This document shows positions 1-64,000 of a stretch of 64,000 bases of DNA, piece by piece. The DNA lies in the NCBI GenBank assembly GCA_902521465.1, contig CABYRL010000002.1, positions 122,777-186,776 of the forward strand, written 5' to 3'. Origin of the DNA: an uncultured Alphaproteobacteria bacterium. Its GTDB lineage: Bacteria > Pseudomonadota > Alphaproteobacteria > HIMB59. Within the stretch, counting starts at the first letter, position 1. The number at the start of each line of letters is the position of its first letter. The position numbers and the translations under genes were made by a program. The notes beneath the pieces are model-generated. The model saw nothing but the letters and a program-made list of their open reading frames with translations. It had not been told where the DNA came from and made no database searches.

Positions 1-1
1 T

Positions 2-1069
2 ATTGGTTCTACTGGTAAACTTGGAGTGAAATTATTAGATTTTTGTAATAAAAAAAAAATAAAAGTTTTTTGTATCACTGGATTTAATAATCATAAGTTA
101 TTAAAATCTCAAGCATTAAAATACAAGATAAAATATTCCTTTAAACTTAGTGACTCAAAAAATGTCAATAAATTTCAATTATTTTTAAAAAATAATAAAA
201 TTAATTTAATCTATTTTTTAGATTTTGGATATAAATCACTTTTATATGCAGACATTTTTTTAAATAAAAATACTAAATCACAAATTGCTATTGCTAATAA
301 GGAAATGATAATCGCAGGTGGTGAAACTTTAATTAATAAAATATCATATACTAAGAATATACTTGTACCTCTTGATTCAGAACATTTTTCACTTTCAAAG
401 AGCTATATTAAAGATGAAAATATACAAAAAGTTTTTATAACAGCTTCAGGTGGACCTTTTTATTTTAATAAAAATATTAATCTTAATAAGGTGAAATTAA
501 ATAATGTTTTGAAACATCCTAAATGGAAAATGGGAATTAATAATTCAATTGACTCTTCTAACTTTGTAAATAAAATTTTAGAAATTTTTGAACTCTCAAT
601 TATTTATAAAATAGATCTTAAAAAAATTGACTTTTTAGTTTCCAAAGAAGCATATGTTCATAGTTTGATTTTGAATAAGGATAATATTGTAAATATTAAC
701 TGCTTTAATAATGATATGTTAATTTCTTTAATTAGCCCCTTGTTAAAATATTATCCAAATATCGAGCTTACTACTAAAAAATCATATTTAAAAAATGAGT
801 TGTTTAAAATAGAAAAATTTCACGATAAACGTTTTAAAATAAGTAATTACCTTAATACACTTAAAAATTTAACAACAAATAAGCAAATTTTGTTTATGAT
901 ACTTAATAATATTGCACAAAAAAAATACTTATCTGAAGAAATAAAGTATAATGAAATCATAGAATTTATAATGAAAAATCTTAATAAACATAATAAGTTT
1001 GTTAAATTTAAATCTATAAAAGATAGGCTTAAATTTATTGATTATATTGAGTCGAAATATGATTTCTAA
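2..1069 (+). CDS. dxr: 1-deoxy-D-xylulose 5-phosphate reductoisomerase, 5' end cut by window edge
   Basis: DXR converts DXP to MEP with NADPH, the committed step of the non-mevalonate isoprenoid pathway in the cytosol. The ORF track begins at a GTG, but the frame is open to the window edge and the codons before it read IGSTGKLG, the NADPH-binding motif (usually GSTGSIG), so the gene starts upstream of the window. Further family motifs are IANKEM, LDSEH, SGGPF and HPKWKMG, the last two in the substrate and metal region. The usual GAAGL segment is poorly conserved and the protein is short for the family, which fits a streamlined genome. Its end overlaps bamA by 11 bases. Usually rseP lies between these two genes; here it is absent. 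Confidence 0.93.
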   Translation: MGSTGKLGVKLLDFCNKKKIKVFCITGFNNHKLLKSQALKYKIKYSFKLSDSKNVNKFQLFLKNNKINLIYFLDFGYKSLLYADIFLNKNTKSQIAIANKEMIIAGGETLINKISYTKNILVPLDSEHFSLSKSYIKDENIQKVFITASGGPFYFNKNINLNKVKLNNVLKHPKWKMGINNSIDSSNFVNKILEIFELSIIYKIDLKKIDFLVSKEAYVHSLILNKDNIVNINCFNNDMLISLISPLLKYYPNIELTTKKSYLKNELFKIEKFHDKRFKISNYLNTLKNLTTNKQILFMILNNIAQKKYLSEEIKYNEIIEFIMKNLNKHNKFVKFKSIKDRLKFIDYIESKYDF

Positions 1070-3296
1070 GTTAATTAATTTTCTAATTATTCTTCTTTCA
1101 TTAATATCCTTTAATTTATATGCGAATAATTTAGTAATTAAAGGTCTTTCAAAATTAACCATTGATGATCTTCAAACACAAACATCAATAAAACTTAATA
1201 AAAATATTTATACAGAGGATGAAATTAATTTGATAATTAAAGACCTTTATACCTCAGATCTTATTTTTGATATAAAGTATATTAATGAAAATAATAATTT
1301 TAATCTAATTATTGAAGAAAATAAATTAATTGAGAATATATTCATTAATGGAAACACAAGAATTGATGATGATTTAATACTTAAAAATATTATTTCAAAA
1401 AATAGTAAGTTAGTTAATAAAAACTCTATTAGAGAGGACATTAATATAATTAAAAATATTTACCTTATGAAAGGCTTCAATTATGTAAATGTTATAGTAT
1501 CTACTGAAAAATTTTCAGATGACAGAATTAATTTGATTTTTGATATAACCGAAAATACACAATCAAAAATAGATCGAATTAAATTCAAAGGAAATGATAC
1601 TTTTTCCAATAGATATTTATTATCATTAATTAACTCAAAGGCTAGCAATTTTTACAATATATTTTCTGCAGGGTCTAATTTAAATATAGATAACTTTGAC
1701 TTCGACGTTAATAAAATCAAAACTTTTTATAAGCAAAAAGGGTTCTTTGATGTTGATGTAAATTTCACAATAAATGAAAATATTTCAAATAAATATACAT
1801 TAATTTTTTATATCAATGAGGGTGATAGATTAATATTAGATGATTTTATAATTGATATTTCTGATACTAATTTATCTAATATAATTAGTAATGACTTTAA
1901 AAATTTAAAAAGAAATTTTTCTAAAAACAATTTTTATTATGATCAATTTATAGTTGATGATTTTTTAGCTAAAATTAATAAGTCTCTAATTGACAATAAT
2001 CAGTTTAATACTTCTTTTTATGCCAATTTAGAATTAAATAAAGAAACTAAAAAATTAGTTTTCAAACAAGACTCTATAAAACCAATAATAGTAAATAAAA
2101 TTAATATATTTGGTAATGAAATAACAAAAGATAAAACTATTAGATCAAAATTATCTTTTGAACCAGGCGATTATCTTAACTCTAATTCAATTAATTCATC
2201 TAAAAATAATTTATTAAAATTTAAATATATAAATAAAGTTGATATCAAAACTGAGACAATCAATGATATTTCTAATGTAAATATTATTATTGATGAAAAT
2301 AAAAAAACTGGCCAATTTTTAGCTGGAGGTACATTTTCAGGAGATCTTGGACCTGGTGTGACCTTTGCAATTAATGACAATAATATTTTTGGTACAGGTA
2401 ACATAGTTGATGCAAAAATATCAGCTAATCAAGAAAATATTTTATTCAATTCTACTTTTACTCAATATCCAACATCAGCGAATAATATAAAAAATAAATA
2501 TTCAATTTTTAATATCGAAACAGATTTAAGTAATTCTTTTGGCTTTAAAAAAGATGAATATGGTTTTAGTTATTCTATAAATTTTGAATACAACAAAATG
2601 CTAGATATTAAATCTGGAATATCATATAAAAATTCTGAAAGACACTCTCCAAAGAAAAGTGTTGAGTCAATTAGTGATAATATAGGTGAGTACGATATAT
2701 ACGCATTAAATTTTTCCATAATTCAAAATAACACAAATGATTTTTTATATCCAACTGATGGTAAATCAAATAGCATTTATTTTGAGTACTCTCCCAAAGA
2801 TATATCTGATGATAGTTTTTATAAATTTATATTAAAAAGTGATATTTATAGACAATTTAAAAATTCAAATCGTTTTTTATTTTTATCTAACGACTTAGGC
2901 TTTGCTGATTCACTTGAAGGCAAATTGAGCACAGTAAATGCATTTAGTCTTGGAGGTTTAAATTTTAAAGGTTTTGACTATAGAGGAGTGGGCCCGAAAC
3001 AAGACAATATATACCTAGGTGGTAACAATTTTTTTTCTACCACTATTGGATACGGAGGTTCATTTCTTTTCGATGATAACGATAATATAAATACTAAAAT
3101 ATTTTATTCCATGGGATCAATATGGAATAGTGACTATTCTAATCAAAACGAATTTGAAGTAAGAACTTCATTAGGTCTTTCTTTCGATATTTTAACCTTA
3201 GTCGGCCCAATCTCTCTTTCATATGCTATTCCTATTGAAAAAAATAATAATGATGTGACTAACGAGTTTAATTTTTCAATAGGAACATCTTTTTAG
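1059..3296 (+). CDS. bamA: Outer membrane protein assembly factor BamA
   Basis: BamA is the Omp85-family core of the BAM machine that folds beta-barrel proteins into the outer membrane. I place the start at the ATG at 1059 rather than the TTG at 1038. The protein then begins MISKLINFLIILLSLISFNLYA, a clear signal peptide. About 745 residues follow: an N-terminal half of repeated POTRA-like units (for example INGNTRIDDDLILKNI and IFGNEITKDKTIRSKL) and a C-terminal barrel with FSLGGLNFKGFDYRGVGP and a terminal Phe, as expected for an outer membrane barrel. It overlaps dxr and is followed 6 bases later by lpxD. The skp gene often found between bamA and lpxD is missing. Confidence 0.95.
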   Translation: MISKLINFLIILLSLISFNLYANNLVIKGLSKLTIDDLQTQTSIKLNKNIYTEDEINLIIKDLYTSDLIFDIKYINENNNFNLIIEENKLIENIFINGNTRIDDDLILKNIISKNSKLVNKNSIREDINIIKNIYLMKGFNYVNVIVSTEKFSDDRINLIFDITENTQSKIDRIKFKGNDTFSNRYLLSLINSKASNFYNIFSAGSNLNIDNFDFDVNKIKTFYKQKGFFDVDVNFTINENISNKYTLIFYINEGDRLILDDFIIDISDTNLSNIISNDFKNLKRNFSKNNFYYDQFIVDDFLAKINKSLIDNNQFNTSFYANLELNKETKKLVFKQDSIKPIIVNKINIFGNEITKDKTIRSKLSFEPGDYLNSNSINSSKNNLLKFKYINKVDIKTETINDISNVNIIIDENKKTGQFLAGGTFSGDLGPGVTFAINDNNIFGTGNIVDAKISANQENILFNSTFTQYPTSANNIKNKYSIFNIETDLSNSFGFKKDEYGFSYSINFEYNKMLDIKSGISYKNSERHSPKKSVESISDNIGEYDIYALNFSIIQNNTNDFLYPTDGKSNSIYFEYSPKDISDDSFYKFILKSDIYRQFKNSNRFLFLSNDLGFADSLEGKLSTVNAFSLGGLNFKGFDYRGVGPKQDNIYLGGNNFFSTTIGYGGSFLFDDNDNINTKIFYSMGSIWNSDYSNQNEFEVRTSLGLSFDILTLVGPISLSYAIPIEKNNNDVTNEFNFSIGTSF

Positions 3297-3301
3297 TATT
3301 T

Positions 3302-4285
3302 ATGTTTAAATATTCTAGGAATAATTTTTTTTCAATTAAAAAAGTATATAAGGCAAATGAAATTTCAAAATTATTTGTCAAAATTTTAATAAAAAAAAGA
3401 CTTACAAACAATTTTGATATTTTAGATATATCTTCTCTTAAATTTATTAAAAAAAATTCCGTTTTATTTTTAGATCAAGAAATAAATGCCCCTAAAAATT
3501 ATACAAATAATATCCTTTTCATTTCAGATAAAGAAACTATTTTTAATAATCCAAAATATAATAATATTATTCTAATCAAAAATTTAAATGAGTCTTGGAA
3601 TTTATTAATCAATCTTATTTATTCTCACGAAGATAGTTCTGACTATACTGACGAATTTATAAAGTATAATAATTCATATATTTCTAAATATGCTAAAATA
3701 GATGCTTCATCTAAAATTTATAATAATTGTGTCATTGGCAAGGGTGTAGAAATAGGAAAAAATTGTATAATTAAAAATAATGTTGTAATTAAAAACTCAT
3801 TAATCAAAAATAACGTTGTTATATGTGATAATACTTCAATAGGTACTACCGGATTTGGTTTTGATTTTTATAAAAGAGGTTCTTCTTTTTTGAATCCTCA
3901 AATAGGTATTGTAATTTTAGATGATTATGTCCATTTAGGTTCAGGTTGTACAATTGATAGAGGAAAGATCGATTATACTTACATTGGTAAAAACTCTATG
4001 ATTGATAATTTAGTCCACATTGCCCATAATGTTGAAATTGGTGAAAATGCCTGTATAGCTGCTCAAACAGGTATTTCAGGAAGTGTAATTATTGGTAATA
4101 ATGTTACAATTGGAGGCCAAGCTGGTTTTGCAGGACATATAAAAATAGGAGATAATGTTGTAGTAGCTGCTAGAAGTGGAGTAACAAAAAACATTACTGA
4201 TAATTCCGTAGTTGCTGGTTTCCCTGCTACTGATATAAAAGAATGGAAAAAAAATATTATTAGGAATAGGAAAAATGGATATTAA
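3302..4285 (+). CDS. lpxD: UDP-3-O-acylglucosamine N-acyltransferase LpxD
   Basis: LpxD adds the second (N-linked) 3-hydroxyacyl chain from acyl-ACP in lipid A synthesis. The 327-residue protein has an N-terminal uridine-binding region and, from about residue 130, a left-handed beta-helix made of hexapeptide repeats (IGKGVEIGKNCII, VIIGNNVTIGGQAGFAGHIKIGDNVVV). The catalytic region NLVHIAHNVEIGENACIAAQTGISGS is intact, with His near 239 and 242. Length is close to the usual 340. It sits in the standard lpxD-fabZ-lpxA order and overlaps fabZ by 11 bases, suggesting translational coupling. Confidence 0.95.
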   Translation: MFKYSRNNFFSIKKVYKANEISKLFVKILIKKRLTNNFDILDISSLKFIKKNSVLFLDQEINAPKNYTNNILFISDKETIFNNPKYNNIILIKNLNESWNLLINLIYSHEDSSDYTDEFIKYNNSYISKYAKIDASSKIYNNCVIGKGVEIGKNCIIKNNVVIKNSLIKNNVVICDNTSIGTTGFGFDFYKRGSSFLNPQIGIVILDDYVHLGSGCTIDRGKIDYTYIGKNSMIDNLVHIAHNVEIGENACIAAQTGISGSVIIGNNVTIGGQAGFAGHIKIGDNVVVAARSGVTKNITDNSVVAGFPATDIKEWKKNIIRNRKNGY

Positions 4286-4721
4286 CCTTATTCAAAAAAT
4301 TTTACCTCATAGATATCCCTTTTTACTTATTGACAAAATTATTGAATTTGAACCAGATATCTCTGCACATGCAATAAAATGTGTCACGATCAATGAACCT
4401 TTTTTTCAAGGACATTTTCCAGGTAGACCTTTGATGCCTGGAGTTTTAGTAATCGAAGCAATAGTTCAAGCAGCATGTTTTACAGTAGCAATGAAACTTA
4501 AAGACTCAATGAAGAACCCTGGTGTTTCATTTATGACTATTGATAAATGTAAATTTAGAAAACCAATAATACCAGGTGATGTTCTAGACCTTAAGGTAAA
4601 TCGCTTAAACAAAGTTAAAAACGTTTACAAATTTGAAGGCAAATGCCTTGTAAATGATGTTATACATGCTCAATGTATATTTTCAGCGATGATACATGAC
4701 GTCCCTGATTCATCCAAGTAG
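4275..4721 (+). CDS. fabZ: 3-hydroxyacyl-ACP dehydratase FabZ
   Basis: FabZ dehydrates beta-hydroxyacyl-ACP in fatty acid elongation and competes with LpxA and LpxD for hydroxyacyl-ACP, so its place between them is functional as well as syntenic. The 148-residue hot-dog-fold protein shows PHRYPFLLID at residues 11 to 20 and the active-site stretch GHFPGRPLMPGVLVIEA with catalytic His47 and Glu61. Length is normal. The ATG lies inside the end of lpxD, and the gene end overlaps lpxA by 26 bases. Confidence 0.96.
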   Translation: MDINLIQKILPHRYPFLLIDKIIEFEPDISAHAIKCVTINEPFFQGHFPGRPLMPGVLVIEAIVQAACFTVAMKLKDSMKNPGVSFMTIDKCKFRKPIIPGDVLDLKVNRLNKVKNVYKFEGKCLVNDVIHAQCIFSAMIHDVPDSSK

Positions 4722-5454
4722 CGTAGTCGGCAAATCTGTTCAAATAGGTGAAGATGTAAAAATTGGCCCATTTTGTAATATAGATGGCAATATTATAATT
4801 GGCGATGGCACAGATTTAAAATCTCATGTATCTATAACTGGAAACACAACTATAGGCAAAAATAATATTTTTTATCCATTTTCAAATATAGGGTGTAATC
4901 CACAAGATTTAAAATACTCTGGAGAAGAAAGTTTTTTAAAAATTGGAAACTCCAATACTTTTAGAGAAAATGTTACGATTAGTAAAGGAACTAAAGATGG
5001 AGGAATGACAACTAGCATTAAAGATAATAATCTTTTTATGACAGGAGTACACATTGCTCATGATTGTAAAATTAATAATAATAACATATTTGTAAATCAG
5101 GTCACACTTGGTGGACATGTAAATATTTTAGATAATGTCGTTATAGGTGGATTATCTGCGGTTATACAATTTGTAACAATAGGCTCTTACTCAATGATTG
5201 GTGGAATGAGTGGAATAGATAAAAACGTATTACCATTTAGTTTAGCTATTGGTAATAGAGCAAAATTGAGAGGTTTAAATTTAGTTGGAATAAGAAGAAA
5301 TGATTTCAATAAAGATGAAATCAATAAAATTACCACAATTCATGAGAGTTTTATTAATAAAAAAATAAACTTTTCACCTAATGATAAAGTTGAGGGTATA
5401 TTTCATGAATATAAATCAATTTTAAATGAAAAACTTGGCCACATCCAAAAATGA
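4696..5454 (+). CDS. lpxA: Acyl-ACP:UDP-N-acetylglucosamine O-acyltransferase LpxA
   Basis: LpxA performs the first step of lipid A synthesis, moving a 3-hydroxyacyl chain to UDP-GlcNAc. The 252-residue protein begins with hexapeptide repeats (IHPSSVVGKSVQIGEDVKIGPFCNI) and carries MTGVHIAHDC, with the catalytic His at residue 122 in the usual HIAHDC context, followed by VTLGGHVNI and IGGMSGIDKNVLPFSLAIGNRA. The C-terminal helical domain is slightly shorter than the roughly 262-residue E. coli enzyme. The ATG at 4696 overlaps fabZ by 26 bases, and the gene overlaps lpxI by 29. Confidence 0.95.
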   Translation: MTSLIHPSSVVGKSVQIGEDVKIGPFCNIDGNIIIGDGTDLKSHVSITGNTTIGKNNIFYPFSNIGCNPQDLKYSGEESFLKIGNSNTFRENVTISKGTKDGGMTTSIKDNNLFMTGVHIAHDCKINNNNIFVNQVTLGGHVNILDNVVIGGLSAVIQFVTIGSYSMIGGMSGIDKNVLPFSLAIGNRAKLRGLNLVGIRRNDFNKDEINKITTIHESFINKKINFSPNDKVEGIFHEYKSILNEKLGHIQK

Positions 5455-6250
5455 AATCTGCCTAATAGCTGGATCAGGTTTATTTGTTTATGAAGTTGCA
5501 AATTTTTTAAACAATAAAAATTTATTAAATGAAATTATTTTAATTAATGAAAATAGTCTTATAAAAAAAAATTTTAAGGATAAGTGTAAGTCTTTCAAAA
5601 TTAAAGATATAGAAAAAATTACAACATTTATTAAGTCTAAAAACTTAAAAAAAATTATGATTATTGGCTATGTTAAACTTCCTTCTATCGATAAGATCAA
5701 CTTATCAATAAAATCAAAGCTTTTAATATCAAAGGACATATTTCTTAATAATATCAATGATCAATCTAAAATTTTAAAAAGATATTTATCTAATAATAAA
5801 TTAACACTTCTCTCTCAAAAAAAAATATTAAAAAATATGCTAATTTCTTATCAAGATGAATATTTTCACAATGAAAATAAAAAAATTATTAGTAAATTAA
5901 AAATTAAAAAAAACTTTTTTAAAAAAATATTTTCAATGAACATAGCACAATCATTAATTTTGAATGGTGATAGAGTAATAGCTATGGAAGATATATTTGG
6001 TACAAACAATATGATTAATAAAATTGGTAAAATTAATCCTAAATTAAATAACTTAATTTTTGTAAAATCTAAGAAATCAGATCAAATTGATGAAATTGAT
6101 TTTCCTATAATTGGTATGGAAACACTTAATTTACTTATAAAATATAAATTTCGTGTAATTTGTTTGTTTAATAATAATATTTTAATTTCACAAAAAGATA
6201 ATTTTTTAAAAAAAATACGAGCTAATAATATTTCTCTAATTATATTATAA
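5426..6250 (+). CDS. lpxI: UDP-2,3-diacylglucosamine diphosphatase LpxI
   Basis: LpxI hydrolyses UDP-2,3-diacylglucosamine to lipid X. It is the alphaproteobacterial replacement for LpxH and LpxG. The protein (274 residues) shows the family pattern of an N-terminal nucleotide-binding-like half starting CLIAGSGLFVYEVA and a C-terminal half with GDRVIAMEDIFGTNNMI (family VEGTD-type motif) and FPIIGMETLNLL. It is Lys- and Asn-rich, with a poorly conserved middle. It overlaps lpxA by 29 bases and ends 1 base before lpxB, the next enzyme of the pathway. Confidence 0.9.
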   Translation: MKNLATSKNEICLIAGSGLFVYEVANFLNNKNLLNEIILINENSLIKKNFKDKCKSFKIKDIEKITTFIKSKNLKKIMIIGYVKLPSIDKINLSIKSKLLISKDIFLNNINDQSKILKRYLSNNKLTLLSQKKILKNMLISYQDEYFHNENKKIISKLKIKKNFFKKIFSMNIAQSLILNGDRVIAMEDIFGTNNMINKIGKINPKLNNLIFVKSKKSDQIDEIDFPIIGMETLNLLIKYKFRVICLFNNNILISQKDNFLKKIRANNISLIIL

Positions 6251-6251
6251 G

Positions 6252-7337
6252 ATGAAGATTTTATTCATAACTCTTGAACAATCAGGAAGACAAATTGTTA
6301 AATCAATACTTGATGATAATTTTTTTAAAATTAATAAAAATTTAATATTCACTTTTGGCATGGATGAGGGCAAATTAGAATTTAACGATTTAACAAATAT
6401 AAAGATTACACCAATTATGGGATTTGTAGATATAGTTTGTAATATAAAATATCTTTTTAATCTCAGACTTAAAATCAAAGAAATTGTTGATATTTACTCA
6501 TTTACGCATATTTTTTTTGTAGATTCATTTGATTTTTCAAAATTTTATATTCAAAAATTTAAATCAAATAAAATAAAATATTGCCAGATTGTAGGTCCAT
6601 CAGTTTTTATCTGGAGATCAAGTAAAGCAAAATTTATTAATAGTAATTTTGATAAGATTTTTTCAATATTTAGTATTGAAAAAAGTTATTATAGCCCGGA
6701 TATATATGATTATATCGGCCATCCTTTAAAGAACAAAACCTATTATTCTAAAGATTATAATGAAATCAATAATATTGGTATTTTCTTGGGTAGTAGACAA
6801 CAAGAAATACATAAAAATATTCTTATTATTAAGAAACTACTTGTGAAACTCAAAAAATATAAAGAACTTGTTTTTAATTTTTTTGTTACAACTGAATATC
6901 ATGAATTTATTAAAAACTACTTTAAAGATAATTCTAATATACAAATACATTTGAATGATAATTCCTACTATAAAAAAATATCTAAACTAGATTTTGCTTT
7001 TGCTTGTTCAGGGACTGTTCATTTAGAACTATGTTTTTCAAATATACCTCACTTAATATTTTATAAAGCGAATATTATAAACTATTCTATTTTTAAATTG
7101 TTCGTAAGAGCGAAATACTTATCATTAGTTAATATCTTTAATAAAAAAGAAATTGTAAAAGAGTTTATTCAAAATGATTTTACAGCTACTAATTTGTCAA
7201 ATTTTTTTACAACTTTAAAATTAAATAAAGATAAGCTTTATAATTATCGAAAAAATATGTTTGATGGAATTAGAAGTAGCAATTTTGAAAACTTTCGTTC
7301 AAGTATAATTACTGATTATTTAGAAAAGTCTTCTTAA
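6252..7337 (+). CDS. lpxB: Lipid-A-disaccharide synthase LpxB
   Basis: LpxB is a GT19 glycosyltransferase that joins UDP-diacylglucosamine and lipid X into the lipid A disaccharide at the inner membrane. The 361-residue protein has an N-terminal [12 protein letters not shown] region, [11 protein letters not shown] (family VsPsvWAWR), YIGHPL and [13 protein letters not shown] (family laSGTatLEl), the nucleotide-sugar site. It closes the lipid A operon. Its last 29 bases overlap the 3' end of convergent gltA, so no room exists for an independent terminator between them. Confidence 0.93.
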
Positions 7338-8664
7338 GCCACAATAAATTAAATATTGATTTTTTCTCTCTATCAGGCACTTTTTTATAGGACTTATCTT
7401 TATCTCCAGTAAATAATTGTCTGGGTCTTGTTATTTTAAACTCCTCATCTTCTATCATTTCTTTCCATTGTGATAACCATCCAACTGTTCTGCCAACTGC
7501 AAAAATTGGTGTAAACATTGTGGTAGGTATATTTAGTGCTTTTAAAAGAATTCCAGAGTAAAAATCAACATTTGGGTATAGATTTTTCTCTTTAAAATAA
7601 GTGTCATTTAAGGCTAATTCTTCAATCTCTTTCGCAATTTCGAGTTCTTTTGATTTAATTTTTAGATCCTTGAATAAATCTTCTGTGCTTTTCTTTAAAA
7701 CTTTAGCTCTTGGGTCATAGCTTTTATAGACTCTATGTCCAAAGCCCATCAATCTAATTTTATTTTTTTTATTTTTTACTTCTTCTATAAAGTCTTTGGG
7801 TTTTAAATCATTTAATACAATTTCATCAATCATATCTATAACAGCTTCATTTGCACCGCCGTGAGATTTCCCCCAAAGTGACGAAATTCCAGCTGATAAA
7901 CAAGCATATGGGTTCGCTAGAGATGAGCCAGCAGTTCTTACAGTTGATGTTGAAGCATTTTGTTCATGATCAGCATGAAGAATGAAGATTTGATCCATTA
8001 TTTTCGAAAAGAGTGGATTGATTTCATATTCCTTTGTTGGTGTTGCAAAGCACATATGTAAAAAATTATCTGCATAATTAAGTTTATTGACAGGATAAAC
8101 AAAGGGTTGACCTACTGAGTATTTATAAGCCATTGCAGCAATGGTTGGCATCTTTGCTAAAATTCTATGTGATGCAATCATTCTATGCTCAGGATCTTCA
8201 ATATTTAAAGAGTCATGATAAAATGATGATAAAGCTCCAACTATTCCAATCATCATCGCCATTGGGTGCGCATCTCTTCTAAAACCCCTATAAAACTGAA
8301 TTATTTGTTCATTTAGTAATGTGTGGTTTTTAATTATTTCTTCAAACTCATTTTTATCACTTTCTGATGGTAACTCACCATGCATGAGTAAATAACAGAC
8401 TTCAAGATGAGAACTGCTATTAGCAAGTTCTTCAATAGGATAACCTCTATATTGAAGAATACCTTTTTCTCCATCAATGTATGTTATTTTAGAATTACAA
8501 GCTGCAGTTGATGTAAAACCAGGGTCATAAGTAAATAGACCTGTCTTCTTGTATAGTGATGATATGTTAATTACATCTGGCCCAATAGATCCTTTGATCC
8601 CATCAAATTCATACTCCTTGCCAGTTTTAGTATCGACTAATTTAAAACGTTTTTCATCAATCAT
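7309..8664 (-). CDS. gltA: Citrate synthase (type II)
   Basis: Citrate synthase condenses oxaloacetate and acetyl-CoA to open the TCA cycle. The 451-residue protein has the beta-sandwich N-terminal domain of hexameric type II enzymes and the full active site: [20 protein letters not shown] with the first catalytic His, [15 protein letters not shown] with the second, and [11 protein letters not shown] with the catalytic Asp. [13 protein letters not shown] and TRPRQLF are the C-terminal signatures. It follows gltX on the minus strand with an 8-base overlap and is convergent with lpxB. Confidence 0.97.
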
Positions 8665-9892
8665 TTAAGTATAATAATAACTTTTCTTTCACTTTTTCAA
8701 TACCAAAGAATAAAATAATCTTTTCAATTGGTATTTTGGACTCAAAATTTACTGTAATTTTTCTGATTATCTTACCTATTTTCTTTAAAGGTAAGTCATT
8801 TTCCTCAAGCATTAATACAGCATTATCAGCATCATGCAAACTTTTAATAATTGAATAAATTTTTTTAATTAAAGCTTTTTCATTTTCATCAATTTCAAGG
8901 ACAATATTTTTTTCAAAAAAGTTTAAAAGTTTTGATACCTCTATATTGATATCTGTATATTTGTTACATCTTTCTAATATGTCCCGGAAAACAAGTTCTA
9001 ACTGAAAATTAGATACTTGTTTTTCTATATCTTTTTCTAAAAAATTTTTAAATTCTATAAAAGATAATTTATTTAAATAATGACGATTAATGAAATTTAA
9101 CTTTTCAATATCAAATTTAGCTGGTGATAAAACTACTTTAGATAAATTGAAATTATCAATTGCATCTTCAATATCTAAATATTCGATATCATTGAAATTA
9201 TTACCTAATTTAATGATAAAATTAAATATTGAGTCTGATAGGTAACCTTCATTCAAATAATCGTTTACATTAGTTATATTATTTCTTTTTGATAACTTTT
9301 TGCCATTAATGTCGTGTATCAGAGGTATATGGGCATATTTAATATCTTTAATATTTAAAGCATCCGATATCATTATTTGTTTAATTGAATTAGTAGTATG
9401 ATCATTTCCACGAATGACATTAGTCACATTCTCTAAATGGTCGTCAATTAAGTTTGATAATATAAAAGTTGGGCTTTTGTCAGATCTTGCAATTGAAAAA
9501 TCTTCTATAGTATTAGATGGTACTTTTATTTTTCCTAAAATTAAATCATCATACTCAAAAAATTCATTATCTCTGTTCACTCTAAACTTATAAGGCCCAT
9601 CCTTTGAATGATACGCCATATCATTTGACATCAGTTTTTCTAAATATTCTTGATGAATACTTAAATTTTTAGATTGATAACTAAGATTGTCATATTGAAG
9701 TTTAAATATATTAAATATTTTTAATATTTCTTCTTCATATATTTTTTTTGATCTTTCCCTATCTGTGTCTTCTATTCTTAAAAGAAATTTTCCTTTATTT
9801 TTTCTTGCAAATAAAAAATTGTAAATTGCAGTCCTTAAACTTCCCATATGAAAATTTCCAGTAGGAGAGGGGGCGAATCTAGTGATTATCAT
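8657..9892 (-). CDS. gltX: Glutamyl-tRNA synthetase, short form
   Basis: Class I aminoacyl-tRNA synthetase charging tRNA-Glu. The N-terminal [29 protein letters not shown] carries the HIGH-type motif, [12 protein letters not shown] follows, and GKKLSKRNN is the KMSKS-type motif. At 411 residues it is 60 to 90 shorter than typical bacterial GluRS, and the anticodon-binding C-terminus is compact. Many alphaproteobacteria carry two gltX genes, one possibly charging tRNA-Gln, and the specificity cannot be told here. The ATG overlaps the lexA stop by one base (TAATG). comEC, which often lies between them in relatives, is absent. Confidence 0.92.
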
Positions 9893-10470
9893 TAATATTT
9901 TCTGACTAAATTAATCATCTTACCCAATATTTTAATCCTATCTTTTTTATACTTGATTGATGAAAAATTTTTGTGATCACCAAATATTTCAATTTCATCT
10001 TTGATTAATTTAATTTTTTTTAGAGTTATCTCACTATCATCTATCTGAATAGCATGAATATCATTTGAATTATAATTTGTAACTTTTTCTAATATGATTA
10101 TATCATCTTCAAAAATACCATATGACTCCATTGAATTACCACTTACTTTACAAGCGACACAGTTCCTTTTATTCGATTTTATAAAACTATTTACATCAAT
10201 ATATTCTATTTGTTGACTCAAACTATCTATAGGTTTACCCGCAGATATCGCATTATAAAAAGGAATTAAATTATTTATTTCAATAGACCTAGATTTTAAT
10301 TTGTCTTTTTTTATGTGACCTTGTTCTTCTAAATATTCTAAATATTGGAATATGGAGGATTTAGATTTTAAACCCATGTGTTCTTTCATTTCTTCATAAT
10401 TAGGAGATATTTTATTTTTCTCAATATATTTTCTCAAAAAATCTAAAAGCTTTTTGGCGTTTTTAGTCAT
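9892..10470 (-). CDS. lexA: LexA SOS repressor
   Basis: LexA represses DNA damage genes and is inactivated by RecA-stimulated self-cleavage. The 192-residue protein has an N-terminal winged helix (LLDFLRKYIEKNKISPNYEEMKEHMGLKSKSSIFQYL), the Ala77-Gly78 cleavage site in AISAGKP, the nucleophile Ser113 in GNSMESYG and the general base Lys151 in TLKK. Length is slightly below the usual 200 to 240. It is translated within the moeA-lexA-gltX run and overlaps moeA by 8 bases. I see no obvious GTTC-N7-GTTC operator just upstream, so autoregulation is not evident. Confidence 0.93.
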   Translation of the reverse strand: MTKNAKKLLDFLRKYIEKNKISPNYEEMKEHMGLKSKSSIFQYLEYLEEQGHIKKDKLKSRSIEINNLIPFYNAISAGKPIDSLSQQIEYIDVNSFIKSNKRNCVACKVSGNSMESYGIFEDDIIILEKVTNYNSNDIHAIQIDDSEITLKKIKLIKDEIEIFGDHKNFSSIKYKKDRIKILGKMINLVRKY

Positions 10471-11581
10471 TTATTTGATATAACCTTAGTTTATTAGTTC
10501 TATCATAATAAATCAGACAGTTTGCATATAATATATTTTTTAAATTAGAACTTTCTTGATTATTAAATACTTTAATACTTTTCTGATCTCTTAAACCAAA
10601 TAAAAAAGATTTTCTTTTCAAAATTTTAAAATTAAATTTTACATTATTGATATCAATTAAATCATATTTAATCTGCGATTTTCTATTATTATAAATCTCG
10701 ATTAATGATTTAATAATTATATTGGTCAATACAAAGGAAGAGCATGGGTTTCCAGGAAAAAACATATAAATTTTATTTTTCTTTATAAATAATTTAAAAG
10801 GTCTACCTGGTTTTAAATCAAGACCATCAATAATTAAATTAAAATTTTCAAAATTGATATCATCTTTACTTTTACCTGTGCCTCCAATAATAACTGTAAT
10901 ATCTGATTTTGAATTGTTTATTTCTTTTAGTAATAATTTTTGATCATCTTTTATATGAATAACCTTTTCAACAATATGATTATTCTTTTTTATAAAATTA
11001 TTTAAATAATAACCATTTGTAGGGAGAATAAAATGATCTTTAGTAAATTCGCTACCTGTCGAAATAATTTTAAATTTTAATGGTTGTAGTATTTTGACTT
11101 TTATATCTTTCAGGCTTTTTATACTGCTTAATTCATAAAAAGATAAATATTTATTCTGAAAATCAATTTTACTACCTTTTTTGAAGATATGTCCCTTTTT
11201 TCTTATGAATTTATTATTTTTATTAAAATTAATTACATAAGCATTTCCTTCATTTATAAGAATTTGTTCTTGGGGAACTATATATTTTATATTATCAGGA
11301 ATTAGTGACCCAGTTTTTACAATTAAACACTCATTTGAATTAACCTTTATTTTATTAAAAATATTTAATTTCGATTTTCCAATAATTTTAAATTTTTTTC
11401 CAACATTTGTAATTGCTATACCATCCATTGATGATTGATTTTGAGGAGGTATATTTTTCTTAATCACTATATTAGATTTGATTAAATGATTATTATTTAG
11501 ATTTTGACTAAAAATTGATGAAAATTTATTTTTTGGAAGATAACTTGAAATTAATTTAATTGTCTTAAAAATATCATCCAA
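10463..11581 (-). CDS. moeA: Molybdopterin molybdenumtransferase MoeA
   Basis: MoeA inserts molybdate into adenylated molybdopterin to form molybdenum cofactor. The 372-residue protein shows NQSSMDGIAI (family SAMDGYA), VKTGSLIPDN, ISTGSEF, GGTGKSKDDINF (MPT-binding GGtS/TG motif) and FPGNPCSSFVL (family LPGNPVS). It is about 30 residues shorter than E. coli MoeA and rich in Lys, Asn and Ile. It lies next to moaC, which supports a retained Moco pathway. No Moco-dependent enzyme is encoded in this window. Confidence 0.9.
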   Translation of the reverse strand: MDDIFKTIKLISSYLPKNKFSSIFSQNLNNNHLIKSNIVIKKNIPPQNQSSMDGIAITNVGKKFKIIGKSKLNIFNKIKVNSNECLIVKTGSLIPDNIKYIVPQEQILINEGNAYVINFNKNNKFIRKKGHIFKKGSKIDFQNKYLSFYELSSIKSLKDIKVKILQPLKFKIISTGSEFTKDHFILPTNGYYLNNFIKKNNHIVEKVIHIKDDQKLLLKEINNSKSDITVIIGGTGKSKDDINFENFNLIIDGLDLKPGRPFKLFIKKNKIYMFFPGNPCSSFVLTNIIIKSLIEIYNNRKSQIKYDLIDINNVKFNFKILKRKSFLFGLRDQKSIKVFNNQESSNLKNILYANCLIYYDRTNKLRLYQIND

Positions 11582-12038
11582 TATTGTTTTTACCTCCTCT
11601 TTTTTTTATTATTTCAATTTTCTTAATAATTATCTTTTTTTTAAAAGACTTAAGCATATCAAAAGTTGTAATAGAGGCACACGAAACAGAATTTAAGGCT
11701 TCTATCTCTAATCCTGTTGAGTAGTTTGATTTCACAACACTTTTTATTTCTATATATACCTCGTCTCTTAAATTAAGGGTCAAAGAAACATAATCTATTG
11801 GAATATTGTGTGTTAAAGGTATCTGGTGTGAAGTATTTTTGGCAGCATAAATACCTGCAATTTTGGCTGTGTTAAATAAATTATTTTTAAGTTCTTTATC
11901 ACCTTTGATTACTGAATAAAGTTTTTTATCAATTTCAATTAAAGATCTTGCCTCAGCAAATCTTTTTGTTTTATTTTTTTTTGATATATCAACCATTTCA
12001 ATATTTTTATTTTTTTTATTGAAGTGTGATAAACTCAT
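11574..12038 (-). CDS. moaC: Cyclic pyranopterin monophosphate synthase MoaC
   Basis: MoaC forms cyclic pyranopterin monophosphate from the MoaA product in molybdenum cofactor synthesis. The 154-residue protein has MVDISKKNKTKRFAEARS at the N-terminus (family MVDVs.K..T.R.A), AGIYAAKNTSHQIPLTH with the conserved His, and TGLEIEALNSVSCASITTFDMLKS leading to KRGGKN. Length is normal. It overlaps moeA by 8 bases and trpC by 1 base, so the Moco genes are transcribed with the trp genes. Confidence 0.94.
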   Translation of the reverse strand: MSLSHFNKKNKNIEMVDISKKNKTKRFAEARSLIEIDKKLYSVIKGDKELKNNLFNTAKIAGIYAAKNTSHQIPLTHNIPIDYVSLTLNLRDEVYIEIKSVVKSNYSTGLEIEALNSVSCASITTFDMLKSFKKKIIIKKIEIIKKRGGKNNIG

Positions 12039-12808
12039 TAAGCCTCATACAATCTATTTATATATTTAATTTTATTATCATTTTTTAAAATACTACCACC
12101 TATTAAAAAAGAACATATTCCACTTTCTTTTTTAATTTTTTTTATATTTGAAACTGTAACTCCACTTTCGCTAATTATTATTTTATTTTTTAATATTTTA
12201 GATAGTTTTATTGATTTATTTATATCAATCTTTTGTTCTTTTAGATTTCTATTATTAATTCCAATCAATTTTGCATCTATACCCTCAATTTTCCTTGCTT
12301 CAGTAATATTTTCAATCTCTATTAATACATCTAGACCAATATCAATTGCCAAATTATGTAATTTTTTTATATTTGATTTAGATAAAATTTTTGCAATTAA
12401 CAATAAAGCATCTGCACCAAATTCTTTAGTTTCAAATACTTGTGTTTCATTTATTATAAAATCTTTTCTAATAATTGGCTTATCAGTAATTTTTTTTGCA
12501 ATTGTTATATCATTTAAACTTCCACCAAAATTTTTGTCAGTCAAGATGGATATACAACAACATTTTGATTTATGATATTGTTCGAGAATATCCTGAATAT
12601 ACTTTATTTTATTAAAATTTTTAACCGAAGGACTATATCTTTTAAATTCAGCGATAAGAGCATTTTTATTAATATTTAGATTACTTTCTATTGCACTAAG
12701 AAAGTATTTCGATTTACTATATTTAGAATTCTTTTTTTTATTAGTTTTTTGTTTTAAATATTTTGTATGATTAGTTTTTTCTAAAACTATTTTATCTAAA
12801 ATATTCAT
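12038..12808 (-). CDS. trpC: Indole-3-glycerol phosphate synthase
   Basis: TrpC closes the indole ring in tryptophan synthesis (CdRP to indole-3-glycerol phosphate). The 256-residue TIM-barrel protein shows ALIAEFKRYSPSVKNF (family AEiKkaSPSkG), ILTDKNFGGS, PIIRKDFI, LIGINNRNLK and IISESGV followed by a phosphate-binding FLIGGSILK. It is a stand-alone IGPS with no TrpF fusion. It lies within trpE-trpG-trpD-trpC, with 1-base overlaps on both sides. Confidence 0.95.
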   Translation of the reverse strand: MNILDKIVLEKTNHTKYLKQKTNKKKNSKYSKSKYFLSAIESNLNINKNALIAEFKRYSPSVKNFNKIKYIQDILEQYHKSKCCCISILTDKNFGGSLNDITIAKKITDKPIIRKDFIINETQVFETKEFGADALLLIAKILSKSNIKKLHNLAIDIGLDVLIEIENITEARKIEGIDAKLIGINNRNLKEQKIDINKSIKLSKILKNKIIISESGVTVSNIKKIKKESGICSFLIGGSILKNDNKIKYINRLYEA

Positions 12809-13791
12809 TATTTTTTAATTTTGTTTAAATGATTTAAAGCCCTAGACGTATCAAGAGAATTACTTAATATATCAAAGCATTCATCAAATTTAATAGTCGG
12901 TTTTATTGTTTGCATCGCGTAAATTGAATTAATAATAGTTATATCTCTGTAACTATCTTTTTTTCCCTGAAATAATTCAATCAGCCTGCTTGCATTATAA
13001 GAGGGAATACCTCCTTTAATATCCTTAAAATTTAATTTAGATGAAAGGTATTTTTTATATTTTGTATGAGATATCTTCTTTTTAGTGATATTTTTTCCTC
13101 TTTTAAAATAAAAATTTGTTGGAGCAAATATACTTATTTCGTCTAATCCATCATCTGAGAAAAAAATTGTAGAATTTTTATTATCAATTTTAGATAGTAT
13201 TTTTAACATTATTTCTGCTGAGTTTTTATTCACAGTACCTAATATTTGATATTTAGCGCCTAATGGATTTAATGTAGGGCCCATATAATTAAATATCGTT
13301 TTTATACCTAATTTTTTTCTAACTTCTCCAACTTTACTAAGATTTGGGTAAAAAAAAGGTGCATTTAAATAGACAAATTTATCATTTGATATTTTATTAA
13401 TTATTTTCTTCGAATCTTTTTCACTAGATATATTCAATTCAGAAATAATATCAGAAGAGCCACTTAATGAGCTAGCAGCACGATTACCATGTTTTGCAAT
13501 TGGAATATCAACAGATGATAACAATATAGCTACTGTTGTTGATATATTTAATGTCTTTAACCCATCACCTCCAGTCCCGCATGTATCCAAAGAATTAGAA
13601 TATTGTTTTATTTTATTAGAATTTTTAAAAATAAATTTTCTTAAAGATAAAAGTATATCGCTATTATTTATTAATTTATTTAATTGATAAATAATAATCG
13701 CTTGATGAGAAATATTATCTGAGTCAAATAAATACTTAATAGCATATTCAGCATTTCTATTAGTTATTGAGTCATCTATTTTAAATTTCAT
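12808..13791 (-). CDS. trpD: Anthranilate phosphoribosyltransferase
   Basis: TrpD transfers the phosphoribosyl group of PRPP to anthranilate. The PRPP-binding motif DTCGTGGDGLKTLNIST is intact, with KHGNRAASSLSGSSD and NPLGAKYQILG further on. The ORF track starts at a TTG at 13797. The ATG two codons later (13791) makes an ATGA overlap with the trpG stop and is the better start, giving about 327 residues. Length is normal for the family. Confidence 0.95.
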   Translation of the reverse strand: MKFKIDDSITNRNAEYAIKYLFDSDNISHQAIIIYQLNKLINNSDILLSLRKFIFKNSNKIKQYSNSLDTCGTGGDGLKTLNISTTVAILLSSVDIPIAKHGNRAASSLSGSSDIISELNISSEKDSKKIINKISNDKFVYLNAPFFYPNLSKVGEVRKKLGIKTIFNYMGPTLNPLGAKYQILGTVNKNSAEIMLKILSKIDNKNSTIFFSDDGLDEISIFAPTNFYFKRGKNITKKKISHTKYKKYLSSKLNFKDIKGGIPSYNASRLIELFQGKKDSYRDITIINSIYAMQTIKPTIKFDECFDILSNSLDTSRALNHLNKIKK

Positions 13792-14357
13792 ATACAATCC
13801 ATAAAATTTTCTATAATCTTTGAACCCACAAGAGTTTCAATACTCTCAGGATGATATTGCACACCATAAATAGAAAATAATTCATGTTTAAAACTCATTA
13901 TAATTTTATCATCTTCTGAAATGCTTGTTATTTTTAAATTTTGAGGAAAATTATTTTTATCTAGGTATAAAGAATGATACCTAGTTGCACGGAACTTTTT
14001 ATCAATATTTTTATATATCTTACATTCATTTATTTTTTTTAAATTTGATACTTTTCCATGCATTGGTGTACTTAATGTGTCTATTTTAGCTCCAAAATAG
14101 ACTCCTAAAATTTGATGACCTAAACATACACCTAATATTGGTATAAATGAGTATATTTGATGGACTAAATCAAGACACTCTCCTGCATTAAATGGATTAC
14201 TTGGTCCAGGTGATATTACAACACCTTTGCTATTAATAATTTTATCAATATTTTTTAAAATCATGTCATTTTTGATAACTAAAACTTGATCTCTTTTACT
14301 TAAACAATGATACAAATTATATGTGAAGCTATCGTAATTATCTATGAGAGTAATCAT
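13788..14357 (-). CDS. trpG: Anthranilate synthase glutamine amidotransferase subunit
   Basis: TrpG supplies ammonia from glutamine to TrpE. The 189-residue class I amidotransferase has LIDNYDSFTYNLYH at the N-terminus, the oxyanion stretch VISPGPSNPFNAGE, the nucleophile Cys78 in GVCLGHQILG, and the His-Glu pair in YGVQYHPES. The anthranilate-type MHGK motif is present. It begins at the trpE stop codon with a 1-base overlap, as expected for co-translated subunits of one complex. Confidence 0.96.
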   Translation of the reverse strand: MITLIDNYDSFTYNLYHCLSKRDQVLVIKNDMILKNIDKIINSKGVVISPGPSNPFNAGECLDLVHQIYSFIPILGVCLGHQILGVYFGAKIDTLSTPMHGKVSNLKKINECKIYKNIDKKFRATRYHSLYLDKNNFPQNLKITSISEDDKIIMSFKHELFSIYGVQYHPESIETLVGSKIIENFMDCI

Positions 14358-15745
14358 TATATGTTATGAGCTAAATTGTAAGCTTCAAATAAAGCATTAG
14401 CCTTATTGATACACTCACTATGTTCATTTTCAGGTATACTGTCAAAAACAATACCTGCTCCACTTTGCGCATATATTTTTTTATTTTTAATCATTGCAGT
14501 TCTTAGATTAATACAACTATCCATATCTCCATTTGCATCTAAATAAAAAACTGATCCTGAATAAAATTCCCTATTAATATCCTCATGTTTTTCTAATATT
14601 TCTAGTGCTCTAATTTTAGGTGCTCCAGAAACAGTCCCTGCTGGCAAGCCAGCAAAAAGAACATCTATAGGTGTTAAATTATTTTTTAATTCTCCAGTAA
14701 CATTACTGACTATATGCATTACATGAGAATAATACTCTATTATATTTTGTTCAGTTACTTTTACAGTATTATTTTTTGAAATTTGACCAACATCATTTCT
14801 ACCCAAATCAACTAGCATTAAATGTTCAGCTAGTTCTTTTTTATCCTTAAGTAATTCATTTTTTAAATTATTATCTTCAATCTCATTTTTACCCCTTCTT
14901 CTAGTTCCGGCAATAGGTCTAAGAGTAATTTCTTTATTTTTTACTTTAATCATAGTCTCAGGACTAGAGCAGATAATTTGATAATTTTTTAGGTTTAAAA
15001 AAACAAGATAAGGTGAGGGATTAATTGATCTTAATGCTCTATAAAAATTAAATGGATCAATTAAATAGTCATTAGAAAATCTTTGAGAAAGAACAGCTTG
15101 AAATATTTCACCAACTTTAATATCTCTTTTTATTTCCTTAACTCTTTTAATGAATTCCTCTTTCTTAATATGGTTTTTAAATTTTTTAGGTTTACTGAAA
15201 TTTAATTTTTTATTTTTGGAAAAAGGTTCTTTAAGTATTTTTTCTAATTTTTTAAGTGATTTTACTGGATTTTTCTTGATATTTGAAACTTCAATTAAAT
15301 GTGTCTCATTAAGAACATTATCTATTATTATAAGATTTCTTGGTTTTACAAAATGCGCTAATGGTATTCCAATTTCATTCTTATCAGGCTTATAACTTAA
15401 TTTTGGAAGGGTAAACTTACACAAATCAAATGATACATTACCAATAAATATGGGTAGAGGTATATTCTGATCATATATAGTTTTAATTTTTAAATTTTTA
15501 TAAATGTCCTTTATAAAAGAGTCTGGTGATTTAATTTTTTTCTTTTGATTATTTATAAGCACATAGTTATGAAAAATTTCAACATTTTGTAATATATTAA
15601 AAAGAATAATAGAGTATCTTCCTTTATTATCACCCCCAATGACTGACTCTAAAATGGAGACATCTTTAAATTTATTTGCAAGTTTATTATAAATTGTAAT
15701 GGTATTTTCAGTATCTAGAAAAACTTTTTTACCATGAACATACAT
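14357..15745 (-). CDS. trpE: Anthranilate synthase component I
   Basis: TrpE makes anthranilate from chorismate. The N-terminal ILESVIGGDNKGRYSII carries the feedback-site region of the family (LLES motif). The C-terminal catalytic domain shows GEIFQAVLSQRF, IAGTRRRG, LMLVDLGRNDVG, FAGLPAGTVSGAPKIRALEIL and AQSGAGIVFDS. The tracked ORF opens at a TTG inside ppiD. I choose the ATG at 15745, just past the ppiD stop, giving about 462 residues. It heads the trpE-trpG-trpD-trpC-moaC-moeA-lexA-gltX-gltA run. Confidence 0.93.
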   Translation of the reverse strand: MYVHGKKVFLDTENTITIYNKLANKFKDVSILESVIGGDNKGRYSIILFNILQNVEIFHNYVLINNQKKKIKSPDSFIKDIYKNLKIKTIYDQNIPLPIFIGNVSFDLCKFTLPKLSYKPDKNEIGIPLAHFVKPRNLIIIDNVLNETHLIEVSNIKKNPVKSLKKLEKILKEPFSKNKKLNFSKPKKFKNHIKKEEFIKRVKEIKRDIKVGEIFQAVLSQRFSNDYLIDPFNFYRALRSINPSPYLVFLNLKNYQIICSSPETMIKVKNKEITLRPIAGTRRRGKNEIEDNNLKNELLKDKKELAEHLMLVDLGRNDVGQISKNNTVKVTEQNIIEYYSHVMHIVSNVTGELKNNLTPIDVLFAGLPAGTVSGAPKIRALEILEKHEDINREFYSGSVFYLDANGDMDSCINLRTAMIKNKKIYAQSGAGIVFDSIPENEHSECINKANALFEAYNLAHNI

Positions 15746-15746
15746 A

Positions 15747-17288
15747 TTAAAGTTGTAAAAGTTGTTCGTTATCAACTTCTATATCTAGAGTATCTTTTAT
15801 TTCTTTAATAATTTTTGAATATATTAAATTCACTATATTTTGTTTTATATTTAAAGAGTCAATAGATCCAATTGAATTTATATCTAAATAAACAACTTCA
15901 TTTGGTAACACTACTTTTAATTTTTTATCTTTTTTAATAATAATTATTTTTTCTAAAATCTCTGGCTCAATAAAATTATTTTTAATAGTTAGAGAGTCAG
16001 TGAAATAGTTGACCTTTACTGTTCCTGCTTTTTTTAATAATTCATCATTATGCGAAATTTCTATATTTTTTTTATAATTACTAAAAGAATTTAGAAATTT
16101 TTCTTTGAAATCTAATGGTAGATCTTCTTTAAATATATTTTGAACATTAAATTGAAATAAGAAATTATCTTTTTTTATTTCTCCAGATGATTGATTAAAG
16201 TTAATAAAACTGTATTGATCAGGAATATTTTCTAAAAAATTAAATGAATTACTAAAGAAGATTTGATTTGTACTATAGCTATCTAAATTTTTAACATCAT
16301 CTGTTATTGTAAAATTTTCTATTTCTAATTTAGTTAAAGTCGCTACTACATCCTCATAAACATCCTCTAACCTCTTTTGATACTCTTCTTCAAAAGATAA
16401 AAGTTTTACAAAAAAGTATTTTTCTCCAATTTTAATATTATTACCTTCATCTCCTATGCTAAGTTTTTCTAATATTTCAAGAATTTGAGGTAATATTAAT
16501 TTTTCATCAACTTTTTCGAATAATTTAAATTGAGAGTCATCACTCTGTTTCAGCTCATTAAAATTTTTATTTGAAATACTATCTAAAATAATTTGTTCAT
16601 AGCTATAATTTTTGGGCTCAATATACTTATTTATATTTGCCACATAATATTCATTTATAATGTCATCAGTTAGTAGTTCTTCTTGAATATAATTTTTGAG
16701 ACTTATTTCATTTATTGAAATTTCATATAATTCGTTATTGGAGTAAAAATCATCCTCTAATTGATAATTGAGGAGATTCTCGTCATTCTTAATTTCATAT
16801 ATATTTAATTCTTTTTCTACTAGTAGATCTGGATTAATTTCGTGACTAACTAACGTCTGCGCATCGAGGCTATCATTGAATAAATCAATATAGATATTAC
16901 CCTCAATTTCCTTTAAGTAATTTTGAAGCGATGCTTCATCTAGATTTCTAAACATTTCGTCATTATTTAAGGATTTTTTTAAAACTACTTTTTTTGAGTT
17001 TTCACTAATACTAATTTTTTCATCTAAATAATTAAGAAAAACTAGTTCATTAACATATTGATTAGTAAATTGAACTTTTGAAAATAACTCCTCTTGTTCT
17101 GATAAATTTGAAAGGCCATTTTCTGATTTATAGTTTTCGTATGCTCTAGAAAACTCAGTTGTTGATATTTTTTGGTTTCCTACTTTTAAAACATAATTTT
17201 TACCTACATAGGACCCAAATCCAATAAATAAGAAACTTATGCCTAGTGCAGCACTAAATATTATAACTATTAGTTTTTTAGTTTTCAT
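15747..17288 (-). CDS. ppiD: PpiD/SurA-like periplasmic folding factor, inner-membrane anchored
   Basis: Members of this family are membrane-anchored periplasmic chaperones with a parvulin-type prolyl isomerase domain. The tracked ORF is 557 residues, but the credible start is the ATG at 17288. It gives MKTKKLIVIIFSAALGISFLFIGFG, a short cytoplasmic tail and one membrane anchor, followed by a SurA_N-like segment (VGNQKISTTEFSRAYENYKS). A parvulin-like region around KYIEPKNYSYEQIILDS is very divergent and may not be an active isomerase. Conserved alphaproteobacterial synteny (ppiD divergent from tpiA, next to trpE) supports the name. About 513 residues. Confidence 0.82.
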   Translation of the reverse strand: MKTKKLIVIIFSAALGISFLFIGFGSYVGKNYVLKVGNQKISTTEFSRAYENYKSENGLSNLSEQEELFSKVQFTNQYVNELVFLNYLDEKISISENSKKVVLKKSLNNDEMFRNLDEASLQNYLKEIEGNIYIDLFNDSLDAQTLVSHEINPDLLVEKELNIYEIKNDENLLNYQLEDDFYSNNELYEISINEISLKNYIQEELLTDDIINEYYVANINKYIEPKNYSYEQIILDSISNKNFNELKQSDDSQFKLFEKVDEKLILPQILEILEKLSIGDEGNNIKIGEKYFFVKLLSFEEEYQKRLEDVYEDVVATLTKLEIENFTITDDVKNLDSYSTNQIFFSNSFNFLENIPDQYSFINFNQSSGEIKKDNFLFQFNVQNIFKEDLPLDFKEKFLNSFSNYKKNIEISHNDELLKKAGTVKVNYFTDSLTIKNNFIEPEILEKIIIIKKDKKLKVVLPNEVVYLDINSIGSIDSLNIKQNIVNLIYSKIIKEIKDTLDIEVDNEQLLQL

Positions 17289-17319
17289 TTTTATAAGTAT
17301 TTTGATATCAGTTAACCTA

Positions 17320-18030
17320 ATGAAATATATAATATTTAATTGGAAATCATATTTAAATATATCTGAAAGTATGAACTTATCAAAAGTAGTGTCTAAACTA
17401 CCAAGTACTAAGAAATACAAACTTATTTCTAGTCCTAATAACTTTTATAACCTAACTCTCAAATCTAGATATCCAAAAAATATCTATGCAGCACAAAATG
17501 TAGATTTACATGGAAAAGGTGCTTCTACAGGATCTATAGATATTCAAGATTTAGTTAGCAATAAGATAAAATTTTGTATTCTTGGTCACTCAGAAGTTAG
17601 GTCTAATTTTGGTGAAACAGATTTGATTATACAAAAAAAAACTGATCTTTGTCTGCATAATAAAATTACACCCATTGTTTGTATTGGAGAGCCTGTAGAT
17701 ATTTATAAATCAAAAAAAACTAAAAATTATTTAAAAAAACAAATAAATAAAATATTCAAAAAATCGAATATTTATAACGAAGTTATATTAGCTTATGAGC
17801 CTTTATGGTCAATTGGTACTGGATTAACACCAAAAATGTCAGAAATTAATGATATTTTGCAATTTTTGACCAAAATATTAAAAAATTATTCTTTTAAAAA
17901 AATAAAAATTTTATATGGTGGTTCCGTAAATTTATCAAATATAAAAGAAATATTAAGTTTACAAAAATTAGATGGGGTTTTGGTAGGATCTGCTTCAACA
18001 AAACCTTCATTTATTAAATACTTTAAATAA
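17320..18030 (+). CDS. tpiA: Triosephosphate isomerase
   Basis: TIM interconverts dihydroxyacetone phosphate and glyceraldehyde 3-phosphate. The tracked ORF opens upstream inside ppiD. The family N-terminus is MKYIIFNWKSYL, so the ATG at 17320 is the start, giving 236 residues. Catalytic features are Asn-Lys in FNWKSY, His in ILGHSEVRSNFGE, Glu in ILAYEPLWSIGTG, and the phosphate site LYGGSVNLSN. It is slightly shorter than the usual 250. The start lies only 31 bases from the divergent ppiD start. Confidence 0.96.
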   Translation: MKYIIFNWKSYLNISESMNLSKVVSKLPSTKKYKLISSPNNFYNLTLKSRYPKNIYAAQNVDLHGKGASTGSIDIQDLVSNKIKFCILGHSEVRSNFGETDLIIQKKTDLCLHNKITPIVCIGEPVDIYKSKKTKNYLKKQINKIFKKSNIYNEVILAYEPLWSIGTGLTPKMSEINDILQFLTKILKNYSFKKIKILYGGSVNLSNIKEILSLQKLDGVLVGSASTKPSFIKYFK

Positions 18031-18034
18031 AATT

Positions 18035-18358
18035 ATGATAAACCTTTTTTTAATTATTAGTGCAATTATTGGAGTGGTGCTCATTTTAATTATACTTTTT
18101 CAAAAAACTGAAGGTGGAAGTCTTGGTCTAGGCACTCAAACATCTCTTACAGGTGGAATGACAGCAAATAAATCCTCTTTTTCAGGAATGACTAAAATTA
18201 CTTATGTTTTAGGTTTTGGTTTTCTATTTTGGTGTTTGTTTATGGGCGCAATTATTACAAAACAATATTCATCTTCAACTGATTTAGAAACTATTCAGGA
18301 AGAAATTATTTTAGACGATTCAATAGAGGAAATGATTCCAGAAGTGCCTAATCAGTGA
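18035..18358 (+). CDS. secG: Preprotein translocase subunit SecG
   Basis: SecG is the small accessory subunit of the SecYEG channel. The 107-residue protein has two membrane segments (LFLIISAIIGVVLILIILFQ and ITYVLGFGFLFWCLFMGAI) separated by the family loop GGSLGLGTQTSLTGG. The acidic tail is typical of alphaproteobacterial versions. It sits between tpiA and pyrG, the conserved order. Its stop overlaps the GTG start of pyrG (GTGA). Confidence 0.93.
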   Translation: MINLFLIISAIIGVVLILIILFQKTEGGSLGLGTQTSLTGGMTANKSSFSGMTKITYVLGFGFLFWCLFMGAIITKQYSSSTDLETIQEEIILDDSIEEMIPEVPNQ

Positions 18359-19974
18359 AATTAATTTTCGTTACCGGAGGTGTTGTTTCATCGCTAGGTA
18401 AGGGAATAGTCACTGCATCATTAGCCTCTCTTCTTAGATCTAGAGGCATTAAACTAAAAATTAGAAAATTAGATCCGTATTTAAACGTTGATCCTGGAAC
18501 AATGAGCCCATACCAACACGGTGAAGTTTATGTCACTGATGACGGCTATGAGACTGATTTAGACTTAGGCCATTATGAGAGGTTTACAGATATAAAATGT
18601 TCTAAAAATGACTCTATTTCATCTGGTAAAATTTACTCAACTATACTTTCAAAGGAAAGAAAAGGTGAATACTTAGGATCTACAGTACAAGTAATACCTC
18701 ACGTTACAGAAGAAATTAAAAATTCGATAAAAAAATCAACAAATAAGGATGATGTTATTATTTGTGAGATAGGGGGCACTGTTGGTGATATTGAAAGTCT
18801 TCCTTTCTTGGAAGCCATAAGACAATTTAAAAATGAAAGACAGCTAGACACACTTCTCATACATTTAACTTTACTTCCATATATAGAAACATCTGGTGAA
18901 ATTAAAACAAAGCCCACTCAGCACTCTGTTAAAGAGCTTTTAAATGCTGGAATTCAGCCTGATATAATTGTTTGTAGAAGTAATAAAAAAATAAAGTATG
19001 AAGAAATTCAAAAAATTAGTTTGTTTTGTAACGTACCAACTAATGCTGTTATTCCGTCCTATGATGTTGGGAGCATTTACCAAGTACCTTCTTTATTATC
19101 TAAATCCAAATTAGATGACTTAGTTATAAAAAATTTAAATATAAAATCTACAAAGAAAAAAGATCTTTCAAAATGGACAAACTTTGAAGTATTAGAGTCA
19201 AGAGCAAAAGAGGAACTAAATATATTTATAATTGGAAAATATGTTCATTTAAAAGATAGTTATAAATCTCTCTATGAAGCTATTTATCATGCAGGTGTTC
19301 ACAATAAAGTAAATGTTAAAATCAAATGGATTGACTCTGAGACAATAAACAAAAAAAATGTTGATGAGTTATTAATTAAGGCCGCAGGTATTCTTATACC
19401 TGGTGGTTTTGGTAATAGAGGTATTAGTGGAAAAATAGAAGCTATTAGGTATGCTAGAGAAAATCAAATTCCATTCCTAGGAATATGTTTGGGCATGCAA
19501 TTATCAATTATTGAATTTACTAAAAATGTTTTGAAAATGAAAAACTCAGGTAGCTCTGAATTTGGCAAGAATACTAATAATGTCATATCGTTAATGACCG
19601 AATGGAGTAAAAAAAATCAAAAGGTTACAAGAACAAAAGAAAATGACTTAGGTGCTACTATGAGATTGGGCTCTTATCCTTGTTATATAAAACATAAATC
19701 TTTAGCCTCAAAAATATATAAAAAAAAATTAATTCATGAAAGACATAGACATAGGTATGAAGTGAATCCTAAATATAGATCTTTAATAGAGAAAAAAGGT
19801 CTTGTTTTTTCTGGATTTTCAAAAGATAAAAAATTATTAGAAATCATTGAAAATAAATATCACAAATGGTTCCTAGGTGTTCAATTTCATCCTGAGTTGA
19901 AATCTAAACCGTTTAAGCCTCACCCTATATTTTTCTCATTTATAAAAAATAGTTTAATGAATAAAAATGCCTAG
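18355..19974 (+). CDS. pyrG: CTP synthase
   Basis: PyrG aminates UTP to CTP using glutamine. The 539-residue protein has the synthetase domain (FVTGGVVSSLGKGI P-loop, KLDPYLNVDPGTMSPYQHGEVYV, CEIGGTVGDIESLPF) and a C-terminal class I amidotransferase domain with the nucleophile in FLGICLGMQ and HPE in VQFHPEL. Length is normal. The start codon is GTG at 18355, overlapping the secG stop by four bases. The 3' end overlaps kdsA by 8 bases. Confidence 0.97.
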   Translation: MKLIFVTGGVVSSLGKGIVTASLASLLRSRGIKLKIRKLDPYLNVDPGTMSPYQHGEVYVTDDGYETDLDLGHYERFTDIKCSKNDSISSGKIYSTILSKERKGEYLGSTVQVIPHVTEEIKNSIKKSTNKDDVIICEIGGTVGDIESLPFLEAIRQFKNERQLDTLLIHLTLLPYIETSGEIKTKPTQHSVKELLNAGIQPDIIVCRSNKKIKYEEIQKISLFCNVPTNAVIPSYDVGSIYQVPSLLSKSKLDDLVIKNLNIKSTKKKDLSKWTNFEVLESRAKEELNIFIIGKYVHLKDSYKSLYEAIYHAGVHNKVNVKIKWIDSETINKKNVDELLIKAAGILIPGGFGNRGISGKIEAIRYARENQIPFLGICLGMQLSIIEFTKNVLKMKNSGSSEFGKNTNNVISLMTEWSKKNQKVTRTKENDLGATMRLGSYPCYIKHKSLASKIYKKKLIHERHRHRYEVNPKYRSLIEKKGLVFSGFSKDKKLLEIIENKYHKWFLGVQFHPELKSKPFKPHPIFFSFIKNSLMNKNA

Positions 19975-20791
19975 ATCTGTGCAATTATCTAAAAATCTTA
20001 TTAAAAATGATACTGATAGACTGACTTTAATATCTGGTCCATGCTTGTTAGAAAATGAAAAATTAGTCAGAAAAGTTGCGCTATCTCTTATTAAATATAC
20101 AAAAAAAGAAAAGTTTAATTTAGTATTCAAATGTAGTTTTGACAAAGCTAATAGAAGCTCTCATAAAACAATACGTCATAAAATTTCGCTTGATAAATCC
20201 ATAGATATATTAAAAAATCTAAAAAAAGATTTAAAAATATCTATCACTTCCGATGTTCATGAGACTTTTCAAGTTGATAAGTTGGCTGAATTTCTTGATG
20301 TAATACAAATTCCAGCTTTTTTATGTAGGCAAACAGATTTAATAAAAGCTGCTGCACAAACAAAAAAGATTGTAAATGTTAAAAAAGGACAGTTTTTATC
20401 ACATAAAGAAATTTCAAATATCATCAATAAAATTGAAAATGAAAATAACAAAAAAATATTAATAACTGAAAGGGGAAATTCATTTGGATATAATTATTTA
20501 ATAAATGACTTTAAAGGTATTCATTTAATGAAAACATTTGGATACCCAATTATTTTTGACTCAACTCACAGTGTACAACTACCTGGTGGATTGGGTAAAA
20601 AAAGCGGAGGCGCTAGAGAGTATGTGACACCATTATCGAAAGCTGCTTCATCTTTAAGGATTGCAGGTTTCTTCATTGAAACTCACCCTAACCCAGAAAC
20701 GGCATTAAGTGACGGTCCTAATATGGTATATTTACATAAAATGCCAGAACTCTTAAATGCTATAAACAAAATAAATAAGGCGGCAAAATAA
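19967..20791 (+). CDS. kdsA: 3-deoxy-8-phosphooctulonate (KDO-8-P) synthase
   Basis: KdsA condenses PEP and arabinose 5-phosphate to KDO-8-P for the lipopolysaccharide inner core. The 274-residue TIM-barrel protein shows LISGPCLLEN, FKCSFDKANRSS, TSDVHE, IQIPAFLCRQTDL, VNVKKGQFLS, and FDSTHSVQLPGG with the substrate and metal-site residues. ISGPC with an N-terminal Cys in the barrel resembles metal-dependent or hybrid forms, but I cannot decide this. Stop and eno start are directly adjacent (TAAATG). Confidence 0.95.
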   Translation: MPRSVQLSKNLIKNDTDRLTLISGPCLLENEKLVRKVALSLIKYTKKEKFNLVFKCSFDKANRSSHKTIRHKISLDKSIDILKNLKKDLKISITSDVHETFQVDKLAEFLDVIQIPAFLCRQTDLIKAAAQTKKIVNVKKGQFLSHKEISNIINKIENENNKKILITERGNSFGYNYLINDFKGIHLMKTFGYPIIFDSTHSVQLPGGLGKKSGGAREYVTPLSKAASSLRIAGFFIETHPNPETALSDGPNMVYLHKMPELLNAINKINKAAK

Positions 20792-22063
20792 ATGAAAATT
20801 AAAAATATAACAGCAAGAGAAATTTTTGATAGTAGGGGTAACCCAACTGTAGAATGTGAGATGATATTTGAAAACATACCATATCCATTTCGTGGAATGG
20901 TTCCATCAGGTGCATCCACAGGAAAATTTGAAGCATTAGAATTAAGAGATTTAGACACAAATAGAATGAGTGGCAAAGGTGTCTTAAAAGCTGTATCTAA
21001 TGTTAACAAACTGATAAAACCAAAAATTTTAGATAAAAGTTTTGCTGATTTCAGAGAATTTGATCAACTCCTAATAGATTTAGATGGCACAGAAAATAAA
21101 TCAAATTATGGAGCAAACGCTATTTTATCTATTAGTCTTGCTTACTATAAGGCTTGGTCTTATGCAAACTTTGGTGCAATATTTCTTTCTCAGGGTTTAG
21201 ATAATTTAATTATTCCTGTTCCAATGTTGAATGTAATAAATGGCGGACAACATGCTGATAATGATGTTGATTTTCAAGAGTTTATGATTTTACCAATAGG
21301 ATTTAAATCTTTAACTGAAGCTTTATCTTCAACACATTCTGTTATAGCCAATATAAAAAAAGAATTAAAATCTAGATCTTTAAATACTAATCTTGGCGAT
21401 GAAGGGGGTTTTGCTCCTAATTTAAAATCTCATTTAGATGTTTTAGATTTAATATGTAATTCAATTTCAAAAGCAGGCTTTAAATTAAATGATCACTTTA
21501 AAATTTCATTAGATGCAGCCTCTAGTGAGTTTTACTCTGATGGAAAATATAATTTCGAGGGTAACTCATATTCAACTGAAGAAATGATAAGTGTTTATGA
21601 AAATATTTGTAAAAACTATCCTATTTTCTCAATTGAAGATGCACTTAATGAAGAAGATTATAAAGGTTGGGTAAAAATTACAAATAAACTTGGTTCAAAG
21701 ATACGATTAGTTGGTGATGATCTTTTTGTTACAAATATACAAAAGTTGCAAACTGGTATAGATGAAAAACAAGCTAACAGTATTTTAATTAAATTGAATC
21801 AAATAGGCACAGTTAAAGAAACTTTAGAAGCTATCAACCTAGCGACAGATAATAGTTTTGCATCTATTATGTCTCATAGGTCAGGAGAAACTGAAGATTC
21901 TTTTATCTCAGATTTAGCTGTTGCTTCACGCTGTCCTTTGATTAAAACTGGTTCATTAGCTAGATCTGATAGAGTTGCAAAATACAATCAGTTACTTAGA
22001 ATATCAGAAAATGACAATATTAAAGGGTATGCTGGTGAATTAAGTGAAGTTTTTAAAAGCTAG
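20792..22063 (+). CDS. eno: Enolase
   Basis: Enolase interconverts 2-phosphoglycerate and PEP. The 423-residue protein has ITAREIFDSRGNPTVE, the mobile loop VPSGASTGKFEALELRD, GGQHADN, LGDEGGFAPNL with the catalytic Glu, and SIEDALNEEDYKGW and LVGDDLFVTN with metal ligands. Later motifs are LIKLNQIGTVKETLEA with the catalytic Lys and the enolase signature SHRSGETEDSFISDL. Length is normal. Co-location with pyrG, kdsA and the pdh genes is conserved in alphaproteobacteria. Confidence 0.98.
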   Translation: MKIKNITAREIFDSRGNPTVECEMIFENIPYPFRGMVPSGASTGKFEALELRDLDTNRMSGKGVLKAVSNVNKLIKPKILDKSFADFREFDQLLIDLDGTENKSNYGANAILSISLAYYKAWSYANFGAIFLSQGLDNLIIPVPMLNVINGGQHADNDVDFQEFMILPIGFKSLTEALSSTHSVIANIKKELKSRSLNTNLGDEGGFAPNLKSHLDVLDLICNSISKAGFKLNDHFKISLDAASSEFYSDGKYNFEGNSYSTEEMISVYENICKNYPIFSIEDALNEEDYKGWVKITNKLGSKIRLVGDDLFVTNIQKLQTGIDEKQANSILIKLNQIGTVKETLEAINLATDNSFASIMSHRSGETEDSFISDLAVASRCPLIKTGSLARSDRVAKYNQLLRISENDNIKGYAGELSEVFKS

Positions 22064-22331
22064 TAGTTTAATAAATTTCTTTTTTATATTTGTATTGATT
22101 TACCTGATATATCACACAGTTTATGGAAAGTTCAATATCGGAAATTACTTAATTTATCAATTTGAGGAAAAAATGTATAAAAAATTGCAATCCAATCTCG
22201 ATCAAAAAATGTTAGATATTAATATTGATTTACACTCTTTCTACTCTAACAAAGAGGATTATATTGATGAAATTACAAAGCAGAATAATCCTAATATTCA
22301 AGATGGAGAGACCATATTAAAATTAGATTAA
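22044..22331 (+). CDS. FtsB/DivIC-family cell division protein
   Basis: A 95-residue bitopic membrane protein. It has a short cytoplasmic start, one membrane helix (LINFFFIFVLIYLIYHTVYG), then a Lys- and Gln-rich stretch fit for a coiled coil (QFEEKMYKKLQSNLDQKMLDI). FtsB/DivIC proteins bridge FtsL and FtsQ in the divisome. The assignment rests on topology, size and the conserved position between eno and pdhA in alphaproteobacteria. Sequence signal alone is weak. It overlaps eno by 20 bases. Confidence 0.75.
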   Translation: MKFLKASSLINFFFIFVLIYLIYHTVYGKFNIGNYLIYQFEEKMYKKLQSNLDQKMLDINIDLHSFYSNKEDYIDEITKQNNPNIQDGETILKLD

Positions 22332-22332
22332 G

Positions 22333-23310
22333 ATGAATAAAAAAAATAAAAATAATTTTACAAACGACCAGTTACTGAAGTTTTACGAAAAAATGTTTTT
22401 AATTAGAAAATTTGAAGAGAAAGCTGCTCAATTATATGGAGCTGGAAAAATTGGAGGTTTCTGTCATTTATACATTGGCCAAGAGGCTGTTGTAATAGGT
22501 ATTCTTTCTTCTATTAACTCAGAGGATACCGTTATCACTGCTTATAGAGATCATGGACATATATTAGCTCGTGGAGTAGATCCTAAACTAGTAATGGCTG
22601 AATTAACTGGAAGGAAAGATGGAATTTCAAAAGGCAAGGGTGGATCAATGCACATGTTCTCCAAAGCTAATAGATTTTATGGTGGACACGGTATCGTTGG
22701 AGCACAAGTACCTTTAGGCGTTGGCATTGGTTTCGCACATAAATACAGAAACGAAAAAAAGATTTCAAGAGTCTATTTAGGGGATGGAGCTATGAGTAAT
22801 GGCCAAGTTTTTGAGGCATTTAATTTAGCATCACTTTGGGAGTTACCAGTATTATTTATTATCGAAAACAATAAATATGGAATGGGTACATCTATTGGAA
22901 GGTCTGCAGCAGGAGGTGAGTTGTACGAACGAGCAACTGTATTTGGCATTAAAGGTGAAAAAGTAGACGGAATGAATTTTTTTGATGTAAGTGAGTCAGC
23001 TATAAGGGCAAGAGAATATATCGAAAAAAATTCTAAGCCCTACATTATTGAAATGGATACATATAGATTTAGAGGCCATTCAATGTCTGATCCCGGTCTA
23101 TACAGGACTAAAGATGAAGTGAATAAAATGAAAGAGATAGACCCTGTGTTAATGATGAAAGAAACTTTATTAAATGATTATAAAATTCAAGAGGACACGA
23201 TTAAAGATATTGAAAGTGATATTAAGAAACAAATTAAAGATGTAGAAAAATTTTCACTTGAGTCGCCACTTCCAGATCTAAAAGAATTATACACCGAGGT
23301 ATATTTATGA
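22333..23310 (+). CDS. pdhA: Pyruvate dehydrogenase E1 component, alpha subunit
   Basis: E1-alpha binds thiamine diphosphate and, with E1-beta, decarboxylates pyruvate. The 325-residue protein shows MFLIRKFEEKAAQLYGAGKIGGFCHLYIGQEAV, TAYRDHGHILARG, KGGSMHMFS, the ThDP motif GDGAMSNGQVFEAFNLASLW, and YRFRGHSMSDPGLYRTKDEV, the phosphorylation-loop region in mitochondrial homologues. It opens the pdhA-pdhB-pdhC-lpd-lipA run, overlapping pdhB by four bases (ATGA). Confidence 0.96.
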   Translation: MNKKNKNNFTNDQLLKFYEKMFLIRKFEEKAAQLYGAGKIGGFCHLYIGQEAVVIGILSSINSEDTVITAYRDHGHILARGVDPKLVMAELTGRKDGISKGKGGSMHMFSKANRFYGGHGIVGAQVPLGVGIGFAHKYRNEKKISRVYLGDGAMSNGQVFEAFNLASLWELPVLFIIENNKYGMGTSIGRSAAGGELYERATVFGIKGEKVDGMNFFDVSESAIRAREYIEKNSKPYIIEMDTYRFRGHSMSDPGLYRTKDEVNKMKEIDPVLMMKETLLNDYKIQEDTIKDIESDIKKQIKDVEKFSLESPLPDLKELYTEVYL

Positions 23311-24677
23311 AAATACTTTTACCAGCTTTATCTCCAACAATGGAAACAGGTAACTTAGTAAAATGGTTAGTTAAAGAGGGAGATAGTGTAGTTTCAGGAG
23401 ATATTTTAGCAGAAATTGAAACTGATAAAGCTACTATGGAACTAGAGTCACCCGATGATGGTAAAGTTGAGAAAATACTAGTTAAAGAAGGCACTGAAAA
23501 TATAAGTGTTAATACTGAGATAGCTCTACTTAAAGTTGATGGTGAGGAAATAGAGGAGATAACAGAAAAACCTATTGAAAAATCTCCACAAGTCTCCTCT
23601 AACGACTCTGAACCTCTTTCATCAGAAGTAAATATTTCAATGAATTCTCTTTTAAATCAATCAAAAGAAAATTCAGGTGGAAAGAATTGGTCTGAAAAAG
23701 AAATATCTATGAGAGAGGCATTGAATCAAGCTATTGAAGAAGAAATGAAATTAGACAAAGATGTTTTTCTCTTAGGAGAAGAGGTAGCTGAATACGATGG
23801 TGCATATAAAGTAACCCAAGGGCTTCTTGATAAATTTGGATCAAAAAGGGTTTTAGATACTCCTATTTCTGAACATGGTTTTACAGGTTTAGCTATTGGA
23901 GCAGCCATGGCAGGACTTAAGCCTATATGTGAATTTATGACTTTTAATTTTTCTATGCAAGCGATTGATCAAATAGTTAATTCTGCTGCTAAATCTTTAT
24001 ATATGTCAGGCGGAGAAATAAATGTTCCAATAGTTTTTCGAGGCCCAAATGGTGCTGCGGCTAGAGTTGGAGCACAACATAGCCAATGTTTTATATCATG
24101 GTTCTCTCATATTCCAGGCTTGATAGTAATAGCTCCTTCAAATGCAAGAGATGCAAAAGGTTTATTAAAATCATCTATTCGAAATCCCAATCCTGTTGTT
24201 TTTTTAGAGCATGAATTACTCTATAAAGAAAAAACTAACGTTCCTGAAGAGAACGATTTTTTAATTCCTATTGGTAAAGGCAATCTTATTAAAGAAGGTA
24301 AAGATGTCACTATAATTGGTTTTTCAATGACTGTTCAAAGAATATTAAACGCTCTCCCATCAATTGAAAAACTGGGGATTAGTCCTGATATTATAGATCT
24401 AAGATCAATTAAACCTCTAGATGAAGAATTGATATATAATTCCGTTAAGAAAACCAATAGAGCTGTAATTGTTGAGGATGGCTTTGGTAGTACAAGTTTT
24501 GGATCACACTTATCTTATTTAATCCAATCAAACTGCTTTGATTTCCTTGACTCAGAAATAATTAAAGTTAGTGGAAAAGATGTCCCAATGCCATATGCAG
24601 AAAATTTAGAAAAATTAGCATTACCCAACACTGATGAAATTGTATCTGCTGTTAAAAAAGTGTCATATATAAATTAA
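23307..24677 (+). CDS. pdhB: Pyruvate dehydrogenase E1 component, beta subunit with N-terminal lipoyl domain
   Basis: E1-beta subunit of the pyruvate dehydrogenase complex. The first 80 residues are a lipoyl domain (LPALSPTMETGNLVKW and EIETDKATMELESP, with lipoyl Lys41). An acidic Ser-rich linker follows, then the transketolase-like domain (MREALNQAIEEEMKLD, LLGEEVAEYDGAYKVTQGL, DTPISEHGFTGLAIGAAM, FRGPNGAAARVGAQHSQ). The lipoyl-E1-beta fusion is typical of alphaproteobacteria, so the complex here has lipoyl arms on two subunits. The stop overlaps pdhC (TAATG). Confidence 0.96.
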   Translation: MKILLPALSPTMETGNLVKWLVKEGDSVVSGDILAEIETDKATMELESPDDGKVEKILVKEGTENISVNTEIALLKVDGEEIEEITEKPIEKSPQVSSNDSEPLSSEVNISMNSLLNQSKENSGGKNWSEKEISMREALNQAIEEEMKLDKDVFLLGEEVAEYDGAYKVTQGLLDKFGSKRVLDTPISEHGFTGLAIGAAMAGLKPICEFMTFNFSMQAIDQIVNSAAKSLYMSGGEINVPIVFRGPNGAAARVGAQHSQCFISWFSHIPGLIVIAPSNARDAKGLLKSSIRNPNPVVFLEHELLYKEKTNVPEENDFLIPIGKGNLIKEGKDVTIIGFSMTVQRILNALPSIEKLGISPDIIDLRSIKPLDEELIYNSVKKTNRAVIVEDGFGSTSFGSHLSYLIQSNCFDFLDSEIIKVSGKDVPMPYAENLEKLALPNTDEIVSAVKKVSYIN

Positions 24678-25960
24678 TGTTATATGAAGTTAATTTACCT
24701 TCTTTATCTCCCACAATGGAGGAGGGTAAAATTGTTAAGTGGATAAAAAAAGAAAAAGATCCAATATTAAGTGGTGAGGTTTTATTCGAAGTTGAAACAG
24801 ATAAAGCTACAATGGAGTACGAGTCACCAGAAGATGGGTATATTGCTAAAATAATATCCAATGAAGGTGAAACAGCAAACGTTAATCAATTAGTTGCAAT
24901 AATTTCAGACGATTTGACTTTTACACAAGAGGATATAAATAATTTTCTAAAAAATAATAATTCAGATAATAAAATACAAACTTTAGAAATAAATCCTTCT
25001 GAAAATGATAAAGATTTTGTTTCAGATAAAATATTAATTACACCCTTAGCTAAAAAAATAGCTCAAAAAAAAAATATAGATATTTCAAAAATAAAATCGA
25101 TTTCAAGAAGAATACATACCGATGATCTTGATATAAATGAAAATTTTGATAACGGGGCTATAAGAGTATTTATATCCCCACTTGCCAAAAAAATCTCAAA
25201 TGAAAAATCTATAGATTTATCAAAATTAAAAGGTACTGGTCCAGATAATAGAATTATTTTAAGAGATGTATCAGACTCAAATCATTTGTCTCAAAGCCCT
25301 AATGTTAATAAATTACGACAAGCTATTGCAAAAGCAACAACACATTCCAAAAATAACATTCCACATTTTTATTTAAATACTAGAGTGAATATGGCTACTC
25401 TATTAAAATTTAGAAAAGATCAAAAATTAAAAGGTAATAAGTACTCTTTAAATGCGATATTAATGCAATCTATATCAAAAGCATTCAAAGCATTTCCAGA
25501 CTCAAATTGTACATATAAAGATAATGGTGAATTTATTATTAATAAAGATCATAATATTGGTATTGCCGTTGACTCTAAGTTTGGCTTAAAAATGCCTGTA
25601 ATCAAAAAGATAAATAATTTTAGTTTAAATGAAATCAACTCCAATCTTAATGAAAAGATAAATTTATCAAGAGATAATAAACTTTCTCCCTCTGATCTGT
25701 CAGATGGTGTCATAAGTATATCTAATTTGGGTTCATTTAATATCCGTAGTTTTGATGCTATTATTTTACCAGGACAAACATACATATTAGCAGTAGGACA
25801 GATTTTTGAGGATGTTTTTGTGGACAAAGGTAAGATTGAAATAGGGAGTTTTATAAATTTGACATTATCATGTGATCATAGAGCTGTTGATGGAGTTTTA
25901 GCATCACAATTTTTTTCTAGTATTGTACAAAATTTAGAAAATATTTCAGATGACAATTAA
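24677..25960 (+). CDS. pdhC: Dihydrolipoyllysine acetyltransferase (E2), with a duplicated subunit-binding segment
   Basis: E2 core of the pyruvate dehydrogenase complex, transferring acetyl groups to CoA. The lipoyl domain spans residues 1 to 78, with lipoyl Lys43 in VETDKATMEYES. Two copies of the peripheral subunit-binding domain follow. ITPLAKKIAQKKNIDISKIK (about 121 to 151) has lost the GTGPxxRI turn, while ISPLAKKISNEKSIDLSKLKGTGPDNRIILRDV (about 166 to 198) is complete. The catalytic domain ends with SCDHRAVDGVLASQF, which holds the active His and Asp. Normally one such domain is present. It overlaps lpd by 11 bases. Confidence 0.95.
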   Translation: MLYEVNLPSLSPTMEEGKIVKWIKKEKDPILSGEVLFEVETDKATMEYESPEDGYIAKIISNEGETANVNQLVAIISDDLTFTQEDINNFLKNNNSDNKIQTLEINPSENDKDFVSDKILITPLAKKIAQKKNIDISKIKSISRRIHTDDLDINENFDNGAIRVFISPLAKKISNEKSIDLSKLKGTGPDNRIILRDVSDSNHLSQSPNVNKLRQAIAKATTHSKNNIPHFYLNTRVNMATLLKFRKDQKLKGNKYSLNAILMQSISKAFKAFPDSNCTYKDNGEFIINKDHNIGIAVDSKFGLKMPVIKKINNFSLNEINSNLNEKINLSRDNKLSPSDLSDGVISISNLGSFNIRSFDAIILPGQTYILAVGQIFEDVFVDKGKIEIGSFINLTLSCDHRAVDGVLASQFFSSIVQNLENISDDN

Positions 25961-27323
25961 TTATGATTTAACAATTGTTGGTGGCGGTCCTGGTGGTTAT
26001 GTTGCTGCTATAAAAGCAGCACAACTTGGTATGAAGGTTGCTTTATTTGAAGAGGATAAACTAGGAGGTGTATGTCTTAATTGGGGATGTATTCCAACTA
26101 AATCATTACTACATTCAGCAGAATTCATGGAAGAGGCCAATCATTTTGGGCTTAATAAGAAAGATCTTACTAAAATTGCTCTGGATAAAGTTGTTGAAAT
26201 GTCAAGAACAGCATCTGATAATTTATCAAAAGGCGTCAACTCACTCATGAAAAAAAATAAAATAGATATTTATAAACATAGAGCATATCCAAAAAAAATA
26301 GATAATGAATTTTTTGTAAATACAACCTCAGAAGAAATTTCCTCTAAGAATATGATTATTGCTACAGGATGCAAACCTAGAACAATTGGTGACATTAAAT
26401 TTTCTAGTTTAATTTGGAGTTCCAAAGAAGCAATGATACCTAAATTTCTTCCAAAAAAATTATGTATTATCGGATCAGGAGCTATTGGAATAGAGTTTGC
26501 AAGTATTTATAATGCCTTAGGTTCGGATGTTACTGTGTTTGAGTCTCAAAATAAGATTTTACCTACGTTTGATGACGATATTTCAAATGAGTCAAAAAAA
26601 ATATTTGAAAAAAAGGGTATTAAATTTGAGTTAAATGCAAAAATTGAGAAAATTGTTGAAGACAGAAAGAATGTACGCTTTAAAAATTTTGACCAAAATG
26701 TAGCATGTGATGCATTAATACTATCTGTAGGTGTCATACCTAATATAGATAATGATTTTATAAGTTCCCTTAACTTAAACCTATCTGATACTGGTTATAT
26801 AAATACAAACCATAACTATGAGACAAATATTAAGGGTTTATATGCCATAGGTGATATTATTGGTGCTCCATGGTTAGCTCATAAAGCCATGCACGATGCC
26901 ATAAATTGTGTGACTCATATTTCAACAGGTAATGATACTCATAAACCAAAAGAAAATCATATCCCTGGTTGCATATATAGCTTACCACAAATTGCTACTG
27001 TAGGTTTCACTGAAAAACAACTTAAGGACAATAACACTCCCTACAAGACGGGTAATTTTCCATTTTTAGCGAATGGTAAATCACAAACTATGTCTAACTC
27101 ATTCGGTTTTGTTAAAACGCTCTTTAATTCTGAGACTGGAGAAGTATTGGGCGCACATCTTATTGGACCTGATGTTACAGAGATGATCGCCACTTTTGGC
27201 CTAGCTATTTCATCTGAGTCGACAGAAGATGAATTTATCAATACTGTTTTCGCACATCCAACTTTATCAGAGTCTATCCATGAAAGCGTATTATCAGCTT
27301 TTGAAAAACCCTTGCATTTTTAA
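25950..27323 (+). CDS. lpd: Dihydrolipoamide dehydrogenase (E3)
   Basis: E3 reoxidises dihydrolipoyl groups with FAD and NAD. The 457-residue protein has the FAD-binding [17 protein letters not shown], the redox disulfide in [20 protein letters not shown], the NAD-binding [17 protein letters not shown], the second FAD motif [18 protein letters not shown], and the catalytic His-Glu in [12 protein letters not shown]. Length is normal. It lies between pdhC and lipA in a single run, so it is probably the pyruvate dehydrogenase E3. Confidence 0.96.
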
Positions 27324-27325
27324 AC

Positions 27326-28234
27326 ATGATTAGACATCCAGAAAAAATTAAAAAATTTAATCCTACGACAATTAGAAAACCTAATTGGTTAAAAGTTAAG
27401 GCACCTACATCAAAAAAATATTTTGAAACACTAGATACAGTTAAATCTCATAACTTAGTTACAGTATGTCAAGAAGCAGCATGTCCAAATATCGGTGAAT
27501 GTTGGGAAAAAAAACATGCAACTTTTATGATATTAGGAGATACCTGCACTAGAGCATGTGCATTTTGTAACGTAAAAACCGGCAAACCATCAGAACCTCC
27601 AGATCCAATGGAACCTCTAAACGTTGCTAAATCTGTTTTAAAATTAGGACTTAAACATGTTGTAGTAACAAGTGTTGACCGAGATGACTTACCTGATGGC
27701 GGTGCTCAGCATTTTATTAACACAATTAGATATATCAGAGAACTATCAAATAAAACGACAATAGAAATACTAACTCCTGACTTTCTTAGGAAAAATAGAA
27801 ATTATATTGATATCGCAAAAGTTAAACCTGATGTTTTCAACCATAATTTAGAAACAGTTCCAAGAATTTATAAACAAATCAGACCTGGATCAAATTACAT
27901 AGAGAGTTTGAGGCTCTTACGAGAGGTAAAAGAATTTGACCGATCAATTTTTACGAAGTCTGGTATTATGGTTGGATTAGGAGAGAAATATTCAGAAATC
28001 ATTGAAGTATTAAAGGATATGAAAGATTCTGATATTGATTTTGTTACAATAGGACAATATCTACAACCATCTATTCATCATGAAAAAGTTCATAAGTTTT
28101 ATACTCCTGACGAGTTTAAAAGTCTTTATAATATTTGTTTAAATCTAGGTTTCAAAATGATTTCGTCTTCACCAATGACAAGGTCAAGTTATCATGCAGA
28201 CGAAGATTTTGAAAAACTCAAAAAAGTAGTTTAA
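27326..28234 (+). CDS. lipA: Lipoyl synthase
   Basis: LipA is a radical SAM enzyme that inserts two sulfurs into protein-bound octanoyl groups, here fitting the lipoyl domains encoded just upstream. The 302-residue protein has both iron-sulfur motifs: [13 protein letters not shown] (Cys48, 53, 59; auxiliary cluster) and CTRACAFC (Cys74, 78, 81; SAM cluster). It ends with [13 protein letters not shown], including the conserved RSSY. It starts 2 bases after lpd and its stop overlaps convergent ispDF by four bases. Confidence 0.97.
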
Positions 28235-29370
28235 TTTTCTTTCAGAGAAATATTTGACCAACAGGCTATAAAATCACCTCTACCAATTAGTCCAGATTTT
28301 TCATTAGTAGTTGCTTTTATACTTATACTATTTTTATTGATATCAAGTTTCTTTGAAATACTGTCTAAAATTTTTTTAAAATGAGGATTTATTTTGGGTT
28401 CTTCTGAAACAATCATTAAGTCAATATTATTAATCATCTTTTTCTTCGAATTCATTTTATTTAAAGCATAATTTAAGAAATCTATTGAGTTTCTATTTAA
28501 ATTTTTTTTAACATTTGGAAAATATGTACCTATATCTCTTAGAGATAGAGCTCCAAGAATGGAGTCTGTAATTGCATGCAGTATCACATCTCCATCTGAA
28601 TGAGAAATTACTTTTACTTTTGATTTTATTTTTGCTCCACCAAGTTTTAATAAATTATTTCTATTAGTTTTGATAATTCTATGAATATCATAACCAATTC
28701 CTACTAAAATATTATTTTCAACTAATTTATTTAATGTTTCTAATTCGTCTTTGTAGGTAATTTTAATATTTATTTCATTTTGTAATAAATATTTAATTTT
28801 AAATTTATTGTTTTCATTTCTAAAAAGTTGACTATCATCTGTTAATATTTTTTTATTATTTTTGTTATGTAAAAAAATAAGTTTATTTTTAATAAATCCT
28901 TGTGGCGTTTTAATAAGTTTAAGTTTTTCTCTGTCAATATTATTATGATTAATAATAGCTGTATCAGAACATTTGCTATATGGTACCACACAGTCATATT
29001 TTTTTTCTACTAAATTTTTGACTATTTTTTTGATCAATTTTTGAGAATTTAAAGGCCTAGCTACATCATGTATTAACACATATTTTGATCTAAATTTAGA
29101 TTTGTATAAGGCATTTTTTACACTCTCTGATCTAGTCTCTCCCCCCTTTATTACCTCTAAATCACGAAAAATGTTAATATTTTTATCTTTTAGATTATTA
29201 ATTATTAATGTTATTTTTTTGAATTTAAGTTCTTTTAGAAATTCAATATTATGTGTAAGTAAATTTTTATTTTTAAATTTAGCTAAAAGCTTATTGGTTT
29301 TAGATGAAAATCGTAAACTATTACCACCTGCTAAAAGGATGAAATGAATTTTAGAGTTAATTAATGTCAA
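28231..29370 (-). CDS. ispDF: Bifunctional IspD-IspF of the MEP isoprenoid pathway
   Basis: A fusion of MEP cytidylyltransferase and MECDP synthase, common in alphaproteobacteria. Residues 1 to about 215 form IspD ([36 protein letters not shown]). About 220 to 379 form IspF ([35 protein letters not shown], with metal ligands, and [15 protein letters not shown]). The start is a TTG at 29370, because an in-frame TAA lies only three codons upstream and no ATG precedes the LLAGG motif. The TTG overlaps the ATG region of divergent ntrY by 7 bases. Confidence 0.94.
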
Positions 29371-31403
29371 ACTATTTTAATAAATTTTCTGCATCTATAT
29401 TAATATCTATTTTTATAACTCTTTTTTCTTTAACTGTATATTCACTTATTTCATCGAATGAAATAATTCGCAATGTAGAATTTATTCAATATATTTTAAT
29501 TGCAGATTTTGTTTTTCTCTTAATTCTTCTTTTGTATTTAACTATATTTCTTCTTAATTATTTAAAATATAAAAAACGAGATGTAGTAGGTCTAAGACTT
29601 TTTAACAAATTTTTTCTTTTTTTTGGTCTTTTTTCAATAATTCCAAGTGGAATAATACTTTTGGCTTCTGCAATTTTTTTTAATATTGAAGTGAGCACAT
29701 GGCTAGGTCCTGCATTTAAATCTACAGTTAATAATTCATATCAATTGGCACAGAAATATATAAATCAAACGGAGAGGGACCTTATAACAGATTCAAAATT
29801 TATTAGAAATTATGTTCTTTCTGAAAGATTAATTGATAGAGATATCATAAAAAGATTTAACATTACAACTGTATATAATTATAAGAATGGAAAACAATTT
29901 ATAGAACATATTTCAGAAGAAAAAATATTTTTAACTGATGACAATTTAAAGAGTGCGAATACTAAAAGTGAAAATGATATCACTATATTTTTTTCAAATG
30001 ATCAGCTTTACTCAAAAGTAAACCTAAATAAATCAAATTATTTATTATTACTTAAGAATATTGATTTAGAGACATTAAATTACTATCAAAACATTGTGCA
30101 ATCATATGAAGCCATCAATTCAATTGATAATAATAAAAGGAATATTCAAATAACGTTTTTTACTATATATATAATTCTTTCAACAAGTTTAATCTTTATA
30201 TTCATAATAATTGGATCTAATTTTAGTTTTAGATTAGCCAAACCAATAAGAGACTTAAATAACTCCATAATTGATCTAAGAAAAGGAAAGTATAAACAAT
30301 CAGAATTTGAAAAGTTAAGTGATAAGGATGATATTTCTATCTTAACAAACTCTTTTCATGAAATGAGTAGGACTATAATTAATCAAAAAAATAATTTACA
30401 AGAAGTTAATTCAACAATTAATGATCAATTAAGCTTCATAAATAATATTATAGAAAATTCACCTTATGGAATATTTGTTTTAAAAAATAAATCTATGATT
30501 TTTGAAAATTCTGCGTCCTCTATTTTTAATTTTGAACAAAAAACATCTTTTCAAAACTTTACTAAATTATTATCAAATCATTTTAATAATAATGAAAATT
30601 TTTATAGAAAATCATATGAGATAAATTTAGAGGTTAAATTAGACAATATTCAAAAGTTTTTTTTCGTAAAATCTATTTTTATTGATAATAATTCTTTATT
30701 TGATCAAATTATAATTTTTAATGATTATACTGATTTAATATTTGCTGAAAAAAATAATGCTATTGCTGATCTTGCCAGAAAAATTTCACATGAAATTAAA
30801 AATCCATTAACCCCAATGCTTTTATCAACAGAATTTATAGAAAGTCAACTTCAAGATGAAGAGCTAATTAATTCTATTAAATCTATAAAGAGACAAATTT
30901 TTTTAATTCAAAACTTAGTTAACGAATTTTCTACTTATGCAAGATTACCCAAAGCTAATATTACTAAATTAAATTTATCTGAAATTTGTTTAGTTTATAT
31001 TGAGGAATATAAAAGAAATTATGATAAGATTTCAATTAATTATAATATTGAAGATAATTTATTCATTAATTTTGATCATTCATACTTGGATATTATTTTT
31101 AATAATCTTTTTAAAAATTCAATTGAGGCTTTAGAGTTAACTAGCAATCCATCAATTGATATAATTTTAAAAAAAATTGATAAAGATTTATTTTTAACTT
31201 TTTTTGATAATGGACCAGGTTTTGACGGAGATATCAATGACCTTATTAAACCATATTTTTCAACCAAAAAATCCTCTGGATTAGGATTATCATTAATAAA
31301 TAAAATAATTACTGACAACTCCTATAAGATGAATATAACAACGAACAGTTACTCAGGATTTAAAATTGAGATAATTTTTTATGACAAAAGTATTAGTAAT
31401 TGA
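29364..31403 (+). CDS. ntrY: Sensor histidine kinase NtrY
   Basis: Membrane sensor kinase of the NtrYX pair, linked in alphaproteobacteria to nitrogen, redox or envelope signals. The 679-residue protein has several N-terminal membrane helices (ILISIFITLFSLTVYSLI, FVFLLILLLYLTIFLLNYL, LFNKFFLFFGLFSIIPSGIILLASAIFF), a periplasmic region, another helix near 265 to 285, and a HAMP-like segment (RLAKPIRDLNNSIIDLRKGKY). A PAS-like domain follows (IENSPYGIFVLKN). The H-box is SHEIKNPLTPML with the phospho-His near 475, and the ATPase boxes are NLFKNSIEAL, DNGPGF and GLGLSL. It overlaps ntrX by 23 bases. Confidence 0.93.
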   Translation: MSNYFNKFSASILISIFITLFSLTVYSLISSNEIIRNVEFIQYILIADFVFLLILLLYLTIFLLNYLKYKKRDVVGLRLFNKFFLFFGLFSIIPSGIILLASAIFFNIEVSTWLGPAFKSTVNNSYQLAQKYINQTERDLITDSKFIRNYVLSERLIDRDIIKRFNITTVYNYKNGKQFIEHISEEKIFLTDDNLKSANTKSENDITIFFSNDQLYSKVNLNKSNYLLLLKNIDLETLNYYQNIVQSYEAINSIDNNKRNIQITFFTIYIILSTSLIFIFIIIGSNFSFRLAKPIRDLNNSIIDLRKGKYKQSEFEKLSDKDDISILTNSFHEMSRTIINQKNNLQEVNSTINDQLSFINNIIENSPYGIFVLKNKSMIFENSASSIFNFEQKTSFQNFTKLLSNHFNNNENFYRKSYEINLEVKLDNIQKFFFVKSIFIDNNSLFDQIIIFNDYTDLIFAEKNNAIADLARKISHEIKNPLTPMLLSTEFIESQLQDEELINSIKSIKRQIFLIQNLVNEFSTYARLPKANITKLNLSEICLVYIEEYKRNYDKISINYNIEDNLFINFDHSYLDIIFNNLFKNSIEALELTSNPSIDIILKKIDKDLFLTFFDNGPGFDGDINDLIKPYFSTKKSSGLGLSLINKIITDNSYKMNITTNSYSGFKIEIIFYDKSISN

Positions 31404-32628
31404 TGATGAATTAGAAATTTGTAAACAAATTTCTCTGTTACTCTCCAAACAAGGTTATGAGGTTACATATGCTAATTCTTATAAAGAATTCGTTGACCTT
31501 GAGCAAAGAGATTTTGATTATGATATTGTATTAGTAGATTTATGGTTAAAAAATAGTACAAAACAAGGAATAGATATTATTGAATTTTTAAAAAATAAAT
31601 ATGAAAGTCTAGTTATCGTTTCTTTTAGTGGTCATGCCAATATAGATAATGCAATTGAATCTGTTAAAGCAGGAGCAAATGACTTTATAGAAAAGCCATT
31701 TGAAACCAAAAAACTAATTCATATTATCCAAAAAAATTTACTCGAACTAAAGCAACGTGTTACAATTAACAATTATAGAAACAAAATCTCATTTCATTCT
31801 AAGATAGATACTATTGGTTATGGTAATTATATCGATAATGTTTTTAAAACACTGTCCAAAATAAAAAATAATTCATCTACATTAATAGTTGGACCTAATG
31901 GGATTGGAAAAAACTTCCTTGCAAATACTATTCATATGAACTTATCATCAAACAATCCTGATACATTTATTAATTTAAATGAAAACTTAATGAATGAGTC
32001 TGATTTATTAAAATTAAGTTCATTACACAACTATTTTACTATTTATTTAAATGATTATGAAAATTTTAACCAAATAGAACTTTTAAATTATTTGAATTTG
32101 GTAAAAAGTAAAAAAATAAATGCTTCTATCATACTTGACAGTAAAAAAATAGATATGAAAGATCCATTTTTGAATAATATTGATAACAGAGTTATATTAA
32201 ATCCATTGACTACAAGAAAAGATGAAATTTTTCCACTTTTTGAACATTATTTAAATATTTTTGCACAAAAGAAATTTGATAATAGAATAAAAATTCATGA
32301 TGAAGTGCAGAAAATATTATTAAATCATACTTGGCCTGGAAATATATTTGAAATAATGAATCTTTCTGAAAACATAACAGGGCTATTAACAGATAATAGT
32401 TTATTTGTTTCAAAAAACTTAATTGAGGATATGATGAATAACTCTATAGAAAGTACTGATCTTTATGATTTAAATTTTAGAGAAGCTAAGGATAAATTTG
32501 AAAAGGATTATTTACTTCAAAAATTAAAAATAAATAACTTTAATATGACATTAACTGCTAAAATGCTAAAACTAGATAGAGTATCCTTGTATCGTAAAGT
32601 TAAATCACTCAATATAAAAATAGATTAA
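31381..32628 (+). CDS. ntrX: Response regulator NtrX with degenerate AAA+ domain lacking the sigma-54 contact loop
   Basis: Partner of NtrY. The receiver domain (residues 1 to 120) is intact, with acidic DD, phospho-Asp53 in LVDLWLK and Lys105. The central domain keeps a Walker A-like GPNGIGKN (171 to 178). However, the region that normally reads ELFGHEKGAFTGA is absent: ESDLLKLSSLHNYFTIYLNDY runs straight from the ESELF position into Walker B. Walker B itself is ND instead of DE. A Fis-type helix-turn-helix closes the protein (NMTLTAKMLKLDRVSLYRKVKSL). At 415 residues it is about 40 short. It probably binds DNA and responds to phosphorylation without activating sigma-54. Confidence 0.92.
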   Translation: MTKVLVIDDELEICKQISLLLSKQGYEVTYANSYKEFVDLEQRDFDYDIVLVDLWLKNSTKQGIDIIEFLKNKYESLVIVSFSGHANIDNAIESVKAGANDFIEKPFETKKLIHIIQKNLLELKQRVTINNYRNKISFHSKIDTIGYGNYIDNVFKTLSKIKNNSSTLIVGPNGIGKNFLANTIHMNLSSNNPDTFINLNENLMNESDLLKLSSLHNYFTIYLNDYENFNQIELLNYLNLVKSKKINASIILDSKKIDMKDPFLNNIDNRVILNPLTTRKDEIFPLFEHYLNIFAQKKFDNRIKIHDEVQKILLNHTWPGNIFEIMNLSENITGLLTDNSLFVSKNLIEDMMNNSIESTDLYDLNFREAKDKFEKDYLLQKLKINNFNMTLTAKMLKLDRVSLYRKVKSLNIKID

Positions 32629-33956
32629 TGAATATACTTATATTGGGCTCAGGGATAGTTGGCGCAAATCTTGCAAAAAAATTATCTGAGCAAGGAAAAA
32701 ATGTATTTCTTTTAGATAATGATGATACTGAATTGAAAAATCTAGCTGAAAGATTTGATATAAAAACAATTTATGATGACCCACTAAATCCATCTTTCTA
32801 TAAAAATTTTGACACCAAAATAGATTGTTTTATAGCAGTCACACGAAGTGATGAAAAAAACATAATAACAAGTAAATTTGCTAAAGAATTTTTAAATGTT
32901 GATAAATCAATCGCTAGGGTTAGAAATCAAAATTTAATTTTAGATGAAAATAAAAGATTATTAATTGAGTCAAATAGTTTTCTTGATCACATAATATCTC
33001 CTGAATGGGAGGTCTCAAACAATATTTTTGAGAAGATTCATTTACCTGGCGCTTTTTTTAGTGAGTCTTTAATAACTCAAGATTATTTATTAATTGGAAT
33101 GCAGTCATCTAATTTATTTAAAAATCATACATTCGAAGAAATAAAAGTTTTCTTTAAAACTAATAACCTTTGTTATTTAGGACATAGCAAAGATGACAAA
33201 ATAAATTTTGATTTTAAAAATATATCAATCTCAGATCAACTCTACCTATTAATTAAGAAAAAATATTTGAATAAACTTATAAAATTCTTTGGCTTTAAGG
33301 ATTATGTATTGGATGTTCTTATTGTTGGTGGAGGAAATATCGGTCAAAACCTATCAACTTTAATTGAACAAGACGATCAAGAAATAAACTTAAAAATTTT
33401 AGAACTAGACAAAGAAAGGTGTAGTTTTTTAGCTGGTTTATTAAAAAATACGACAATTTTTCATGGAGATGCTCTCGATCAGTCTTTATACGAAGAGATT
33501 AAACTAAACAATTCTGATTTAGTAATCACAGTCACAGATAATGATCAAATTAATACAATTTTGTCAATAATAGCAAAAAAAAGGGGTTCTAAGTCAGTTA
33601 TATCAGTGATAAATAATGAGTCATACTCCTCTTTTGCAAATGATTTGGGTATAGATGTTATTATTAATCCAAGAGAGTTAACTACATCAAGAATTATTGA
33701 AAAAATATCTAAAGGCTCTCTTTTATCTTATCATTCTATTTTTAAAGATGAGTACGTAATTTATGAAATTAAATATAAAAATGAGATATATGAAAATATT
33801 AAAAAATCTAAAGTAATTAATCACATTTGCACTCTAACAAATGAAACATTAGAGTTAAAAAATGGCGATCATATCCCTTTGAATAACGATATATTAATCT
33901 TATGTGTATCGCAAAAAGACTCTAATGTTTTAGAAAAAATAATAAATGATGATTGA
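32628..33956 (+). CDS. trkA: Trk potassium uptake regulatory subunit TrkA
   Basis: TrkA is the peripheral nucleotide-binding subunit gating the TrkH or TrkG potassium channel at the membrane. The 442-residue protein has two RCK units, each starting with a Rossmann motif (ILILGSGIVGANLAKKL at residue 3, and VLIVGGGNIGQNLSTLIEQ near 229). TrkA-C domains follow in both halves (for example ISDQLYLLIKK and LKNGDHIPLNNDILILCV). Length is close to the usual 458. It starts at the ntrX stop (TAATG), the conserved alphaproteobacterial order. hfq, which often follows, is absent. Confidence 0.94.
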   Translation: MNILILGSGIVGANLAKKLSEQGKNVFLLDNDDTELKNLAERFDIKTIYDDPLNPSFYKNFDTKIDCFIAVTRSDEKNIITSKFAKEFLNVDKSIARVRNQNLILDENKRLLIESNSFLDHIISPEWEVSNNIFEKIHLPGAFFSESLITQDYLLIGMQSSNLFKNHTFEEIKVFFKTNNLCYLGHSKDDKINFDFKNISISDQLYLLIKKKYLNKLIKFFGFKDYVLDVLIVGGGNIGQNLSTLIEQDDQEINLKILELDKERCSFLAGLLKNTTIFHGDALDQSLYEEIKLNNSDLVITVTDNDQINTILSIIAKKRGSKSVISVINNESYSSFANDLGIDVIINPRELTTSRIIEKISKGSLLSYHSIFKDEYVIYEIKYKNEIYENIKKSKVINHICTLTNETLELKNGDHIPLNNDILILCVSQKDSNVLEKIINDD

Positions 33957-34662
33957 TAATAATTTTTTTTTAGACACACATAACTACTTAAAGAAAATTG
34001 CTGAAGAAATTATTATTCCAAATATTGGAAAACTAAGTGAATATGAAGTTTCAACAAAAGAGGATAATTCTAAAGTTACTAGTTATGATGTAATTGTAGA
34101 GAATGAACTAATTGAATATTTTAAAAACATGGGTTTTTCAAATATCATATCTGAAGAGGGTAATTCTAAATTATTAAAAAAAAATGAATATTTAACCGTA
34201 GATCCGATTGATGGAACAAGAAATTTTATCAATGGTATTAATAAAGTTGCGATAATGCTATCATTTATTAAATTTACTCAATGCGAATTTGCTATAATAT
34301 ATGATCCTATTGGTGATGTTTTTTATCATACTCATAATAATTCAATATTTAAAAATCATAAGCAAATAAAGCCCCAGAATTATAGTAATCAGATTGGATT
34401 TTTGGGTGAACACGCCAAAATTTATTTTAAAGATATTATTACTTCTTACACAGAAAAAATAAGATCAAGATCAATTGGCTATGATGTTATTGAAGCTATA
34501 GAGGGTGAAAGATCTTTTTTAACTGTCTACGGATCAAAAATTTGGGATTTATTTCCAGCTATGAGTTTTTTAAAGCTACTAAATTTTGAAACAAATCTTC
34601 CAAATATGGAATTTGATTATTCAAAATTAGAAAAAAAAATAATTTTTTATGCCAACTTATAA
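33946..34662 (+). CDS. Inositol-monophosphatase-family phosphatase
   Basis: Metal-dependent, lithium-sensitive-type phosphatase family (SuhB, CysQ and HisN relatives). The 238-residue protein shows SEEGNS with the metal-binding Glu, VDPIDGTRNFINGI (family DPIDGTxNF) and the C-terminal WDLFPAMSFL (family WDxAAG). The second motif is unusual, with PAM in place of the common AAG. It is slightly short for the family. Substrate cannot be read from sequence; histidinol phosphate, PAP and inositol phosphates are all hydrolysed by relatives. It overlaps trkA and the next gene by about ten bases each. Confidence 0.83.
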   Translation: MMIDNNFFLDTHNYLKKIAEEIIIPNIGKLSEYEVSTKEDNSKVTSYDVIVENELIEYFKNMGFSNIISEEGNSKLLKKNEYLTVDPIDGTRNFINGINKVAIMLSFIKFTQCEFAIIYDPIGDVFYHTHNNSIFKNHKQIKPQNYSNQIGFLGEHAKIYFKDIITSYTEKIRSRSIGYDVIEAIEGERSFLTVYGSKIWDLFPAMSFLKLLNFETNLPNMEFDYSKLEKKIIFYANL

Positions 34663-35518
34663 GGTTCTCTTTGTTGGTCTTGGAAAAATGGGCTTCCATA
34701 TGGCTGGATATTTGTCCAAAAATAAAAATTATAAACTTTTTGTTTTTAATAGAACTAAATCAGTTGAACATAAATGGAAAAAAAAATTTATAGCTAAAAG
34801 TTATAATTTTAAGAATGATATTAAATTTGACTTTATTATTTCCTGTTTAAAAGATGATCTTGCAGTTAATTTTTTTTTTAATAAGTTTGTGAAAACTTCA
34901 AACTTTCACAAAAATTCTATTATTATTGATCATTCAACTATATCTTTAAGACAAATAGATTTACTTTCTAAGTCATTTAAACAAAGAAAAATAAAATTTT
35001 TAGATGCCCCTATCACAGGCGGGGAAGAGGGTGCAAAAAAAGGTTCTTTATCAGTAATGGTTGGTGGAACTAAACCAAACTTTAATAAATCAAAAAGAAT
35101 AATTTCCAATTACTCTAAAAGTTTAACACATATGGGGAAATTAGGCTCAGGTCAATTAACAAAATTTACTAATCAAATTTTAATTTGTGGTATTTTATAC
35201 TCTATATCAGAGGCTTATCTTTTTAGTAAAAAAAATAATCTTGATCAAAAAAAAATTTTTAATGCTATTAAAAACGGCGCTGCTAGCTCTTGGCAATTTA
35301 CTAACAGGTATCCAACACTTACCAAAAATAAATTTAATTTTGGTTTTTCTACAGAACTAATGACAAAAGATTTAAAATATGTTTTACAACAAGCAGAAAA
35401 ATCTAAATTAAATTTAAATCTTACAAAAAGTGTCTTTAAAAAGTATAAAAGTTTACAAAATACAATTTATAAAAAATATGATACTTCAAGTTTAGTCAAG
35501 TCTTTTAATGATCAATGA
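34649..35518 (+). CDS. 3-hydroxyisobutyrate dehydrogenase-family oxidoreductase
   Basis: Beta-hydroxyacid dehydrogenase family (3-hydroxyisobutyrate, tartronate semialdehyde or glyoxylate/succinic semialdehyde reductases). The 289-residue protein has the NAD(P)-binding VLFVGLGKMGFHMAGYL and FVFNRT (Arg after the second strand suggests NADPH), the substrate motif DAPITGGEEGAKKGSLSVMVGG, and the catalytic Lys in GSGQLTKFTNQIL. Length is normal. No valine catabolism genes are nearby, so the substrate is undetermined. It overlaps the previous gene by 14 bases and the next by four. Confidence 0.88.
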   Translation: MPTYKVLFVGLGKMGFHMAGYLSKNKNYKLFVFNRTKSVEHKWKKKFIAKSYNFKNDIKFDFIISCLKDDLAVNFFFNKFVKTSNFHKNSIIIDHSTISLRQIDLLSKSFKQRKIKFLDAPITGGEEGAKKGSLSVMVGGTKPNFNKSKRIISNYSKSLTHMGKLGSGQLTKFTNQILICGILYSISEAYLFSKKNNLDQKKIFNAIKNGAASSWQFTNRYPTLTKNKFNFGFSTELMTKDLKYVLQQAEKSKLNLNLTKSVFKKYKSLQNTIYKKYDTSSLVKSFNDQ

Positions 35519-36102
35519 ATTATTGGAAAAAAGGTTGTACTTATTTATTAAAGAATGACCCTGTTTTTAAAAATTATTATAATCCAAATCATCAATTAAA
35601 AACAAATAAAAATAAATTTGATGTTTTATTTAAATCTATCTGCTCTCAACAGATATCCGTTTCTGCTGCTATGTCTATCTATAAAAATTCTAAAAGTATA
35701 ATTGGTCCTATAAATTTTAAAAATTTTAAAACAAATAAAAGTAAAATAAAAATATTACCTTTAAGTAAAAATAAGAAAAAGTGTTTAATTTCACTTATAA
35801 ATAATTATCACTTAGTAACTGATATAAAGTTAAGCAAGAGTAATTTTGAAAAAGTTAACAATAATTTAACTCAAATTTTTGGCATTGGTAAATGGACTGC
35901 TGAAATGTTTTCTATATTTTATTTAGGTTTGCCTAATATAATGCCATTAGGAGACCTTGGTTTTATTAATGCCTATAAGAAATATTATAGAGACAAAAAT
36001 TTATCTAAATTTTCTTTTCATTCTAACAAATGGCGAAATTATTCAACTATTGTAACATGGTATCTTTGGTCATCTTACGATTCAGAACCTTTATATTTAT
36101 AA
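35515..36102 (+). CDS. AlkA-like DNA-3-methyladenine glycosylase (HhH-GPD family)
   Basis: Base-excision repair glycosylase removing alkylated purines. The 195-residue protein has FDVLFKSICSQQISVSAAMSIY (family QQi s.kaA), then the helix-hairpin-helix IFGIGKWTAEMFSIFYLGLPNIMPLGDLG, where the Asp of GDLG is the expected catalytic residue. It matches the short AlkA class lacking the E. coli N-terminal domain. It starts within the stop of the preceding gene (ATGA). A 59-base gap follows, the first real gap after a long packed run. Confidence 0.88.
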   Translation: MNYWKKGCTYLLKNDPVFKNYYNPNHQLKTNKNKFDVLFKSICSQQISVSAAMSIYKNSKSIIGPINFKNFKTNKSKIKILPLSKNKKKCLISLINNYHLVTDIKLSKSNFEKVNNNLTQIFGIGKWTAEMFSIFYLGLPNIMPLGDLGFINAYKKYYRDKNLSKFSFHSNKWRNYSTIVTWYLWSSYDSEPLYL

Positions 36103-36161
36103 TTTTATCCTAAATTAAAAAAAACAATTTAATCTTTAAAAAAAGGAATCTATTAATATTT

Positions 36162-37664
36162 ATGCAATCCATAGTTGAATTTAAAAAAATTTTTAAATCC
36201 TATCCCGGAGTTATAGCAAATGAAGATGTATCCTTTAATATCAAAGAGAAATCTATTCATGCTATCTTAGGTGAAAATGGCGCCGGAAAGTCAACATTAG
36301 TTAAAATTTTATATGGCCATGTAAAACCTGATAGCGGTGAAATTTTAATAAATTCTGATTTAGCTATAATTAATTCACCATCTACTGCAAAGAACCTAGG
36401 TATAAACATGGTTTTTCAACATTTCAGTTTATTTGAGTCACTTACTGTTGCTGAAAATTTAATTCTCGGTATGAATGAAAATATATCTTTAAGTAAATTA
36501 AAAGATAAGTCTAAAACAATATGTGATAAGTACGGTTTTAACTTAAATTTAAATTCTCCTATAAGTTCTTTATCAGTTGGTCAGAGGCAATCTGTAGAAA
36601 TTGTTAGATCATTATTGAATAACCCAAAAATTCTAATCATGGACGAACCAACTTCTGTTCTTACACCAGATGAAATTAGTAAATTATTTAAAATTTTAAA
36701 AAATTTAGTCAAAGATGGACTAACAGTTATCTTTATATCCCATAAATTAGAAGAAATTATAAATCTATCTGATTTTGTAACAATCATGAGAAATGGAAAA
36801 GTAGTAAGCACAATTTCGACGCAAAATGAAGATCCTGCAACTTTAGGATATAAAATGTTAGGTTATAAGGTATCTAAAGCAAAACAGGTCAGCGACATTA
36901 ATTCTTCTAAAGATATTTTTAATATTAAAAATTTATCAACTCAATCTAAAGATCCATTTACAATTAATTTAAACTCAATTGATTTAAATTTAAAAAAGGG
37001 ACAAATTTTGGGCATAGCTGGAGTTGCAGGAAATGGTCAGAAAGAATTAATGGAAATTCTTCTTAATGAAAACGATTATGAATTTAGTGGAGACATTATT
37101 TTTAAAGATTTAAAAATTAATAATTTGTCTACATTTCAAAGAAAATCTCTATCTATTTCATATGTTACAGAAGAGAGGTTAGGCCACAGTGCAGTGCCTG
37201 AGATGTCTTTATCTGAAAATATATTTTTAAGTATGAACCATAAAAGTGAATTTAAGAAAGGTGATTTTATAAACTTTGAAAAGATTAATTCTTATGCAAG
37301 TGATGTAATAAAAAATTTTAATGTTGATACTCCCTCTTATAATGTCAAAGCTGGTAAACTCTCTGGAGGAAATCTTCAAAAATTTATTATTGGAAGAGAA
37401 ATTATGTCAAATCCTGAGCTATTAATTTTATCTCAACCTACATGGGGCATAGATGCAGGCTCTGAAGCATTTATTAAGAAAACAATAGTAGAATTATCAC
37501 AAAAGGGAGTATCTATTATTATTATCTCACACGATTTAGATGAATTACTTGAAGTATGTCACCAAATATCGGTTTTATATGAAGGGTTTTTATCAAATCC
37601 CTTAAATGTAGAGGATATAAATATCACCAAATTAGGTAAGTATATGGGCGGTCTTTTTGATTAG
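36162..37664 (+). CDS. Nucleoside-type ABC transporter, double ATP-binding protein
   Basis: A 500-residue protein with two ABC ATPase domains, as in the BMP-family (YufO/NupA-like) and ribose importers. The first domain has the Walker A GENGAGKSTLVKILYG, signature LSVGQRQSVEIVRSL and Walker B ILIMDEPTS. The second has AGVAGNGQKELMEIL (degenerate Walker A), LSGGNLQKFIIGREI and a LLILSQPTWGID Walker B. The second site is probably structural, as in relatives. An AAGGAA ribosome-binding site lies 13 bases upstream of the ATG. It heads an operon with the two permeases. The BMP-type binding protein downstream defines the family. Confidence 0.9.
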   Translation: MQSIVEFKKIFKSYPGVIANEDVSFNIKEKSIHAILGENGAGKSTLVKILYGHVKPDSGEILINSDLAIINSPSTAKNLGINMVFQHFSLFESLTVAENLILGMNENISLSKLKDKSKTICDKYGFNLNLNSPISSLSVGQRQSVEIVRSLLNNPKILIMDEPTSVLTPDEISKLFKILKNLVKDGLTVIFISHKLEEIINLSDFVTIMRNGKVVSTISTQNEDPATLGYKMLGYKVSKAKQVSDINSSKDIFNIKNLSTQSKDPFTINLNSIDLNLKKGQILGIAGVAGNGQKELMEILLNENDYEFSGDIIFKDLKINNLSTFQRKSLSISYVTEERLGHSAVPEMSLSENIFLSMNHKSEFKKGDFINFEKINSYASDVIKNFNVDTPSYNVKAGKLSGGNLQKFIIGREIMSNPELLILSQPTWGIDAGSEAFIKKTIVELSQKGVSIIIISHDLDELLEVCHQISVLYEGFLSNPLNVEDINITKLGKYMGGLFD

Positions 37665-38709
37665 GGTACAATTAAGAGAAGATTACTCAAATTTAATATT
37701 TTATTTGTCGCCATTAGTTGCAGTTGCTTTAACTTTATTTTTTGGCTCATTTATTTTTTTAATTTTGGATTTAAGTCCGATTGAGTCTTTTAAAATTTTT
37801 TTTATCAGTCCTATTTCAAATTCTTACGGTATTTCGGAATTATTTGTAAAAGCTACACCGCTTGCAATTATAGCTTTAGGATTATCTTATTGTTTCAAAA
37901 ACAATATTTACAATATAGGAGCTGAGGGGCAATTAACAATGGGAGCAATATTTGGCGGTGGTATTGGATTATTATTTAATGACTCGACAAGTGTTTTTTT
38001 ACTTCCATTAATGATTTTATTTGGCGTTATAGGAGGAGCATTTTGGGCAACTATACCTGCTATTCTTAAAACAAAATTTAACACAAATGAAATTTTAACT
38101 AGTTTGATGTTAACCTATGTGGCTCTATTTATTCTGGATTATTTTGTTGTTGGTCCGTGGAAAGATCCTGCAGGATATGGTTTGCCTAAATCAATGCCTT
38201 TTCCTGATGCTGGAAGACTTCCTGTATTAATTGACGGCCTTCGTGTTCATATTGGTGTCTATTTTGCATTAATAATTTGTTTGATAACTTATATTATTTA
38301 CAACAAAACATTATTTGGATTTAAACTTAAAGTTACTGGTTTAAGTTCAAAAGCATCTCAATATGCTGGTTTTAAATATAAAAATTTAATTTTTTATACA
38401 TTTATAATAAGTGGAGCATGCGCAGGATTAGCTGGGCTATTTGAGGTTTCAGGACCCATAGGATTATTGTACAGAGATATTTCTCCTAATTATGGTTTTA
38501 CTGCAATTATTGTTGCATTTTTGGGTAGATTGAACCCATTTGGTATAATTTTATCCTCTTTACTAATTGCATTAACATATTTAGGCGCTGAGGATGCGCA
38601 ATTATTTCTTAAGATACCCTCTGCAGTAGGTTTTGTATTTCAGGGTTTAGTTCTATTCTTTTTGTTAGGCACAGATTTTTTAAATAAGTATAAGGTATTT
38701 ATTAAATGA
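37657..38709 (+). CDS. Nucleoside-type ABC transporter permease 1
   Basis: Inner-membrane permease of the BPD_transp_2 family (YufP-like), 350 residues with about ten hydrophobic segments. It has the family core YNIGAEGQLTMGAIFGGGIGLL and GFKYKNLIFYTFIISGACAGLAGLFEVSG. The start is a TTG overlapping the ATPase stop, since no ATG exists before the conserved N-terminal membrane helix. It pairs with the next permease (ATGA overlap) as a heterodimeric channel. Confidence 0.9.
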   Translation: MIRVQLREDYSNLIFYLSPLVAVALTLFFGSFIFLILDLSPIESFKIFFISPISNSYGISELFVKATPLAIIALGLSYCFKNNIYNIGAEGQLTMGAIFGGGIGLLFNDSTSVFLLPLMILFGVIGGAFWATIPAILKTKFNTNEILTSLMLTYVALFILDYFVVGPWKDPAGYGLPKSMPFPDAGRLPVLIDGLRVHIGVYFALIICLITYIIYNKTLFGFKLKVTGLSSKASQYAGFKYKNLIFYTFIISGACAGLAGLFEVSGPIGLLYRDISPNYGFTAIIVAFLGRLNPFGIILSSLLIALTYLGAEDAQLFLKIPSAVGFVFQGLVLFFLLGTDFLNKYKVFIK

Positions 38710-39575
38710 GTATCGAGCTAATTATAGGCATATTAAATATAGTTTTAATATCGACAACGCCTCTTGTTTTTGCTGGAATTGGCGAGTTGGTTACTGAAAA
38801 AAGTGGCGTCCTTAATCTTGGATTAGAGGGATTGATGTTAGTTGGAGCAGTAACAGGATTTATTACTTTAGTTATAACTGGTAATTATTTCTATTCCTTA
38901 TTTTTATCAATAATATCTGGAGTAATTTTATCAGGAATATTTGCTTTTCTAGTTTTAAACCTTATGACTAATCAAATAGCGACTGGATTAGCATTAACTA
39001 TTTTTGGTATTGGATTGAGTGCAATGCTTGGTAAAAAATTTGGTGGAACACCCATAAATGGATTAAATCCTTACTATTTCATAGTGATATCTTTTTTGTT
39101 AGTTTTTTTTGTTGCTTATTTTTTATCAAAAACAAAAACTGGACTCATAGTCAGAGCTGTTGGTGAAAATCATAACTCAGCATACGCCTTGGGATATAAT
39201 GTTATAAAAACAAGATATTTAACTATTATTTTCGGTGGTGTTATGAGCTCTCTAGCAGGTTATTATATTTCAATATGTTATGCCCCAATGTGGCAAGAGG
39301 GTATGACTGCTGGCAGGGGTTGGATAGCTCTTGCTTTAGTTGTTTTTGCTACTTGGAAGCCCTGGAGACTATTAGTTGGTGCTTATATCTTTGGAGGCGT
39401 TGCAATTATGCAAATGAACTTACAAGCCATAGGTGTTAAATTACCTGGTCAATTTTTTAACATGATGCCATATTTGGCAACGATTATTGTATTAGTTTTT
39501 ATTTCATCCAACAAACTTAGACTTAAACTTAGTGCGCCATCATCTTTAAATATACCTTTTGAAAAAAATCAATAG
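38706..39575 (+). CDS. Nucleoside-type ABC transporter permease 2
   Basis: Second permease of the same BPD_transp_2 pair (YufQ-like), 289 residues and strongly hydrophobic. Family features are PLVFAGIGELVTEKSGVLNLGLEGLMLVGAVTGF at the start, MTNQIATGLALTIFGIGLSAMLG in the middle, and the EAA-like cytoplasmic loop VRAVGENHNSAYALGYNVIKTRYL. The C-terminal WIALALVVFATWKPWRLLVGAYIFG is typical. It is followed by a 150-base intergenic region with its own promoter-like signals for the binding protein. Confidence 0.9.
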   Translation: MSIELIIGILNIVLISTTPLVFAGIGELVTEKSGVLNLGLEGLMLVGAVTGFITLVITGNYFYSLFLSIISGVILSGIFAFLVLNLMTNQIATGLALTIFGIGLSAMLGKKFGGTPINGLNPYYFIVISFLLVFFVAYFLSKTKTGLIVRAVGENHNSAYALGYNVIKTRYLTIIFGGVMSSLAGYYISICYAPMWQEGMTAGRGWIALALVVFATWKPWRLLVGAYIFGGVAIMQMNLQAIGVKLPGQFFNMMPYLATIIVLVFISSNKLRLKLSAPSSLNIPFEKNQ

Positions 39576-39652
39576 GTTATCCACTTATTTTTTTTCATAT
39601 AAAGGGCATCCATTTCTTTTTTGTTATAAATTATTTACATATTTATTATTAA

Positions 39653-39690
39653 CTAGATTCATTATTTATTAATGAAATTAGCCCTATAAT
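39653..39690 (+). promoter_or_regulatory. Putative promoter with imperfect palindrome upstream of the BMP-type binding protein
   Basis: TATAAT at 39685-39690 is a perfect -10 hexamer, and the 17-spaced TTATTT is a weak -35. Just upstream lies an imperfect inverted repeat, CTAGATTCATTA (39653-39664), a 5-base spacer, and TAATGAAATTAG (39670-39681). Ten of 12 positions pair, and its right arm lies between the -35 and -10. It could be an operator for a dimeric regulator. No experimental support exists here, and such repeats are less rare in A/T-rich DNA. Confidence 0.4.
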
Positions 39691-39725
39691 AAATTTTATT
39701 AATTTTTAAAAGATAGGATTTAAAT

Positions 39726-40796
39726 ATGTTAAGAAAAATACTTACTATTCTCTCATTTTTAGCTGTAATTTCTGTATCCGCAGTTCACGCTGATCAAAAG
39801 AAAATTGGCTTTATATATATTGGACCTCCAGGTGATCACGGATGGACATATATGCATGATCAAGGCAGAATTTACATGGAAAATGCTTTAGGAGACTCAA
39901 TTTCAACAACTTATATAGAAAATGTTCCTGAGAATGCAGATGCAGTTCGAGCTATAAGAAAACTAGCCGCATCTGGTCATGATCTAATTTTCACAACGTC
40001 TTTCAATTACATGGATCAAACTCTTGAGGTAGCTAAAGAGTTTCCAGATGTCAAATTTGAGCACGCTACTGGGTTTAAGAGAATGGATAATGTTTCAACA
40101 TATTCTGCTAGATTTTACGAGGGTAGAACTATTATTGGGCACATTGCTGGTAAAATGACTAAGACTAATACTATTGGATATATAGTTTCTTTTCCAATAC
40201 CAGAGGTCATAAGAGGAATAAATGCATTTTATTTAGCAGCGTCTAAAGTCAATCCTGATGTAAAAATTAAAATTATTTGGAATTATTCTTGGTATGATCC
40301 TGGAAAAGAGGCTGATGCGGCTAACACTTTGATAAACCAAGGTGCAGATATAATAGTTCAACATACTGACTCATATGCACCCTGCCAAGCTGCCGAAAAA
40401 GCTGGGGTGCTTGCTTTTGGCCAAGCCTCAAATCAAGAAGCATTCTGCCCAAATTCTCATATGACTTCGATTGAGGATATCTGGGGACCTTACTATGCTG
40501 CAAAAGCTCAAGCGGTTGTTGATGGCACATGGTCTTCTGAAGATACATGGCATGGGTTTAAGGACGGTATGGTAGAAATGTCACCTTATAACACAAAACT
40601 CTTACCATTAAATTTAATTTTGGAAGCAAAAAATATGGAAACAGCAATTGAAAATGGAACTCTTCATCCATTCGAAGGTCCTATTTATAATCAAGCTGGT
40701 GAGCTAGTTGTCAAAGAGGGCGAAGTTGCTGACGATGGTATGTTGGCCTCTATGATGTTCTATGTTCAAGGTATAGATGGAGAGGTGCCTCAATAG
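39726..40796 (+). CDS. BMP/PnrA-family substrate-binding protein
   Basis: Periplasmic binding protein of the basic membrane protein family, which in characterised members binds purine or other nucleosides. The signal peptide MLRKILTILSFLAVISVSAVHA ends at a plausible Ala22-Asp23 cleavage site with no lipobox Cys, so it is soluble rather than a lipoprotein. The mature protein begins KKIGFIYIGPPGDHGWTYMHDQGR, with family segments LIFTTSFNYMDQ and GADIIVQHTDSYAPCQAAEKAGVLAFG. Length (356) is normal. Codon use is richer in G and C than its neighbours, consistent with high expression. It follows its ATPase and permeases but has a separate promoter-like region. Confidence 0.92.
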   Translation: MLRKILTILSFLAVISVSAVHADQKKIGFIYIGPPGDHGWTYMHDQGRIYMENALGDSISTTYIENVPENADAVRAIRKLAASGHDLIFTTSFNYMDQTLEVAKEFPDVKFEHATGFKRMDNVSTYSARFYEGRTIIGHIAGKMTKTNTIGYIVSFPIPEVIRGINAFYLAASKVNPDVKIKIIWNYSWYDPGKEADAANTLINQGADIIVQHTDSYAPCQAAEKAGVLAFGQASNQEAFCPNSHMTSIEDIWGPYYAAKAQAVVDGTWSSEDTWHGFKDGMVEMSPYNTKLLPLNLILEAKNMETAIENGTLHPFEGPIYNQAGELVVKEGEVADDGMLASMMFYVQGIDGEVPQ

Positions 40797-40810
40797 AATA
40801 AAATAAACAT

Positions 40811-41236
40811 TTAATCCTGTTCCCAAGGAAAAACAAGCCAGTCTTTATCTTTAAAATCATATAAATGAAGATCGGCTTGTTTTTTTCCTGAAGTCTTAGC
40901 ATACAAAACAACAAACTTTGAATTTGGCATCATATCTTTAACTATTTTTGCTGTGTCTCCGCTGTCAACTAAATCATCAACTACAACCAGTTTTTTCTCA
41001 GACTTAATTCTTTTAAAAATCTTAATATCAGTATTTTTTCTTCTGTCAGAGTAAGTTTTAAGAGCAATAACATCAATATCCTGAATTCCCAAATAATTAG
41101 CAATAATAGATCCTGGTATGAGGCCACCCCTAGATATGAGAATTAGTTTTTTAGGTTTATATTTTTTTTTTATTAATTTTGCTAATTTTATACAATCAGT
41201 ATGTATATCGTGATAGCTTAAAAAAACCTGTTTCAT
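40811..41236 (-). CDS. gpt: Purine phosphoribosyltransferase (xanthine-guanine type)
   Basis: Salvages a purine base with PRPP to a nucleotide. The 141-residue protein has the PRPP-binding motif LVVVDDLVDSGDTA, an N-terminal LILISRGGLIPGSIIANYLG, the flexible-loop region IALKTYSDRR and a C-terminal DWLVFPWEQ like that of E. coli Gpt (152 residues). Xanthine/guanine specificity is inferred from the resemblance. Its position 14 bases past the convergent binding protein supports uptake and salvage of purines as a unit. It is divergent from the following gene by 23 bases. Confidence 0.87.
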   Translation of the reverse strand: MKQVFLSYHDIHTDCIKLAKLIKKKYKPKKLILISRGGLIPGSIIANYLGIQDIDVIALKTYSDRRKNTDIKIFKRIKSEKKLVVVDDLVDSGDTAKIVKDMMPNSKFVVLYAKTSGKKQADLHLYDFKDKDWLVFPWEQD

Positions 41237-41259
41237 TCAAGGATTATAATAAAATTAAA

Positions 41260-42087
41260 ATGAAAAGCAATTTAGCTATATTGAGTTCTGACCAAAAATC
41301 AATTGACTTTATAAAAAAAAATAAACTATCAAGCACACTTAATCTATATGCTAATAGTTCAAGGAATATTGAGGTAGCACAGATATTTGCTGAGACGCAT
41401 AATTTTAAAAAATATTACGGTGCCTATGAAGATCTTATTAGAGACAAAGGCATAGATTTCGTTTTAAATTTTTTACCTTCTGGAATAAAATTTGAATATA
41501 TTTATCTTTGTCTAAAAAATAATATTAAAGTTATAACTGATTATCCAATTGTAAGTAATTCAAATGACTTAGAATATTATAACAAATTGATCAAATCAAA
41601 ATTAATTGATAACCTTTTCTTAATTGATGAAACAAATATAAAAAAACTATACGAGGATTCATTAAAAGAAAACATTATTAATTACACAAAATCTTTTAAA
41701 GATCTTAATAAATTTGAGAATAGTTTATATAGTAAAGATGTTTTGTTTGAATTATGCCCAGAGCTTTTTTACTTAATTTATCAATATCGTGAAAAAAAAA
41801 TATCAATTTTTAAAAATGTTAAAATTCTTGATAAGATTACTCACAAATTAACTAACTTTAAGTGCTGTATTGAGATTAATGGTAATTTAATAATTAACGT
41901 TAATCTAACTAGTAATTCAGATAATAATTTAAGCAATTTAGATAAACAAAAGGAATTTATGCCCAATACGCTGATATATAACCTCAAAGATCTAAATTCT
42001 TTTGTAAATTCAAAAAATTCTTTTGAAAATTTATCTATTTTTACATATTATCCGTACAAATTATTTCAAGAGGTTCTTTATGAGTGA
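41260..42087 (+). CDS. Degenerate Gfo/Idh/MocA-like protein, function unknown
   Basis: The tracked ORF opens upstream, over the gpt start. The sensible start is the ATG at 41260, giving 275 residues. The middle resembles the N-terminal domain of Gfo/Idh/MocA oxidoreductases: VAQIFAETHNFKKYYGAYEDLIRDKGIDFVLNFLPSGIKFEYIYLCLKNNIKVITDYPI matches the family pattern. The Gly-rich dinucleotide motif is missing (NLAILSSDQKS) and the family EKP lysine is lost (DYP). The C-terminal half is not recognisable. It is probably not an active NAD-dependent dehydrogenase of this family. It overlaps the next gene by 8 bases. Confidence 0.6.
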   Translation: MKSNLAILSSDQKSIDFIKKNKLSSTLNLYANSSRNIEVAQIFAETHNFKKYYGAYEDLIRDKGIDFVLNFLPSGIKFEYIYLCLKNNIKVITDYPIVSNSNDLEYYNKLIKSKLIDNLFLIDETNIKKLYEDSLKENIINYTKSFKDLNKFENSLYSKDVLFELCPELFYLIYQYREKKISIFKNVKILDKITHKLTNFKCCIEINGNLIINVNLTSNSDNNLSNLDKQKEFMPNTLIYNLKDLNSFVNSKNSFENLSIFTYYPYKLFQEVLYE

Positions 42088-42382
42088 AAATATAACATTT
42101 GCAGTATCAGGTTCTGAAACTTATTATCACAAGGATTGGTTAAAATCTAAAGGTTTCAAATGGGTTGCATCCTCAAAAAAATGGGAAAAACTAAATATAT
42201 TAGAGATTGAGGCAGATCAATTATCAGAATATTGCAGAGAGTTCGGACTCTACTATGAAAGATCAGACAAAGGTATGCCAAAATTCGATTATGAGAAGTA
42301 TTTATGGGATGGCAACATTCCAGATAAATCTATTTGGTTCGAAGAGAAGAATCTTCCAAATTCAACAAACAAAGAGGATTAG
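42080..42382 (+). CDS. Small protein of unknown function (KxxGFxW-type domain)
   Basis: 100 residues from the ATG at 42080, which overlaps the preceding stop by 8 bases. The tracked ORF begins 19 codons too early. The N-terminal part, FAVSGSETYYHKDWLKSKGFKWVASSKKWEK, looks like a small beta-alpha domain in which a Lys-Gly-aromatic-x-Trp pattern is followed by Lys-x-Trp. It faintly recalls DUF5710-like domains, but I do not claim membership. The rest is acidic and aromatic, ending KSIWFEEKNLPNS. No signal peptide or membrane segment. Function unknown. Confidence 0.6.
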   Translation: MSENITFAVSGSETYYHKDWLKSKGFKWVASSKKWEKLNILEIEADQLSEYCREFGLYYERSDKGMPKFDYEKYLWDGNIPDKSIWFEEKNLPNSTNKED

Positions 42383-42468
42383 TGAATTAAAACTGAAAAT
42401 ATTCCATAAAAAAAGAAGATCAAAGCTATTACTAAAGCAAAATAATATGGTGCTTTGTTTCTGTTCAT
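42379..42468 (-). CDS. Possible 29-residue single-span membrane peptide
   Basis: Not in the ORF track. The minus strand of this gap encodes MNRNKAPYYFALVIALIFFFYGIFSVLIH: a short basic N-terminus and one membrane helix, filling the gap between two plus-strand genes exactly. The start ATG is 2 bases from the divergent DUF1015 gene start, and the stop overlaps the 3' end of the preceding gene. The composition looks protein-like, but a hydrophobic short frame in A/T-rich DNA can arise by chance. Only conservation could settle it. Confidence 0.4.
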   Translation of the reverse strand: MNRNKAPYYFALVIALIFFFYGIFSVLIH

Positions 42469-42470
42469 AA

Positions 42471-43613
42471 ATGAAGCCATTATTACCAAATACTTATGTA
42501 CTTAACAATAAATATCTACAATCAATAATTTCACCTAGCACAGATATCATTGACTATAATTTTAGCTCTGATCAGATCCACAAGCTCAATCTTTTACAAA
42601 TTCTAAGGCCTGATATTTATTTTAATAAGAAACTTTCTGATAATGAATTTTTTGAATTATCAAAACAATATTACCAAAGACTTATCGATAAAAAAATTAT
42701 TTATAAATCTGAAAATGAATATTTTTTATATAGAATAGACTCTGACGGTCATTCACAAACAGGGTTAATTTCTCTATTAAATATACAAGATTACATAAAT
42801 AGAAATATAAAACCTCATGAAAAAATTTTAGTTAGTAAAGGCAAAGAAAGAGCTGATCAACTATCTAAAGTAAAATTTCAATTGTGTCCAATTTACCTTT
42901 TTTACGATGATGAAAATATAGATTTAAATCTTGATATTCATCATGATAAAAAACCACTAATAAAGTTTAAATCTGGTAAGTACACTCACTCAATATACAA
43001 GACTAACACCGATTTCACTGGTATTAATTTTAAGGAACTTTTTGTTGCAGATGGCCATCATAGAATAGAGGGCTTTGCTCAATTAGATGTTAATAAAGAT
43101 ACTAAATTTCTATCTATTGTTTTTCCAAAATCTAAATGCTTAAATCTAGCATACAACAGAAGTGTTAAATTTCCAGATGCATACAATAAAGATTCGTTTA
43201 TATCTGATTTAAAAACATATTTTCATGTTGAAGAGTTAAAGTATCATGAGAAAATAGACCGTTTTTTTGTAATCTACTATCAGGGTAAATATTTTAAAAT
43301 AGATTTGAAAAACGATTTCTCTACAAATGGTGCTGACTGCATTGATTTTGGTGAGTTTGTTTTAAAGGAAATATTGAATATTCAAAACGAAACTAATGAT
43401 CAAAGGGTCGAATTCGTCCCACCCTCATTAGGCACAGATTATTTGATTAATCAAGTTGATACGGGTATAACAGATTTATCGACATTAATGAGACCAGTTA
43501 GCATGGATTTAGTGATAGAATACTCAAAAAACTTGAAATTTATGCCACCCAAAGCTACTTGGTTTGAACCCAAACCACTAGACGGTTTATTTTTTTACAA
43601 AATTATTGAATAG
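42471..43613 (+). CDS. DUF1015 family protein, likely serine-metabolism related
   Basis: A 380-residue DUF1015 protein. Family marks are IDSDGHSQTGLISLLNIQDY, the VADGHHRIEGF motif (Asp-Gly-His-His-Arg, near residue 195) and the C-terminal MPPKATWFEPKPLDGLFFYKI. The family has been related to ParB/SerK-fold enzymes, some of which phosphorylate free serine. It sits directly before serC and serA, so a role in serine phosphate metabolism is a reasonable inference but not shown. About 29 bases separate it from serC. Confidence 0.78.
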   Translation: MKPLLPNTYVLNNKYLQSIISPSTDIIDYNFSSDQIHKLNLLQILRPDIYFNKKLSDNEFFELSKQYYQRLIDKKIIYKSENEYFLYRIDSDGHSQTGLISLLNIQDYINRNIKPHEKILVSKGKERADQLSKVKFQLCPIYLFYDDENIDLNLDIHHDKKPLIKFKSGKYTHSIYKTNTDFTGINFKELFVADGHHRIEGFAQLDVNKDTKFLSIVFPKSKCLNLAYNRSVKFPDAYNKDSFISDLKTYFHVEELKYHEKIDRFFVIYYQGKYFKIDLKNDFSTNGADCIDFGEFVLKEILNIQNETNDQRVEFVPPSLGTDYLINQVDTGITDLSTLMRPVSMDLVIEYSKNLKFMPPKATWFEPKPLDGLFFYKIIE

Positions 43614-43642
43614 TTCATAAACACTAAGGAGAAATATTAATT

Positions 43643-44803
43643 ATGCAAAAACCTAACATTAAACCAAATCACCCATTCTTTTCCTCTGGACCTTGTTCCA
43701 AAAGGCCTGGATGGAAATTAGAAGCTTTAAATGATGCTGTTTTAGGTAGATCGCATAGAGCAAAAAGTGGGAAGGCAAAACTTAATGAAGTAATTGTTAA
43801 ATCTAAACAAGTATTAGAGTTACCGGATGATTATTTAGTAGGTATTGTTCCTGCCTCTGATACTGGGGCTATAGAAATGGCTATGTGGAGCCTTCTAGGT
43901 TTAAAAGATGTAGAAGTATGCGGTTGGGAGACTTTTGGATTAACATGGGTAAAGGATATTACAAAACAGTTAAAACTAGAAAATGTAACAGTTCATAAAA
44001 CTGATAACTATGGTGAACTTCCTGATTTGTCAAAGGTAAATTTTGATAATGATGTTGTTTTCACATGGAATGGGACAACCTCGGGAGTATGTATACCCAA
44101 TGCAGATTGGATACCAGAAAACAGATCAGGTTTATCTATTTGTGATGCCACTTCAGCAGTTTTTGCTATGGATATGGACTTTAAAAAATTAGATGTTGTG
44201 ACATGGTCATGGCAAAAAGTTTTGGGTGGAGAGGCTGCACACGGTATGATTGCGTTGTCACCAAGAGCTGTTGAAAGACTTGAGACATACGAGCCATCTT
44301 GGCCAATGCCTAAAATTTTTCAATTAGCTAAAAACAAGAAGTTTTCCAAAGAAATATTTGAAGGAGCAACAATTAATACCCCCTCCTTACTTGCTGCAGA
44401 AGATGCGTTGGATGCATTAAATTGGTGTATTGAAATAGGCGGACAAAAAGAATTAATATCTAGATCAAAAAAAAACCTTCAAGTTATTAAGGATTGGATT
44501 GATCAGAGAGATTGGGTAGAATTTTTAGCTGTTGACCCCAATACATATTCTTCAACAAGCATATGTTTTAAGTTTACACATCCTGACTTTGTAGCTTTAG
44601 ATGATGATAATCAAAAAAAACTTGTAAAAGAAATATGCTCTACATTAGAGAAAGAGGACGCTGGGTACGATATTAATGCATATAAAGATGCACCAGCAGG
44701 CATAAGAATTTGGGGAGGTGCAACTGTTGAAGCCTCTGACATTGAAAAAGTTTTACCATGGATTGAATGGTCTTTTTTTGAAACAATGGGAAGGTATAAA
44801 TAA
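43643..44803 (+). CDS. serC: Phosphoserine aminotransferase
   Basis: SerC makes 3-phosphoserine from 3-phosphohydroxypyruvate with PLP. The 386-residue protein belongs to the longer alphaproteobacterial type: [18 protein letters not shown] at the N-terminus, [14 protein letters not shown] at the PLP phosphate site, and the PLP Lys192 in [33 protein letters not shown] and [12 protein letters not shown] follow. A good ribosome-binding site (AAGGAGAAA) lies about 9 bases before the ATG. The stop overlaps the serA start by one base (TAATG). Confidence 0.95.
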
Positions 44804-45744
44804 TGAAGATTTTAATTTCTGATAAGATGAGTGACAAGGTAGAAGATGTCTTAAAGTCAAAACAAATTGATTATGATATTAAAACCGGGATGTCTCCTGA
44901 GGAACTTAAAGGTGTGATTGATCAATATGATGGCATTTTAATTAGATCTGCAACTAAACTAACCTCAGATATACTCGCTGACTGTAAGAACCTTAAAGTT
45001 ATTGGTAGAGCGGGAGTTGGAGTCGATAATGTTGACCTAGATCAAGCAACAAAAAATCGAATTCTAGTAATGAATACACCTCTAGGAAATTTAGAGGCAA
45101 CTGCTGAGCTAAGTGTCGGTTTAATGTTTTCAATTATGAGAAATATTCATTTGGCTAACGACTCAACTCATCAAGGTAAATGGGAAAAACCTAAGTTTAT
45201 TGGTACTGAGCTTAAAGGAAAAATACTTGGAATTGTGGGCTATGGCAACATAGGTCAAAGAGTTGCTGAAATATGCTCAACAATTGGAATGAAAATTATT
45301 ACTAATTCTAAATCAGCAAGTGATGATGATTTATCAAAATTTAATGTTAAAAAAGTCTCAATAGAAGATTTAATTAAGGAAGCTGATATTATTTCACTGC
45401 ATACAAAATTAAATGATGAAACAAAATATATGATTAACAAAGAAACATTATCAAAAATGAAATCTACATCAGTGATTATTAATTGTGCTAGGGGTGGTCT
45501 AATTAATGAAACTGATTTAAAAGATGCACTCAATAAAGAAATTATTGCAGGTGCTGCTGTTGATGTTTATGAAAATGAGCCTGCAACAGACAATGTAATG
45601 TTTGGAGCTAAAAATTTGCTTCTTACTCCTCATTTAGGAGCTTCCTCAAAAGAGGCCCAATCTAATGTGGCAATTGATGTGGCAAATCAAGTTGCCGATT
45701 TCTTAAAAGAAAACAAGATTGTAAATAACGTTAACTCTTTTTAA
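44803..45744 (+). CDS. serA: D-3-phosphoglycerate dehydrogenase, short form without ACT domain
   Basis: SerA oxidises 3-phosphoglycerate as the first step of serine synthesis. The 313-residue protein has the NAD-binding GIVGYGNIGQRVAEI (about 143 to 157), catalytic Arg230 in NCARGGLINE, Glu259 in VYENEP and His277 in LTPHLGAS. It ends right after the catalytic core (FLKENKIVNNVNSF), so the intervening and ACT regulatory domains of the usual 400 to 530-residue enzymes are absent. Serine feedback through ACT is therefore not expected. Position after serC fixes the role. Confidence 0.93.
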   Translation: MKILISDKMSDKVEDVLKSKQIDYDIKTGMSPEELKGVIDQYDGILIRSATKLTSDILADCKNLKVIGRAGVGVDNVDLDQATKNRILVMNTPLGNLEATAELSVGLMFSIMRNIHLANDSTHQGKWEKPKFIGTELKGKILGIVGYGNIGQRVAEICSTIGMKIITNSKSASDDDLSKFNVKKVSIEDLIKEADIISLHTKLNDETKYMINKETLSKMKSTSVIINCARGGLINETDLKDALNKEIIAGAAVDVYENEPATDNVMFGAKNLLLTPHLGASSKEAQSNVAIDVANQVADFLKENKIVNNVNSF

Positions 45745-46306
45745 ATTTTTTAAAATATTCATAAATTGAAATTTTCGTTAAAACGTTTTGTGTAGATTTA
45801 CTCTCATTAATTTTTTTTAATTCAGCAAGACTTAACTTAAAAATTTTAATTTCTTCATTTTCCTTTCTATTATAAAGATTTTTTAGCTTAACTTTTTCAA
45901 CCTCTGCATAATAAACATGAACTATTTCATCGGAGTATCCAGGCACTGGGCAGTAAGTAGTTAATTTCACAATTTTTTTTGTTTTAACTCCTATTTCTTC
46001 TTTGATTTCTCTTTTTAAAGCAGTAATAAGCGACTCACCTTTATCTACTAATCCACCTACAATTTCATATTTTAATGTTTTATTTCTGACAAAATAAAAT
46101 GGTCTGAATTGCTTGATCAAATAAAACTTTTTCTCCTCAAGATTAAAACAAAGTGCAAAAACGACATCTCCAACATTTAATATTTCTCTAAAAATTTTAT
46201 AAGGTTTTATTTTCTTATTATAACTTCGAACTAAAAATTGGTATTTCCAAAACTTGAAGAAGCTGTTTGATATAAGTAATTTTTTTATTTTAGTAACTTT
46301 TTGCAT
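45731..46306 (-). CDS. Nudix hydrolase, ADP-ribose pyrophosphatase-like
   Basis: The Nudix box GGLVDKGESLITALKREIKEEIGV matches Gx5Ex7REUxEExGU fully, so the metal site is intact. The surrounding sequence (FYLIKQFRPFYF before, TTYCPVPGYSDEIVHVYYAE after) resembles ADP-ribose or nucleoside-diphosphate-sugar pyrophosphatases. The family PGxxxE stretch after the box also fits, so this group is my best guess. 191 residues. Convergent with serA, overlapping it by 14 bases. Upstream lies tRNA-Pro on the opposite strand. Confidence 0.85.
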   Translation of the reverse strand: MQKVTKIKKLLISNSFFKFWKYQFLVRSYNKKIKPYKIFREILNVGDVVFALCFNLEEKKFYLIKQFRPFYFVRNKTLKYEIVGGLVDKGESLITALKREIKEEIGVKTKKIVKLTTYCPVPGYSDEIVHVYYAEVEKVKLKNLYNRKENEEIKIFKLSLAELKKINESKSTQNVLTKISIYEYFKKFKKS

Positions 46307-46358
46307 GAGATTTAACTATTTGACTATTTATAAGACAAAAGTATATATATTCAATACT

Positions 46359-46435
<77 letters not shown>

Positions 46436-46443
46436 AATAAAAA

Positions 46444-46752
46444 ATGAAAAAAGTAACAATTAAGCGCCCTTCAAAAACTAATATGCAATCAGGCTTAAAA
46501 AAAACAAAGATGTGGATTATCGAGTTTGAGTTTGATCCTAGTCTTCAAAAGGATGTATTAATGGGCTGGAATAGCTCAAAAAACACAACTAAACAACTAA
46601 AATTAAACTTTGACAGCTTAGATGATGCTATCTCGTGGTGTCAAAAGAACTCATACCAATACAGAGTTATTGATCAAACTTATAAACCAGTAAAACCAAA
46701 GAGTTATGCCAGTAATTTTTCAAATAATAGAAAAACTTCCTGGACACATTAG
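46444..46752 (+). CDS. NDUFS4-like accessory subunit of respiratory complex I
   Basis: A 102-residue homologue of the mitochondrial 18-kDa subunit, found in alphaproteobacterial NADH:ubiquinone oxidoreductase. Family features are AMQSG-type NMQSGLKKTKMWIIEFEF, MGWNSSKNTTKQLKLNFDSLDDAISWCQKNSYQYRVI and the C-terminal KPKSYASNFSNNRKTSWTH (family kSYadNF...WtH). The full small-protein length is present. It starts 8 bases after tRNA-Pro, which is also its common neighbourhood in alphaproteobacteria. The main nuo genes are not in this window. Confidence 0.92.
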   Translation: MKKVTIKRPSKTNMQSGLKKTKMWIIEFEFDPSLQKDVLMGWNSSKNTTKQLKLNFDSLDDAISWCQKNSYQYRVIDQTYKPVKPKSYASNFSNNRKTSWTH

Positions 46753-46777
46753 TAATTAAATATTCATTTTTTTTAAA

Positions 46778-46820
46778 TATAATACTATTATCACTGCATA
46801 ATTATTAATTAATAAGGGGG
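46778..46820 (+). promoter_or_regulatory. Promoter-like -10 element and strong ribosome-binding site before livJ
   Basis: TATAAT at 46778-46783 sits in the 74-base gap between the complex I subunit gene and the binding protein, with only a weak -35 (ATTAAA) 17 bases upstream. AAGGGGG at 46814-46820, 6 bases before the ATG, is one of the strongest Shine-Dalgarno-like sequences in the window. That fits high translation of a periplasmic binding protein. Confidence 0.45.
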
Positions 46821-46826
46821 AAAGAA

Positions 46827-48002
46827 ATGATTAAGTTCATTACTACTCTGCTTGCTTTATTTATGTTTAGCACGTCATACGCTAAAGAAGTTAAAGTTGG
46901 CATTATTTTAGGTTTTACAGGACCTATTGAATCATTAACGCCGGGTATGGCTGCAGGCGCTGAGCTAGCTTTTAATGAAGCTTCAGACTCAGGCGCATTA
47001 TTAGGTGGTTCAACTGTTAGCTCTATTAGAGCTGACTCAACATGTATCGATTCAGCGGCGGCAGCATCTGCAGCTGAATTTTTAATTTCACAAGGTGTTA
47101 CAGCTATTATGGGAGCAGACTGTTCTGGTGTCACAGGTGCAGTTCTTTCAAATGTAGCTGTTCCAAATGGAGTACCAATGATTTCACCATCTGCAACATC
47201 ACCTGCATTGACTACTGCTGAAGATAACGGTTTGTTTTTTAGAACAGCTCCTTCAGATGCAAGAGGTGGAGAGGTTTTAGCAGACATTACTAGCGACAGA
47301 GGTATTTCAAGTGTTGCAATTACATATGTTAACACTGATTATGGTGTTGGCCTAGCAGATGTCTATGAAGCTGCAGCGATTGCTAGAGGTATTGAAGTTA
47401 CAGCTAAAACTGCTCATGAAGGCGATAAGGCAGACTATAGTGCTGAAGTAGGTGTACTTTCATCAGCTGGTGGAGATGCATTAGTCGTTATTGGTTACTT
47501 AGATCAAGGTGGTAATCAAATTATCCAAGGATCATTAGATAGTGGCGCTTTTGATACATTTGTACTGTCTGATGGTATGATTGGTGATTCATTGACTGAT
47601 ACTTTTGGAACTGATCTCGATGGTTCCTTTGGTTCAATGCCAGGTTCTCTTGGTGCTGGTGCAATGAAATTTAAGGCTTATGCAGAAGCTAACGGTGTTG
47701 ATCCATCAGTTTATGTTGGAGAGTCATATGATGCTGCTGCATTAATTATGCTTGCAATGTGTAAGGGTAAGTCTGATGACAGCGCATCAATTGCAGCAAA
47801 CATTATGAGCGTAGCGAATGGTCCTGGTACAAAAATTTATGCTGGAGAACTCAAAAAGGGTCTTGAACTAGCATGTGCTGGATTTGCAGTTGATTATGAC
47901 GGGGCGACAGATGTTAACTTTACAGAAGTAGGAGAGGCATTTGGAGCATTCCTTGAAAAAGGAATTGAAGGCGGTAAATTTACCGACGTAGCTCAAAGAT
48001 AA
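46827..48002 (+). CDS. livJ: Branched-chain amino acid-type ABC substrate-binding protein
   Basis: Periplasmic binding protein of the Leu/Ile/Val (Peripla_BP_6) family. The signal peptide MIKFITTLLALFMFSTSYA is followed by KEVKVGIILGFTGPIESLTPGMAAGAELAFNEA, the usual start of the mature fold. Later come GVTAIMGADCSGVTGAVLSN, the effector-site ISPSATSPALTTAEDNGLFFRTAPSDARGGEVLA and VYVGESYDAAALIML. 391 residues, normal. Gly- and Ala-rich with more G and C than its neighbours, suggesting high expression. The permeases and ATPases lie convergently downstream. Specificity could be amino acids or another small organic acid. Confidence 0.9.
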   Translation: MIKFITTLLALFMFSTSYAKEVKVGIILGFTGPIESLTPGMAAGAELAFNEASDSGALLGGSTVSSIRADSTCIDSAAAASAAEFLISQGVTAIMGADCSGVTGAVLSNVAVPNGVPMISPSATSPALTTAEDNGLFFRTAPSDARGGEVLADITSDRGISSVAITYVNTDYGVGLADVYEAAAIARGIEVTAKTAHEGDKADYSAEVGVLSSAGGDALVVIGYLDQGGNQIIQGSLDSGAFDTFVLSDGMIGDSLTDTFGTDLDGSFGSMPGSLGAGAMKFKAYAEANGVDPSVYVGESYDAAALIMLAMCKGKSDDSASIAANIMSVANGPGTKIYAGELKKGLELACAGFAVDYDGATDVNFTEVGEAFGAFLEKGIEGGKFTDVAQR

Positions 48003-48012
48003 TTATTTTTTT

Positions 48013-48039
48013 TTAGCCCCATCTTTTAGGTGGGGCTAA
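48013..48039. terminator. Stem-loop between convergent livJ and livM
   Basis: TTAGCCCCA (48013-48021), loop TCTTTTAGG and TGGGGCTAA (48031-48039) form a perfect 9-base-pair stem 10 bases after the livJ stop and 8 bases before the livM end. A T-run lies on its 5' side rather than 3', so it is not a textbook intrinsic terminator in either direction. It may still serve as a 3' end or stabilising structure for the abundant livJ transcript and for the opposing operon. Confidence 0.55.
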
Positions 48040-48046
48040 GATGCTA

Positions 48047-49417
48047 TCAATTTTTTATAATTTTCTCTGGAAGTAACCCTTTAGGTCTATATCGCATAAC
48101 TAAGAGAAGTCCAAGACCCATCATTAAATATCTAAAGTATGGAACACTATTTACTAGATGTTCTTTAATGTAATTAGTTTCTTCTAAATGATTAGTGAAT
48201 ATTTTGATGACAAGCAGTGCAAAAGGAGCTGATTGTATCCAAATAAACCAAACAACAAAACCTCCCAATATAGCTCCATAATTATTTCCTGTGCCTCCCA
48301 ATAAGACCATGACCCATATTAAGAAAGTATATCTTAAAGGTTGATAGCTTGATGGAGTGAAAAGACCGTCATAGGTAACTAGCATTGCACCTGCAAATCC
48401 AATAATCGCAGAACCTAACATAAAAATAAAAAGGTGTTGCTTTACAACATTTTTTCCCATGGCTTTAGCAGCCTCTTCATTGTCTCTTATGGCTCTCATC
48501 ATCCTACCCCAGGGAGAGTTCAAAGCTTTCTCAGAAAAATATAGAATTATTAATACAACAGCTAAAAAAATTAGACTAAAGCATAGCTTTACAAAAACTC
48601 CAGAGGAGGAGATTACGAGCTCATTAAGTAAAGAAGTTCTTTCATCAAAATTCAAGACATTTGATAATTTTGAAGAATTTAAAAATTCAACAAGTTTTAT
48701 AAACCACTCAGAGTTTTGTAAATCCACTTCATATGGAACTGGTCTCTTCAAACCAATAACATTCTTTACCCCCCTTGATAACCACTCCTCATGTTTGACA
48801 ATCGTTATTATTATTCCAGAGACTAGCAAAGTTGATATTGCCAAATAATCAGACCTTAACCCTAAACAAACTTTACCTACAACAAAAGCTACAAGGGCAC
48901 ATAAAATCGCTCCAACAAACCATGAAAATATTATTGGCAAATTAGCTCCACCTAAAAAACCTGATGTGGCAGCATTAATTGATTCAATTTTGCTAATTGA
49001 TGGACCAGCTATAAATTTAAGTAATGGTATAGATAAAATTATGATTACGAATATAAAATAATTTTTATATTTATGATTTGGTATTCTTTTATTAATTATT
49101 AATACACTAAAAACAACTGCTAATAAAAATAAACCAGAAATTAAAATTCCAATACCGCCAGCACTCCAAGCTTCAGGAACAGGGGGAACTGAAATTAAAA
49201 CAGTTGCTAACCCTCCTATGGCCAAAAAACCCATTACACCAAAATTAATTAAACCAGCAAAACCCCATTGAATATTTACTCCCATCGCCATAACAGCAGA
49301 GATAAGACAGAGATTTAACATAGATAATGCAATACCCCATGATTGAAATAAACCTACTAAAATAGTTAAAACTGTCATTACCGAGAAACAAATTTTAAAG
49401 TCAGAATTTTTGATCAT
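48047..49417 (-). CDS. livM: Branched-chain amino acid-type ABC transporter permease LivM
   Basis: Inner-membrane permease of the BPD_transp_2 family. The 456-residue hydrophobic protein carries MGVNIQWGFAGLINFGVMGFLAIGG (family G..Gq.slGhaaF), GLRSDYLAISTLLVSGIIITIVKHE, the cytoplasmic coupling loop GRMMRAIRDNEEAAKAMGKNVVKQHLFIFMLGSAIIGFAGAML, and VMVLLGGTGNNYGAILGGF. It is longer than most LivM because of extra segments between residues 70 and 150 and 210 and 280. Last gene of the liv operon; it overlaps livH by four bases. Confidence 0.92.
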   Translation of the reverse strand: MIKNSDFKICFSVMTVLTILVGLFQSWGIALSMLNLCLISAVMAMGVNIQWGFAGLINFGVMGFLAIGGLATVLISVPPVPEAWSAGGIGILISGLFLLAVVFSVLIINKRIPNHKYKNYFIFVIIILSIPLLKFIAGPSISKIESINAATSGFLGGANLPIIFSWFVGAILCALVAFVVGKVCLGLRSDYLAISTLLVSGIIITIVKHEEWLSRGVKNVIGLKRPVPYEVDLQNSEWFIKLVEFLNSSKLSNVLNFDERTSLLNELVISSSGVFVKLCFSLIFLAVVLIILYFSEKALNSPWGRMMRAIRDNEEAAKAMGKNVVKQHLFIFMLGSAIIGFAGAMLVTYDGLFTPSSYQPLRYTFLIWVMVLLGGTGNNYGAILGGFVVWFIWIQSAPFALLVIKIFTNHLEETNYIKEHLVNSVPYFRYLMMGLGLLLVMRYRPKGLLPEKIIKN

Positions 49418-50424
49418 ATGACTTTTCCCTTAAAGATACCATTTGGCCTAAAAATAAGAACTACTATCAATATCGCAAAAGAGATCGCAAATTTATAATC
49501 AGTAGAGATAAATTGTATCAGTGTACTTGGTTCTAAACCTTCAGGCATGATGTACTTAAAGAATTTTTTATACGCATAGGTAAGTCCTATTTCAGAGAAA
49601 GCAATTAGAAAGCCCCCATAAAATGCACCTAAAGGATTTCCAATACCACCAACAATTGTTGCTGCGAAAATAGGAAGAAGATTATTAAAATAAGTAAATG
49701 GTTTAAAACTTTTATCCAATCCATACAAAGTTCCAGCGACAGTCGCTAATATTGAAACGATTATCCAGGTCAGTAAAACAATTTTTTTTGGATCAATACC
49801 TGATAGCAAAGCTAAATCTTCATTATTTGAATAAGCTCTCATAGATTTGCCTGTTTTTGTTTTATTTAAAAAATAAAAAAGTATAGAGCAAGTAATTATT
49901 GTTGTTATTAATGTTATAACTTGAGTTGATTTTAATGCTAGTCCTTCATTTAATCCTGTCATTTGTTTAAATTCTCTAGCTTTCATAATAAACTTATGAC
50001 CATCCATAAAGTTAATATCGTTTGGTCCAATAATAATTCTAACCACTGCGTTTAAAACAAACATAATACCAAGACTAACAACTATAAAAGTCACAGGGTC
50101 ACTTTTTTTATTTCTGTAATATTCAAATACCGTTTTGTCAAAAAATAAACTAACTGCAATTGTTAATAAGATACCAACTGGTAACGCTAGTAAAGCAGTT
50201 GGAAGTAAGCCAAATGTAATTCCTTTTGACTGTAAAAACCAAGTAACAAGGATTACAATCATCGTCCCAAAAGCCATCAAGTCACCATAAGCAAAGTTTG
50301 CAAATCTTAAAACTCCATAAATAAGAGTTACTCCAATTGCACCCAAAGCCAGCTGAGATCCATAAGTTATTCCAGGCACAATAATAAAGTTTGTAAGAAG
50401 TATAATTGAGTTTAAAAAATCCAT
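49414..50424 (-). CDS. livH: Branched-chain amino acid-type ABC transporter permease LivH
   Basis: Second permease, pairing with LivM. The 336-residue protein has multiple membrane segments: GSQLALGAIGVTLIYGVLRFANFAYGDLMAFG at the start (family Gl...l.ALGl.liyGv), GLNEGLALKSTQ in a periplasmic loop, TKTGKSMRAYSNNEDLALLSGIDPKKIVLLTWIIVSILATVAG as the coupling loop, and TIVGGIGNPLGAFYGGFLIAFSEI. Length slightly above the usual 290 to 310. It begins one base after livF ends. Confidence 0.92.
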   Translation of the reverse strand: MDFLNSIILLTNFIIVPGITYGSQLALGAIGVTLIYGVLRFANFAYGDLMAFGTMIVILVTWFLQSKGITFGLLPTALLALPVGILLTIAVSLFFDKTVFEYYRNKKSDPVTFIVVSLGIMFVLNAVVRIIIGPNDINFMDGHKFIMKAREFKQMTGLNEGLALKSTQVITLITTIITCSILFYFLNKTKTGKSMRAYSNNEDLALLSGIDPKKIVLLTWIIVSILATVAGTLYGLDKSFKPFTYFNNLLPIFAATIVGGIGNPLGAFYGGFLIAFSEIGLTYAYKKFFKYIMPEGLEPSTLIQFISTDYKFAISFAILIVVLIFRPNGIFKGKVI

Positions 50425-51126
50425 TTACCCACCTAAAAAAGCCTTTCTAATCTCTTTATCATTTAGAAGGTAATCACCTTTACCTTCGTATGCATTTTTC
50501 CCTGTCACTAAAATATAACCTCGATCAGATATTTCTAAAGCTTGGCGGGCATTTTGCTCAACCATTAATATAGCTATATTTTGCTTTTTTATATTTAGTA
50601 TGTGCTCAAATAATTCTGTCATAATTACAGGTGAAACCCCTGCGGTTGGTTCGTCTAGCATTAAAACATTTGGCTCAGTCATTAAAGCTCTGGCAATAGC
50701 AACCTGCTGTCGTTGACCACCTGATAATTCGCCTGCAAATTGATCTTTTTTCTCTTTAATTATGGGAAATAAATCATACATCTCCTCTAATCTCGTTGAT
50801 AAATTTGTATCATTTAAAAAGGCTCCCATCTCTAAGTTTTCTTTTACTGTTAATTCTGTGAAAATATTCTTAATTTGAGGCACAAATGAGATACCGAGTT
50901 TTATTCTATCTTGTGTTTTCAGTTTTGTGATATCTTGCCCGTCAAGTACGACTTTTCCCTTTTTTAAGTTAAGTATACCAAGCATTGCTTTCATAGCTGT
51001 CGATTTACCAGCTCCATTAGGTCCAAGAATTGACACAATTTCACCTTTATTAACGCTAAAAGAGCATTCTTCAATAATATTTACACCTCCATAACCACCT
51101 GTTAATTTTGAAGCAGTAAAAAACAT
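50425..51126 (-). CDS. livF: Branched-chain amino acid-type ABC transporter ATP-binding protein LivF
   Basis: Cytoplasmic ATPase. The 233-residue protein has Walker A GPNGAGKSTAMKAM, the Q-loop SFVPQIKNIFTELTV, signature LSGGQRQQVAIARAL, Walker B VLMLDEPTAGVSP and the switch His region ILMVEQNARQALEISDRGYILVTG, which is characteristic of LivF (VEQN). Normal length. It overlaps livG by one base and is contiguous with livH. Confidence 0.95.
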   Translation of the reverse strand: MFFTASKLTGGYGGVNIIEECSFSVNKGEIVSILGPNGAGKSTAMKAMLGILNLKKGKVVLDGQDITKLKTQDRIKLGISFVPQIKNIFTELTVKENLEMGAFLNDTNLSTRLEEMYDLFPIIKEKKDQFAGELSGGQRQQVAIARALMTEPNVLMLDEPTAGVSPVIMTELFEHILNIKKQNIAILMVEQNARQALEISDRGYILVTGKNAYEGKGDYLLNDKEIRKAFLGG

Positions 51127-51902
51127 TATTTTTTTAATCCTTTTCCTAAATAAGACTCAATAACCTGTTCATTTGACTTAACATCCTCAGCAGATCCTGT
51201 AAAAAGAACTGATCCTTCAGCTAAAACTATTACGGGATCACACAACTCACTTATAAAGTTAAAATCATGTTCAATCATACAAAATGTGTAACCTTTATCT
51301 TGATTAAGTTTTAAAATTGAGTCACTTATGTCTCTAAGGAGTGTTTTATTAACTCCTGCACCAACTTCATCTAAAAAAACTATTTTAGCATCTACCATCA
51401 TTGTTCTTGCCAATTCTAAAAGTTTTTTTTGACCTCCAGATAAATTTCCAGCTCTCTCATTTTTAAGGTGTTCAATTTTTAAAAATTTTAAAACTTCCAT
51501 GGCTTTATCTTTTATTAATTCATCCTCTTTTTTAATTTTTTGACTATTCATCAACGAATATAGAAGCCTTTCACCTTTTTGATTACCTGGCACTACCATT
51601 AAATTTTCAATAACTGTCATATTTGAAAATTCATGTGCTATTTGAAATGTTCTTAATACTCCTAAATGAAATAAGTCGTGCGACTCTTCATTAGTTATTT
51701 CAACACCATTATAGAAAACTTTACCTGTATCTGGCTTAAGATTACCAGTAATTACATTAAATAACGTAGTTTTACCAGATCCATTGGGTCCAATAATCCC
51801 TGTTATAGCTTTATCCTTAATTTCTAAGGAGCAATCATTTAGTGCAACTAAACCACCAAATGTTTTCACTAAATTTTCAACTTTTATTAAAATATTGTTC
51901 AT
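51126..51902 (-). CDS. livG: Branched-chain amino acid-type ABC transporter ATP-binding protein LivG
   Basis: First gene of the livG-livF-livH-livM operon. The 258-residue ATPase has Walker A GPNGSGKTTLFNVITG, the LivG-type RTFQIAHEFSNMTVIENLMV Q-loop, signature LSGGQKKLLELARTMM, Walker B IVFLDEVGAGVNK (Val-Gly in place of the usual Pro-x in DEPxAG) and the switch region MIEHDFNFISELCDPVIVLAEG. LivG and LivF form the ATPase heterodimer. Upstream lies a 63-base gap, divergent from tRNA-Arg. Confidence 0.95.
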   Translation of the reverse strand: MNNILIKVENLVKTFGGLVALNDCSLEIKDKAITGIIGPNGSGKTTLFNVITGNLKPDTGKVFYNGVEITNEESHDLFHLGVLRTFQIAHEFSNMTVIENLMVVPGNQKGERLLYSLMNSQKIKKEDELIKDKAMEVLKFLKIEHLKNERAGNLSGGQKKLLELARTMMVDAKIVFLDEVGAGVNKTLLRDISDSILKLNQDKGYTFCMIEHDFNFISELCDPVIVLAEGSVLFTGSAEDVKSNEQVIESYLGKGLKK

Positions 51903-51965
51903 TTAAAAATTAATGCATATTAAAGTAGAAAATATAAAGTTGAAGTGGTAAATATTCCAATAAAT

Positions 51966-52042
51966 GCGCTCTTAGCTCAGCTGGATAGAGCATCTGCCTT
52001 CTAAGCAGAGGGTCGCAGGTTCGAATCCTGCAGAGCGCGCCA
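51966..52042 (+). tRNA. tRNA-Arg (anticodon TCT)
   Basis: 77 bases including an encoded CCA. The acceptor stem is GCGCTCT with AGAGCGC, the D-arm is AGCTCAGCTGGATAGAGC, and the anticodon stem is TCTGC/GCAGA with loop CTTCTAA giving TCT at 52000-52002. The T-arm is GCAGGTTCGAATCCTGC. It reads AGA and AGG, the favoured Arg codons in this A/T-rich genome. It separates the liv genes from the SnoaL-fold cluster. Confidence 0.97.
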
Positions 52043-52078
52043 AGCTATCAATATAATAAAGCATTAAATGTTAACTTA

Positions 52079-52732
52079 TCAATTTTCAAAAATTGAAATA
52101 TCTAATTTATTCAAACATTTTTTACAAAAACTGAAATCATCATCCATATGAAATAGTCCTGGAAATGCGATACATTCTATTTTAGCTTTCTTGGCTGATA
52201 ATGCACTCTCAACTGAGTCTTCTATTGCTATACACTCATTTTCTTTTACACTCAATTTTTTAAGGGCTTCAAAATATATATCTGGGTAAGGTTTTACTTT
52301 TTTTATTAGTTTACTGTTTCCAATAAAATTAAAATCTGTTTTTATTATTTTATCTTTAAGAGTTGTGAAAATAGCATCTATATTTTCAGTTGTAGTCGTT
52401 GATGCTAGACCAATTTTTATATTGTTTAATTTAGCAAATTTAATTACGTCTAAAACACCCTCTCTAGGATTAATAATATTAGAATTTAAATATCTGTTAA
52501 AATATTGAGTTTTTAGTTTTCTAATTTTTTTCGAGTTTACTGTGTTCTGATTGATATTAGCAAAATATTCAACTCTATTTCTCCCCCCTGACTTTTTAAG
52601 TAAATTTTTATAATTATTTTTATCCCAATACCAATCTAGTCCTATTTCCATAAATGCATGATTAAATGACTGTCTTTGAATATCAGACGTTTCTACTAAA
52701 GTTCCTATAGATCCAAAAATTATTGCCTTCAT
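52079..52732 (-). CDS. HAD-superfamily protein lacking the nucleophilic aspartate
   Basis: A 217-residue CbbY/beta-phosphoglucomutase-like HAD fold. It has a helical cap after residue 14, motif II LASTTT, motif III Lys in KKVKPYPDIYFEAL, and motif IV CIAIEDSVESALSAKKA. Motif I, normally DxDGTL, reads FGSIGTL at residues 6 to 12: the nucleophile Asp7 is Gly and the acid/base Asp9 is Ile. The codons are clear (GGA TCT ATA), so this is not a frame error. Standard phosphatase or mutase activity is therefore unlikely. It is the last gene of the minus-strand operon, 31 bases after the SDR. Confidence 0.82.
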   Translation of the reverse strand: MKAIIFGSIGTLVETSDIQRQSFNHAFMEIGLDWYWDKNNYKNLLKKSGGRNRVEYFANINQNTVNSKKIRKLKTQYFNRYLNSNIINPREGVLDVIKFAKLNNIKIGLASTTTTENIDAIFTTLKDKIIKTDFNFIGNSKLIKKVKPYPDIYFEALKKLSVKENECIAIEDSVESALSAKKAKIECIAFPGLFHMDDDFSFCKKCLNKLDISIFEN

Positions 52733-52763
52733 AAAATTATCTAAATTTTGTTAATTACTAATT

Positions 52764-53531
52764 TTATTTAGCAGTCCAACCACCGTCTACCACTATCGAC
52801 GACCCTGTAATCATTGATGAACCATTTGATGCCAGATATACAACTGCAGTGGCAACGTCACTTTCAGTAGCTAATCTACCAAGAGGTATATTTTTTAAAG
52901 TTTCTTTTTTAAATTTTTTATTAATAAAAAACTTTTTTACCATTGGAGTTTCAACAAACGTTGGACAAACAGAATTGACACGAATATTTCTTGAAGCTAA
53001 ATCCAGAGCCATTCCTTTAGTTAACCCTTCAATTCCAAATTTTGTCATATTGTAAGTACTTCTATTCGGTGCTCCAACTTTGCCTAGCTGAGATGACATA
53101 TTAATGATACTTCCTCCATTTGTTTTTCTATTTTTAGACTTTAACATCTTTCTGGATGCTAATTGTGCAACATGAAAAGAAGCTTTCAAATTTAAATCAA
53201 CCATATAATCCATATCTTCTTTTTTAATTTTGTTAAAAAACTCAGGTATATTTGTTCCCGCATTATTTACTAAAATATCTAATCTATTAATTTTTGAAAA
53301 AACTTCAGTTATTTGATCAAAATCAAATAAATCACAAACAAAAAATTCACATTTTCTTTTTAATTTATTTATTTCTTTTTTAACTTTAATTAGATCTTTT
53401 TCAGTGCGACTTAAAATTATTAAATCAGCACCTGCTTCTGCTAAAGCAATAGCTGAAGCTCTTCCAATACCTTTTCCCGCACCTGTCACAAGTGCTATTT
53501 TTTTCTTGAGACTTAAACTTTTTAAATACAT
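52764..53531 (-). CDS. Short-chain dehydrogenase/reductase, SnoaL-cluster member
   Basis: Classical SDR of about 255 residues. It has TGAGKGIGRASAIALAEAG for cofactor binding, LSRT after the second strand, NNAGTN, catalytic Ser in NMSSQLGKVG, YNMTK as the Tyr-Lys pair, and NSVCPTFVETPMVKKFF and ITGSSIVVDGGW at the end. The start is the ATG at 53531 (TGATG with the HisD-like stop), not the tracked GTG. Being translated directly after the HpsN-like dehydrogenase, it probably acts in the same pathway on a hydroxyl or keto intermediate. Substrate unknown. Confidence 0.9.
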   Translation of the reverse strand: MYLKSLSLKKKIALVTGAGKGIGRASAIALAEAGADLIILSRTEKDLIKVKKEINKLKRKCEFFVCDLFDFDQITEVFSKINRLDILVNNAGTNIPEFFNKIKKEDMDYMVDLNLKASFHVAQLASRKMLKSKNRKTNGGSIINMSSQLGKVGAPNRSTYNMTKFGIEGLTKGMALDLASRNIRVNSVCPTFVETPMVKKFFINKKFKKETLKNIPLGRLATESDVATAVVYLASNGSSMITGSSIVVDGGWTAK

Positions 53532-54856
53532 CACTTAGGTTTAATTTTAGATACTGGTTTTCCATAGGCTACATTAATACCACCATATCTTCTTGCTCTA
53601 ACATTACATTGTTCGGCATGGCCTATAAAACCCTCTAGATATGATAATCTTGATCCATATTCTGCAATTTTTGTAGCTGCTTCATCAGTTGTAATTTTTT
53701 GATAAGTATGAGTTTTTATAAATTTACCAACCCATAAACCGCCTGTGTATCTTCCAGCTTTTTTTGTCGGTAAAGTATGGTTTGTTCCTATTACTTTATC
53801 TCCATTCGCAACATTTGTTCTTGCACCCAAAAAAAGTGCTCCATAAGATTTCATATTGTTTAAAAACCATTCATCTCTATCTGTCATAACTTGAACATGC
53901 TCTGATGCTATTTCATTAGCTTTCATTAACATCTCATCATAACTTTCACACAAAATTATTTCACCATAATCTTTCCAGCTAACACCAGCAGTATCTTTTG
54001 TTGGTAAAATTTTGAGTAGTCTATCTATTTCTTTTATTGTTTCTGTTGCTAAATCTCTTGAATTAGTAATCATTATTGCAGGTGAATTATAACCATGCTC
54101 TGCTTGTCCAAGAAGGTCAGTAGCACATATCTCTGCATCTACAGTATCATCGCAGATAATCATTGTTTCAGTAGGACCAGCAAATAAATCGATACCAACC
54201 TTACCAAATAATTGTCTTTTTGCTTCCGCAACGTATGCGTTTCCGGGACCAACAATCATATCTACTGGTTCTATGGTTTCAGTTCCAATAGCCATAGCTC
54301 CAACACCTTGCATTCCACCTAAAACGTATATTTCGTGTGCTCCTCCCATTTTCATAGCTGTAACTACAGCAGCATTTGGTTTTCCTTGATAGGGTGGTGT
54401 TGTTGCTATTATTCTAGGAACTCCAGCAACTGAAGCAGTGACTACAGACATATGAGCTGATGCCACCATTGGAAATTTTCCTGCAGGAACATAACAGCCA
54501 ACTGATTGAACAGGTATATTTTTATGTCCAAGAATTACACCTGGTTGAGTTTCTACTTCAATTTCACTTAAACTTTTTAATTGTGCCTCAGCAAACGATC
54601 GAACTTGTTTTTGTGCAAATCTAATATCCTCTTTGTCATTATCAGAAACTTCATCGACTAATTTACTTATTTCATCTTCAGATAATCTAAATGAACTAGG
54701 TGAGTATTTATCAAATTTCTCTGATAATTCTCTTACATAGCTATCTCCCTTTAATTCAATTTCCTTTAAAGTGTTCTCAACTACTGCTTTAACTTTATTG
54801 TTTTCTTCAGCTCTTTGTTTTTCATTTAAGCTTTTTTTGATAAATTCAACTGTCAT
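53531..54856 (-). CDS. HpsN-like dehydrogenase of the histidinol dehydrogenase family
   Basis: The 441-residue protein has the full zinc site and catalytic residues of the HisD family: Gln251 and His254 in [11 protein letters not shown], Glu319-His320 in IASEHVQVM, Asp353 in GDKVIGTNH, and His413 in GFIGHAEQC. The NAD region is [18 protein letters not shown]. The stretch [21 protein letters not shown] differs from biosynthetic HisD and resembles HpsN, which oxidises sulfopropanediol through an aldehyde to an acid. No his genes are nearby, and it sits between a SnoaL-type gene and an SDR. It most likely oxidises a primary alcohol to a carboxylate in a catabolic route. Confidence 0.88.
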
Positions 54857-54858
54857 TT

Positions 54859-55953
54859 TTATTTCTTATGAACTAATTCGAGCACATCTATTCCTAATTG
54901 AAATAAAATATGGACAATATCTATTGGTACCCAATTTTCCCTAATAAGACCCTCATTATGTAAATAAAAATCCATCACTCTCATAGTAACTAATTTATTA
55001 GTAGGTTCATACCCTAGCCAATCACTTGAACCGTGTGTAGCTTGAATACTATGCCAACCACCTGTCATAGAATAATTACCATCACCTATTTCAATGTAAT
55101 GACCAATTTTCCAATAATTTCTCTCTTTAAACGTCAATCTAAATGGTAGCTGATGATGCTCAATAAAACCTTTTAAACCTCTAGCAGTGCCTATACCACA
55201 TGGTCCGTACCACATCATTTTCGGATGCCAATAATCTTTTTGAGGATGGTTAATTAATTTCTGTCTGACACTATCTTTAGTAGCTCCAGTCTCAGTTTCT
55301 GGTTTTATATCTAAACTTCTTTGCATCGTAAGACCCTGATCAAGGGTTCTAGCTGATAAATCAGAGTCTAGGTTTTCAAAAGTTGTTCCGTCTCCAGTAA
55401 TGGGTCCTGGCCACATTTCTTCTATACCTAATGATGAATTAATTGGCCAAAAACCTGCTTGCCTTATGAATTCCATAATATCAATTAACACATGAGAATT
55501 GATTATTTTTTCATTTTCAATTTGATGAACTTCACAAATTCGTAAATGAATAGTTTTACCATTGGAGGGAATTCCTAACCATGGATTGACAAAAGTGCCA
55601 GTCAAATGACCAACAGTTGAGACATAAACCCTATCTTGAAAACTCCCTCCAATTATTAAATTATCTCTTCTCTCTAAATCTGGAAAAGAATTCAGTAAAG
55701 GTTTCCAAAGGGTATTAATTATTTCATCAATGCCTTTTATATGATTTACAGGGTGGAATGCATAGATTTCAGCATTTTCATGATATGCATTCTTTATATT
55801 TTGACTTAAATCACTATCTTTGGACTCAGAAATTTTTTTGAGAAGATTTCTAATTTTTTTTTTATTTAATATATTTTCTTCAGGGTCCAAATTTATAATT
55901 TTTGCTCCACTTTTAATTGGGATACCGGTATCAAAATTTTTAATTTCGCTCAT
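54859..55953 (-). CDS. Tandem SnoaL/NTF2-fold protein (class A, copy 1)
   Basis: About 364 residues with two SnoaL/NTF2-like domains. The first (about 40 to 165) has [44 protein letters not shown] and [24 protein letters not shown]. The second (about 235 to 360) has [23 protein letters not shown] and [34 protein letters not shown]. Known single-domain relatives catalyse aldol cyclisation or isomerisation; the reaction here is unknown. The start is the ATG at 55953: AGGTGAGG upstream serves as its ribosome-binding site, and the tracked GTG lies within that site. First gene of the operon with the HpsN-like, SDR and HAD-like genes. Paralogue of the gene at 59836. Confidence 0.82.
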
Positions 55954-56010
55954 GTTATATTGCCTCACCTATATAAAATAAATAAATATTACTTTGATTA
56001 ACTTTATAAT

Positions 56011-56025
56011 TTAAATAATATTTAA
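56011..56025. promoter_or_regulatory. Possible operator in the divergent intergenic region
   Basis: The 100-base region between the two divergent SnoaL-cluster operons contains TTAAATAATATTTAA (56011-56025), with 7-base arms around one base. A TATAAT at 56005-56010 reads toward the cupin gene. A palindrome between divergent operons is the usual place for a pathway regulator to bind, but A/T composition makes such palindromes common. No regulator gene is encoded in this part of the window. Confidence 0.25.
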
Positions 56026-56053
56026 CAATATGTGGAAATTTAAAATCTAATTA

Positions 56054-57028
56054 ATGACGCAGGATATTAACAGTCGTTTGGTAAAATTTAATGAGCTAGT
56101 CCCAAGTAAAATTCCATTTGTAGAAGGTAAGCTCAAAGGGCATCAAGATAGACTGAATTATTCTATAGTTGGTCCTGGAGTGAGTGAGGATACCAAGCAA
56201 AACGTCAAGATAGCTGAAGAGCATGGTTTCAATATAGGTGCAGTAAGTGCCGCTCCAATGAATGGATCGGGACTTCATAGCCACACTACTGCAGAAGTAT
56301 TTTTGATATTTTCAGGTTCTTGGCGCTTTTATTGGGGCGCAGATGGTAAAGAGGGCGAAGTAGTTTTAAACAAAGGAGATGTTGCTTCATTTCCCACTAA
56401 TATGTTTCGGGGATTTCAAAATGTTAGTGATGAAAAAGCATTAATATTTGTTGTCCTAGGAGAAAATGATCCCGGTGTGATAACATGGACACCAAAAGTA
56501 TTAGAAAAAGCAAAAGAGTCTGGAATGGTTTTATTAAATGATAATACCTTAATTGATCTTGATAAAAATAAAATTCCAGATGGAAAAGTTGCCCTTGAAC
56601 CTATTAAAGAAAAAGATCTGGAGTCTTTCGATCATTACACTTCTGAAGAAATTGAAAAATATGTAATCCGTTATGAAAATAAAGATAAATATTTAAAAGA
56701 TGATGAGCATTATAACTCTAATTCAATTTTAAATTACCTTGACTATTTTAATGTTCATAATAAAGATTTTGAGCCAAACATAGACCATAATACAGGCTTT
56801 GGTTTGACGATGTTAAAAGGTAATAATGCTCATATTCATCCGTACACATTAAAAGAGTCTGAAGTTTATTTATGTTTAGATGGTGAATGGGAAGTAACTT
56901 GCAATGATCAAAAAACCATAATTGGACCAAACGACTCTTTCTCGTCTCCAAGAGGTTCAACTAGAAGTTTAAAAAATATTAGTAATCAAGAAGGAAGTAT
57001 CTTTATTATACGACAAAAAAACCTCTAA
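56054..57028 (+). CDS. Double cupin protein of the SnoaL cluster
   Basis: 324 residues with two cupin barrels. The first (about 65 to 145) has GLHSHTTAEVFLIFSGSWRFYWG, giving His-x-His-x4-Glu metal ligands. Its second motif reads GDVASFPTNMFRGFQNV, with Arg where the fourth-ligand His is expected. The second cupin (about 240 to 320) has AHIHPYTLKESEVYLCLDGEWEV and GPNDSFSSPRGSTRSLKNI, again Arg for His. A three-ligand metal site in each domain is possible. Relatives include dioxygenases, isomerases and epimerases, and the reaction here is unknown. First gene of a four-gene plus-strand run; no clear Shine-Dalgarno sequence precedes it. Confidence 0.83.
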   Translation: MTQDINSRLVKFNELVPSKIPFVEGKLKGHQDRLNYSIVGPGVSEDTKQNVKIAEEHGFNIGAVSAAPMNGSGLHSHTTAEVFLIFSGSWRFYWGADGKEGEVVLNKGDVASFPTNMFRGFQNVSDEKALIFVVLGENDPGVITWTPKVLEKAKESGMVLLNDNTLIDLDKNKIPDGKVALEPIKEKDLESFDHYTSEEIEKYVIRYENKDKYLKDDEHYNSNSILNYLDYFNVHNKDFEPNIDHNTGFGLTMLKGNNAHIHPYTLKESEVYLCLDGEWEVTCNDQKTIIGPNDSFSSPRGSTRSLKNISNQEGSIFIIRQKNL

Positions 57029-57030
57029 TA

Positions 57031-58002
57031 ATGAAAGGTTTTGATAATAAATTTTTAGATCTACCAGATTATATATTTAAAATAACATATCAAATTTGGG
57101 AAAATAAAGATGTTGAGTCAATTAGAGACTATTATGCTGAGGGTATTCCAGTTAGGTCTCCAGACGGTGTAATATATGGCCCTGATGCTGTAGTGAAAGC
57201 TACTTATGCCACTTTGAATGAATTTCCAGATCGACAGTTATTAGGCGAAGATGTAATTTGGATTGGTAATGAAGAAAATGGATATTTATCATCACATAGA
57301 ATTTTATCTAAGGCGACGCATTTAAATGATGGTATTTATGGAAAAGCTACTGGTAAAACTCTCAAGTATCGAGTAATAGCTGATTGTGCTTGCAAGAATA
57401 ACCAGGTTTATGATGAATGGCTTGTAAGAGACCAGGGTGCTATTGTTCGGCAGTTAAACATTGATCCTAAAAAACATGCAGCAAAAGTAATTGAAAATCA
57501 AGGTGGTAAAGATAAATGCCCAGCTCCCTTTAATAACAACACCTCACATGAAGTAAAATATTTACAAATACCCATCTCAACAAATAATACAGGAATAGAT
57601 TATGCTAATATTTTAAAGGAAATATTTAATAATAATTTTAACATAATAGATAAAGTTTATGATCGATCAGTTAATCAAGAACAGCCTGGAGGCACGAAAG
57701 CATTAGGGGTAGATGAGGTAAAGAGTTTTTGGTCTTCACTAAGATCTATGTTCCCGGACTCAATTTTTAAAGTTGAACATGTATGCTATTTAGAAGAAAA
57801 ATATGAGTATAAAAAAGCATCCATTAGATGGTCACTAGAGGGAACTCATTCGGGACCTGGTTTATTTTCTAATCCTAGTAATGCAAATGTTCATATAATG
57901 GGAATATCTCAGGCTGAATTTGGTCCAAGAGGGATCAAAAATGAATGGGTTCTATTTGACGAAACAATAATTTGGAAACAAATTTTATTAAAAACTGGAT
58001 AA
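57031..58002 (+). CDS. Tandem SnoaL/NTF2-fold protein (class B, copy 1)
   Basis: 323 residues with two NTF2-like domains. The first (about 10 to 155) reads IFKITYQIWENKDVESIRDYYAEGIPVRSPDG, EFPDRQLLGEDVIWIGNEENGYLSSHRI and GKATGKTLKYRVIADCACKNNQVYDEWLVRD. The second (about 190 to 323) has FSNPSNANVHIMGISQAEF and NEWVLFDETIIWKQIL. It is paralogous to the gene at 60935 (shared ITYxIWE, FPxxxL, DEVIW-type and GK.TGK segments) but distinct from class A. It follows the cupin gene by 2 bases and precedes the RraA-like gene by 3, so the three are co-translated. Reaction unknown. Confidence 0.82.
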   Translation: MKGFDNKFLDLPDYIFKITYQIWENKDVESIRDYYAEGIPVRSPDGVIYGPDAVVKATYATLNEFPDRQLLGEDVIWIGNEENGYLSSHRILSKATHLNDGIYGKATGKTLKYRVIADCACKNNQVYDEWLVRDQGAIVRQLNIDPKKHAAKVIENQGGKDKCPAPFNNNTSHEVKYLQIPISTNNTGIDYANILKEIFNNNFNIIDKVYDRSVNQEQPGGTKALGVDEVKSFWSSLRSMFPDSIFKVEHVCYLEEKYEYKKASIRWSLEGTHSGPGLFSNPSNANVHIMGISQAEFGPRGIKNEWVLFDETIIWKQILLKTG

Positions 58003-58005
58003 CAA

Positions 58006-58707
58006 TTGAAACTACTAACAAAAAGAGAAAAGAAAATTATTGAATACATTAGAAATTATGACTCTCCAACTATCTCAAATTCACTAGAATTATTAGATCC
58101 AACTCTACGATCAAAAGGACACACACAAAAAACAATGCATTGTTTAAATCCGAGTTTAAAACCAATCATTGGTTTTGCCAAAACAGCGATTATTACATCC
58201 AGAAAAAAGAAAAATACAAATATAATTAAAAATAGAGATAAATATTACGATTATATGTTCGAAGGAAACTACCCAAAGATTTGTGTTATCGAGGATAAGG
58301 ATAAGACTAATACAATTGGTGCATGGTGGGGTGAACTTAATGCATCTATACATTTAAATTTTGGATTTGTTGGAGCTATAACAAACGGAGCAATGAGAGA
58401 TTTACAGGAGATAAATAGAAAGTTTCAAATATTAAGTGGTGAAATAAGAGTAGGGCATGGATACAATCAAATTCATAAAATTAATTGCAATGTTGATATT
58501 TTTAATATGAAAGTAAAACCTGACGACCTTATTCACGCAGACTTACACGGTGCTGTTATAATAAAAAGAGACTTTTTAATTGAATTACCATTGGCTATTA
58601 AAAAAATGATACAAAAAGAAAAAATAATTTTTGATTTCTTTAGAAAAAATAAAAAATTTTCGAAAAAACAATTTTTAGATAAGTATAAAAAATTTATCAA
58701 TTCATAA
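58006..58707 (+). CDS. RraA / HMG-CHA aldolase-family protein
   Basis: 233 residues of the RraA-like fold, which includes class II pyruvate aldolases (4-hydroxy-4-methyl-2-oxoglutarate aldolase), oxaloacetate decarboxylases and the RNase E regulator RraA. AWWGELNASIHLNFGFVGAITNGAMRDLQEI matches the family WGe..a..A...G..G.V.DGa.RD.. with Arg131-Asp132 kept and the earlier Asp replaced by Asn127. VKPDDLIHADLHGAVII matches V.PGDlv.aD..GVv. A basic C-terminal tail is added. The start is a TTG three bases after the previous stop. In this setting a C-C bond-cleaving aldolase is more likely than a ribonuclease regulator. Confidence 0.83.
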   Translation: MKLLTKREKKIIEYIRNYDSPTISNSLELLDPTLRSKGHTQKTMHCLNPSLKPIIGFAKTAIITSRKKKNTNIIKNRDKYYDYMFEGNYPKICVIEDKDKTNTIGAWWGELNASIHLNFGFVGAITNGAMRDLQEINRKFQILSGEIRVGHGYNQIHKINCNVDIFNMKVKPDDLIHADLHGAVIIKRDFLIELPLAIKKMIQKEKIIFDFFRKNKKFSKKQFLDKYKKFINS

Positions 58708-58712
58708 TTATT

Positions 58713-59843
58713 ATGGCATCTAAAATTTTGACAACACACGTTGGGAGCTTACCAAGATCCAAAGAACTATCAGAATATCTCTTTGCCAAGGATAAGGGTG
58801 AAGAATACAACAAAAAATTATTTGGAAATATTTTAAACTCAAATGTTGAAAAAATTGTAAAAAGACAACTTGAAGTTGGGTTAGATTTCATAAGTGACGG
58901 TGAGATGAGCAAGATTAGTTATGCTACTTATATTAAGGATAGAATTGATGGTTTTTCAGGAGAAAGTGAACGAAGAGCACCTGCCGATTTAGACGATTTT
59001 CCAGACTATAAGGAAAAGTTAGCTATTAGTGGTGGAACACCTACTTATTCAAGACCATGTTGCACCAATGAATTAAAAATAAAAGATAATTTTTCTTTGT
59101 TAAATGATATTGAAAATTTTAGCAACGCCTTAAAAAAGTATGGTCATGCAAAAGCATTTATGAATGCAGCATCACCGGGTGTCATTAATGTTTTTATGCC
59201 AAATAAATTTTATGCTAGCGATGATGAATATTTAAATAAACTCTCTAGTATTATGGCAAATGAGTATGAACAAATTACTAATGCAAATATTCATGTTCAA
59301 TTAGACTGTCCAGATTTAGCACTAGCTAGGCATATGAATTTTAAAGATCTATCTGAGGAGGATTTTTTAAAAAAAGCTGAAATGCAAATTGAGTGTTTAA
59401 ATCATGCTTTAATAAACGTTGATATTGAAAAAACTAGAATGCATATTTGTTGGGGTAATTATGAGGGGCCACATACTCATGATATAGCTCTAAAAAAAAT
59501 ATTACCTATAATTTTAAAATCAAAAATTAAATATTTTCTAATTGAGTCATCCAATCCTCGTCATGCACATGAGTGGAAAGTCTTTGAAGAAATTAAATTA
59601 CCAAAAGATAAAGTGTTAGTACCTGGCGTAATTGACTCTACATCTAATTTTGTAGAACACCCAGAAGTAGTAGCTGAAAGATTAATTAAGTATTCAACAG
59701 TAGTGCCTAAAGAACAATTAATGGCCGGAACTGATTGTGGCTTTAGTACTTTTGCAGGCTTTGGAAAAATTGATGAAAATATTTGTTATGAAAAACTTAT
59801 TGCATTAGTAGAGGGTACTAAACTCGCTTCAAAATTTATTTAG
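58713..59843 (+). CDS. MetE C-terminal-like zinc methyltransferase
   Basis: 376 residues resembling the catalytic half of cobalamin-independent methionine synthase, with no N-terminal half. TTHVGSLPR opens the barrel. DGEMSKISYATYI follows, and the zinc site is complete: His244-x-Cys246 in RMHICWGNYEGPH, Glu278 in IESSN and Cys342 in GTDCGFSTF. Such short MetE-like proteins transfer methyl groups between various donors and thiols. A stand-alone role in methionine synthesis is not proven. Its position in the SnoaL cluster suggests it takes or gives a methyl group in the pathway, perhaps from a methylated substrate. Its 3' end overlaps the convergent gene by 8 bases. Confidence 0.85.
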   Translation: MASKILTTHVGSLPRSKELSEYLFAKDKGEEYNKKLFGNILNSNVEKIVKRQLEVGLDFISDGEMSKISYATYIKDRIDGFSGESERRAPADLDDFPDYKEKLAISGGTPTYSRPCCTNELKIKDNFSLLNDIENFSNALKKYGHAKAFMNAASPGVINVFMPNKFYASDDEYLNKLSSIMANEYEQITNANIHVQLDCPDLALARHMNFKDLSEEDFLKKAEMQIECLNHALINVDIEKTRMHICWGNYEGPHTHDIALKKILPIILKSKIKYFLIESSNPRHAHEWKVFEEIKLPKDKVLVPGVIDSTSNFVEHPEVVAERLIKYSTVVPKEQLMAGTDCGFSTFAGFGKIDENICYEKLIALVEGTKLASKFI

Positions 59844-60840
59844 AATTTTCATTTTTATTTCTCTCAAGTAAATCAATACCCACACATTTTAAAAAATGAA
59901 GATGATCAATTAATATCCAATTTTCTGCTATTTTATCTCCATCTCTTCTATAAAGGTCAACAACTCTCATCTCCCCAATAAGATTTGTGTCTTGTTTGAA
60001 ACCCATGTAGTTACCTTTTGGTTTCATTTTTAAATTTGGCCAACCAAACCATCCACCATAATTTCCCTCTGAGTTTTCAAGTATATGCCCGGAGAAATCA
60101 ATAAAATCTAAATTATCCTCAAAGGGGCCCGTGTGACCTTTTAAATAACCATCATAGGTATATGATGCACCAATACCCCCTGGTCCCCACCATATCATGT
60201 CCTCATGCCAGTCTTTTTGTAAATCAGGAATTGTTGTCCTCATCCCCTCACCAATTAATCGATTTGCCATTCTCATTATAAGTTCAAGAGTTTTCTTTCC
60301 CTCTATTTCACTTTGTTTTTCAAAGCATAAACCCTGATGTGTTTTAGGTCCCGGATTAAAGCCAATCATCCCCGTTGACTCTGGGACTACTGATAAATTT
60401 AAATGTTGCATAAATTTTAAAATGTCTAAAAAAAAAGCACCTTCTTGTATTTTGTTATCCTCTACTTTATAGAACTCACAATACCATAACATTACAGTCT
60501 TAAAATTTGGTTTAATGTCAAAAAAAGGAAAATTAAAACTTCCAAGCAAATGCCCCATATTCACAACCCATTTTGAAGAATGATTGTCAACTAAATTTGT
60601 GCCAGCATAAAAGATATCCATTCTTCTTTGGATAGGCTTAAATGATTTTTTTATAGGAAACCAAAATTTTGTTGCAAATTCTTCAATACCTATAATCTCG
60701 TTAAAAGGATGTGTACATTTCATATTAAAATTTTTAGATGTGTACTTAGAAATTATTTCAATTAAGTTATCTTCACTAGCTTTATCAACTTCATTTATAA
60801 AGTTTAATACTAATAATTTTTCTTTCTGAAAATCAGACAT
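59836..60840 (-). CDS. Tandem SnoaL/NTF2-fold protein (class A, copy 2)
   Basis: 334 residues with the same two-domain layout as the protein at 54859. The first domain has SKNFNMKCTHPFNEIIGIEEFATKFWFPIKKSFKPIQRR. The second has DWHEDMIWWGPGGIGASYTYDGYLKGHTGPFEDNL, GGWFGWPNLKMKPKGNYMGF and LIGEMRVVDLYRRDGDKIAENWILIDHLHFLKCVGIDLLE. The last stretch aligns well with copy 1. It is a monocistronic minus-strand gene between two plus-strand runs, divergent from the class B copy 2 gene by 94 bases. The copies are clearly diverged, so this is not a recent duplication. Confidence 0.82.
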   Translation of the reverse strand: MSDFQKEKLLVLNFINEVDKASEDNLIEIISKYTSKNFNMKCTHPFNEIIGIEEFATKFWFPIKKSFKPIQRRMDIFYAGTNLVDNHSSKWVVNMGHLLGSFNFPFFDIKPNFKTVMLWYCEFYKVEDNKIQEGAFFLDILKFMQHLNLSVVPESTGMIGFNPGPKTHQGLCFEKQSEIEGKKTLELIMRMANRLIGEGMRTTIPDLQKDWHEDMIWWGPGGIGASYTYDGYLKGHTGPFEDNLDFIDFSGHILENSEGNYGGWFGWPNLKMKPKGNYMGFKQDTNLIGEMRVVDLYRRDGDKIAENWILIDHLHFLKCVGIDLLERNKNENSK

Positions 60841-60846
60841 TAGTTT

Positions 60847-60921
60847 ATTTATAATATAACAGAAAAAATAATAGTATTCATTTATAATATATTATTGCTT
60901 TGAATTTTATTTAATAGTATT
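60847..60921. repeat. Direct repeats in the divergent promoter region
   Basis: The 94-base region between the divergent genes holds ATTTATAATATA twice (60847-60858 and 60880-60891, 33 bases apart, about three helical turns) and TAATAGTATT twice (60869-60878 and 60912-60921). Each first repeat contains a TATAAT. The helical spacing would suit two regulator-binding sites on one DNA face, or two promoters. A/T richness lowers the weight of this. Confidence 0.4.
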
Positions 60922-60934
60922 AGTAAATTTATTT

Positions 60935-62074
60935 ATGAAAAAAATTTTAATTAAAGATTTAAAACCAATCCCTTTAAAAGATCATCATATGCCAAAAAAT
61001 TTTGATATTTCTCTTAAATCTTATGGTGGAGGTGGTAATGCTAAATCTTTAAATCCAAATCCTAAAAATTTACCATTTCAGTCAATGCAGGGATTTGAAA
61101 AACAATATAAAAATATTATTGATTATATTGTCAGAATTACATACAGCATATGGGAAGAAAAAAATATAGGCTATATATACGATACTTATAGCCCAAAATG
61201 TCGTGTTTGGGATGAACTTGGTTTACAATTCGGATCTGAAAAAATTGTCTCTGATACAGTTCATACTAATAACGCCTTCCCGAATATTCGATTATACGCT
61301 GATGAGGTAATATGGGCAGGAAACGACAAAACAAGTTTTCATACTTCACATAGAACTATAATTACTGGCACTAACACTGGTTATAGCAATTTTGCGAAAC
61401 CAACAGGTAAATCAGTTAGGTTGTTCTGTATTGCAAACTGTGTAGCAAAAAATAATGAAATATATTACGAAAATGTTGTTTATGATACCGCAGGTTTAAT
61501 AAAACAATTAGGCTTAGACTTAAATGAAGTAGCAAAACAAATTGCTAATAAAGGAAATATTGGTCCATTTGCTCCTGATTTTAGAAATTCAAAACCCAAA
61601 AGAAATATTAAAAAGTTAAAGCCTATAAGCTTCGCGATACCTGATAAAATTAAAAACATTAGAGAATTTGTTCATGCGGTTTTTGATACTATTTGGAATA
61701 GAAGAAATTTTTCTGCTATTGATAGTGTTTATACAAAAAATATAAAATTTGAAGGATCAACTAGTCGAAAATTTGTTGGAATACCTAAGCTGAAACATTT
61801 TATAATTTCATTAATTGCATCATTTCCTGATCTTGCATTAAGTATTGAAGATCTATATTGGATGGGAAATAGTAAAGACGGTTATTTAGTATCAATTCGT
61901 TGGGGTGCTGTTGGAACTCACAAAGGAAATGGAATTTATGGAAAGCCATCTAATAAAGAGTGTTATCTTTGGGGTATTACACAATGGGAAATTAAAAATA
62001 ATAAAATTACAAAAGAATGGACTGGTTTCAATGAATTGGCAATCTTAATACAAATTTTAGGAGAAAAAAAATGA
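60935..62074 (+). CDS. Tandem SnoaL/NTF2-fold protein (class B, copy 2)
   Basis: 379 residues. A 60-residue N-terminal extension rich in Pro, Lys and Gly (KDLKPIPLKDHHMPKNFDISLKSYGGGG) precedes two NTF2-like domains. The first (about 65 to 205) has IVRITYSIWEEKNIGYIYDTYSPKCRVWDELG, ADEVIWAGNDKTSFHTSHRT and KPTGKSVRLFCIANCVAKNNEIYYENVVYDTAGLIKQLGLD. The second (about 235 to 375) has FDTIWNRRNFSAIDSVYTKNIKFEG, IEDLYWMGNSKDGYLVSIRW and CYLWGITQWEIKNNKITKEWTGFNE. Paralogue of the gene at 57031. It overlaps the next gene by four bases (ATGA). Confidence 0.82.
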   Translation: MKKILIKDLKPIPLKDHHMPKNFDISLKSYGGGGNAKSLNPNPKNLPFQSMQGFEKQYKNIIDYIVRITYSIWEEKNIGYIYDTYSPKCRVWDELGLQFGSEKIVSDTVHTNNAFPNIRLYADEVIWAGNDKTSFHTSHRTIITGTNTGYSNFAKPTGKSVRLFCIANCVAKNNEIYYENVVYDTAGLIKQLGLDLNEVAKQIANKGNIGPFAPDFRNSKPKRNIKKLKPISFAIPDKIKNIREFVHAVFDTIWNRRNFSAIDSVYTKNIKFEGSTSRKFVGIPKLKHFIISLIASFPDLALSIEDLYWMGNSKDGYLVSIRWGAVGTHKGNGIYGKPSNKECYLWGITQWEIKNNKITKEWTGFNELAILIQILGEKK

Positions 62075-62490
62075 ATTTAAATGAAAGTAAAATACTATTG
62101 CAAAATATGTACGATGCCTTGAATGCACAAGATTTAGAGGCACAGCATAAATATTGGAATGATGATATGATTTGGCATGGACCTCCAGGTTTTGGTGATA
62201 TACACGGTATTGAAAATTTTAAATATAAGGTTCTTAAACCTTTTTATGCAGCGTTTCCAGACTATCATGTAAAAAATGATATTGTTGTCGCAGAAGGTAA
62301 TTGGATAAGTGCGACAGGTTATTTAACCGGCACTCATAGCGGAACTTATCTAGGTGTAAAACCAACTGGAAAGACAATTAAAATGCAGTTTTCTGATTTT
62401 TGGACAATAGAAAATGATAAATTTATGGATAATTATGTGATGGTCGATAACCATGGTGTTTTCGAACAAATGGGCCTTAGTTTTAGATAA
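62071..62490 (+). CDS. Single-domain SnoaL/NTF2-fold protein
   Basis: 139 residues, one complete SnoaL-like domain: LLQNMYDALNAQDLEAQHKYWNDDMIWHGPPGFGDIHGIENFKYKVLKPFYAAFPDYHVKNDIVVAEGNWISATGYLTGTHSGTYLGVKPTGKTIKMQFSDFWTIENDKFMDNYVMVD. It resembles SnoaL/aclacinomycin-type cyclases and annotated ester cyclases in length and layout. Its WNDDMIWHGPPGFG stretch matches the second domains of the two class A tandem proteins, so it shows the single unit from which they are built. It is coupled to the class B copy 2 gene by an ATGA overlap. Reaction unknown. Confidence 0.86.
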   Translation: MNLNESKILLQNMYDALNAQDLEAQHKYWNDDMIWHGPPGFGDIHGIENFKYKVLKPFYAAFPDYHVKNDIVVAEGNWISATGYLTGTHSGTYLGVKPTGKTIKMQFSDFWTIENDKFMDNYVMVDNHGVFEQMGLSFR

Positions 62491-62601
62491 AAGAGAATAA
62501 CATAATAATTTCCGCGACCATTTCTCTTACATTTAAATTTTGTTTTATTTAGTATAGTTTTTTAAAAATAACTTTTTATTAACAAAAAGAAGAGGAAATA
62601 A

Positions 62602-63837
62602 ATGAAAAAACTAATAATAGCTCTATTGATCTCTTTTGCATCTACTAGTGTTTTTGCAGGTAGCCATTCACCTTGTGGTGTAACAAGCGGTTCAATAAAT
62701 ATTTTAGCTAACGAATTTACTACATACAGAATTTTTATGGATGAAGTAAAAAGTTGTGCTGGACCAGATGCGGATTTTAATGTCACGCACTCTGTTGACC
62801 ATAATAAATTACAAGTAGCTGCTTTATCAGCAAACCCTGCTGAATTTTCTGCAAAATTAGTTACTAATGGTTCAATTACACCTTTAATGAATGACGGTTT
62901 AATTCGTCCACTAGATGATTTAGTTGCAAAATATGGGTCAAACTTAAATGAAAATCAAAAGATTACAATTGATGGAAAGATTTATGCTGTAGCTTTTATG
63001 GCAAACGCACAACATCTTTGGTACAGAGAAAGTATTCTTAACGATTTAGGAATAGCAGTTCCTTCTACTTATGAAGAGGTAATTGCTGCTGCTGAAAAAA
63101 TTAAAGCAGCTGGAGTTATGGACAATCCATATGCAGGAGCTTTCAAGTCTGGATGGAATCTTGGTCAAGAATTTGTAAACATGTACCTTGGTCATGGTGG
63201 TGAATTTTTTAAATCAGGCTCTGCTCAGCCTAACGTGAACAACGAAAAAGGTGTTGCAGCTTTGAATGTTATTAAAAAATTAACTGAGTTAAGTAATCCT
63301 GATTTTTTAACACAAGATACAAATGCTGTTAAAGAAGAATGGGAATCCGGTAACGTTGCATTAATGCATATTTGGAACTCAGGTGCCGCATCTTTACTTG
63401 ATGACGAAGGTGATCAAGATATCAAAGCTGATACACGATTAGCACCTTCACCAACTGTGGGCGGTGGAAACAAGCCAGCAACTACTCTGTGGTGGGATGG
63501 AATTGCAATTGCTACAAATACATCTGATGAAAATGCAGAGGCCTCATTTAGAGCTTTGGTTGGAGCCGCTTCATCAACTGATTTAGCCAATAACAATCCA
63601 AATGCAACTGTTTGGTTGATTAAAGGTTACACACCTGGTGATACAGCAGGGCCTGTTGTTGATGCAGCAAGTAGAGGCACAACACCTTACCCAAGTTTTC
63701 CACATATGAGCTTAATGCACGGTGCTTTAAGTACAGAACTTGTGGAATTTCTTCAAGGTAATGAATCAGCCGAAAAAGCATTAGCTGATGTTGAAGCTGC
63801 TTACATAGCTAAGGCTACTGAGCAGGGTTTTTTATAA
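62602..63837 (+). CDS. Sugar-type ABC transporter substrate-binding protein
   Basis: Periplasmic binding protein of the extracellular solute-binding family 1 (carbohydrate-type). The signal peptide MKKLIIALLISFASTSVFA is followed by GSHSPCGVTSGSINILANEF. Later motifs are SANPAEFSAKLVTNGSITPLMNDGLIRPLDDLVAKYG, the typical IDGKIYAVAFMANAQHLWYRESILNDLGIAVPSTYEEVIAAAEKIKAAG, and LWWDGIAIATNTSDENAEASFRALVGAA. 411 residues. AGAAGAGGAA is a strong ribosome-binding site, and codon use is richer in G and C, suggesting high expression. It lies next to the SnoaL cluster and probably imports its substrate; the sugar-like nature of that substrate is inferred. Confidence 0.9.
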   Translation: MKKLIIALLISFASTSVFAGSHSPCGVTSGSINILANEFTTYRIFMDEVKSCAGPDADFNVTHSVDHNKLQVAALSANPAEFSAKLVTNGSITPLMNDGLIRPLDDLVAKYGSNLNENQKITIDGKIYAVAFMANAQHLWYRESILNDLGIAVPSTYEEVIAAAEKIKAAGVMDNPYAGAFKSGWNLGQEFVNMYLGHGGEFFKSGSAQPNVNNEKGVAALNVIKKLTELSNPDFLTQDTNAVKEEWESGNVALMHIWNSGAASLLDDEGDQDIKADTRLAPSPTVGGGNKPATTLWWDGIAIATNTSDENAEASFRALVGAASSTDLANNNPNATVWLIKGYTPGDTAGPVVDAASRGTTPYPSFPHMSLMHGALSTELVEFLQGNESAEKALADVEAAYIAKATEQGFL

Positions 63838-63859
63838 ACCAAAGCTAATTAAATTTATT

Positions 63860-63889
63860 AAGTGTGGATCTTAGTACAGATCCACACTT
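63860..63889 (+). terminator. Perfect 11-base-pair stem-loop between binding protein and permease
   Basis: AAGTGTGGATC (63860-63870), loop TTAGTACA, GATCCACACTT (63879-63889), followed by TCTTAAAAAAAAA, so there is no long U-run. It lies between the binding protein stop and the permease start 17 bases later. Such hairpins commonly limit read-through or protect the upstream message, giving much more binding protein than membrane subunits. Confidence 0.75.
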
Positions 63890-63906
63890 TCTTAAAAAAA
63901 AATATA

Positions 63907-64000
63907 ATGCCTCACAGAACTTTCTTTTGGTTTATTTTACCTACGGCTTTGGCAATGATTTTGTTTATAGGTTTACCAATTGTTTCTAGTTTCTTTCAAT
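63907..64000 (+). CDS. Sugar-type ABC transporter permease, 3' end beyond window
   Basis: Not in the ORF track because the window ends. The ATG at 63907 opens a frame to the edge: MPHRTFFWFILPTALAMILFIGLPIVSSFFQ. A short basic start followed by a hydrophobic segment with a central Pro is the standard N-terminus of MalF/UgpA-type permeases (WFllPalilll.f..yPi..s...S). It follows the binding protein after the hairpin, as expected for a transporter operon. Confidence 0.8.
   Translation, partial: MPHRTFFWFILPTALAMILFIGLPIVSSFFQ

Follow-up and report, generated by a model that had tools for sequence, protein, structure and literature searches.

The MetE-like zinc methyltransferase gene of a HIMB59-type alphaproteobacterium is a core member of a conserved gene cassette, and the adjoining RraA-like gene is an accessory, optional member of it. 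Both lie in the window, the whole stretch of 64 000 nucleotides that was analysed. Tentatively, and with confidence a little short of even, we read the former as a homocysteine methyltransferase and the latter as an optional aldolase or decarboxylase in a conserved import-and-breakdown island serving an uncharacterised pathway, whose reactions we infer from sequence. The strongest support among these is for the transfer of a methyl group to homocysteine; a methylated pathway substrate is a reasonable guess. In the proposed scheme, the ABC system would import a small polar, probably sugar-like compound, which the HpsN/HisD-like dehydrogenase, the SDR oxidoreductase, the HAD hydrolase, the bicupin and the SnoaL enzymes would remodel. 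The MetE-like enzyme would activate homocysteine as a zinc thiolate and methylate it to methionine, with either an intermediate of the pathway or, more indirectly, methyl-THF as the source of the methyl group. Where it is present, the RraA-like protein would catalyse a retro-aldol or decarboxylation reaction that depends on a metal. The island's methionine would add to that of a BHMT-type enzyme. Literature searches found no published description of the cassette, and the island, so far undescribed, is common to this bacterium and other marine bacteria.

Layout and conservation of the island

The RraA-like gene (58006–58707, + strand, 233 amino acids; ORF call, PF03737 match and alignment) begins with a TTG codon 3 nt past the stop of the gene for SnoaL_B (57031–58002, + strand; Pfam and synteny), a protein of two SnoaL domains with a predicted structure of moderate quality (pLDDT 69). 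It is followed by the MetE-like gene (58713–59843, + strand, 376 amino acids, ATG start; ORF call, PF01717 match, residues and structural model). The unit is headed by a two-domain cupin, or bicupin (56054–57028, + strand; Pfam), with an HxH..E motif in both halves. The gaps between these four genes are 2, 3 and 5 nt, with RraA and MetE last, and with the order conserved they bear out the original prediction that the two genes share an operon with SnoaL and cupin genes. Divergent from the cupin gene, with 85 bp between, are the genes for SnoaL_A (54859–55968, − strand; two SnoaL domains, Pfam and synteny), an HpsN/HisD-superfamily dehydrogenase carrying the motif GKFPM (53531–54856, − strand; profile and structure matches, alignment), an SDR oxidoreductase (52764–53534, − strand) and a HAD-family hydrolase (52079–52732, − strand), the last two assigned by Pfam and synteny. 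On the other side, SnoaL_C (59836–60840, − strand) is convergent with the MetE-like gene, overlapping it by 8 nt, and is followed by the two-domain SnoaL_D (60935–62074, + strand) and the single-domain SnoaL_E (62071–62490, + strand), all three assigned by Pfam and synteny, which brings the SnoaL proteins in the island to five. A sugar-type (CUT1) ABC solute-binding protein (UgpB; 62602–63837, + strand; profile match) comes next, and two permease genes follow it just past the window edge (locus L194). The LacI-type regulator of the sister-family and roseobacter cassettes is absent from the window version at 62490–62602.

The host genome (1.34 Mb, approximately 92% complete), whose near relatives are single-cell genomes, probably belongs to the HIMB59/AEGEAN-169 order, which consists of two families (PMC10734472, PMC10308909), a make-up that agrees with what is seen here. 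Its own family is a single genus that includes one closed genome of 1.4 Mb, and the second is referred to here as the sister family. Eighty loci were fetched from the public genome set, and 79 of them hold the same cassette in whole or in part, the exception being a Burkholderiales locus (L139); the gene order is kept in dozens of genomes, far above chance expectation. The MetE-like gene is present in 28 of the 52 own-family genomes. Four near-complete members of the family (G001, G006, G009 and G029) lack both the MetE-like gene and SnoaL_B, and because the two are missing together the island is all-or-none. This behaviour, and the synteny kept in the own family, the sister family and the roseobacters, supports the preferred reading. 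Roseobacter plasmids carry the ABC importer, SnoaL genes, the HisD-like dehydrogenase, SDR, LacI, cupin, MetE-like, an alpha/beta hydrolase and RraA. Among 17 other alphaproteobacterial cassettes, MetE and cupin are found in all, HisD-like, SnoaL_B-type and LacI genes in 16 each and RraA in ten; at least two of the seven cassettes counted as lacking RraA run off the end of a contig. In the tree, the two cassette MetE groups each form one clade and lie close together, with weak joint support.

The original prediction took the RraA–MetE pair as a pointer to the pathway. The two genes do stand in one conserved catabolic island, and the zinc and homocysteine sites of the MetE-like protein are complete, but the pair is not a diagnostic unit. 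Co-occurrence is strict in the own family, where RraA accompanies MetE in 28 of 28 genomes; it does not extend to the sister family, where a linked RraA occurs in 0 of the 79 genomes with the MetE-like gene, nor to the 7/17 cassettes above. RraA as a core cassette member was rejected for want of a linked copy in the sister family, whose fully read cassettes pass from SnoaL_B directly to the MetE-like gene. A homologue lies elsewhere in the genome in two of the sister-family genomes with the MetE-like gene, and the surroundings of 26 MetE homologues from outside the cassette contained no RraA. That chance alone placed RraA beside MetE, and that the two serve separate processes, would agree with these absences and with the five sister-family RraA homologues located in other gene neighbourhoods. 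We nevertheless consider it quite improbable: the two genes are adjacent in 27 own-family genomes, the 28th (G016) being split by a contig break, and in roseobacters RraA lies in the same cassette at a different position, after the alpha/beta hydrolase gene.

At one locus (L137, and G007:C1:268431-269554), the cassette copy has disrupted MetE-like, HisD-like, SDR, SnoaL_D/E and UgpB frames and open ones for cupin, SnoaL_B and RraA; the genes may be decaying, or the assembly may be rich in errors. At three sister-family loci (L086, L128 and L131), the cassette abuts, upstream of the HisD-like gene, a pair encoding a PAPS_reduct-domain (CysD-like) protein and CysNC, or APS reductase genes; this may reflect a shared insertion site only or may hint at sulfur in the substrate.

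The MetE-like protein and the methionine economy of its host

The MetE-like protein matches PF01717 (Meth_synt_2) with 54.4 bits (cut-off 21). Its residues His244, Cys246, Glu278 and Cys342 align with the zinc ligands His641, Cys643, Glu665 and Cys726 of Escherichia coli MetE, so that the complete His-Cys-Glu-Cys zinc site originally proposed is indeed there. Gly11, Ser12, Glu64 and Asp198 correspond to the homocysteine-site residues Gly432, Ser433, Glu484 and Asp599, and no residue of either site varies among the 24 cassette homologues aligned. The roles of the individual E. coli residues are those of established MetE structural work, in which Glu484 and Asp599 hold the amino group of homocysteine. 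The predicted structure (pLDDT 79, pTM 0.84) has MetE structures as its best PDB matches and, together with the invariant sites, argues for the homocysteine methyltransferase reading. The protein is a single catalytic barrel without the N-terminal half and folate domain, as judged by alignment with E. coli MetE and by the structure matches, and the folate-stacking Trp561 of the E. coli enzyme is replaced by Phe161 and Glu600 by Cys. A canonical two-barrel MetE with a folate site was rejected on the missing half and the Trp561 replacement. Curated methionine synthase models were all matched below their cut-offs, the best NCBIfam model being PRK04326 (99.7 bits versus 406).

These features leave room for a zinc thiol transferase that joins a thiol to a non-methyl electrophile from the pathway, as in epoxyalkane:coenzyme M transferase, or that acts in the reverse direction on a thioether, with no methyl group moved. 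It is established that the zinc proteins of this fold all activate a thiol; this, the replaced Trp561, the missing folate domain, the several genomic contexts within the MetE-like family and the lack of a known methylated substrate are consistent with such an enzyme. Its existence here is unlikely but to be taken seriously, and the invariance of Glu64 and Asp198 in all 24 cassette homologues speaks against it. So does the setting of sphingomonad homologues (45–47% identity), which lie in or near O-demethylation and one-carbon clusters beside a SnoaL-family gene, a setting that fits methyl handling. The association of MetE-like and SnoaL-family genes recurs outside the cassette, since it is seen both in sphingomonads and in Halobellus, where a plasmid of H. 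limi (L201) carries five consecutive SnoaL 'ester cyclase' genes, then the MetE-like gene, with a phosphonate-type ABC transporter alongside. Both cases favour the methyltransferase reading. Neighbours of the MetE-like gene on plasmids of Rhodococcus and Dietzia (L200 and L209) are genes for a 2-oxoglutarate oxygenase, a phytanoyl-CoA-dioxygenase-like protein and an HD-domain protein; known phosphonate oxygenase pairs are arranged in a similar way. Because the Rhodococcus, Dietzia and haloarchaeal homologues have neighbours that differ from those of the cassette, the wider MetE-like family may cover several chemistries, which counts against the preferred reading, as does the fact that the cassette does not need RraA.

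The genome encodes one PF01717 protein, the MetE-like protein, together with SAH hydrolase and a BHMT-type homocysteine S-methyltransferase, and the MetE-like protein as the sole homocysteine methyltransferase of the genome was discarded once the BHMT-type gene was found. The separate full-length metE or metH considered in the original prediction did not turn up: neither MetH, a canonical MetE nor a B12-binding protein (PF02310) was detected in the approximately 92% complete genome. The interpretation itself is not refuted, since the BHMT-type enzyme is present alongside and relatives keep the gene in the same cassette rather than among unrelated genes. Nine GCV_T-family proteins score over the cut-off and, because these are folate proteins, folate-bound one-carbon units should be available; for MTHFR there is a weak match only. 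At G000:C1:464891-470961 (L216), genes for GCV_T-family proteins cluster with one for a divergent MTHFR-like protein that falls short of the Pfam cut-off.

The single PF01717 protein and the nine GCV_T-family proteins would suit a housekeeping methionine synthase that draws on methyl-THF or some other general donor and merely travels with the island. This is improbable, as the MetE-like gene is missing along with the island from the four near-complete genomes, keeps its place in the cassette across many families, and encodes a protein without a folate-binding domain in a genome that has a BHMT-type enzyme. Characterised core-MetE members use methylcobalamin as the donor (PMC7005905); because no B12-binding domain was found in the approximately 92% complete genome, this corrinoid donor looks unavailable here, but free methylcobalamin is conceivable. 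The BHMT-type enzyme, the SAH hydrolase and the missing B12-binding domain are in keeping with the preferred reading of a homocysteine methyltransferase in a breakdown island. A more specific proposal, possible though on balance unlikely, is that in the HIMB59-type and roseobacter pathway a core-MetE-type enzyme moves the methyl group straight from a catabolic intermediate to homocysteine, with neither cobalamin nor a folate domain. Published work reports core-MetE homologues of unknown function in aerobic marine bacteria, credits SAR11 with neither MetE, MetH nor the split synthase, and shows that Phaeobacter inhibens requires its split B12 enzyme for methionine (PMC12478193). The core-MetE-like gene of P. 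inhibens is dispensable for DMSP-triggered lag shortening (PMC12366255). These P. inhibens results would weigh against the preferred reading if that gene is a member of the cassette.

The RraA-like protein and the cassette dehydrogenase

The RraA-like protein, assigned to the RraA/HMG-aldolase fold, scores 60.4 bits against PF03737 (cut-off 24.5). The motif TNGAMRD occupies residues 126–132, with TNG at 126–128 and Arg131-Asp132 kept, and the metal/pyruvate motif RDLQE (Arg131 to Glu135) aligns without gaps with LigK. The original prediction had observed the kept RD motif and the Asn in TNGAMRD, both of which are found as described, and had treated the Asn as a change from Asp. That change carries no weight. 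All 13 sequences of the subfamily alignment have Asn at position 127, as do the unlinked sister-family homologues and nearly all roseobacter ones, with Asp in one roseobacter relative only (L167); the equivalent residue is Asp in LigK and Tyr in E. coli RraA. It is thus a hallmark of the subfamily, as the sequences indicate, and not a lesion particular to this genome, and it was dismissed as the mark of a dead aldolase. Curated models assign the protein neither to LigK-type HMG/CHA aldolases (19.5 versus a cut-off of 304.5 bits) nor to E. coli-type RraA regulators of RNase E (17.2 versus 136 bits), and the basal branches of the RraA tree have poor resolution. Because the RD..E motif matches LigK and Asn127 is the subfamily state, aldolase or decarboxylase chemistry is possible, in accord with the role given to RraA in the preferred reading.

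The best solved-structure match of the cassette dehydrogenase is DHPS 3-dehydrogenase (HpsN; E = 5e-109), and catalytic Glu-His pair and zinc ligands are kept in the alignment. HpsN is distinguished by a GRYA/SH motif (GRYAH) with the sulfonate-binding His126 (PMC11382572). At this place the window protein has GKFPM, as do 80 of the 89 proteins in the alignment, and HisD has GSAPL; the motif ends in His in one protein only, a second copy outside the cassette at L162. Degradation of the sulfonate DHPS by the island, with the HisD-like gene as HpsN and the remainder accessory, would draw on the structural match and on the sulfate-activation or APS reductase genes that adjoin some sister-family cassettes, but with the His126 motif replaced and an importer of the sugar type it is hardly probable at all. 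HpsN as the identity of the enzyme was rejected on the missing motif, and biosynthetic HisD on GKFPM in place of GSAPL and on a separate Histidinol_dh protein elsewhere in the genome, which has the motif GLASY and a higher score than the cassette dehydrogenase. Neither DHPS nor histidinol is a likely substrate of the cassette enzyme. At five loci (L088, L128, L129, L130 and L133), the dehydrogenase is replaced in place by a relative of 46% identity with the motif GRYNN or GRNNY, which suggests swapped substrate specificity.

Significance and comparison with known systems

The core-MetE-like gene can now be assigned to one particular catabolic island, widely conserved and equipped with an importer, and this opens its function to testing. 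Should methionine be formed from a pathway methyl group, the island would provide a second route beside BHMT in cells without MetH or canonical MetE, and would couple the breakdown of an abundant marine metabolite to methionine supply. Surveys that count marine hpsN genes by homology might record GKFPM-type dehydrogenases as DHPS degradation.

A close known counterpart is the core-MetE of Dehalococcoides (CbdbA481; PMC7005905), which has the same single barrel, HxC..E/D..C zinc motif and homocysteine-site residues and likewise no folate domain; the MetE-like protein differs in its catabolic cassette, in a genome with no detected B12-binding domain and in NCBIfam scores far under the cut-offs. 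With canonical MetE (E. coli b3829) it shares the fold and the zinc and homocysteine residues of the C-terminal half, but neither the N-terminal half nor Trp561 and Glu600. The sphingomonad LigM/MTHFR/PurU/FolD cluster holds or adjoins the 45–47% identical gene next to a SnoaL-family gene, although in an aromatic-catabolism setting with no sugar-type ABC importer and no HpsN-like gene listed. The RraA-like protein resembles LigK-type HMG/CHA aldolases and the RraA family (PF03737) in family profile and Arg-Asp-x-x-Glu motif, whereas its Asn in place of the LigK Asp and its low LigK score set it apart as a separate subfamily. The cassette dehydrogenase, finally, shares the fold family, zinc ligands and Glu-His pair of HpsN and histidinol dehydrogenase, but its specificity motif is that of neither.
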